From: a virus | Virus record (IMG/VR): IMGVR_UViG_3300018083_000094 | Coordinates: 1 to 30,917 of that record | Direction: 5' to 3' (one strand) | DNA length: 30,917 nt | In this document: positions 1 to 30,917 of the stretch, one piece after another | Layout: every line of letters begins with the position of its first letter | How positions within the stretch are numbered: the first letter of the stretch is position 1 | Position numbers and translations under genes: made by a program | The notes under the pieces: generated by a model | The model's input: only the letters and a program-made list of their open reading frames with translations | Told to the model about the DNA's origin: nothing | Database searches by the model: none

Positions 1-585
1 GAAGCGGACCAGGCGACGGTCGACACCGAGATGGCCAACTGGGATGCTGAGACGGCCCGCCTGGTGCGCTTGCAGTTCGGCATGAACGAGACGCTCGACG
101 TTGGCGTCAACGAAGTGCAGACGCTGACCGAGGGCACGCCGATCACGGCCGGCACCTACACCCTCGGCTTCCGCGGCCAGTCGACCAGTGCCATCGCCTA
201 CAACGCCACCGCCGCCGCCATCCAGTCGGCCCTGGAGGCGCTGCCCGCCATCGGCCCCGGCAACGTCACCGTGACGGGCGGCCCGGTCGATGTCCTGGCC
301 GTCACCGTCACCTTCATCGGCGCCCTGTCAGGCACGAACGTGCCGCAACTGACCAGCGTCCAGACGAGCCTCACCGGCACCTTCGCCCACGCCACCTCCA
401 CGCCCGGCACCGGCAGCAAGCGCGCCGTCATGATCGACATCCCCGGCCACTGGACGGCAGTCGATGTCGGCGGCGACGACGCCGGCACGCGCACCTACCA
501 GTTCGGTCTCGGCGCAACGTATGACGCCACCCTGGCCTACATGCTGCAAATCTTGCTGTGGAATAACCGCCTCACCGCCTGGTAG
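1..585 (+). CDS. Tail tube protein, C-terminal part (gene crosses the window ends)
   Basis: The frame is open from base 1 and continues in phase from the gene that runs off the right end, so this is the last 185 or so residues of a tail tube protein of about 433 residues. After the junction peptide EADQATVDT come about 20 residues typical of a tube core. Next is an Ig-like or BIg-type domain beginning NEVQTLTEG, with the YNATAAAIQSALEAL helix and GNVTVTGG strand seen in many virion proteins. The last 50 residues or so (from RAVMIDIPGHW) return to tube-like sequence, so the Ig-like domain seems inserted in a surface loop of the tube fold. In siphoviruses such domains decorate the tail and may bind carbohydrate or cell surfaces (family knowledge). 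The ATG at 31 is internal and is not the likely start. Confidence 0.75.
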   Translation, partial: EADQATVDTEMANWDAETARLVRLQFGMNETLDVGVNEVQTLTEGTPITAGTYTLGFRGQSTSAIAYNATAAAIQSALEALPAIGPGNVTVTGGPVDVLAVTVTFIGALSGTNVPQLTSVQTSLTGTFAHATSTPGTGSKRAVMIDIPGHWTAVDVGGDDAGTRTYQFGLGATYDATLAYMLQILLWNNRLTAW

Positions 586-596
586 GAAGGATGTCC

Positions 597-1013
597 ATGA
601 CGCTCGACATGAGCCACCCGCTGTTGCTGGATGAGCCGCCCCAGAACGGACACCTGGACGCCGGCGACGTGCCGCCGCTGGTCATCCGCCAGGTGGCGCG
701 CCGCGTGCGCTGGCTGTCGCTCAACGACGACGAGACCTATCCCGGCTTCGAGATCAAGGTCTGGCTGAACCCCTCGCACGCGCAACGGCGGCTGATGGAT
801 GTGGCCGAAGGCGACCGCGTCACCGCCTTCATCAAGCTGATCGTGCTCGAGCACAACGGCTGGGCCGATGAGGACGGCGAGGCGTTCCCACCGGCCAGCG
901 AGCCGGCCTTCTGGGATGCCATTCCGACCGAGCTGGGCATCCGCATCGTCGGCGCCATCAACGAGGCGCTGACCCAACTCCCAAACTCGATCAGCGCGGC
1001 GAAACGCAGTTGA
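597..1013 (+). CDS. Tail assembly chaperone, upstream (G-like) product
   Basis: This 138-residue protein sits between the tail tube gene and the tape measure gene, the standard place for the tail assembly chaperones (lambda G and GT), which coat the tape measure during tail assembly. It contains a central segment (PLVIRQVARRVRWLSLNDD) and an acidic, hydrophobic middle; I recognise it by position and pattern, not by a catalytic motif. ATG 591 directly abuts the AGGAAGG motif at 584-590, so ATG 597, six bases further on, is the better start. Near the 3' end it carries a C CCA AAC heptamer in the phase required for a -1 frameshift into the next reading frame. Normal termination is at the TGA of 1011-1013. 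Confidence 0.72.
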   Translation: MTLDMSHPLLLDEPPQNGHLDAGDVPPLVIRQVARRVRWLSLNDDETYPGFEIKVWLNPSHAQRRLMDVAEGDRVTAFIKLIVLEHNGWADEDGEAFPPASEPAFWDAIPTELGIRIVGAINEALTQLPNSISAAKRS

Positions 1014-1029
1014 AGACGTTTCTCCGCGC
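980..1029 (+). promoter_or_regulatory. Programmed -1 frameshift site: CCCAAAC heptamer plus stem
   Basis: The heptamer CCCAAAC at 980-986 is read C CCA AAC in the zero frame, which is the exact X XXY YYZ arrangement used for -1 slippage. Seven bases downstream GCGCGG (994-999) can pair with CCGCGC (1024-1029) as a 6-bp G+C stem with a 24-base loop, a possible stimulator. The gene pair is the one where frameshifting is conserved in long-tailed phages. Slippage itself is inferred. Confidence 0.72.
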
Positions 1030-1210
1030 GCGTGACAAGCGTGGCCTGCGCCTGCCGTGGGCCTACTACCGCTCGCTGCTGGCGCGCGTCTGGCATGTGC
1101 CACCGTGGGAGGTGGACGCGGCGCCGTGGGATGAGGTGGATACCGAGTTGCGCCTGCGCGCCGTCATCGGCTGGGCCGATGTGGCGCCCGAGTTGCAGCG
1201 TGGTGAGTAA
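986..1210 (+). CDS. Tail assembly chaperone, frameshift extension (GT-like)
   Basis: This frame lies at -1 to the upstream chaperone and is open well before its first usable start, a TTG at 1010 inside the upstream stop codon, which has no good ribosome binding site. A -1 slip at 980-986 would add LDQRGETQLKTFLRARDKRG and onward for 74 residues, giving a fusion of about 204 residues that ends three bases before the tape measure gene. The W-x-Y-Y and VPPWEV segments resemble downstream chaperone domains of siphoviruses (family knowledge). Independent translation from TTG 1010 (66 residues) is the less likely alternative. Confidence 0.7.
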   Translation, partial: LDQRGETQLKTFLRARDKRGLRLPWAYYRSLLARVWHVPPWEVDAAPWDEVDTELRLRAVIGWADVAPELQRGE

Positions 1211-1212
1211 CC

Positions 1213-4200
1213 GTGGCTGACATGAACCTGGCCGTTCGCATCAGCGGCCAGGACGATGGTGCCACCGCACTCATCAAGAAGGTCGATGGCGGCCTGGGCG
1301 GGCTGGGCGGCGTCGCCAAGACGGCCGGCCTGGCCGTCGCTGGTGTGGGGCTGGCGGCGGGCGCCGCGGCGGCGGGCGGCATTGCGGCGGCGGTCAGCGC
1401 GGCGGCCGGCTTCGAAGAGCAGCTCAGCGGCATCAAGGCCGTGTCAGGCGCCACCCAGAGCGAGATGAAAGACCTGTCGGGGCTGGCGCTCAAGCTGGGC
1501 AAGGACACGTCCTTCAGCGCCAGTGAAGCCGCTGCCGGCATCGAGGAGCTCGTTAAGGGCGGGCTCAGCGTTGGCGACATCATGAACGGCGCCGCCGAGG
1601 CGACACTGAACCTGGCCGCGGCGGGTGGCGTCGACCTGGCCGACGCGGCCACCATCTCGGCCAATGCCCTGGCCCAGTTCAATCTCAAGGGCACCGACAT
1701 GGGCCATGTCGCCGACCTGATCGCCGGCGCCGCCAATGCCAGCGCGCTGGACGTGGGCCAGTTCGCCCAGTCGTTGCAGGCGTCAGGCGCGGTAGCGGCG
1801 ACAGTCGGGTTCAGCTTTGACGACCTGGCCCAGGGCATCGCCATCATGGGCAAGGCCGGCATCACCGGTAGCGATGCGGGCACCTCGCTCAAGACCATGA
1901 TGTTGAACCTGTCACCGAGCACCGACAAGGCCGCGGCGGCGATGCAAGAGCTGGGCATCATGTCGTTCAACTCGAACGAGGCGATGAAGCGCCTGACCGA
2001 GGCCGGCATCAAGCCGGCGGCGGCGGGCAGTGACGCACTGTACATCCAGTCGGCCAAGCTGACGCTGGGACTGAGCCAGAACGCCGAGATGACGGCCAAG
2101 AACTACAAGGAATTCTCCAAGATGAGCCAGGAGGTCGGGCTGACCTCCAACGCCTTCTTCGACGCCAACGGCAAAGTCAAGAGCATGGCCGAGGTCGCGG
2201 AGATCTTGCAGAAGTCCACGGCCAACCTGACGCAAGAGCAGAAGCTCTCGACGCTCCAGACCCTGTTCGGCAGTGATGCCATCCGGGCCGCGGCCGTGCT
2301 GGCGAAGGAGGGCGCCGAGGGCTTCGGCGACATGGCCGGCGCGATGGGCAAGGTCACGGCCGCGACGGTCGGCGCCGAGAAGCTCAACAACTTCAAGGGC
2401 AGCATCCAGCAGTTGCAGGGGTCGGTCGAGACGGCCGGCATCACGCTGGGCATGGCCTTCCTGCCGGTGCTGAAGCAACTGGCCGATGGCGCCACGAACG
2501 TTGTCAACAAGATGATCCCGTTCCTCGAGGTGGCCGGGCCGAAGCTCGTGGAGATGGTCGGTCAGGGCATCGACTTCCTGAAGAAGATCGACCTGTCGGG
2601 GTTCTTCTTCCTCTGGGAGCACGCCCAGGACATCATGGGCGACTTTGCCGAGGTGGTGCAGCAGGCGCTGTCGGGTGATGTGACCGGCGCCATCGGCGGG
2701 CTACTGGACGTGGTGACCGATACGCGCGGGCGCCTGGTCGAGCTGCTCGCCGGCTGGGGGCAAGCCTTCATCGAGTGGATCCTGCCCCAGGTGCCGGCGC
2801 TGCTGGACAACCTGGCCAAGTTCAGCCAGGAGATCGCCGGCAAGATCGCCCAGTTCGCGGCCGAGTACGTGGAGCAGTTGGCGACCTGGGGCGCGGCGTT
2901 CGTGGACTGGATCGGCCCCAAGATCCCCGACCTGTTGCGCGAGCTGGGCGCCTTCTCGGCGAAGATGCTGGGCTGGCTGATCGGTGACGCCCTGCCGGCC
3001 ATCATCGGCAAGTTAGGTGAGTGGGGGCTGGCCTTCATCGAGTGGATCGCCCCGCGTATCCTGCCGATGCTGGGCGAACTGGGCAAGCTGCTGGGCGAAC
3101 TGACGGGCTGGATGATCACGACTGCCTTGCCCGCCATCCTCAAGAAACTGGTGGAGTGGGGCGCCGCCTTCATCGACTGGGTGGCCGACAACGTCATCCC
3201 CAAACTGCCCGGCGCCCTGGCCGCCATCCGCGACAGCATCACGAGTTGGATCGGGGGCGCCATCGAGGGCATCAAGACCGAGATGGGACGCATCGGCACG
3301 GCCATCATTGATGGCGTCAAGGCCGGCATCGCCAACGCCGCGGGGTCACTCAATGCGGCGATGCAGAATATGGCCACCGGCGCGCTCAACGCTGCCAAGC
3401 AGACGCTGGGCATCAGCAGTCCGTCAACCGTGTTTGCCGATGAGGTCGGCGAGCCGATTGTGGATGGCATCATCCTCGGCATCGAGGCCAGGGCGCCCGC
3501 CATGCTCGACACCATGAACGGTATCATGGACGATCTGAAGCAGACCAGCATCGAGGGCATCCATGCCGCGATCGACGCGATGGATGAGGTACTTCAGAAC
3601 AACGCGGACTTCGACCGCATCAGACGCGCCATCGCGCAAATGAACGATGCGCTGGTGAACGGCGGCGGGCTCGGCAACGGCGCCGGTGGAGGAGGGGGCG
3701 GCGGGGGCGGTGGTGGTGGTGGCCCTGAGCCGCCCAACACCGACGGCCAGAGCGCCCCCGGTCAGTTCCAGAACGACCCGCTCTACCAGCAGATTAGCCA
3801 GAACAAGAACTGGAGCGGCAACGTGCCCGGCCGGCTGTCGATGGACTTCGGCAACGGCATTAGCTACAACGCCGAGATGGACACGACGCGCACCGGCAAG
3901 CCGCACGCGGGCAAGAGCGCCTATTACAGCGTCTGGTATCGCGTCAACTCGCTGCTGTCGGCTGGTCACTTCAGTAACGTCAAGGACGCGCTCCGCGCCG
4001 CCGTGCAGTGGGTCATCGACGGCACGACGCCCGCTGGTCGGGCGGGGCTGGGCTGGACCATTGGCGCCGGCGCAGGCGCGGGCTATTCCAGCATGACGGA
4101 TGAGCAGATCTCCGCGCTCGTCGCGGCAGGCAACAACGACCCGGCGCTGTGGGATGAGGTCAAGCGACGCGCACCAGTCGGCTATGGGGGCACCCGTGCA

Positions 4201-4449
4201 CGCGGCGGCCCGGTCTGGGCGGGCATGGCCTACACCGTGGGCGAGCGTGGGCCAGAGACGCTGGTCATGGGCGGGCGGAGCGGTCGCGTCATTCCCAACG
4301 GCGCCATCGACTACGACCGGCTGGCCGTGGCCCTCGCCCAGCAACCGATCACGGTGACGCTCAACGGCGAAGCGGTCGGCCGGTTGGTGCGCGACGAGCT
4401 CGCCCGCCTGTCACGGCGCAATAGCGGCACCGGGTTGGTTGGCGCCTAG
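1213..4449 (+). CDS. Tape measure protein
   Basis: At 1078 residues this is the longest gene, next to the chaperones as expected for the tape measure, which sets tail length and passes into the host during DNA entry. Residues 35-68 are an Ala/Gly-rich hydrophobic segment; residues 70-450 resemble the TP901-type tape measure domain (ASGAVAATVGFSFDDLAQGI, GITGSDAGTSLKTMMLNL). Residues 515-690 hold four repeats of about 45 residues, each starting WG-x-AF-[IV]-x-W. A linker with 13 consecutive glycines lies near residues 825-837, followed by an unrecognised domain. The C-terminus has the GGPVWAGMAYTVGERGPET motif common to tape measures. At the usual 0.15 nm per residue the tail would be about 160 nm. 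The start is GTG 1213; ATG 1222 is an alternative. Confidence 0.93.
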   Translation: MADMNLAVRISGQDDGATALIKKVDGGLGGLGGVAKTAGLAVAGVGLAAGAAAAGGIAAAVSAAAGFEEQLSGIKAVSGATQSEMKDLSGLALKLGKDTSFSASEAAAGIEELVKGGLSVGDIMNGAAEATLNLAAAGGVDLADAATISANALAQFNLKGTDMGHVADLIAGAANASALDVGQFAQSLQASGAVAATVGFSFDDLAQGIAIMGKAGITGSDAGTSLKTMMLNLSPSTDKAAAAMQELGIMSFNSNEAMKRLTEAGIKPAAAGSDALYIQSAKLTLGLSQNAEMTAKNYKEFSKMSQEVGLTSNAFFDANGKVKSMAEVAEILQKSTANLTQEQKLSTLQTLFGSDAIRAAAVLAKEGAEGFGDMAGAMGKVTAATVGAEKLNNFKGSIQQLQGSVETAGITLGMAFLPVLKQLADGATNVVNKMIPFLEVAGPKLVEMVGQGIDFLKKIDLSGFFFLWEHAQDIMGDFAEVVQQALSGDVTGAIGGLLDVVTDTRGRLVELLAGWGQAFIEWILPQVPALLDNLAKFSQEIAGKIAQFAAEYVEQLATWGAAFVDWIGPKIPDLLRELGAFSAKMLGWLIGDALPAIIGKLGEWGLAFIEWIAPRILPMLGELGKLLGELTGWMITTALPAILKKLVEWGAAFIDWVADNVIPKLPGALAAIRDSITSWIGGAIEGIKTEMGRIGTAIIDGVKAGIANAAGSLNAAMQNMATGALNAAKQTLGISSPSTVFADEVGEPIVDGIILGIEARAPAMLDTMNGIMDDLKQTSIEGIHAAIDAMDEVLQNNADFDRIRRAIAQMNDALVNGGGLGNGAGGGGGGGGGGGGGPEPPNTDGQSAPGQFQNDPLYQQISQNKNWSGNVPGRLSMDFGNGISYNAEMDTTRTGKPHAGKSAYYSVWYRVNSLLSAGHFSNVKDALRAAVQWVIDGTTPAGRAGLGWTIGAGAGAGYSSMTDEQISALVAAGNNDPALWDEVKRRAPVGYGGTRARGGPVWAGMAYTVGERGPETLVMGGRSGRVIPNGAIDYDRLAVALAQQPITVTLNGEAVGRLVRDELARLSRRNSGTGLVGA
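2755..3290 (+). repeat. Four 45-residue repeats in the tape measure gene
   Basis: WGQAFIEWI, WGAAFVDWI, WGLAFIEWI and WGAAFIDWV begin at residues 515, 559, 604 and 649, spacings of 44, 45 and 45. Each is followed by a proline-containing hydrophobic helix (LPQVPALL, GPKIPDLL, APRILPML, ADNVIPKL). The DNA copies have diverged, so the duplication is old and maintained at protein level. Confidence 0.85.
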
Positions 4450-5634
4450 ATGGCGCAGCCAGCGGTGGTCTGCGAGATCGCGTTCACGACGGCGCCGGGC
4501 GCCGTGCCGTCCTGGACGGCCGTCACCAACTACCTGCTCGGCTTCACCATCAACCGCGGCCGCGCCCACGAGCTCGACCAGTTCCAGGCCGGCACGGCGA
4601 CGGTCCGGTTGCAGAACCACGACCGCCGCTTCGAGCCGCTGTACGCATCCGGCGCCTACTATCCCAACGTCGTGCCGCTCCGGCGCCTGCGCATCCGCGC
4701 CACCTGGAACAGCATCACCTACGACCTCTTCCACGGCTACATCGAGCGCTGGCAACCGTCCTATCCAGGGCCACTGGACAGCGAGTGCGAGGTGGCCTGC
4801 GTCGACGGCTTCTACGTCCTGTCGAACGCGGCGTTGAATACCGACGTCGTCCAGCAGTTCAGTGGCGCCCGCATCGGCGCCGTGCTGGATACGATCAGTT
4901 GGCCGGCGGGCGACCGGGCCATCAGCACCGGACTGCTCCAGGTCCAGGCGCGCACGCTGGTCAATGTCAGCGCGCTGGCCCACCTCCAGGCCGTCGCCCT
5001 GGCCGAGCAGGGGTATCTGTGGATCAACCCCAGTGGCAGCGTCGTCTTCCGTTCGCGCGACAGCCGCATCCGGGCGCCGATCACGACGCATCTGACGCTG
5101 GGCGATGCCGGCGGGTCCGAGGAGTACTACCAGGACGCGGCCTGGGACTACGACAGCGCCCACCTGTACAACGACGTGCGGTTCACCCGGCACGGCGGCA
5201 TCGAGCAGGTGGCGAGCGACAGCACCAGCATCACGGCCTACTACAAGCGCAGCTACGCCGTCAGCGACACCGAGAACGCCGAGGACGGCGACGCGCTGAT
5301 CGCGGCCCAGGTGACGCTGGGCAAGTACAAAGACCCCCAGTACCGGGCACGGGCCATCCAGCTCAACGCCGAGGCCGAGCCGGCGACGCTCTGGCCGCAT
5401 CTGCTGGGGCGCGACATCGGTGACCGCATCAGCATCACCAAGCGGCCACCGGGTGGCGGCACGGCACTGACCCAGGTCAGTTGGATCGAGGGCGTGGCGT
5501 TCACCTGGCGGGCGTTCGGCGGGGTGTGGGAGAGCATCACCTGGACGGTCAGCCCGGCCGATACGCAGACCTACTGGCAGCTCCAGGACGCCACCTATGG
5601 CGTGTTAGACAGCACTACCCGGCTGTGGGTGTAG
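4450..5634 (+). CDS. Minor tail protein, distal tail or baseplate hub-like
   Basis: This 394-residue protein directly follows the tape measure (TAGATG junction), the place of distal tail and hub proteins that cap the tube and carry the fibres. The N-terminus contains FTINRGRAHELDQFQAGTA followed by RLQNHDRRFEP, a pattern I recognise from minor tail proteins of siphoviruses from G+C-rich hosts. The middle (residues 125-320) includes WINPSGSVVFRSRDSR and resembles a hub-type beta domain; the C-terminus (WIEGVAFTWRAFGGVWESITWTV) is beta-rich and aromatic. No enzymatic motif is visible. Whether it combines the distal-tail and hub roles in one chain cannot be decided by eye. Confidence 0.72.
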   Translation: MAQPAVVCEIAFTTAPGAVPSWTAVTNYLLGFTINRGRAHELDQFQAGTATVRLQNHDRRFEPLYASGAYYPNVVPLRRLRIRATWNSITYDLFHGYIERWQPSYPGPLDSECEVACVDGFYVLSNAALNTDVVQQFSGARIGAVLDTISWPAGDRAISTGLLQVQARTLVNVSALAHLQAVALAEQGYLWINPSGSVVFRSRDSRIRAPITTHLTLGDAGGSEEYYQDAAWDYDSAHLYNDVRFTRHGGIEQVASDSTSITAYYKRSYAVSDTENAEDGDALIAAQVTLGKYKDPQYRARAIQLNAEAEPATLWPHLLGRDIGDRISITKRPPGGGTALTQVSWIEGVAFTWRAFGGVWESITWTVSPADTQTYWQLQDATYGVLDSTTRLWV

Positions 5635-5645
5635 GAGGCTAGCGC

Positions 5646-6671
5646 ATGGCGTGGACCACGCCGCGAACGTGGGTGGCTGCGGAGATCGTCACGGCGAGCG
5701 TGATGAATGTCCACGTCCGCGACAACCTGGCCTACCTGAAGGGCATCCTGGATGGCACGGTCGCGGGCAACCTGATCGTGACCGGGAACATCACGGCCAG
5801 CGGCAGCGTGCAGGGCAACATCGGCGGCAGCTTCGTCGATCTGACCGTCTCCGACGACGCCACGATCCTCAGCGACCTGGCGGTGAGCGGGAATACGACG
5901 CTCAGCGGCCAACTGCTGCTCGGCAACCCGACGCCGTCGATTGTCTGGGTCGGTGATCTCGATACCTATATCGAGCACGCGTCCGCGAACAGAATCGGCC
6001 TCGTGACCGGCGGGGTGGCAGTCGCCGACTTCTACGCCACCGGCGTCGACCTGTGGAAGGCGCTGACGGTCCACGACAACATTGCCAGCACGGGCGTCCT
6101 GACCGTGACGCCGCCGGCTGGCGGTGGGTCGTCCTCCGGCATCGACACCAGCGGCAATCTGTACACCCAGGCCGGTGGGCTGAACGTGGTCGGCAATACG
6201 GCCCTGACCGGCACGTTGACGGTTGGTGGGCAGCCGGTCCGCAGCGCAGGCGCCCGCGTGCGGCGTACCACCACGCAGTCGCTCACCACCGCCGTCGCCG
6301 CCGCCATCGCCTTCGACGCCGAACGCTACGACACGACGGCCTTCCACGACACCGCCAGCAACACCAGCCGGTTCACCATCCCGAGCGGCATGGCCGGCAA
6401 GTATCTCATCACCGGCTGCGTCGAGTTCGCCAACAACGCGACCGGCGTGCGGGCGCTCAGCATCCGGCACAACGTCGGTGGCACCCTCCTGGCGGCGGTC
6501 AACACACCAGCCATCAGTGGCGACACGACCATCCTGACCATCGCGACCATCTACGACCTGGCCGTCGGCGACTACGTGGAGTTGTTCGCCTACCAGACCA
6601 GCGGCGGGGCGCTCACCACGCTGGCGAGCGGCAACTACAGCCCGGAGTTCACCATCATGGCGATCGGGTAG
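5646..6671 (+). CDS. Tail fibre or minor structural protein with C1q-like tip
   Basis: This 341-residue protein has an AGGAGG site at 5634-5639, six bases before ATG. It opens MAWTTPRTWVAAEIVTASVM followed by NVHVRDNL, a conserved attachment segment in many phage fibre-like proteins. Residues 35-200 have fibre-like repeats of the type GNLIVTGNITASGSV and GNTTLSGQLLLGN, as in trimeric beta-structured shafts. The last 140 residues (ARVRRTTTQSLTTAVAAAIA onward, ending GNYSPEFTIMAIG) look like a C1q/TNF-type jelly-roll tip, common in receptor-binding proteins. It follows the hub gene and precedes the lysis genes. A role in host recognition is inferred. Confidence 0.75.
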   Translation: MAWTTPRTWVAAEIVTASVMNVHVRDNLAYLKGILDGTVAGNLIVTGNITASGSVQGNIGGSFVDLTVSDDATILSDLAVSGNTTLSGQLLLGNPTPSIVWVGDLDTYIEHASANRIGLVTGGVAVADFYATGVDLWKALTVHDNIASTGVLTVTPPAGGGSSSGIDTSGNLYTQAGGLNVVGNTALTGTLTVGGQPVRSAGARVRRTTTQSLTTAVAAAIAFDAERYDTTAFHDTASNTSRFTIPSGMAGKYLITGCVEFANNATGVRALSIRHNVGGTLLAAVNTPAISGDTTILTIATIYDLAVGDYVELFAYQTSGGALTTLASGNYSPEFTIMAIG

Positions 6672-6679
6672 GAGGCGGC

Positions 6680-6895
6680 ATGGACGACAGCACGATGCAG
6701 GCTGACCTGACCGCCCGCCTGGCCACCCTGGAACGGCAGCACGCTGATCAGTTGGCGCTCTTCCGCGCCGGCATGGCCATCGGCCAGACCGAGGGGCGTA
6801 TCGCTGAGCTGCGCGCCATCCTGAGCGGGTTCGACCAGGCGCCGGCTGAGCCGGCAGACGCGGAGCCGCCGGCCTCCTCCTCGCGGGCGGCGTGA
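6680..6895 (+). CDS. Small coiled-coil protein before the lysis genes
   Basis: This 71-residue protein starts at ATG 6680, with GGAGG just upstream (6671-6675). Residues 5-50 form a likely amphipathic coiled coil (LTARLATLERQHADQLALF, then QTEGRIAELRAIL), followed by an Ala/Pro/Glu-rich tail. Its stop overlaps the GTG of the next gene (GTGA). I do not recognise a family. The frame is open far upstream, but that stretch is antiphase to the fibre gene and should not be added. Position suggests a structural accessory or a lysis-timing partner. Confidence 0.6.
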   Translation: MDDSTMQADLTARLATLERQHADQLALFRAGMAIGQTEGRIAELRAILSGFDQAPAEPADAEPPASSSRAA

Positions 6896-7176
6896 CTCCA
6901 GCGGCGTTCCTCCAGGCGTTCGCCCAGGCGATCGCCAACGACGGCGCCCTGATCCTGCTCGTGCTGCTGATCCTGTGGCTCGGGGCACGACGCAAGTGGG
7001 TATGGTCGTGGACGCTGGAACGGCTGGAGTCGCAACTGACGGATGAGCGGGTGGCCCACATGGCCGAGATGAACCAGATGCGCGAGGAGCGCGACCAGTG
7101 GCGCCGCTTGAGCCTGATGCAGCAGGGACAGCGTGGCCCAACCACGCCGCCACCCGGCCCGATGGAAGGAGACTGA
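6892..7176 (+). CDS. Putative holin-like membrane protein, one TM segment
   Basis: This 94-residue protein begins at GTG 6892, overlapping the previous stop by four bases. A hydrophobic segment (residues 18-36, DGALILLVLLILWLG) is followed by basic residues (ARRKW), then a charged coiled coil (residues 42-75, LERLESQLTDERVAHMAEM) and a Pro-rich tail. One TM plus a cytoplasmic coiled coil directly before a second small membrane protein and the endolysin fits a holin or antiholin. No catalytic motif is present. A tail-associated membrane factor is the other possibility. Confidence 0.6.
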   Translation: MTPAAFLQAFAQAIANDGALILLVLLILWLGARRKWVWSWTLERLESQLTDERVAHMAEMNQMREERDQWRRLSLMQQGQRGPTTPPPGPMEGD

Positions 7177-7177
7177 C

Positions 7178-7327
7178 ATGCAGGTTGGCATTCAGCCCGT
7201 GAGCATTGGATTCATCCTCGCCGTGGTTGCGCTGATCATCATCGTCGTGCTGCTGGTGACGGGGCAATTGCCGTTCCTGTGGCTGGGCCTGGTGCTGCTA
7301 TTGCTGGCCATCAGTCGATTAGTCTAA
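7178..7327 (+). CDS. Small two-TM membrane protein, putative holin
   Basis: This 49-residue protein starts at ATG 7178 with AAGGAG at 7166-7171. Almost all of it is hydrophobic: TM1 about residues 9-27 (SIGFILAVVALIIIVVLLV), a TGQLP turn, and TM2 about residues 31-47 (LWLGLVLLLLAISRL). Size, hydrophobicity and place two genes before the endolysin fit a minimal holin. An in-frame start at 7133 exists but has no ribosome binding site and would add a non-hydrophobic leader from a shadow frame, so I reject it. Confidence 0.62.
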   Translation: MQVGIQPVSIGFILAVVALIIIVVLLVTGQLPFLWLGLVLLLLAISRLV

Positions 7328-7345
7328 CGACGAATGGAGTATGAG

Positions 7346-7546
7346 ATGGACGAGCGTGACGTGACCACGGCCGACGCCGAACCCGCTGAAGAACGACCAC
7401 TGGTCGTGCCACCTGATGACGGTGGCGCCGCCGAGGAAGGGGCGCAGGAGAAGCTGGCTGAGCGGGACGCCAAAGAGGATGCTGCTGAGGATGAGGCGGC
7501 GGAAGAGCCGGTGGCCACACCCGACCCTGAACCGGCCACCCCGTGA
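7346..7546 (+). CDS. Short acidic disordered protein
   Basis: A 66-residue protein made almost only of Ala, Glu, Asp and Pro (PDDGGAAEEGAQEKLAERDA), so probably disordered and strongly acidic. ATG 7346 has GGAG at 7336-7339, six bases away; ATG 7334 would add four residues but lacks a site. Its TGA overlaps the GTG start of the endolysin. No family is recognised. Composition and coupling to the endolysin suggest an accessory role in lysis or simply a translational coupling element. Confidence 0.5.
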   Translation: MDERDVTTADAEPAEERPLVVPPDDGGAAEEGAQEKLAERDAKEDAAEDEAAEEPVATPDPEPATP

Positions 7547-8820
7547 TCGCCGGAGTTGACCCGTTCAGGAATGTCTGCCGGGTCAGCCGTGAGGGATTCG
7601 CTGTCGCCATCGCGTCGCGCCCACACAACACGGGACTGGAGCAGGAGCGCGACCTCGGCGCCTACTGGGACGAGAGCCGCGCCTGGAGCATCGACCCGCT
7701 GTTCACACTGGCGATGGCCATCCACGAGAGCCAGTTGCTGACGGCCGGCGTGGCCGTCACGACGAAGTCGTTCGGTAACACGCGCAACCCGAGCTTCGGC
7801 GCGACGCCGGTGGGTGAAACGCCGGGACGCACCGGCACCTTCCCGGTCTTCGCGTCGTATTTGGACGGCTGCACCAGCACCGTCGCCCGGCTGGCCTCCA
7901 CCGTCTGGCCGACGGTCGCTCCGTATGGTGAGCGAGATAGCATCGCCGAGGTGTTCTCACACCCATCAGGCGCGGTCTGGGCACCGGCCGGAGACCTGAA
8001 CAGCCCGGCGGGCTATCTCAATTCGATGCTGCGCCTGATGAACCAGTATGCCGACCAGGCCGATGAGCCGATCAGCGGGAGGACACCTCTGGCACTGACC
8101 ATTCACACGCGGCTGACGCCGGTCAACTACACCCACGGGCGCAACGGCCATACCGTGCGCGCCATCGTCGAGCACATCACCGACGGCGAGACGGCGGCCG
8201 GCGCCATCGGCTGGTTCCACAGCCCGGCCAGCCAGGTCAGCGCCCATTACGTGGTGGACAGAGATGGCGCCATCTATCAGGTGGTGGCCGAGGCCGACAC
8301 CGCCTGGGCCAATGGCGTGCTGAACCAGCCGAACATGGCCAACCCGATCGTGGCTGGCTGGGTGCACGACGGCACGAACCCGAACAGCGAGACGATCTCG
8401 ATCGAAGCCGTGGGCAAACCGGCGCAGGGGTGGACGACCAAGCAACTGGCCGTCGTCGATGCGCTCAACCGCGACATCGCGGCCAGGTGGAATATCCCGG
8501 TGGACGCGACGACGATCATCGGCCACAAGGATATCGACTCGGTGAACCGGGCGCGCTGCCCATCGCTGACGCCGGCGCAATGGGCGCGGATGCGGCAGGC
8601 GGCCGTGCTGACCGACGACCAAAAGATGGAAGCCTATTATCAGGCCAACGCCGCGAGGCTGGGACCGAAGAAGTACGCCGCGCAGCTCAGCCTGCATTAC
8701 TACACCGGGCCGGCGCTGGTCTGCGCCTATGGCGTGGTGACGCCCGAGGGCGAGGCCATCGCCGGCTATATGGTGGATGACTGGGAAACCTACAACGCGG
8801 CGGGGATCACGAAACTCTAG
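7543..8820 (+). CDS. Endolysin: glucosaminidase-like plus zinc amidase
   Basis: This 425-residue protein would cleave peptidoglycan at the end of infection. Residues 40-185 resemble a lysozyme-like or glucosaminidase domain (SIDPLFTLAMAIHESQ with E62 as candidate acid; then SFGNTRNPSFG). Residues 195-350 are an Amidase_2/PGRP-type N-acetylmuramoyl-L-alanine amidase: H211 (VEHITDG), H328 (IIGHKDID) and C339 (NRARCPS) are the expected zinc ligands, and AHYVVDRDGAIYQVV is the core strand pair. The last 75 residues are not recognised and may bind the wall. No signal peptide or SAR segment is seen, so export would need the holin. The GTG start overlaps the upstream stop. Confidence 0.88.
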   Translation: MIAGVDPFRNVCRVSREGFAVAIASRPHNTGLEQERDLGAYWDESRAWSIDPLFTLAMAIHESQLLTAGVAVTTKSFGNTRNPSFGATPVGETPGRTGTFPVFASYLDGCTSTVARLASTVWPTVAPYGERDSIAEVFSHPSGAVWAPAGDLNSPAGYLNSMLRLMNQYADQADEPISGRTPLALTIHTRLTPVNYTHGRNGHTVRAIVEHITDGETAAGAIGWFHSPASQVSAHYVVDRDGAIYQVVAEADTAWANGVLNQPNMANPIVAGWVHDGTNPNSETISIEAVGKPAQGWTTKQLAVVDALNRDIAARWNIPVDATTIIGHKDIDSVNRARCPSLTPAQWARMRQAAVLTDDQKMEAYYQANAARLGPKKYAAQLSLHYYTGPALVCAYGVVTPEGEAIAGYMVDDWETYNAAGITKL

Positions 8821-8835
8821 TGGAGGGCTAAAGTC

Positions 8836-9288
8836 ATCGCGTCAGGATGGACAAACAAAGGAAAAGCCAGGGTATTGGAGATCGCGCTGGCCAACGGCAG
8901 CGAGCCGACCGCCATGTATGTGGCGCTCGTCACCAGCGCGACGGCGCCGACGGCCGCCATCAACACCAAGAGCGAGCTCACCGAATTGGCGTCGGGCAAC
9001 GGCTACACCACGGGTGGGATCATCCTCACCCGCAACGCGACCAACTTCCCAACCGTCGAGGACGACGGCAACACCCGCGGCTCGATCGACATCCCTGACC
9101 AAGCGTGGACGGCCAGCGGCGGGTCCATCCCGGCCTCAGGCGGCCAGGCACGCTGGGCGATCCTGACCGACGACAACGCCACGCAAGGGTCGCGGGAGGT
9201 GTGGTACTGGTGGGACTTGACCTCTGACCGCACGGTGTCAGACACACAAGTTTTGACTCTGAGTAATATGCTCATATACCTTACCTGA
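8836..9288 (+). CDS. Virion-associated protein with damaged or non-AUG start
   Basis: The frame from 8836 encodes IASGWTNKGKARVLEIALAN and onward, a type of small phage structural protein found near tail genes (150 residues here). A strong ribosome binding site GGAGGG (8822-8827) lies eight bases before 8836, but the codon there is ATC, not ATG; the stop TAG of the endolysin (8818-8820) bounds the frame. The first ordinary start downstream is TTG 8875, which has no site and would cut off the conserved SGWTNKGKA segment. So either ATC is used, or an ATG was changed to ATC by mutation or sequencing error. The body is beta-rich (ARWAILTDDNATQGSREVWY), with no enzyme motif. Confidence 0.62.
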   Translation: MASGWTNKGKARVLEIALANGSEPTAMYVALVTSATAPTAAINTKSELTELASGNGYTTGGIILTRNATNFPTVEDDGNTRGSIDIPDQAWTASGGSIPASGGQARWAILTDDNATQGSREVWYWWDLTSDRTVSDTQVLTLSNMLIYLT

Positions 9289-9324
9289 CGGTACAGTGCG
9301 TTCGAATATCCTATCTGGTATACT
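9253..9324 (+). promoter_or_regulatory. Candidate promoter(s) for the HNH gene
   Basis: Two sigma70-like options lie in a noticeably A+T-richer patch: TTGACT (9253-9258), 16 bases, TATACC (9275-9280); and an extended -10, TGG-TATACT (TATACT at 9319-9324), about 20 bases before the HNH start. Neither can be proven by eye. Confidence 0.35.
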
Positions 9325-9344
9325 GTCCCTGAAAGGGGGCAGTC

Positions 9345-10124
9345 ATGCCTGTATCAGACGAGACGAGGCTGAAGCTATCCGAGGCGAGACGAGCATGGTG
9401 GGAACGGGCGACGCCCGAACAGCTCGCCAGGTTGAAGGAGCGGCAATCGGGTCCGCGTCCGCAGACATCAGCGGCGCTGAAGGGCAAGCCGAAGGCGCCG
9501 CGCGTGAAGACCGGACGCATGGTCCCATGCGATCAATGTGGAACGGAGTTCTACTGTCATCCATTCCGATTGGAGAGGTTCCCTCACCATTTCTGCTCTC
9601 GCGCCTGTTCCGGCAAGTTCACTGGCGCGGCGAAGAAGATCGAGAACACGGTCACCTGTATCCAGTGCGGCAAGGTATTTGATCGCACGCCTGGTCGAGC
9701 CAAATACAACGGTGGCAATCATCTTTGCTCCACTGCATGCGTTGCCCTCTGGCGGACAGGCCAGAACCACCACAACTGGAATGGCGGTCGCTGGAAATTC
9801 AAAGGTGGCTACATCATGGTGGCGGCGTCGCTCGTGCCGGACGAACTGAAGTGCATGCTGTCCGTGCAAAACAACAGCCTCTTCGAACACCGGCTCGTCA
9901 TGGCCCAGCATCTTGGACGACCGCTGGAAGACTGGGAAGTCGTGCATCACAAGAACGGCATCAAGGACGACAATCGAGTCGAGAACCTGGAAGTGCATAG
10001 CGCGCACGCCCACCACGGCATCACCAACGCTGAGCGCAAAGACGTGAACGCACTACGCCGCGAGAACGCGGCATTACGAGCGGAGGTCGCCTTGCTCAAA
10101 GCTCGACTGGGTGAGGGAGACTGA
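9345..10124 (+). CDS. HNH homing-type endonuclease with zinc fingers
   Basis: This 259-residue protein has a basic N-terminus (residues 1-58), two CxxC...CxxxC zinc knuckles (C62, C65, C84, C88; C105, C108, C128, C132) and a C-terminal HNH domain: LFEHRLVMAQHLGRP, then H201, H202 and N204 in VVHHKNGIKDDN, then NRVENLEV. Residues 228-255 form a leucine-rich coiled coil, seen in several free-standing phage HNH proteins and possibly a dimer element. The gene is less G+C-rich than its neighbours, has its own ribosome binding site (AAAGGGGG at 9332-9339) and probably its own promoter, and sits between virion genes. All of this suggests a mobile homing gene. Its TGA overlaps the next ATG. Confidence 0.88.
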   Translation: MPVSDETRLKLSEARRAWWERATPEQLARLKERQSGPRPQTSAALKGKPKAPRVKTGRMVPCDQCGTEFYCHPFRLERFPHHFCSRACSGKFTGAAKKIENTVTCIQCGKVFDRTPGRAKYNGGNHLCSTACVALWRTGQNHHNWNGGRWKFKGGYIMVAASLVPDELKCMLSVQNNSLFEHRLVMAQHLGRPLEDWEVVHHKNGIKDDNRVENLEVHSAHAHHGITNAERKDVNALRRENAALRAEVALLKARLGEGD

Positions 10125-10636
10125 TGGCAACCGCCTATCTCACCCTGCCGCCGCTGGCGGCCAAGCCCGACATCGACGCGCCGCCGCAGCTCTCGGCCTA
10201 CGAGAGCACGGCCGGCGAACCGAACCCCGAGTGGATGGTCTGGCTGTTCGACGGCACGACCGCCGAGTTCATCCACTACCAGTTCCGCATGCCCGGCGAC
10301 TACGCCTCGGCGCCGTCGCTGACCGTGCTGTGGCAGAGCAGCGCCGTCACCAACGCCGTCGTCTGGACGGCCCGCGTCGGCGCCATCACCGCGGCCGATG
10401 CCGACACGCCGCAGGAGCACGCGGCCGGCACGGTCAACTCAGCCACGGCGACCAACAACAACACGACCGAGGCCAACCGGCTCAACACGACGACGTGGGC
10501 GCTGACCAACGCCGACAGCGTGGCGGCCGGCGACCTGGTCGATCTGATCGTGGGCCGCGACCCGGCCGCCGCCGGCGACACCTCGACGACTGATGCTGGC
10601 CTGCTGATGGCCGAGCTTAGCTACACAACCACCTAA
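10124..10636 (+). CDS. Putative virion structural protein
   Basis: This 170-residue protein overlaps the HNH stop by one base (TGATG) and is followed directly by the next start (TAAATG). It has no signal peptide or membrane segment. The pattern PEWMVWLFDGTTAEFIHYQF, MPGDYASAPSLTVLW and a C-terminal DLVDLIVGRDPAA fits a compact beta-sandwich of a kind I associate with phage tail accessory proteins. No enzyme motif is seen. Co-transcription with the LamG-like protein that follows suggests they act in the same particle. Exact function unknown. Confidence 0.6.
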   Translation: MATAYLTLPPLAAKPDIDAPPQLSAYESTAGEPNPEWMVWLFDGTTAEFIHYQFRMPGDYASAPSLTVLWQSSAVTNAVVWTARVGAITAADADTPQEHAAGTVNSATATNNNTTEANRLNTTTWALTNADSVAAGDLVDLIVGRDPAAAGDTSTTDAGLLMAELSYTTT

Positions 10637-12394
10637 ATGGGTCTGCTGCTCAACGGCTCGACGCAGTGGGTGACGCTGGGCACTGGCGTCAACATCGCCA
10701 ACACGCGGCCGATCTCGTTCGCCGTCCTGTACGACTCGACGAACCTGCGGACGGCCGGCGCCTACGGCACGCTGCTGAGCCAGGGCCGCGTCTGGTACGG
10801 CAGCGGCTCGGGCGGCTGGTCGCTGCTGGTCGAGGCGGCGGCGGCGCCCCGGTTAGAGCTGGGCCTCAACTACACGGGCGCCGGCAACGGCTCGTCGCAC
10901 AGCACCTTCACGACCACGCCGAATACCGGCATCCACCTGGCGGCCGGCGTGATCTACGACAACGGCAGCAACACGCGCTTCCGGTACTTTCACTATCGCT
11001 ACTCGAACGCGACCTTCCAGGGCGAGGCGGCGAGCGTGCCGAGCCTGGCGACCGACGCCAACATCGGCACCAGCAACGTCGCCGACCCGTTCCTGATCGG
11101 CGCCGGCTGGACGGGCGCGGCGACCGAGGACTGGTTCCCCGGCACCATCCTCTGGGCGGCGGTGTTCTCCCACGACCTGGGCCTGGGCGGCGGCACGACG
11201 CTGGCGGCCCTGCCGCAGATGGCGGCGCTGATCTTCCAGGGACCGTGGGCGATGGCCGACCGGATGCTCGGCTTCTGGTCCTTCCAGACCGGCTCGGCGA
11301 TTGACCTGAGCCGGGCGGCGACGCGGCGCAACGGCACGCTGACCGGCTCGCCCAGCTACAGCTACGCGAAGTCGATCATCGTCACCGGCACGCCGCCGGG
11401 CGGCGTCTGGCGCATCATCCGCGGCCCGGCCGGTGGCGGCGGCGGCGTCACCGTCGACCTGACCAGTGTGCCGGCAACGGCCGCGAGCTCGGCCGTCAAC
11501 CCGACGGTGGTGCAGGCCAGCCTGACGCTGAACCTGACGGCGGTCGTCGCCGCGGCGGTGAGCTCGGCGGTCAATCCTACTGTCCTCCAGGGCAGCCTGA
11601 CGATCAACGCCACGGCCTCGCCAGCGACGGCAGCCGGCACGGCCATCGACCCGACCGTCACGATCAGTGGTGGCGGGCTCACGGTCAACCTGGCGAGCCT
11701 GCCGGCCACGGCCACCAGCTCGGCGGTCACGCCTACCGTCGTCCAGGCCAGCGTCACCGTCAACGTCAGCGCGGTGGTGGCGACGGCAGCTGGCACGGCC
11801 GTCACGCCCACCGTCAGCATCACCGGCGGTGGCCTGACGGTCAATGTCTCGGCATCGCCGGCGACGGCCACCTCGAGCGCCATCAGCCCGACCGTCCGCC
11901 AGGCCAGCCTGACCATCAATGTGACGGCGTCACCGGCGTCGGCGACGAGCTCGGCGGTCACGCCAACGGTCACCCTGAGTGGTGGCGGCGTGCTGGTGAA
12001 TGTGAGTGCCGTGCCGGCCACCGCCAGCGGCACGGCGGTCACGCCGAGCGTGCGCCTGGGCAGCGTCACCGCCACGCCAGCGGCCGCGGTGGCCGTTGCG
12101 AGTGCCATCACCCCAACGGTGCGCCAGAGCAGCGTCACGGTCAACCTGGCGGCCCGGCCGGCACTGGCGGTGTCCAGTGCGCTGGACCCGACGGTGGTGT
12201 CGGCGTTCGCCGTGGTGCGGCCGGTGCGCTCGACCAGCGTGCTGATCACGCGGGCGGCCAGCCTGAGTGGGCTGGTGGTGGTGGCGCGCGCCGGCGTGGC
12301 CATGACATCACCCGCAAGTGACGCCGCGGCAGCCGCGTCGCCGACGAGTAGCGCAACACAGCGTGCGCCGTCATCGACGGCCACGCTCGTCTAG
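10637..12394 (+). CDS. Large repeat-rich LamG-like surface protein
   Basis: This 585-residue protein has two parts. Residues 1-250 resemble a concanavalin/LamG-type lectin domain (ISFAVLYDSTN, WSLLVEAAAAPRLELGLNYT, NIGTSNVADPFLIGAGW, ILWAAVFSHDLGLGG, MLGFWSFQTGSAIDLSRA). From about residue 273 come ten tandem repeats of 23-27 residues with consensus LTVNVSAxPATATSSAVTPT, some ending in a GGG spacer, then a Ser/Ala/Thr-rich tail. Such beta-repeat stalks usually place a binding domain away from the particle or vary in length by recombination. A role in glycan or host-surface binding is inferred. No catalytic residues are evident. Confidence 0.68.
   Translation: MGLLLNGSTQWVTLGTGVNIANTRPISFAVLYDSTNLRTAGAYGTLLSQGRVWYGSGSGGWSLLVEAAAAPRLELGLNYTGAGNGSSHSTFTTTPNTGIHLAAGVIYDNGSNTRFRYFHYRYSNATFQGEAASVPSLATDANIGTSNVADPFLIGAGWTGAATEDWFPGTILWAAVFSHDLGLGGGTTLAALPQMAALIFQGPWAMADRMLGFWSFQTGSAIDLSRAATRRNGTLTGSPSYSYAKSIIVTGTPPGGVWRIIRGPAGGGGGVTVDLTSVPATAASSAVNPTVVQASLTLNLTAVVAAAVSSAVNPTVLQGSLTINATASPATAAGTAIDPTVTISGGGLTVNLASLPATATSSAVTPTVVQASVTVNVSAVVATAAGTAVTPTVSITGGGLTVNVSASPATATSSAISPTVRQASLTINVTASPASATSSAVTPTVTLSGGGVLVNVSAVPATASGTAVTPSVRLGSVTATPAAAVAVASAITPTVRQSSVTVNLAARPALAVSSALDPTVVSAFAVVRPVRSTSVLITRAASLSGLVVVARAGVAMTSPASDAAAAASPTSSATQRAPSSTATLV
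11453..12219 (+). repeat. Ten tandem 23-27-residue beta repeats
   Basis: Consecutive units such as LTLNLTAVVAAAVSSAVNPT, LTINATASPATAAGTAIDPT, LTVNLASLPATATSSAVTPT and LTINVTASPASATSSAVTPT alternate VVQAS/RQAS and TISGGG/SITGGG/LSGGG joints. The unit before last is shorter. The DNA copies are similar enough for unequal recombination. Confidence 0.85.
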
Positions 12395-12402
12395 GGGGCA
12401 CG

Positions 12403-12762
12403 ATGGCAGCACTCACGATGACGCGCGGCGACTCGGCGACGATCACCGTCACCGTCGTCGGTGGCGACGGCGAGCCGGTGGACCTGACCGGTAAGACGCT
12501 ACGGTTCACGGCCAAGGCCAGCCCGGCCGACGCCCAGGCCGAGGCGGTCATCGCCAAGAGCACCGGCGCCGGTATCACGCATCAGGCCCAGGTCGGCGCC
12601 ACCAAAGGGCTGGCCGACGTGACGATCGACCCGGCCAATACGGCGGCGGTGCCGGCCTATCCCGTGGCGCTGGTGTACGACGTGCAACTGACCGACGGCG
12701 CCAACACCTACACGACCGAGTCGGGCAGCCTCACCGTGCGACCGGATGTGACGACGACCTGA
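12403..12762 (+). CDS. BppU N-terminal-like baseplate or fibre attachment protein
   Basis: This 119-residue protein begins MAALTMTRGDSATITVTVVG, then EPVDLTGKTLRFTAKA, ending YTTESGSLTVRPDVTTT. This is the pattern of the small beta domain at the N-terminus of upper-baseplate (BppU-like) proteins and of short tail accessory proteins, which attach partners to the tail. It occurs here as a stand-alone domain. GGGGG precedes the ATG closely. It is the last clear virion gene before the regulator. Confidence 0.65.
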   Translation: MAALTMTRGDSATITVTVVGGDGEPVDLTGKTLRFTAKASPADAQAEAVIAKSTGAGITHQAQVGATKGLADVTIDPANTAAVPAYPVALVYDVQLTDGANTYTTESGSLTVRPDVTTT

Positions 12763-12768
12763 GCGGTA

Positions 12769-12781
12769 TGCTAGACTAGCA
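12769..12781. promoter_or_regulatory. Perfect inverted repeat before the HTH regulator
   Basis: TGCTA-GAC-TAGCA is a perfect 5-bp dyad in the 50-bp gap between a virion gene and the regulator gene. TATGCT (12767-12772) or TAGACT could serve as a -10 element, but no -35 is visible. An operator role is a guess. Confidence 0.35.
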
Positions 12782-12812
12782 CAGGCGCGACTGATCAGCA
12801 GAAGGGTTCTGC

Positions 12813-13304
12813 GTGGCCATGCTGATGCCGATGCCTGAGCCGCCGACACGGCGTGTCTTCATCACGGTCAGCGAGCGGCAGAAGTTCGTGCGCTATCTGC
12901 GCCTGTACTTCGCCTGGCGCGACGGTGGCCGCGGCGACCCGCCCTGGCTGCGGTCGGGCGTGGCGCGGGCCACCCGGTTCGATCTGCCGCGGGTGCGGAG
13001 CTCAGCGCCGGGCAGTCGCTCGCCGATGGCGGTTGACCCGTATGAGGATACCGACGGCTGGCTGACCTCGCTCGACCGGCTGGTGAACGCGCTCGGGCGG
13101 GATGACCCGCTGCTGGTGCTGATGCTGCGCTGGAAGTCTGCCGAGGCGCACGCGATCGAGCGCGGCATCCAGCGCCTGACCAACGCCGAGATTGCGGGGC
13201 GGCTGTGCATGACCGAACGCCAGGTCATCGAGCAGTGGGGCCAGCTCGCGGTGCGGTTCATCAACGAGCTCTGGCCGGGCAGCAGCGGCGGCTTCGCGCG
13301 CTAG
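12813..13304 (+). CDS. HTH regulator, possible late-gene control protein
   Basis: This 163-residue protein has its own short upstream region, with AAGGG six bases before GTG 12813. Residues 122-155 (LTNAEIAGRLCMTERQVIEQ followed by WGQLAVRFINELW) form a helix-turn-helix like sigma-region-4 or ArpU/RinA-type late regulators. Before it lies a helical region (DDPLLVLMLRWKSAEAHAIE) and a basic N-terminal half. It is the last + strand gene before a strong terminator. A role in late transcription is inferred from domain and place; a sigma-like or replication-linked protein is possible. Confidence 0.55.
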   Translation: MAMLMPMPEPPTRRVFITVSERQKFVRYLRLYFAWRDGGRGDPPWLRSGVARATRFDLPRVRSSAPGSRSPMAVDPYEDTDGWLTSLDRLVNALGRDDPLLVLMLRWKSAEAHAIERGIQRLTNAEIAGRLCMTERQVIEQWGQLAVRFINELWPGSSGGFAR

Positions 13305-13310
13305 ACACAC

Positions 13311-13351
13311 GAACGCCCCCAGTCCTCTTCACCGGACTGGGGGCGTTCTTT
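13311..13351. terminator. Strong bidirectional terminator
   Basis: GAACGCCCCCAGTCC (13311-13325) pairs perfectly over 15 bp with GGACTGGGGGCGTTC (13334-13348) around an 8-base loop, followed by TTT on the + strand and preceded by a weaker A-rich stretch on the other. It separates the convergent late block (+) and the membrane protein gene (-). Confidence 0.92.
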
Positions 13352-13358
13352 GCGATGG

Positions 13359-13985
13359 CTAGTCCTTTGGCAACTGCGAGACGGCCTGCTCGATCATCGC
13401 CCGACCTTCGGCCATCTCGACGTTTGCTTTGTTCATCTTGGGCACGGCGTCCGTGCTCGTCGGGCTATCGATGCCGACGAGCACGTCGTACGACGCCGCG
13501 TTGAATTTCGCGAGGCCAGCCAGATAGCTGAGATGCGCCTCGCGGAAGCGTTCTGGCGGCGTGGCCGCTTGCGCCGAGACGTAGCTGCGTTGCCATCGCA
13601 ACAGCTCGAGCCGCACCGACGAACGCCAGACAGCATTGTCAAATTTCGGGGTTTCGAGGAGCGTGCCAAACTTCGTCAAACTCGTGCCCATTTCGGTCGT
13701 GTGCTTGGAGATGAACGTCCGATAGTCCGCGTCCGTCATGCCTGCGGGTGCGGTTGGCTCCGGCTTCGGGGCGGCAGTCGGCTTCGGCGCCTCGGTTGGT
13801 CGGACGGTCGGCACGGCAGTGGCCGCCACGACGGTGGCCGCTGGCGTCGCGGCCTGGTCGGTGGCCGGCTTGCCCATCTGGCCCATCAGGCCGATGGCGA
13901 ACAGGACTGCCAGCGAACCGCCGACGATCTTCAAGGTACGGCCGTTCTTGGGGCGGGCTGGGGGCGGGGTCTGGGTCGCGCTCAT
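13359..13985 (-). CDS. Membrane-anchored protein, possibly prophage-expressed
   Basis: This 208-residue protein starts MSATQTPPPARPKNGRTLKI, then one TM segment at about residues 21-38 (VGGSLAVLFAIGLMGQMG), a long Ala/Pro/Thr linker (to residue 85 or so), and a helical outer domain (MTDADYRTFISKHTTEMGTS to the end). CAT at 13983-13985 is chosen as the start because GGAG lies 10 bases upstream; the open frame beyond it reads through the gap and the neighbouring gene and is not credible. Its lone place on the - strand between the late terminator and the excisionase-like gene is typical of lysogenic-conversion or superinfection-exclusion genes (inference). No enzymatic motif is seen. Confidence 0.68.
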   Translation of the reverse strand: MSATQTPPPARPKNGRTLKIVGGSLAVLFAIGLMGQMGKPATDQAATPAATVVAATAVPTVRPTEAPKPTAAPKPEPTAPAGMTDADYRTFISKHTTEMGTSLTKFGTLLETPKFDNAVWRSSVRLELLRWQRSYVSAQAATPPERFREAHLSYLAGLAKFNAASYDVLVGIDSPTSTDAVPKMNKANVEMAEGRAMIEQAVSQLPKD

Positions 13986-14150
13986 GAACAGGGCTCCGTT
14001 CGTCGTGGTCATTCGCACCGGCACATCGCCGGCACGCACTGAACTACGCCCTACCCGTTCAGATAGTTTTATCGTCGGTACATACATCGTTGTCGTCGGT
14101 TCTGGCGTACATTCTCGTGGGACTGAGCGAGCACTGACGAAGGGAACACG
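13986..14150. other. 165-bp divergent intergenic region
   Basis: This gap separates the - strand membrane protein gene from the + strand excisionase-like gene, so it should hold both promoters. It is A+T-richer around 14060-14110. TCGTCGGT occurs twice (within 14070-14105), and GTACAT occurs in the same stretch. I cannot name a convincing -35/-10 pair on either strand. Confidence 0.4.
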
Positions 14151-14357
14151 ATGGACCGCGACGATTATCTGACGGTGGATGAGGTGGCCGCGCGGCTGAA
14201 GGTCTCGCCGGAGATCGTGCGCGAGTGGCTGCGGAAGGGTGAACTGGGTGGCTTCCGCCTGGGCGGCGCGCGGGCCGGCTGGCGCGTCACGCCCGACGAC
14301 CTGGCGGCGTTCGTCGAGCAGCGGCGGGCCGAGAGCCAGGCCGGGCGGAACGCCTGA
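14151..14357 (+). CDS. Excisionase-like small HTH protein (HTH_17 type)
   Basis: This 68-residue protein reads YLTVDEVAARLKVSPEIVRE, WLRKGELGGFRLGG, RAGWRVTPDDLAAFVEQRR, the winged helix of the MerR/HTH_17 group that includes phage excisionases. AAGGGA lies about six bases before ATG. It is convergent with the integrase, with only the candidate attachment region between. A recombination directionality factor is the best guess; a simple transcription regulator with the same fold is the alternative. A second protein of this type is at 16609. Confidence 0.65.
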   Translation: MDRDDYLTVDEVAARLKVSPEIVREWLRKGELGGFRLGGARAGWRVTPDDLAAFVEQRRAESQAGRNA

Positions 14358-14547
14358 GGTACGGTAAATATTTACCCTATCCGCTGACATCGAGGGTCAC
14401 GACGGCACATCCAGCGACAGTGTAACAGCCAGGAATGCCCGCTTCTACTGGGGAAATCGCCCACGGGAGCGGGCATTCTGTTTGCCGCTTGCCGTTTGTG
14501 ACCAGCACCAGCATGAGATGGCCGTTCTGCTCGGCGGGGCGGGTGAT
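14358..14547. other. Candidate attP region between excisionase-like and integrase genes
   Basis: This 190-bp gap next to the integrase 3' end contains a perfect 14-bp palindrome GGTAAATATTTACC (14363-14376), unusual in this G+C-rich DNA, a terminator-like hairpin (14433-14478) and no gene. Attachment sites of temperate phages usually lie beside the integrase gene, so this is a likely place for attP, but the core cannot be identified without the host. No tRNA-like sequence is visible. Confidence 0.45.
14433..14478. terminator. Hairpin terminator between convergent genes
   Basis: GAATGCCCGCT (14433-14443) pairs perfectly with AGCGGGCATTC (14468-14478). The 24-base loop contains a second small stem (TGGG with CCCA). 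TGTTTG follows on the + strand. It could end both the excisionase-like and the integrase transcripts; the U-run is weak. Confidence 0.6.
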
Positions 14548-15705
14548 TCAGCCCGTCGCCGCCGCGGCGTTCACCGCGTTGTGTACCCTATCGTCCGGTG
14601 GCGCCAGTGATTCGGCCATCAGGTCGGCTGGAAGGTGCGACCCGCCGGGAATGGCGTAGACGTAGCGCGCCGTGGTGGCGATGCTCTTGTGGCCAGCCAG
14701 TTGCTGGACGGCGGGCAGGGGGGCGCCCGCGGCGAGGAGCAGCGAGATGGCGCCTCGACGCAACGAATGCAGTGGCGCCCGCGGCAACCCGGCCCGGTCC
14801 TGGCAGCGGTCGAGGAGCACGTTGATCGTCGCCTCCCACATCGGTGTGCCCTTCGTGGTGGTGAAGACGAGGTCGGTGACCGGCCACGGGCGACGGGCAC
14901 GCGCACGCTCATTGTCCTGGCGTGCGCGGTGGTCGCGCAGCGCGGTCACCACCGCGGCCGGCAGCACCAGCGACCGGGCGCTGTCCGCTTTCGGTGGCCG
15001 CTCGACCATGCCGCGCCCCACCTCGTACTGGCGTTGGACCGTGATGGCGAGCGTGGCCCCGTCCAGGTCGACGTCGCGCCAGCGTAGGCCGAGCATCTCG
15101 CCGCGGCGGGTGCCCAGGTAGGCCGAGCAGATAATGAAGGCGCCCAGTCGCTCACCGTCCGCCGCGGCCAGCAGGCGCCGCACCTCGTCGGCTGTATACA
15201 TGGTGAACGTCGTCGACGCGCTCGGCACCGGCCGCGCCAGGCGGGCCGGGTTGGTGGCCAGCAGGCCCAGGCGTTGGGCATCAGCCAGGGCGCCACCGAG
15301 GACCATCCTGGCCTTGGCCGCGGCGGCCGGCTTCGTCGCTGCCAGCCGCCGCGTGAATCGCTCCACGATGGCTGGAGAGAGGTCGGAGAGGCGCGTGTGA
15401 CCCAGGGCAGGGATGACGTGTGCGAGCGCCTGCTGATAGCTTCTGACGGTGTTGGGCGCCAGGTCGGTGCGGCCGGCCAGCCAGTCGGTCAGGTAGGCGT
15501 CCAGCGGTTGGCGGGCGTCGGGCGAGAGCCGGTGGGCGTCGCGGGCATTCAGCAGCCGCCGCAGCTCCGCCTCTTGTCGCCGCCCGGTGTTGTCGTCGGC
15601 CGGGCACCAGGCATAGACGCGCTGGCCGGCCACCGTCACGTAACAGCCCAGGCGCCCGTCGCCGCGCGTGACGAGGCTGCCGGTGCCCTTGGCGCGACGG
15701 GTCAC
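14548..15705 (-). CDS. int: Tyrosine integrase
   Basis: This 385-residue site-specific recombinase integrates and excises the phage genome. Residues 1-60 are an arm-binding-type N-domain (KGTGSLVTRGDGRLGCYVTV). Residues 65-160 are a SAM-like core-binding domain (PLDAYLTDWLAGRTDLAPNT). The catalytic domain follows, with R200 (LGTRRGEMLGLRW), K239 (RPPKADSARS), H313 and R316 (PLHSLRRGAI), H339 (LAGHKSIATT) and nucleophile Y348 (TARYVYA). All six expected residues are present and length is typical, so the enzyme looks intact. Its ATG overlaps the repressor stop by four bases, so both are probably made from one - strand transcript, which would couple integration to repressor synthesis. Confidence 0.95.
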   Translation of the reverse strand: MTRRAKGTGSLVTRGDGRLGCYVTVAGQRVYAWCPADDNTGRRQEAELRRLLNARDAHRLSPDARQPLDAYLTDWLAGRTDLAPNTVRSYQQALAHVIPALGHTRLSDLSPAIVERFTRRLAATKPAAAAKARMVLGGALADAQRLGLLATNPARLARPVPSASTTFTMYTADEVRRLLAAADGERLGAFIICSAYLGTRRGEMLGLRWRDVDLDGATLAITVQRQYEVGRGMVERPPKADSARSLVLPAAVVTALRDHRARQDNERARARRPWPVTDLVFTTTKGTPMWEATINVLLDRCQDRAGLPRAPLHSLRRGAISLLLAAGAPLPAVQQLAGHKSIATTARYVYAIPGGSHLPADLMAESLAPPDDRVHNAVNAAAATG

Positions 15706-16286
15706 CGGCCCAGCGGTGGGCGTGGGTGCGTCGACGCGAGCACATCGATCATCACGCCCACGACCTCGAAGCCGTCCGGTGGCAGTGTCAACGTCCCGAG
15801 CTTGCTGGTGAACTCCCAGTTGCCATTCTGCTGCACCAGCTTCTTGATGTGCCGCTCATTGCCAACCTGAATCTCTACCACCTTGCCCACCGCCGCCTGC
15901 CCCTCGCGATCCATCAGCACCCAATTCCCCGTCTTGATTTCCGGCGTCAGGCAATCGCCCTCGACGAAGAGGAAGTAGAGACGACCGCCGGCGTATTCGT
16001 CGAGGTCCGCGCCACGCGGCGGGTAGGCTGCCGCCACGCCGTGCACGGGCACGCGCGTCACGCGCTCCAGCACGGGTGGCGTGCCCGCCGCCGCGGCCGC
16101 GATCTCCTCAACCGTCACGCCCAACACCTCCGCCATCCGGTGCAGATGGCTGACCTTCAGGTCGCCGCCATTCGACCAGCGCGACACGGTGCCCTGCGCC
16201 ACCCCCATCAGGTCGGCGAACACGGTCTGCTTCAAGCCGCGCCGCTTCAGTTGCGCCTTGAGCCAGTCCCGAAAGGTCGTGTCCAT
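15702..16286 (-). CDS. CI/LexA-like repressor with Cys in place of catalytic Ser
   Basis: This 194-residue protein has an HTH_3 domain (residues 5-62; LKQTVFADLMGVAQGTVSRW) and a C-terminal S24/LexA-like domain (residues 78-185). The usual GDSM nucleophile motif reads GDCL, with C112, while the general-base lysine K149 (HIKKL) lies 37 residues later, the same spacing as Ser119-Lys156 in LexA. The region matching the Ala-Gly cleavage site is VAAAYP, so the scissile Gly is Ala. It should keep the prophage silent by binding the operators upstream. The start at CAT 16284-16286 removes an implausible N-terminal extension through the operator region, and may be leaderless. Confidence 0.88.
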   Translation of the reverse strand: MDTTFRDWLKAQLKRRGLKQTVFADLMGVAQGTVSRWSNGGDLKVSHLHRMAEVLGVTVEEIAAAAAGTPPVLERVTRVPVHGVAAAYPPRGADLDEYAGGRLYFLFVEGDCLTPEIKTGNWVLMDREGQAAVGKVVEIQVGNERHIKKLVQQNGNWEFTSKLGTLTLPPDGFEVVGVMIDVLASTHPRPPLGR

Positions 16287-16377
16287 GCCATCACTATACG
16301 CATACGCAAGTGACGCTTGACATCGTATCCGCATACTGCTAATATCAGAATGCGAATACGAATAGGCGGGAGGGAGC
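16287..16377. promoter_or_regulatory. Immunity control region: divergent promoters and three operators
   Basis: Rightward promoter: TTGACA (16317-16322), 17 bases, TAATAT (16340-16345), near consensus. Leftward -10 for the repressor: TATAGT on the - strand (16293-16298), whose expected start falls on the repressor ATG; its -35 is poor. Three operator-like 12-mers, ATACGCATACGC (16296-16307), TCGTATCCGCAT (16323-16334) and ATGCGAATACGA (16350-16361), have centres exactly 27 bp apart. Each consists of two CGYAT pentamers, 6 bp apart. The first covers the leftward -10, the second lies in the rightward promoter spacer, and the third covers the expected rightward start. Confidence 0.78.
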
Positions 16378-16608
16378 GTGCTACGGTACTCAGCCACGAA
16401 TATTCTCGATGTCCTGGAGCGCTTGGAGCGCGACGAAGCGTGGCTGGCTCGGAAGACCGGCTACGACCTGTCCTATGTCTGGCGCATCAATCGCGGTCAG
16501 CGCCCGATCACGGCCGCCTACGTCGACCGCGTCTGCGCCGTGCTCAACTTGCCGCCGCATGTGTTGTTCGTCGTTGCCGCCGACAGCGCCCCTGCCGAGG
16601 TGGCCTAG
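16378..16608 (+). CDS. Cro-like HTH protein
   Basis: This 76-residue protein is the first gene of the rightward early operon, with GGGAGGG just before GTG 16378. Residues 20-55 (WLARKTGYDLSYVWRINRGQ followed by RPITAAYVDRVCAVL) form an HTH_3 fold. Opposed to the repressor gene across the operators, it is in the place of Cro, which shuts repressor synthesis in the lytic cycle (family knowledge). It has no C-terminal domain beyond a short tail. Confidence 0.75.
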   Translation: MLRYSATNILDVLERLERDEAWLARKTGYDLSYVWRINRGQRPITAAYVDRVCAVLNLPPHVLFVVAADSAPAEVA

Positions 16609-16827
16609 ATGGCCGCGCGCCCCATTCCCCTGCCCACTCCCCAGCAACGCGCCAGCGTCGAGAGCTGCACGCTGCTGACCATCCCCGAGGCCGGCGAGCT
16701 GCTGCGCCTGTCGCGCCACAGCGTCTACGACCTCATCCATGCCGGCACGCTGAAGAGCGTCCTCGTCAAAGGACGCTACCGAATCCGGCTCACGGACCTG
16801 CACGCGTTCGTGCGACATCTGACGTGA
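16609..16827 (+). CDS. Second excisionase-like HTH_17 protein
   Basis: This 72-residue protein follows the Cro-like gene directly (TAGATG). LLTIPEAGELLRLSRHSVYD, LIHAGTLKSVLVKGRYR, IRLTDLHAFVRHL is a winged helix of the HTH_17 group, like the protein at 14151 but only distantly similar. As an early gene in the operon controlled by the immunity region, it could be the real excisionase, or a CII-like or other activator. Its stop lies within a perfect inverted repeat. Confidence 0.65.
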   Translation: MAARPIPLPTPQQRASVESCTLLTIPEAGELLRLSRHSVYDLIHAGTLKSVLVKGRYRIRLTDLHAFVRHLT

Positions 16828-16869
16828 CCCGTCACGTCGCGGCGCCAGGGTCACGGCCCAACGTGACCC
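16821..16869. repeat. Two adjacent inverted repeats with CGTGAC cores
   Basis: GACGTGAC-CC-GTCACGTC (16821-16838) and GGGTCACG-GCCCAA-CGTGACCC (16848-16869) are both perfect 8-bp dyads. Together they give four copies of the CGTGAC/GTCACG hexamer within 49 bp, at the start of the 178-bp gap before the next gene. They could be operators, a weak terminator or protein-binding sites. Confidence 0.6.
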
Positions 16870-17005
16870 GACGAACTCCGGTTCCCCCGCATCCTACCAC
16901 AACAGATGTGCGATCGACACGCAACGGCGGCCGAGCCGGTGCTTTGGGCAGCACCGGCCGGGCCGTCCGTCCACATTCGCCCTGGGCAGGCAAAGGAGTA
17001 CCAAG
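16828..17005. other. 178-bp gap in the early operon
   Basis: Besides the inverted repeats at its left end the gap contains GCCGGTGCT...AGCACCGGC (about 16933-16956), a further perfect 9-bp stem with a six-base loop (TTGGGC). The open frame passing through (from ATG 16906) has no ribosome binding site and gives low-complexity Arg/Gly/Pro sequence, so it is not a gene. A promoter cannot be assigned. Confidence 0.45.
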
Positions 17006-17272
17006 ATGATAGCGGGACCGAACCAGACCGGCAAGCCAATTCAGCCACAAGGGTGGCCGATTTATTCGTTCCAGAACGCCGCCAACCAGGCTCGCCAGGA
17101 GGCCGAGGGCCAGCGGCGCCGGGCCGACCAGTTGGCCGGCCGCTGCCGCCGGTTGCGCGCCGTCGCCGCCTGGGCGCTGACCTGCACCGTCGCCGGCATG
17201 GCCGCGGCGTTCGCGTTGGGCGCCCTGTTTGGCTACGGCCTGGGCAGCGGCCTGATTGGCCTGCTCCGATGA
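17006..17272 (+). CDS. Small membrane protein of the early operon
   Basis: This 88-residue protein has AAAGGAG eight bases or so before ATG 17006. Residues 28-50 are a basic, Arg-rich helix (RQEAEGQRRRADQLAGRCRR). Residues 52-87 are one long or two short hydrophobic segments (AAWALTCTVAGMAAAFALGA, LFGYGLGSGLIGLL). The family is unknown. Its TGA overlaps the next ATG (ATGA). Confidence 0.62.
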   Translation: MIAGPNQTGKPIQPQGWPIYSFQNAANQARQEAEGQRRRADQLAGRCRRLRAVAAWALTCTVAGMAAAFALGALFGYGLGSGLIGLLR

Positions 17273-18216
17273 GCGCCGCCGTCTGGACCATCCCCAGCAG
17301 CTCGCGGCCCGAGCTGACCCATCTGGTGATGCGGCTCCCAGACGGCACGCTGACCTGCACCTGTGAGGCAGCGACCTACGGGCGGATGTGCCGCCACCGC
17401 GTCGCCGTCCTGTTTGCTGAAGGAGATCCCATGAGCGTGACCCAGATCAAGCCATCCACCGACTACGCCATCGGCGCCATCGAGGCGGCGCTGGCCCAGG
17501 GCGACCTGAGCAAACTCAGCACCGAGGACCGCACCCGCTATCTCTTGCGGGTGTGTGAGAGCCTGCAACTCAATCCCTTGACCCGCCCGCTCCAGTACAT
17601 CGTCCTGAGCAACAAGCTGACGCTGTACGCCACCAGGGACGCCACCGACCAGCTCCGCAAGTTGCATGGCGTATCCGTCCGCATCGTGTCCCGCGAGCGC
17701 ATCGACGATCTGTATCTGGTCCAGTCCGAGGCGACCGACAAGACCGGCCGCACCGACTCCAGTCTCGGTGTCGTCAGCATCAAAGGCTTGCAGGGCGAGG
17801 CGCTGGCCAACGCGATCATGAAGACCGAGACCAAAGCCAAGCGTCGGGTCACGCTGTCGATCTGCGGCCTGGGCATGCTCGACGAAACCGAAGTCGAGAG
17901 CGTCCGCATCGTCGAGGGGCAGCAGGCGGCCAGGCAGATCGCGCCCGCCACCGATCAGCCCGCCACCCAGGCCCAGTACGACTGGTACATGAAGGCGATG
18001 TCGGCGCTGGGCTTCAACGGTGAGGACCGGCGTGACATCGCCGTTGACATCGGCCAGGACGAGCTGGAGCGCATCCCTGCCCGCGTCTTGCAGGCAATCG
18101 TCATGGCCGCCAAGCAGACGCTGCTGACCTATGGGCCGGACGGTGAGACGGGCCGGGTCGCTTGGCGCATCCAGCAGGTCGGCGACGGCGCGGAGGAGGA
18201 GAGCGCGTCCGAGTAG
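17269..18216 (+). CDS. SWIM zinc-finger segment in frame with RecT-like protein
   Basis: ATG 17269 overlaps the upstream stop and opens a frame of 315 residues. The first 54 residues (MSAAVWTIPSSSRPELTHLV and onward) contain CTCEAATYGRMCRH, a CxC...CxH SWIM-type zinc finger, a DNA- or protein-binding module that usually occurs as its own small phage protein or with recombination proteins. No stop separates it from the annealing protein, whose own start (ATG 17431) has a strong ribosome binding site. So the frame may make both a SWIM fusion and a shorter protein. Coupling by ATGA makes expression of the long form plausible. Confidence 0.55.
   Translation: MSAAVWTIPSSSRPELTHLVMRLPDGTLTCTCEAATYGRMCRHRVAVLFAEGDPMSVTQIKPSTDYAIGAIEAALAQGDLSKLSTEDRTRYLLRVCESLQLNPLTRPLQYIVLSNKLTLYATRDATDQLRKLHGVSVRIVSRERIDDLYLVQSEATDKTGRTDSSLGVVSIKGLQGEALANAIMKTETKAKRRVTLSICGLGMLDETEVESVRIVEGQQAARQIAPATDQPATQAQYDWYMKAMSALGFNGEDRRDIAVDIGQDELERIPARVLQAIVMAAKQTLLTYGPDGETGRVAWRIQQVGDGAEEESASE
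17431..18216 (+). CDS. RecT-like single-strand annealing protein
   Basis: This 261-residue form starts at ATG 17431 with AAGGAG at 17420-17425. Residues 25-165 contain YLLRVCESLQLNPLTRPLQY, LTLYATRDATDQLRKLHGVS and ANAIMKTETKAKRRVTLSIC, the order of elements I associate with RecT-type annealing proteins of phages. Such proteins coat single strands and pair them during recombination-dependent replication. The C-terminal 90 residues (QAQYDWYMKAMSALGFNGED onward) are a separate helical region. There is no obvious partner exonuclease nearby, though the VRR-NUC protein at 20434 is a nuclease of the same operon. Family assignment is by pattern only. Confidence 0.65.
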   Translation: MSVTQIKPSTDYAIGAIEAALAQGDLSKLSTEDRTRYLLRVCESLQLNPLTRPLQYIVLSNKLTLYATRDATDQLRKLHGVSVRIVSRERIDDLYLVQSEATDKTGRTDSSLGVVSIKGLQGEALANAIMKTETKAKRRVTLSICGLGMLDETEVESVRIVEGQQAARQIAPATDQPATQAQYDWYMKAMSALGFNGEDRRDIAVDIGQDELERIPARVLQAIVMAAKQTLLTYGPDGETGRVAWRIQQVGDGAEEESASE

Positions 18217-18227
18217 GGCTGGGGTTG

Positions 18228-18254
18228 GGCGGGCCGACCTGGCCCGCCTTTTTT
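18228..18254 (+). terminator. Intrinsic terminator inside the early region
   Basis: GGCGGGCC (18228-18235), loop GACCT, GGCCCGCC (18241-18248), then six T (18249-18254): a textbook rho-independent terminator, only 12 bases after the annealing protein stop and 30 before the replication gene. Confidence 0.9.
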
Positions 18255-18284
18255 GTTGCCAGGAGCGGAAGGAGCACGCCTGAC

Positions 18285-19196
18285 ATGTGGTCAAAGATCG
18301 ACGGCACCATCGCCCACCATCCCAAACTGACTGCCGCTGGCCCGGTGGCCGCCTGGTACTACGTGTGCGGGCTCACCTTCGCCAGCACCTACGGCACCGA
18401 CGGCCTGATCCCCGAGGCCGACGCGCCGCACCTCACGCCGCTCGACGACCCGCAGGCCGCCATCAAGCGCCTGGTCGCCGTCGGCCTCTGGCATCGGTGC
18501 AAAGGCGGCTATCAGATTCATGACTTCCTCGACTATCAACCATCAGCCGCCCGCATGAAGGCGGGGCGCGCGGCTGGCCGACGCCGGCAGGCTGAGTACC
18601 GTCGCCGTCACGCGTCACGTGACGGCAACAGTAACGGCGTTACTAACGGCGCAGTAACGCGAACAGAAGAAGAAGTAGAAGTAGAATTAAGAGTTAACCC
18701 CGCCCCCCTACCCCCCGCCCCACCACCACCCGACCCGGAGGCGCGCGAGAACACGCCTCGGGCCTTGCGTGCCATCCCGAAACCGCACGAGGTCGAGCGC
18801 GCCGAGCTCGAAGCCCACCCGCTCTACCCGCCCCTGAGTTCGCTCTTCGGTCCAGTCACGGCGCGCGATCAGGACGACTGGCGTGACGACCTGGCCGCAC
18901 TGGATGAGCACGGCGCCCGGCCTGAAGATGTGCCACGCGCCGCCGCCGGCTATGCGGCCTCCTTCGGCCACGACAACGGCCGCCCGATCGCCATGACGCG
19001 TAAGGCGCTGATCACGCACTGGTATCGCAGTCTGCACGCACCGGTGACGCCGTCACGCACGCCCGTCGATGGTCGAATGCCCGTCCACGGGCAGCTCGAC
19101 CCCGACAAGTACCTGACCGGCCAGTACGCGCGCTTCTTCAACCGGCCATATGACGACGATGGCGCCTTCGACGACGTGGGCGAGGCGTCGCCATGA
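18285..19196 (+). CDS. Replication protein (lambda O / DnaD-like layout)
   Basis: This 303-residue protein starts at ATG 18285, with GGAAGGAG about 10 bases before. Residues 1-90 (MWSKIDGTIAHHPKLTAAGP, then GLIPEADAPHL, then LVAVGLWHRCKGGYQIHDFL) are a winged-helix-like domain common at the N-terminus of phage replication initiators and helicase loaders. Residues 95-170 are a basic then acidic, Pro-rich linker. Residues 180-260 form a helical domain (WRDDLAALDEHGARPEDVPR, ending ALITHWYRSL). The gene segment encoding the linker holds origin-like repeats, as in lambda O. It should recruit the host helicase (inference). Confidence 0.72.
   Translation: MWSKIDGTIAHHPKLTAAGPVAAWYYVCGLTFASTYGTDGLIPEADAPHLTPLDDPQAAIKRLVAVGLWHRCKGGYQIHDFLDYQPSAARMKAGRAAGRRRQAEYRRRHASRDGNSNGVTNGAVTRTEEEVEVELRVNPAPLPPAPPPPDPEARENTPRALRAIPKPHEVERAELEAHPLYPPLSSLFGPVTARDQDDWRDDLAALDEHGARPEDVPRAAAGYAASFGHDNGRPIAMTRKALITHWYRSLHAPVTPSRTPVDGRMPVHGQLDPDKYLTGQYARFFNRPYDDDGAFDDVGEASP
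18613..18721. other. Candidate replication origin inside the replication gene
   Basis: In order: a perfect 12-bp palindrome CGTCACGTGACG (18613-18624); three iteron-like repeats AGTAACGGCG (18630), ACTAACGGCG (18642) and AGTAACGCG (18653), the first inside a dyad AGTAAC-GGC-GTTACT; a 37-bp purine- and A-rich stretch (18661-18697); and a C-rich block CCCC-G-C6-TA-C6-G-CCCC (18698-18721), which is a strong G-quadruplex pattern on the other strand. Iterons plus a purine/A+T-rich segment inside the initiator gene is the lambda arrangement. Confidence 0.62.
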
Positions 19197-19939
19197 CGGC
19201 ACTGCGTCACGAGGAGATCTACGGCACATCCTGGAGCGCCGGCGACGACGACGTGCTCCGCGCGGGCTATGGCCGTGTGCCGACGGCCGACCTGGCCGCC
19301 CGCGTCGGCCGCGGCATCGACGCCACCCGGCAGCGGGCGCGCGTCATCGGTCTGGCGAAACCGGTCGCGGCGCGCATCACCTGGACGGCCGAGGCGGACG
19401 ACGTGCTCCGCGCGGGCTACCTGCGTTCGCCAACGGCCGACCTGGCGGCGCGGCTGGGCACAACCATCGAGGCCGTGTGGGCGCGGGCGCGCACGCTCCA
19501 GTTGGTGCAGTCGGGCAGGAATATTCCGTGGACGGCCGACGAGGACCGTCTGGTGCGCGAGCTCTACGGCACCCTGTCTCGGGCGGAGCTCTCCGCCCGC
19601 CTCGGGCGGACGCCCCATTCGGTTGGCAACCGCCTGGTCACGCTGGGCCTGACGCGAGAAGGCGCCGTGTCTCAACGCCAGGACCGCCACCAGCAGGAGA
19701 TCGCCCAGCTCCGGGCCGAGAACGACCACCTGAAGCATGGCGCCCTGGACGCCGCCCACGCGCCAACCGCCGATGCTCGTCGCCTGGCCGTGCTCATGGC
19801 CTATCGCCTGCTCGTGATCGACGCGGCCACCGCGGCCGTCGTGCTCGGCGTGCCCGAGGGGCGCCTGCCGGTCGAGGTCGGTAAGGCCGCCAAATTGGGG
19901 CTGGACGTGGCCAGGATGGCGCTGGAGGAGGGGCGATGA
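19193..19939 (+). CDS. Triple Myb/GcrA-like HTH protein
   Basis: This 248-residue protein overlaps the replication gene by ATGA. It carries three tandem helix-turn-helix units, W14-L54, W64-L104 and W113-L153, each of the form W-[TS]-A-x-x-D-D-x-[LV]-[RV]-x-x-[YG], then TADLAARLG-type helix, then a recognition helix ending GL or QL. Residues 165-190 form a coiled coil (QQEIAQLRAENDHLKHG), and the rest is helical. It probably binds DNA at three adjacent sites and may dimerise. Regulation or replication support is inferred; no target is known. Confidence 0.65.
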   Translation: MTALRHEEIYGTSWSAGDDDVLRAGYGRVPTADLAARVGRGIDATRQRARVIGLAKPVAARITWTAEADDVLRAGYLRSPTADLAARLGTTIEAVWARARTLQLVQSGRNIPWTADEDRLVRELYGTLSRAELSARLGRTPHSVGNRLVTLGLTREGAVSQRQDRHQQEIAQLRAENDHLKHGALDAAHAPTADARRLAVLMAYRLLVIDAATAAVVLGVPEGRLPVEVGKAAKLGLDVARMALEEGR

Positions 19940-20136
19940 TGAACGCATGGCTTGCGGCAGAGCGCGCTTTCGTCGAGTGCTGCCAACGGCGCTTCCCCGA
20001 CCTGACCGACCCGTGGCTGCATGTGTCCGACGATGGCAGGCGCCTCTGGCTCACTGACGGGAAGGACGGGCTGGTGCTGGCGGAGGCGCCGATGCCAGTG
20101 CTGGACGTGGCCCTCGCCGCCCTGGAGGACCGATGA
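19936..20136 (+). CDS. Hypothetical protein
   Basis: This 66-residue protein is coupled to its neighbours on both sides by 4-base overlaps. It reads AAERAFVECCQRRFPDLTDP, then LHVSDDGRRLWLTDGKDGLV and a short helix. A small alpha/beta fold is likely. No signal, TM or known motif is seen. Reading-frame fit to the tightly packed operon is the main support. Confidence 0.6.
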   Translation: MMNAWLAAERAFVECCQRRFPDLTDPWLHVSDDGRRLWLTDGKDGLVLAEAPMPVLDVALAALEDR

Positions 20137-20441
20137 ACGCGCAGACCCACGACGCCTATCTGGCGATCATTGACGACGCCGAGGCGCGGGTGGCACGGGC
20201 CAAGGACCGCGAACACCAGAACGCGGAATTGCTGGATCGCGAACGGGCCGTCACCCAACGACTGAGTCAACAGATCGACGTGCGGGACGCTGCGGCCCGT
20301 GCCATCGTCGCCGACTGTCGTGTGCCCCGTGGCGACTACCTGGGCGATGCCTGCCGCTGGTGCGAGAACACGATCGACCGCGACGGCCACCGGCCGGGCT
20401 GTCCGGTTGGGATACTCGCCGCGACGCTGGAGGATGCATGA
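20133..20441 (+). CDS. Hypothetical zinc-binding coiled-coil protein
   Basis: This 102-residue protein has a coiled coil (residues 10-55; EARVARAKDREHQNAELLDR) and a C-terminal zinc-binding motif, CRWCENTIDRDGHRPGC, with C74, C77, H86 and C90. C-x2-C...H-x3-C modules of this kind recur in small phage early proteins. Starts at an ATGA overlap and sits in the replication/recombination operon. Function unknown; nucleic acid contact is possible. Confidence 0.62.
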   Translation: MNAQTHDAYLAIIDDAEARVARAKDREHQNAELLDRERAVTQRLSQQIDVRDAAARAIVADCRVPRGDYLGDACRWCENTIDRDGHRPGCPVGILAATLEDA

Positions 20442-20865
20442 CGCTCATGACGCTCTTCGAGCACTGCGTGACCTGGGTATCACACGGCCCGGTGAATGCG
20501 TGCGTGGAGGTCATGTGGACGACAGCCTGGACGGCACTGCCGTGGTAGACCCCGACACCCTCACCCGCCGCCTGCCCCCCGAGCGCGAGCTGCGCCAATG
20601 CGTCGTCGACACGGCCCGCCTCTTCGGCTGGCTCGTCTACTGGACCCATCGCAGCGAGCACTCCCCAGCCGGCTTCCCCGATCTGGTGCTCTTGCGGGAC
20701 CGCTCTATACTCTGGGTCGAGCTGAAGCGCGACGAGCGCGACCATCTGCGCCGCGAGCAGCAGCAGTGGGCCGATCGCCTCATCGCCGCCGGCCAGGACT
20801 GGCGCCGCTGGACCTGGACCTCCTGGCACAGCGGTGAGATCGAACGCGCGTTGCAGCGCGACTGA
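20434..20865 (+). CDS. VRR-NUC domain nuclease
   Basis: A protein of up to 143 residues with a PD-(D/E)xK nuclease core: HSPAGFPDLVLLR, then ILWVELKRDERDHLRREQQQ (D in GFPD, E and K in ELK, and the Q of the motif-III helix). Stand-alone VRR-NUC proteins are common in phages and resolve or cut branched DNA (family knowledge). The start is uncertain: ATG 20434 lies directly against GGAGG (20429-20433); GTG 20515 has GGAGG four bases before and would remove 27 residues, including the plausible ALRALRDLGITRPGE segment. Overlap with the upstream gene is 8 bases with the first choice. Confidence 0.8.
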   Translation: MHDAHDALRALRDLGITRPGECVRGGHVDDSLDGTAVVDPDTLTRRLPPERELRQCVVDTARLFGWLVYWTHRSEHSPAGFPDLVLLRDRSILWVELKRDERDHLRREQQQWADRLIAAGQDWRRWTWTSWHSGEIERALQRD

Positions 20866-20877
20866 GAGGAGGACTGG

Positions 20878-21183
20878 ATGCCCGCCCTGGCCACGATGCC
20901 CTATAGCGCCTACCTCGACACCCCGCACTGGCAGAAGGTGCGCGCACTGGCCCTGCGGCGTGCTGCCCGCCACTGCCAGGTCTGCGGCGCCCGTGGCAAG
21001 CTGGATGTCCACCACAACACCTACGCCCGCCGCGGCCGTGAACTGCCCAGTGACGTGGTGGCGCTGTGCCGCTCCTGTCATGACCTGTATCACGCGCGAC
21101 GAACGAAGCAGTCCACGACAGTCCATGACAGAGTCGAGCAGTCCACGACAGTCCAGCGCAGGACACGACAGTCCAAGACATGA
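20878..21183 (+). CDS. HNH endonuclease of the packaging region
   Basis: This 101-residue protein has a treble-clef HNH core: C33 and C36 (CQVCG), H45-H46 (LDVHHNTY), C64, C67, H68 and H72 (LCRSCHDLYH). HNH proteins next to terminase genes help cut DNA at packaging in HK97-type phages (family knowledge). GAGAGGAGG lies before ATG 20878. The last 25 residues or so (KQSTTVHDRVEQSTTVQRRT) are low-complexity and are encoded by the decamer repeats, so that part of the DNA may be shaped by a non-coding role. Confidence 0.85.
   Translation: MPALATMPYSAYLDTPHWQKVRALALRRAARHCQVCGARGKLDVHHNTYARRGRELPSDVVALCRSCHDLYHARRTKQSTTVHDRVEQSTTVQRRTRQSKT
21111..21180. repeat. Seven tandem 10-bp repeats before the terminase genes
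   Basis: Seven decamers in exact 10-bp phase: GTCCACGACA, GTCCATGACA, GAGTCGAGCA, GTCCACGACA, GTCCAGCGCA, GGACACGACA, GTCCAAGACA. They end at the HNH stop codon and lie 53 bp before the small terminase start. One helical turn per unit would put all copies on one face, as expected of an array bound by an oligomeric protein such as small terminase. Confidence 0.75.
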
Positions 21184-21184
21184 T

Positions 21185-21205
21185 AGCCTAGGCGTATTCT
21201 AGGCT
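21185..21205. promoter_or_regulatory. 7-bp inverted repeat before the small terminase
   Basis: AGCCTAG (21185-21191), GCGTATT, CTAGGCT (21199-21205) is a perfect dyad in the gap at the start of the late block. TATTCT (21195-21200) could be a -10 element, but no -35 is visible. It shares CTAG half-sites with the dyad at 12769. Operator, terminator or part of a packaging site are all possible. Confidence 0.45.
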
Positions 21206-21233
21206 GGTGTGCTGTCACTGGAGGGCGAGAACG

Positions 21234-21674
21234 ATGCCGAAGGCATTGGCGCCGGCCGTCCGTGACCGCATCGTGGCCTTGCTGCACGAGGGCACACCAC
21301 GCAATGAGATCGCCCGCCAGGTCGGGTGTAGTGCCGGTATCGTGACGAAGATCGCCCAGGACGAAGGCGTATCGTTTGACCGGTCACAGTCAAGAATTGC
21401 CGTGGCCGTCAGGTGCGATTACGACCAGACCGCCCGCCTCGCCCTCCTGAACGCTGGCTTTGACAAGGCCGGCGAACTGCTGGCCGCCATCACCACGCCG
21501 AACCACTTGCAGACCTGGAGCGTGGCCCTGGCCGTCCTGATCGACAAGCGCCGCCTGGAAGATGGGGAGGCCACTGCTCGCACCGATGTCGTCACCAGTG
21601 ATGTCCGCGACCGAATCGCTCGCCGCCTCGATGAGCTCGCTGCCCGCCGCGACGCGCAGCGCGCTGCTGGCTGA
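21234..21674 (+). CDS. Small terminase subunit-like protein
   Basis: This 146-residue protein starts at ATG 21234 with GGAGGG nine bases before. Residues 5-50 (PAVRDRIVALLHEGTPRNEI, ARQVGCSAGIVTKIAQDEGV) are a helix-turn-helix, as in small terminase subunits, which recognise the packaging site and regulate the large subunit. The rest is helical (ALLNAGFDKAGELLAAITTP, VALAVLIDKRRLEDGEA), fitting an oligomerisation core. The gene precedes and overlaps the large subunit gene. The decamer array just upstream may be its target (inference). Confidence 0.75.
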   Translation: MPKALAPAVRDRIVALLHEGTPRNEIARQVGCSAGIVTKIAQDEGVSFDRSQSRIAVAVRCDYDQTARLALLNAGFDKAGELLAAITTPNHLQTWSVALAVLIDKRRLEDGEATARTDVVTSDVRDRIARRLDELAARRDAQRAAG

Positions 21675-22887
21675 GTTCTCTGACGCCGACCTGGCCGACC
21701 TGGAAGCTACCTGGCCCTTCTGGGCACGGCCCGAGCAACTGCCCCCCACCGCCCCCTGGCGAACCTGGCTTGTCATGGCCGGCCGCGGCTACGGCAAGAC
21801 GCGCACCGGCGCCGAGTGGACCCGCGCCAGCGCCAGCGCCTTCCGCTACGTCAACATCATCGGCGCCACTGCCGACGATGCACGCGACATCATGGTCGAA
21901 GGCGAGAGCGGCCTGCTCGCCATCTGTCCTGACCACGAGCGCCCGACCTACCTGCCCAGCAAACGGCGCCTCGACTGGCCCAACGGCGCCACCACCCTGA
22001 TCTTTACCGCCGACGAGCCCGAGCGCCTGCGCGGCAAGCAGCACGAGCGCCTGTGGGCCGATGAGGTCGCCGCCTGGCGCTACGCCGAGGCGTGGACGCA
22101 GGCCATGCTGGGCCTGCGCCTGGGCCGTGACCCGCGCGTCGTCGCCACCACCACTCCCCGTCCCACCCCGCTCATCCGCGATCTCCTCGCCGACCCGTCC
22201 ACTGCCGTGACCCGCGGCAGCACCTACGACAACGCCGCCAACCTGGCGCCCGCCTTCCTCCAGACGATCATCCGTCGCTATGAGGGCACACGGCTGGGCA
22301 GGCAGGAACTGCTGGCCGAACTGCTGACCGATGTCGACGGCGCGCTCTGGACCCATACCATGCTGGATGCGCGTCGCGTCACCGCCGCCCCCGAGCTGGC
22401 CCGCGTCGTGGTGGCGATCGACCCGGCCGTCACCTCTGGCGAGGACGCCGACGAGACCGGCATCATCGTCGCTGGCAAAGGCGTGGACGGTGACGGCTAC
22501 ATCCTGGCCGACCTGACCTGTCGCCTGTCACCCGATGGGTGGGCCAGGCGCGCGGTCAACGCCTACGAGGCGCACACCGCTGACCGCATCGTGGCTGAGG
22601 TCAACAATGGCGGCGACCTGGTCGAAACCGTCCTCCGCACCGTCGCGCCGCGTGTCAGCTACAAGAAGGTTCATGCCAGCCGCGGCAAGCGCACCCGCGC
22701 CGAACCCATCGCCGCACTCTACGAGCAAGGCCGCGTCCATCACGTTGGCGCGCTGTCGCAGTTGGAGGACCAGATGACGGCCTTTGTGCCCGACCACTAC
22801 GACGGCTCACCCGACCGCGTGGACGCGCTGGTCTGGGCGCTGACTGATCTGATGCTGACGACGAAGAAGAGCGTGCCCGTCCTGTGA
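21631..22887 (+). CDS. terL: Large terminase subunit (ATPase and nuclease)
   Basis: This motor protein pumps DNA into the capsid and cuts it. From ATG 21631 it is 418 residues: Walker A AGRGYGKT at 50-57, Walker B ERLWADEVAAW about 100 residues later, then an ATTTPRPTPLI coupling motif. The RNase H-like nuclease has VVVAIDPAVTSGEDADE, DRIVAEVNNGGD and SPDRVDALVWALTDL with the expected acidic residues. ATGs at 21562, 21586 and 21601 are also in frame; 21631 is preferred because SSLPAATRSALLAEFSDADL followed by WPFWARPEQ is where relatives normally begin, and it gives the shortest overlap. None of these starts has a well-spaced ribosome binding site. Confidence 0.93.
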   Translation: MSSLPAATRSALLAEFSDADLADLEATWPFWARPEQLPPTAPWRTWLVMAGRGYGKTRTGAEWTRASASAFRYVNIIGATADDARDIMVEGESGLLAICPDHERPTYLPSKRRLDWPNGATTLIFTADEPERLRGKQHERLWADEVAAWRYAEAWTQAMLGLRLGRDPRVVATTTPRPTPLIRDLLADPSTAVTRGSTYDNAANLAPAFLQTIIRRYEGTRLGRQELLAELLTDVDGALWTHTMLDARRVTAAPELARVVVAIDPAVTSGEDADETGIIVAGKGVDGDGYILADLTCRLSPDGWARRAVNAYEAHTADRIVAEVNNGGDLVETVLRTVAPRVSYKKVHASRGKRTRAEPIAALYEQGRVHHVGALSQLEDQMTAFVPDHYDGSPDRVDALVWALTDLMLTTKKSVPVL

Positions 22888-25031
22888 ACCCCATCCAACG
22901 GGCCTGGCACAGCGCGCTGGCCAGCCTCAAGAAGCTGTCCAGCATGGCCTTCCCGCAGGCCACCTACCAGTGGTGGTCGGGCGGCTACGGCCGCTCCCGC
23001 CTGGACTACCAGAGCGCGGTCGGCGATGGGCGCGGCAGCGCGATCGTCGTCGCCTGCATCCGCTGGCTCACCCGTGCCTTCCTCGAGGCGCCACTGCGCG
23101 TGCGCCGCTACGACGGCGACGATCTGGTGCCCGAGCCTCGCCACCCGCTGTTGGCCCTGGTGCGCCGCCCCAACCCCTACTACGCCGGCCGCGCCCTGTG
23201 GAAGGCCACCCTGGCCGACCGCCTGGTCACCGGCAACGCCTACTGGATCAAGGTCCGGTCGCAGGCGGGCCGTGTCGTCGAGCTCTGGTGGGCGCCGTCG
23301 TGGACGATGGAGCCGAAGTGGGACGAGGACGGGCGCACCTACATCAGCCATTACGAGTACAACGTCAGCCGCGGTGACCCCATCCGGCTGGACCCCAGCG
23401 AAGTCGTCCACTTCCGCGATCTGCTGGATCCGCACAATCCGCGCAAGGGCATCAGCCCACTGGCCACGCTCATGCGCGAGATCTTCACCGACGACGAGGC
23501 GAGCACGTTCACGGCGGCCCTGCTCACCAACCTGGGCGTGCCCGGCACCATCATCAGCGCCGGCGACAGCGACACCGAGATTACCCAGGACCAGGCCACC
23601 CAGATGAAGGCCGAGTTCGAGCACAAGTTCTCGGGTGACAACCGTGGGCGGGCGATGGTGCTGGGCGGCAACGTCAAGGTCAACACCGTCACCTTCACGC
23701 CCGAGCAGATGCAACTGACCCAACTGCGGCGCCTGCCCGAGGAGCGGGTGGCGGCGGTCCTGGGCACCCCAGCCGTGCTGGTCGGCCTCGGCGCTGGCAT
23801 GGACAAGATGATTTACAACAACTACAGCGAGGCCAGGGAAGCGGCATTCGAGGAGCACCTCATCCCGCTCGGGCAAGACCTGGCCGAAGAACTGATGCTC
23901 CAGCTCGTTCCCGACTTTGAGGACGTGACGAAGGTGGAGCTGGACTTCGACACCAGCACCATCCGGGTCTTGCAAGAAGATCAGAACGCGCTGGCGACGC
24001 GGCTGGAAGTCATGTTGCGGAGTGGCCAGGTGACGCTGGCCGAGGCGCGGCAACGCTGGGCCATGCCGCCCCTGGCCGACGTGCTGGCTGAGCGTGGCTC
24101 AGCCGAGCCTGACCCCGGCGACGTGCTGCTGCTGCCGAGTAGCATCAAGCCCATGCCGATTGAGGACTTGTTGCTCCCGCCGGCGCCACCTCCCACAATC
24201 GCGCCTCTGGTGCCTGTCGTGCCACCAGAGGCCGACGAGGGCGATGCTGAGGAGGAAGTGCCACCAACCAAGCGCCGGCGCCTCACAGGCCGCAAGGCGT
24301 TCAGCCAGCCGGACCAGTGGTTCACGCGGGCGGCCGATGACGTGGCGAGCCTGACCGATGACGCGACACCGCCGCTTGAGCGCCTGTTCGCTCGCACCGG
24401 TCGCGCCGTCCTGGCCGGCCTGCCCGCCAGTCTGCCCGTCAAGGCGCTGGTCCTGGCAGGCCACAGCAACGGGCGCAAGGCCGACGAACCCGTGCCGCCC
24501 GATCTCGCCAACCTGGTGCCCGGCAGTCACGAGCGCGACCTGACGCGCACGCTGCGCGACACGCACGAAGCGGCCATAGCGAAGGCGGCTGATAGCGTGG
24601 CAGACGGCCTCGGCATCTCATTCCAGTTGCCGTTCGAGGTGACGGATGACGTGCTGGATGGCCTGGCGACCCGCATTCGCGACATCGCTGACGGAACCCG
24701 TGACGACGTGCGGCGCATCGTCCGGCACGCACTGGACCGGGGCGCGACCATCGACGATCTGCGTGATGACCTGCGCGGGCTGTTCACCGAAACCTACCGC
24801 AACCGCTCACGCACGATTGCTCGCACCGAGAGCGGCACGGCCTACAACGCGGGCACGATTGCCAGTTACCGCGAGAGCGGCATCGTCACCGGCGTGCTGG
24901 TTCATGATGGCGAAGATGACGAGCCCTGTCGCAGTGCGAATGGGTCGACGTGGACGCTGGAGCAGGCGCAGGCTGAGCCGCTCGGCCATCCGAATTGCGT
25001 CAGGGCATTCAGCCCGGTCGTGGGAGAGTAG
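22884..25031 (+). CDS. Portal protein fused to a MuF-like head protein
   Basis: This 715-residue protein begins at GTG 22884 (GTGA overlap). Residues 1-410 are an HK97-type portal (VVACIRWLTRAFLEAPLRVR, LADRLVTGNAYWIKVRSQ, SEVVHFRDLLDPHNPRKGIS, GVPGTIISAGDSDTE, RLPEERVAAVLGTPAVLVGL), the 12-fold ring through which DNA passes. After a Pro- and acid-rich linker (residues 410-470), residues 530-715 form a MuF/SPP1 gp7-like head morphogenesis domain: RSRTIARTESGTAYNAG, DDEPCRSANGSTWTL, PLGHPNCVRAFSPVVGE. These are usually two genes; here one frame joins them without a stop. Confidence 0.9.
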   Translation: MNPIQRAWHSALASLKKLSSMAFPQATYQWWSGGYGRSRLDYQSAVGDGRGSAIVVACIRWLTRAFLEAPLRVRRYDGDDLVPEPRHPLLALVRRPNPYYAGRALWKATLADRLVTGNAYWIKVRSQAGRVVELWWAPSWTMEPKWDEDGRTYISHYEYNVSRGDPIRLDPSEVVHFRDLLDPHNPRKGISPLATLMREIFTDDEASTFTAALLTNLGVPGTIISAGDSDTEITQDQATQMKAEFEHKFSGDNRGRAMVLGGNVKVNTVTFTPEQMQLTQLRRLPEERVAAVLGTPAVLVGLGAGMDKMIYNNYSEAREAAFEEHLIPLGQDLAEELMLQLVPDFEDVTKVELDFDTSTIRVLQEDQNALATRLEVMLRSGQVTLAEARQRWAMPPLADVLAERGSAEPDPGDVLLLPSSIKPMPIEDLLLPPAPPPTIAPLVPVVPPEADEGDAEEEVPPTKRRRLTGRKAFSQPDQWFTRAADDVASLTDDATPPLERLFARTGRAVLAGLPASLPVKALVLAGHSNGRKADEPVPPDLANLVPGSHERDLTRTLRDTHEAAIAKAADSVADGLGISFQLPFEVTDDVLDGLATRIRDIADGTRDDVRRIVRHALDRGATIDDLRDDLRGLFTETYRNRSRTIARTESGTAYNAGTIASYRESGIVTGVLVHDGEDDEPCRSANGSTWTLEQAQAEPLGHPNCVRAFSPVVGE

Positions 25032-25033
25032 CC

Positions 25034-25846
25034 ATGCTCGAGACCAAGCACATTACGACCACCGCCGAGTTCAAGGCCGACGGCCCGACCGGCAGCCTGC
25101 GTGCCGTCATCAGCACCTTCGACGTGGTGGACATGGATGGCGATATCGTCGAGGCGACCGCCTTCACCGATGGCCAGGCGGTGCCGCTCGTCTGGGCGCA
25201 CGACTGGTCACGCCCGATCGGCAAGGGCAGCATCCGGGTCGAGGCCAAGCGCGCCGTGTTCGACGGTCAGCTCTTCCTCGACACCGCCGATGGCCTGAAC
25301 GCCTACAACACGATCAAGGGCATGGCTGAGCTCCAGGAGTATTCCTGGGGCTTCCGCATCCTCGATGCCGAACCGGTGGTGATGCGGGGCCAGGAGGCCC
25401 GGCGCATCACCAAAGCCGAGGTCTTTGAGGCCAGCCCCGTGCTGGTGGGCGCCGCTGGTCGCGGGCGCACCCGCACGCTGAGCCTGAAGGGCGAGGGGCT
25501 GGACTATGACACCCACGCGGCGCAGACGCTCGGCGCCGTGGAAGAGTTCGTCGAGCGCACGCGGTCGGGGTCCGACCTACGGGTGAAGCGGGGCAGGCCC
25601 ATCAGCGAGGCGCGACGGGTGCGGATGGCGGCCGTCCGGGACGGACTGCGCGGCCATGCCGAGGAAGTGGACGCGATGCTGCTGGAAACGGCTGACCCTG
25701 AGCCACCCAAGACCTATGTGCCAGATGGCGGGTCGCCTGAGGCCAAACAGGCACCGGCACCGAATGCCGAGCTCGTCGCCATCCGCGAGGCGCATGCACG
25801 GCGCATGGCCCGCTATGGCGTGGACGAGCACGGCCTCATCCGCTAG
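25034..25846 (+). CDS. Prohead protease (HK97 family, S78)
   Basis: This 270-residue protein starts at ATG 25034, two bases after the portal stop, with GGAG about eight bases before. The protease core has the expected histidine (PLVWAHDWSRPIG) and serine (LQEYSWGFRILDAE), then KAEVFEASPVLVGAAGRGRT. It cleaves scaffold or the capsid delta domain during maturation (family knowledge). The C-terminal 100 residues are charged and helical (AEEVDAMLLE) and may act as the scaffold. An upstream start at 24995 would overlap the portal gene and has no site. Confidence 0.88.
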   Translation: MLETKHITTTAEFKADGPTGSLRAVISTFDVVDMDGDIVEATAFTDGQAVPLVWAHDWSRPIGKGSIRVEAKRAVFDGQLFLDTADGLNAYNTIKGMAELQEYSWGFRILDAEPVVMRGQEARRITKAEVFEASPVLVGAAGRGRTRTLSLKGEGLDYDTHAAQTLGAVEEFVERTRSGSDLRVKRGRPISEARRVRMAAVRDGLRGHAEEVDAMLLETADPEPPKTYVPDGGSPEAKQAPAPNAELVAIREAHARRMARYGVDEHGLIR

Positions 25847-25857
25847 GAGCAACCATC

Positions 25858-27126
25858 ATGGCACAGCGTTCATCCCTGGTCGACGTTCGTGAGGAACTGG
25901 CCGAGAAGAGCCGCCAGCTCAACGACATCATGCGCGAAGCCGGTCCTGACCTGGACCTGGCGAAGATCAGCAGCGTCTCTGGCGACAACGAGTACAAGGC
26001 CGCCGAGATCAAGCGCCGCCACACCGAGTTGTCCGAGCTCGGCCAGCAGTTGGACCAGTTGCAGAACATCGCCACCATCGCCGAGTTGACCAAGATCCGC
26101 AGCGACTCGCTCAACGCACCCGTCGCCGGCCTGCCGATGCCAGGTCCAAACGGCAACGGCAGCACCTACGACCGGCGCCGGCTCGAGCCCAAGCGCCTGC
26201 GCGAGTACATCGCCGAGCAGAAGGGCTACAAGGAGTTCAAGGCCGGGCACCGGTCGACGGTCATGCTCGAACTGCCCGAGGTGGACTTCAAGACGCTCAT
26301 CACGCTGACCACCGTCAACGCCCAGGCCAGTCGTCTGGCGCCCGTCGACATGGCGCTGGAAGAGCGAACGGTCGCTGACCTGATGGGCCAGGGCACGACC
26401 GACAACAACACCATCGAGTACTACGAGGAGACGACCTTCACCAACGCCGCGGCGACGGTGGCAGAAGGTGTGGCCAAGGCTGAGAGTGCGATCGCCTGGA
26501 CGCTCCGCACCGAGAACGTCCGCAAGATCGCCCACTGGATCCCGGCCACCAAAGAGTCGCTCGATGACGTGTCGTTCCTCGAATCGACTATCCGCACCCG
26601 GCTCGCCTTCGGCGTGCAGCGCACCGAAGAGGCGCAACTGCTGACCGGCGATGGCAGCGGCACCAACCTGCGCGGCCTGGTCAACCGTGTCGGCATCCAG
26701 ACCCAGGCCAAGGGCGCCGACCCGACGCCCGACACCATCTATCGGGCGATGCAGAAGGTGCGTGGCGCCACCGGCAGCGGCTTCGCTGAGCCGGATGCGG
26801 TGGTGCTGCACCCCAACGACTGGACCGACATCAAGTTGTTGAGGACGGCTGACGGCATCTACATCTGGGGCAACCCCAGCGACGAGGGCCCAGACCGCAT
26901 CTGGGGCAAGCAAGTACGCCAGACGACCGGCATGACCGAGGGCACCGGCCTGGTCGGCGCCTTCCGCGCCCACGCCCAGGTCGTGCGTCGCGAGGGTGTC
27001 ACCGTGACACTGAGTACGGAACACGCCTCGTACTTCATCGAGAACAAAGTGGCGATCTTGGCTGAGTCACGGCTGGCGCTTGCTGTCTTCCGGCCATCCG
27101 CCTTCGCCACCTGCACGGGTATTTAG
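25858..27126 (+). CDS. Major capsid protein (HK97 fold)
   Basis: This 422-residue protein follows the protease. Residues 1-100 are a charged helical delta domain (REELAEKSRQLNDIMREAGP, HTELSELGQQLDQLQNI), which is normally removed by the protease. The remainder fits the HK97 fold: E-loop region TTFTNAAATVAEGVAKAESA, spine and P-domain IAHWIPATKESLDDVSFLES, RTEEAQLLTGDGSGTNLRGL (strongly conserved in this family), PDAVVLHPNDWTDIKLLRTA, and the C-terminal GAFRAHAQVVRREGVTVTLS. The stop is followed at once by direct repeats and a hairpin, which may set the level of downstream genes relative to this very abundant protein. Confidence 0.95.
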   Translation: MAQRSSLVDVREELAEKSRQLNDIMREAGPDLDLAKISSVSGDNEYKAAEIKRRHTELSELGQQLDQLQNIATIAELTKIRSDSLNAPVAGLPMPGPNGNGSTYDRRRLEPKRLREYIAEQKGYKEFKAGHRSTVMLELPEVDFKTLITLTTVNAQASRLAPVDMALEERTVADLMGQGTTDNNTIEYYEETTFTNAAATVAEGVAKAESAIAWTLRTENVRKIAHWIPATKESLDDVSFLESTIRTRLAFGVQRTEEAQLLTGDGSGTNLRGLVNRVGIQTQAKGADPTPDTIYRAMQKVRGATGSGFAEPDAVVLHPNDWTDIKLLRTADGIYIWGNPSDEGPDRIWGKQVRQTTGMTEGTGLVGAFRAHAQVVRREGVTVTLSTEHASYFIENKVAILAESRLALAVFRPSAFATCTGI

Positions 27127-27142
27127 CGCACAATTAGCGCAC
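27123..27142. repeat. 9-bp direct repeats before the small RHH gene
   Basis: TTAGCGCAC occurs at 27123-27131 and 27134-27142, an 11-bp step (about one helical turn). The first copy overlaps the capsid gene stop. Ribbon-helix-helix proteins often bind such closely spaced repeats near their own genes. Confidence 0.55.
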
Positions 27143-27152
27143 GACAACGATG

Positions 27153-27191
27153 GCGCGACCCCCTACGCTGGACCGCAGTAGGAGGTCGCGC
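27153..27191 (+). promoter_or_regulatory. Hairpin covering a ribosome binding site
   Basis: GCGCGACCCCCTAC (27153-27166) pairs with GTAGGAGGTCGCGC (27178-27191): 13 of 14 pairs with one C-A mismatch, loop of 11 bases. The AGGAGG ribosome binding site of the next gene (27180-27185) lies inside the 3' arm. There is no U-run, so it is not an ordinary terminator. Confidence 0.72.
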
Positions 27192-27193
27192 GA

Positions 27194-27373
27194 ATGGACA
27201 CTCGCCGCGTTGTCATTCATCTGCCGCTTGTGGAGTGGGGCCATCTGCTCCGCATGGCAGAGGCGGACGACCGCACGCCCGAACAGCAGGCGGCTCACCT
27301 TATTCGGCGAGCCGTGGCCACCTATACCAGGAGGAACACCCATGCCCGTTATCAGCGGCGGAATGGTCATTGA
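27194..27373 (+). CDS. Small ribbon-helix-helix-like protein
   Basis: A 59-residue gene with AGGAGG eight bases before ATG 27194. It reads MDTRRVVIHLPLVEWGHLLR, then MAEADDRTPEQQAAHLIRRA: a short beta strand (RRVVIHLPLVEW) and two helices, the pattern of ribbon-helix-helix (CopG/Arc-like) proteins. Its 3' end overlaps the next gene by 32 bases in another frame. The overlapping frame that runs through here from 27150 is not coding up to 27342. Its ribosome binding site is buried in a hairpin and direct repeats lie upstream, so both transcriptional and translational control are possible. Confidence 0.68.
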   Translation: MDTRRVVIHLPLVEWGHLLRMAEADDRTPEQQAAHLIRRAVATYTRRNTHARYQRRNGH

Positions 27374-27863
27374 AGGCGCGCTCGGCCGCGCCATCACCAC
27401 CAGCGGCGCCCCGGTCGCCGGCACCAACGAAGTCCAGACCCTGACCATCGGCGGCACACCCACGGCCGGCACCTTCACGCTCAGCCTGGAGGGGCGCCCC
27501 ACCGGATCCATCACCTGGAGCAACGTCAACGCCACGCTGCTGGCGGCCATCAACACCGCGTGCGACGCGGCCTTCGGCACGGCCAGCGTGGTAGCCACAG
27601 CGGGCACGCTGACGGCCGGCATCGGCACGATCCTGCTCACCTTCGGCGCGGCCTACGCGCGACGTGCGGTCAGCACGATGACGGCTAGCAGCAGCCTGAC
27701 CGGCACGGCGCCAACGCTCGCCATCGCCGAAACCACCCCCGGCGTCGATGCCACCTACCGTGGCGCCGCCACCGGCTCGATGCTGACCCGCACCGACACC
27801 GGCATCCTGCACGTCAACACCAGCACGACGGCTGGCGCGCCCACCTGGACCGCCCAGGCGTAG
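27342..27863 (+). CDS. Virion protein with Ig-like domain, possible head decoration
   Basis: This 173-residue protein starts at ATG 27342 with AGGAGG (27329-27334) seven bases before. Residues 25-125 (GTNEVQTLTIGGTPTAGTFT, LSLEGRPTGSITWS, NVNATLLAAINTACDAAF, SLTGTAPTLAIAETTPGV) match the Ig-like domain inside the tail tube protein. The C-terminal 45 residues (TYRGAATGSMLTRTDTGILH) resemble the end of small capsid-associated proteins encoded just after the capsid gene. Place suggests a decoration protein on the head surface; a role in display or adhesion is inferred. Confidence 0.65.
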   Translation: MPVISGGMVIEGALGRAITTSGAPVAGTNEVQTLTIGGTPTAGTFTLSLEGRPTGSITWSNVNATLLAAINTACDAAFGTASVVATAGTLTAGIGTILLTFGAAYARRAVSTMTASSSLTGTAPTLAIAETTPGVDATYRGAATGSMLTRTDTGILHVNTSTTAGAPTWTAQA

Positions 27864-27876
27864 GAGGAAGACCAGC

Positions 27877-28137
27877 ATGGCCTATCAGGTCACCGAGCGC
27901 CTCTATGTCGATAAAGAGGGCAAGGTCTACAAAGAATCGGACATGACCGAGCGCACCGAGGCCGTGCTGCTGATGAGCGCGGGCGGTGAGCTGTCGGACG
28001 AGGACGCCAAGCAGTACGGCCTCGCCGCACCCAAGCCGAAGGCGGCTGACGATGACGACGATGAGTCAGAGGCCGAGGCCAAGGCGGTAAGCGCGCCGCC
28101 CGCCAACAAAGCCCGCAGTGCCAGCGAGACGAAGTAG
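27877..28137 (+). CDS. Small acidic head-region protein
   Basis: This 86-residue protein has TAGGAGGAAG before ATG 27877. Residues 1-50 (YQVTERLYVDKEGKVYKESD, AVLLMSAGGELSDEDAKQYG) are a short beta/helix unit; residues 55-86 are acidic and disordered (DDDDDESEAEAKA) with a basic end. Similar short proteins with an Ala/Asp/Lys tail lie between capsid and connector genes in many siphoviruses, with no known role. A like protein occurs before the tail tube gene at 29907. Confidence 0.6.
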   Translation: MAYQVTERLYVDKEGKVYKESDMTERTEAVLLMSAGGELSDEDAKQYGLAAPKPKAADDDDDESEAEAKAVSAPPANKARSASETK

Positions 28138-28140
28138 CTG

Positions 28141-28728
28141 ATGTTGACCGACCCCGGCAACGTCGAGCGGCATCTTGGCACGGAACTCTCGGCCGCGCAG
28201 CTCATGGAGGCCGATGCGCTGTGCCTGGCGGCCGACGCCTGGATCCTGGCCACCTACGGCATTTCGGATACGGCTGGCCCGGTGACGGAGCAGCACTACG
28301 ACCTGGCGCCGGTCATCTTCCTGAACCGGCGCCCGATCGCGAGCGTCACCAGCGTCAGCCTGCGCTCGGGCATCACGGCCACGCCCGTGGCCCTGGTCGC
28401 CGGCACCGACTACGAGATTGCCGATCTGGCGCTGGGCGCCATCTCGCTGCCCGGCTACCGCTGGGGCTGGCCGCGCAACTACGGCTATGACCGGGCCACC
28501 GTCGTCTACACGCCCGATGCCAGCGTCAGCCCGGCCGTCGAGCTGGCGGCGACGATGCTGGTCTGCCACTGGCTCAGGCGCCAGACCGAAGGCGTCGTGC
28601 CGGGTGTGCAGAGCTACAGCGTCGGTCAGGAGTTGAGCGTCACGTACTCGGACCTGGCCACTGCCCACGGCGTGCCGGCCGAGGTGACGCGGTTGCTGGC
28701 GCCGGTGGCGCGGATCGCGTTCGCGTGA
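28141..28728 (+). CDS. Head-tail connector (HK97 gp6-like adaptor)
   Basis: This 195-residue protein begins MLTDPGNVERHLGTELSAAQ, with helices (LMEADALCLAADAWILATYG), then beta-strand segments LNRRPIASVTSVSLRSG and AGTDYEIADLALGAISLPG, and a helical end (VELAATMLVCHWLRRQTEGV). The helix bundle with a RPI-x-SV-x-SV strand is the pattern of the adaptor that docks under the portal. Order after the capsid genes fits. It overlaps the following GTG by four bases. Confidence 0.78.
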   Translation: MLTDPGNVERHLGTELSAAQLMEADALCLAADAWILATYGISDTAGPVTEQHYDLAPVIFLNRRPIASVTSVSLRSGITATPVALVAGTDYEIADLALGAISLPGYRWGWPRNYGYDRATVVYTPDASVSPAVELAATMLVCHWLRRQTEGVVPGVQSYSVGQELSVTYSDLATAHGVPAEVTRLLAPVARIAFA

Positions 28729-29042
28729 TCGGCCTGATCGACACGGCGACCATTTACACCGAGGACGCCAACGGCGTGTTTACCGTCGTCGCGACCGACG
28801 GGCTGCGCTGCCGGCGGGCGCACGTCAATTCGCAACCCGCCACCAGTGGCGCCGAGCGTGCCGACCTGGCCGCCATCAGAGACTTCATCTGGGGACCGGA
28901 CTACCTGATGCCCGAGCACTGCCAGATTGAGATGGACGGCATTCGCTGGAACGTGGTTGGCGGCACCTTCAAGGCCTTTCGCGGTCCATCAGGCGCGATC
29001 GTGTATCGGCAATGCGATGTGACGCGGGCAATCGATGGCTAA
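28725..29042 (+). CDS. Head closure / stopper protein
   Basis: This 105-residue protein begins at GTG 28725 (GTGA). Its beta-rich sequence (IGLIDTATIYTEDANGVFTV, LRCRRAHVN, CQIEMDGIRWNVVGGTFKAF, ATYRQ-like end IVYRQCDVTR) fits the small beta-barrel stopper or head-tail joining family that closes the portal channel after packaging. Place between adaptor and neck protein supports this. It overlaps the next gene by eight bases. Confidence 0.68.
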   Translation: MIGLIDTATIYTEDANGVFTVVATDGLRCRRAHVNSQPATSGAERADLAAIRDFIWGPDYLMPEHCQIEMDGIRWNVVGGTFKAFRGPSGAIVYRQCDVTRAIDG

Positions 29043-29427
29043 GCCCCTGATGACGGCCGAGGTGCTCGGCGTTGACGAGGCCGAGGCGTACCTGCGGAGC
29101 CTGGAATCGGGCGTCAAAGGCGCCGACAAGACCATCGTCCGGGTCGGCACCGCCGTCGTGTACGCCTGGGGTATTGAGTTCGGGCAGTCGCGCTCGGGCC
29201 GGCCTCGCCGGTCGGCGGGTGGCGCCAGGATGCTGACGGGCGCGCTCCAGTCGGTCAGGGCAGATATTGAACCGACGATCGCCGCCGCGCTACCCAAGGG
29301 CGAGGACGCCACCGTCAAGGCAATGATGGGTCTCGGCTATCGGGTGGAAGCCATCGCCAAGGCCGCGACCCCCGTCCGCACCGGCAACCTCCGCAGAAGT
29401 CTGCACACGGTCGCGGGACCACGGTAG
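29035..29427 (+). CDS. Neck / tail completion protein (HK97 gp10-like)
   Basis: This 130-residue protein has ALPKGEDATVKAMMGLGYRV, then EAIAKAATPVRTGNLRRSLH: the PVRTGNLRRS motif is characteristic of HK97 gp10-type proteins, which join heads to tails. The N-terminal half (LGVDEAEAYLRSLESGVKGA) is helical, followed by a G-rich basic loop. The start ATG 29035 overlaps the upstream gene. Confidence 0.8.
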   Translation: MAKPLMTAEVLGVDEAEAYLRSLESGVKGADKTIVRVGTAVVYAWGIEFGQSRSGRPRRSAGGARMLTGALQSVRADIEPTIAAALPKGEDATVKAMMGLGYRVEAIAKAATPVRTGNLRRSLHTVAGPR

Positions 29428-29430
29428 ATC

Positions 29431-29892
29431 GTGCCGCTCGACTTCAACGCCGCGATCGACCAGATCATCGTGCTGCTTGAGAGCCTGCCCGGCCTGGCCG
29501 ACGAGGCGGGCGGCGTGACGCACGTCCACAAGGGCGTACCAGCCAGCCTGCCGACGCGGCTGAGCGTGTACGTGGCGCTGGCCGACATGCTGATCCGCGA
29601 GAAGGTGACGCAGCGGCAGGATGTGTCGGCCGTGTTCGCGGTCAACTTCGGCTACCGCGTCGATGCCAACTCGGCCGGCGCCGTCTCGCTCGCGGAGACC
29701 GCCCTCATCAGCGCCGTCGAGGACTTCCTGGAAGTGATGCGGCTGCCGGCCAATCGGACGCTGGGCGCGGTCGTCACCAACGCCGCGCTGACATCGCTGA
29801 CGGCCAGCCGGCCAGAGTATCAGATTGTCGCCGGCCAGGAGTTTCGCGTCTTCGGTCTTCTCGTCACCGCTGGCCAGAGCCAGGGCTATTAG
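29431..29892 (+). CDS. Tail terminator protein
   Basis: This 153-residue protein starts at GTG 29431, three bases after the neck gene. It has an N-terminal helix (FNAAIDQIIVLLESLPGLAD), a set of strands (VYVALADMLIREKVTQRQDV, SAVFAVNFGYRVDA), a second helix (AETALISAVEDFLEVMRL) and a final strand (FRVFGLLVTAGQSQG). This alpha/beta order and the position just before the tail tube gene fit the terminator ring that ends tail growth. No diagnostic motif exists, so place matters most. Confidence 0.7.
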   Translation: MPLDFNAAIDQIIVLLESLPGLADEAGGVTHVHKGVPASLPTRLSVYVALADMLIREKVTQRQDVSAVFAVNFGYRVDANSAGAVSLAETALISAVEDFLEVMRLPANRTLGAVVTNAALTSLTASRPEYQIVAGQEFRVFGLLVTAGQSQGY

Positions 29893-29906
29893 AAGGGCAG
29901 GCATGC

Positions 29907-30170
29907 ATGAGCACACCCACGGTCGTCTACACCTACCAGGGCCAGGAGAACGAGTACTACACCGGCATTCCTGCCCGCGACCTGACCGAGGAGGACGTGG
30001 CCGCGCTGACCGACGAGCAGCGGGAACTGATCGAGGCGGGCACGCTGTACGAGCCGGCGGCGGTCAAGGCCACCCGCTCGCGCAGCAAGGCCAAGAACGG
30101 TGAGCCGACCGAGCCGGCTGAGCCGGAAGCAACTGATACGCCGGCTGAGCCGGCGCCTGCGGAGGGATAA
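29907..30170 (+). CDS. Small tail-region protein with disordered tail
   Basis: This 87-residue protein opens TPTVVYTYQGQENEYYTGIP, then ARDLTEEDVAALTDEQRELI (a helix), and ends in a Pro/Glu/Ala-rich stretch. It lies three bases before the tail tube start. The compact N-terminal unit resembles that of the protein at 27877 in layout. A role in particle assembly is likely but unknown. Confidence 0.6.
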   Translation: MSTPTVVYTYQGQENEYYTGIPARDLTEEDVAALTDEQRELIEAGTLYEPAAVKATRSRSKAKNGEPTEPAEPEATDTPAEPAPAEG

Positions 30171-30173
30171 GCC

Positions 30174-30917
30174 ATGCCAGGTGGTGAACTGTGGCGTCGC
30201 CGGCTCCAGTACGGCAAAGAGACAACCTACGGCGTGGACGCTCCCGCCACGCGCATCGCCTATGTGCGCGACCCGGTCCTGACCCGCGAGCGTGAGCCGC
30301 GCGAGCATCGGTTCGCCACCGCCAGCCGCGACAACGTGCGCGCCAGGACACTGGGCGCGGTGGCAGCGGGCGGTTCGTTCGAACTGCCCATGTCGGCTGA
30401 CGAGATGGTGGAACTGTGCCTGCTCGCCATCCAGGGCAACGTCACGCCGACGACCCCGGCCGGCTTCACCACCGGGCGCCAATGGCAGTTCCGACCGGGT
30501 AACACCGCGCCTGACAGCGCCACCATCGAGCTGGACGATGGCGCCAACGTCTGGCAGGAGACCGGCTGCTACATCGACGAGCTCAGCATCAGCGGCAGCG
30601 TGGGTGCAGAGAACATCGTCAGCGCCACCCTGTTCGGCAAGGAGCGCACCGCCACCACGTTGACGGGTGCCCTGACCGAGCGCACGCCGACCTTCATGGA
30701 GGGCTGGGAGACCGCGCTGTTCGTGGACGCGGCGGGCGGCACCGCCGGCACCACCCAGTACGGCGGCCTGCTGATCAACTGGGAAGTCACGATCAGCAAC
30801 GGCCTGGGCCGCAAGTACACGGCTGACAACACGCTGGCCGCCAGCAAGATCACGCTGGGTGAGCTGACCGTCACGGCTAACCTGACCTTCGAGGCCGACC
30901 AGGCGACGGTCGACACC
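30174..30917 (+). CDS. Tail tube protein, N-terminal part (runs off the window end)
   Basis: The frame from ATG 30174 (with GGAGGG before it) is open for 248 codons to the last base and continues at base 28. The sequence MPGGELWRRRLQYGKETTYG, IAYVRDPVLTRE, FELPMSADEMVELCLLAI, WQFRPGNTAPDSATIELDDG, CYIDELSISGSVGAENIV, EGWETALFVDAAGG, TQYGGLLINWEVTISNGLGR and GELTVTANLTFEADQATVD fits the tail tube fold of siphoviruses, which stacks as rings around the tape measure. With the part at 1-585 the full length is about 433 residues, long for the family because of the inserted Ig-like domain. Confidence 0.85.
   Translation, partial: MPGGELWRRRLQYGKETTYGVDAPATRIAYVRDPVLTREREPREHRFATASRDNVRARTLGAVAAGGSFELPMSADEMVELCLLAIQGNVTPTTPAGFTTGRQWQFRPGNTAPDSATIELDDGANVWQETGCYIDELSISGSVGAENIVSATLFGKERTATTLTGALTERTPTFMEGWETALFVDAAGGTAGTTQYGGLLINWEVTISNGLGRKYTADNTLAASKITLGELTVTANLTFEADQATVDT

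Follow-up and report, generated by a model that had tools for sequence, protein, structure and literature searches.

What does a run of seven 10-bp units do directly in front of the terminase genes of a tailed phage, and which protein, if any, reads it? The locus lies in an IMG/VR virus record of 30,917 bases, here called the window, whose genes run from the major tail protein and tape measure on the left, through other genes, to HNH endonuclease, TerS, TerL, portal, protease and capsid, with small unassigned genes after the capsid at the right end. The contig is broken where the head-tail genes give way to the major tail gene, an arrangement pointing to an almost complete genome of a tailed phage, opened between the head and the tail genes; it passes uninterrupted through the array locus. 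The relevant features are as follows.

20878 to 21183, plus strand: HNH endonuclease ORF, 101 aa, with the translated array as its C-terminal tail
21109 to 21180, plus strand: seven 10-bp units with a CA step every 5 bp, consensus CAGTCCACGA, in exact 10-bp register
21185 to 21205, no strand assigned: perfect inverted repeat AGCCTAG-N7-CTAGGCT, read directly, between array and terS
21199 to 21216, plus strand: leader CTAGGCTGGTGTGCTGTC, identical in relative L009
21234 to 21674, plus strand: small-terminase-like HTH protein, 146 aa, phrog_5536
21562 to 22887, plus strand: large terminase TerL (Terminase_6N and 6C)
22884 to 25031, plus strand: portal protein

The array is far beyond chance. A sequence-only reading of the window had reported seven decamers spaced by exactly 10 bp at 21111-21180, and direct reading, Tandem Repeats Finder (7.2 copies of 10 bp and 2.5 copies of 30 bp) and folding against shuffles all recover them. 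In this register the units are, in order, GTCCACGACA, GTCCATGACA, GAGTCGAGCA, GTCCACGACA, GTCCAGCGCA, GGACACGACA and GTCCAAGACA, with three columns (C, A and G) invariant across the array. Scanned over periods of 5-24, it is the top short-period repeat of the 30.9-kb window; folded as 7 x 10 bp it scores 12.1, with 66% matching pairs, against a best of 9.3 in 150 whole-window dinucleotide shuffles (periods 7-13). The runner-up fold periods of the window, 9, 6, 18, 15 and 12, are multiples of three, as expected for coding DNA. A second regularity had been missed earlier: CA starts 14 of 15 successive 5-mers read from 21109 (through 21183), while shuffles reach at most 10 on the same score and other dinucleotides at most 9 per 15 pentamers anywhere in the window. 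Flexible steps are accordingly phased at every half turn.

Since a 10-bp period is not the codon period, the repetition is a property of the DNA. Indeed, the array matches itself at 58% for a lag of 10, 65% for 20, 74% for 30 and 59% for 40, and at only 16-23% for lags of 3, 6, 9, 11, 12 and 21. The run does not end at a stop codon, as had been stated, but one nucleotide before the TGA (21181-21183) that closes the HNH frame. Likewise, the description of the encoded protein as low-complexity holds for the tail only; the remainder is a normal HNH endonuclease (PF01844, residues 33-74, E=6e-6, 26.8 bits vs a cut-off of 21.4), whose domain stops before the array and whose product also matches PHROG HNH families.

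The placement just before the terminase genes was read correctly: the array sits 55 bp upstream of terS, terS overlaps terL, and both follow directly. Between array and terS, the inverted repeat is a possible operator or hairpin, and TAGGCT (21200-21205) may represent a -10 box and hence part of a terS promoter. Scans of the locus returned no sigma-70 consensus promoter, no terminator by consensus, and no tRNA or known RNA family. Further into terS, TGACCGGTCACAG at 21377-21389 (palindrome TGACCGGTCA) is identical in the terS of the relative L008 and similar to the ACCGGTCAC unit of the L010 array.

The identity of the 21234-21674 product as a small terminase is put forward mainly from its position directly upstream of terL, complemented by its domain order. 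AlphaFold2 predicts an N-terminal three-helix HTH, a long helical hairpin and a C-terminal helix, the predicted helical portion being of the kind expected for oligomerisation. HTH profiles match, the best (HTH_7) slightly below its cut-off, and the best PHROG, phrog_5536, is a family without assigned function. When the model was compared with PDB folds, nothing matched significantly, solved TerS structures included; 2ao9 (phBC6A51), which is listed among small terminases (PMC11331095), appeared at rank 16 with a non-significant E of 0.26.

Comparison with relatives, which the sequence-only reading had proposed as a check, gave a divided answer. IMG/VR scans yielded a small group of phages with related TerS, three of which (L009, L010 and L011) carry arrays in the equivalent position but with different sequences, whereas L008 carries none. 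L009 (TerS 63% identical) has five 9-bp units, TGCGAGATC, from 113 bp before terS and, as in the window, upstream of the conserved leader. In L010 and L011 (TerS 60%) the array, ACCGGTCGTT, has a 10-bp period and counts up to 12 units; it begins 163 bp and 143 bp upstream of terS, respectively. In each of the three, no short-period repeat in the scanned sequence scores higher than the array. The arrays of L009 and L010 are apparently non-coding, and the gene directly upstream of them is not HNH; together with the 10- and 20-bp periodicity, such differing arrays support the earlier proposal that selection acts on the DNA. Over 6062 bp, L010 and L011 differ by 7 substitutions and one 20-bp gap, and this sole indel removes exactly two units from inside the array. 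The near-identical contigs L048 and L049, from different metagenomes, show a two-unit array loss as their sole indel in 6 kb. Homology between the units of the window and those of L010 was considered and rejected, the best alignment (6/10) being at chance level.

L008 is the closest relative (TerS 73%, TerL 77%, HNH 85% over residues 1-72). It has no array between HNH and terS and none comparable in its 6.1-kb contig, and its terS begins ~36 nt past the HNH domain, without leader, spacer or HNH tail. Nor was an array seen in the more distant TerS relatives (L012, L013 and L026), upstream of TerL in relatives with other small terminases, or before the TerL of prophage relatives; the sequences of L035 and L027, with ~100 bp in front of terS, are hardly informative here. 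A first GTDB scan found no close relatives. Profile searches covering samples of the phyla to which a Chloroflexi and an Actinocrispum genome belong produced a single clear relative, L293 (phylum of Actinocrispum), a prophage-type small-terminase relative (E 4e-40) with no array upstream, from which it appears that actinobacteria may host phages with this TerS type.

We searched IMG/VR for CAGTCCANGACAGTCCA and for three CAGTCC spaced 9-11 bp. In a phage family of ~16 kb (L119, L144 (L263), L159, L168 and others), an HNH gene leads into CAGTCC repeats of 10-bp period that directly precede terL, the order being HNH, C-run, array, terL. As in the window, the array lies in the HNH 3' end directly before a terminase gene; unlike the window, the family has a TerL of phrog_9, no recognisable TerS and 3-5 clear units, and homology is not established. 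The family was found by searching with the window's unit, and the unit similarity is therefore not independent evidence. Identical ends over 127 bp in one contig (G010) put the genome unit at ~15.7-16.2 kb. G009 (16,164 bp) opens at the C-run, 35 bp short of the array, and closes at that C-run within the HNH gene, the full-length G008 is broken at this joint too, where a short stretch is missing, and 5/10 contigs begin <=80 bp before the array, while contigs spanning the joint read through without interruption. In the simplest reading the break is probably a cos end with the array just inside, a layout comparable to that of the TerS site at HK97 cos (PMC11331095), contig breaks being indirect evidence for ends. 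Because no TerS is recognisable, the array of this family may be read by something other than TerS. For several members of the family, pyrimidine-purine steps at 5-bp intervals are likewise best developed in the array. CAGTCC arrays occur in ~25 other phage contigs, and those checked outside the family gave no sign of an array just before a terminase gene; the motif alone is thus not a packaging mark.

The account we favour, to which we give about an even chance, is that the array is a packaging recognition array of pac or cosB type. TerS would be its probable reader, and the terS promoter may overlap with it. It would form the recognition part of the packaging initiation site, either pac or the binding part of cos. 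A small-terminase ring would sit on the array with one HTH per subunit, spaced by about one DNA turn, each meeting the same face of a unit, and the flexible CA steps at each half turn may help the contact between ring and array. The large terminase, perhaps with the HNH nuclease, would cut nearby. As the array abuts the terS start region, bound TerS may also repress its own gene, as has been reported in SPP1. While the analysis shows the array, its register, its DNA-level nature and its place, we infer the binder, the cut, the start of packaging and the repression. The order HNH-array-terS-terL places the array where pac and cos binding sites sit, and units that follow one another at one-turn intervals match the geometry of the presumed TerS ring. 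The proposal of a packaging site made from the sequence gains from this pac- and cos-like setting, from the differing arrays that relatives with related TerS carry there and from the similar array inside the apparent cos end of the unrelated 16-kb family. It loses from the closest relative being devoid of an array, from the 9-bp rather than 10-bp spacing in L009, from a contig that runs freely through the locus, from the poor specificity reported for SF6 DNA-binding domains, and from the possible terS promoter alongside.

Because the array abuts that possible promoter, a regulatory reading stands alongside packaging, in which a phage or host transcription regulator other than TerS would bind the phased sites and control the late operon. 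Direct repeats phased at 10-11 bp are used by many regulators. The window array ends 20 bp before the TAGGCT -10-like box, which is conserved in L009, the L010 array extends to TGATATGAT, an extended -10-like sequence, and L008 is without spacer and leader as well as array. The sigma-70 scan, however, matched no promoter, and among the relatives with arrays no candidate regulator emerged as a common component, which TerS is; we consider such an operator unlikely. A functionless tandem repeat generated by replication slippage would account for array sequences that are wholly different between relatives, for their absence from the closest one and for the differing unit number of L010 and L011. 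Yet at ~60% unit identity the register has not slipped once in seven units (12 in L010), CA recurs at 14 of 15 half-turn steps, and arrays stand at the same place in three lineages, making neutrality distinctly improbable.

The remaining alternatives concern the HNH gene. The endonuclease rather than TerS might read the array, for cos nicking or self-regulation, as both the window and the 16-kb family, itself without recognisable TerS, have an array of similar units in the HNH tail before the terminase. We hold this to be very unlikely, given that the gene upstream of the L009 and L010 arrays is not HNH and that the unit similarity was searched for. Selection on the repetitive protein tail would agree with its 10-residue repeat (QSTTVHDRVE/QSTTVQRRTR/QSKT) and with the best match at a lag of 30. 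It is nevertheless largely refuted by the 10- and 20-bp periodicity, since lags that break the frame still match at 58 and 65%; with the HNH of L008 devoid of the tail and the L009 and L010 arrays apparently non-coding, this explanation is hardly credible.

How does a packaging array of this design compare with known sites? In lambda, several terminase binding sites, the R sites of cosB, lie between the cut and the terS gene; they are three in number and irregularly spaced, with an IHF site. They are longer than the window's units, and their irregular trio differs from seven phased repeats. At the pac site of SPP1, direct repeats extend over the promoters and the beginning of terS, neighbouring HTHs in TerS rings are about one turn of B-DNA apart, and the terminase operon is repressed when small terminase occupies pac (PMC4737164). 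The window resembles SPP1 and SF6 in having repeats at the putative promoter region and start of terS, a predicted HTH-type TerS encoded beside the site and, for the presumed ring, an HTH spacing of about one turn; however, the SPP1 boxes are of three kinds (A, B and C), while the window has seven units of one kind in an unbroken 10-bp register. When isolated, the DNA-binding domains of SF6 TerS bind pac repeats with little or no specificity (PMC4737164). The cos site of HK97 offers a parallel in that an HNH protein (gp74) stimulates its cleavage (PMC9410871) and that TerS binds just inside the cut, at 15-29 bp (PMC11331095). It differs in presenting one 15-bp site, read as the DNA leaves the ring tunnel (PMC11331095), in place of seven phased units. 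Repeated terminase sites are hence already established by the SPP1 boxes and the lambda R sites, and what is new here is a single run in exact helical register; the open-licence literature yielded no description of an array like this beside terminase genes.

Whether TerS recognises DNA that wraps round the ring or threads through it is disputed, and in vitro binding by most TerS proteins is weak and lacks clear specificity (PMC9611059, PMC11331095). A bolder and somewhat unlikely generalisation is that DNA wraps the outside of the HTH TerS ring by means of near-identical units phased at one turn, one per subunit, with flexible steps at each half turn, in which case, from phage to phage, unit sequence and phase would vary in step with the recognition helix of TerS. 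Seven phased units beside an HTH-type TerS gene, together with the other arrays of the relatives, would offer a ready-made substrate for testing wrapping and specificity. If the array is a packaging site, few such sites would be expected to show comparable regularity.
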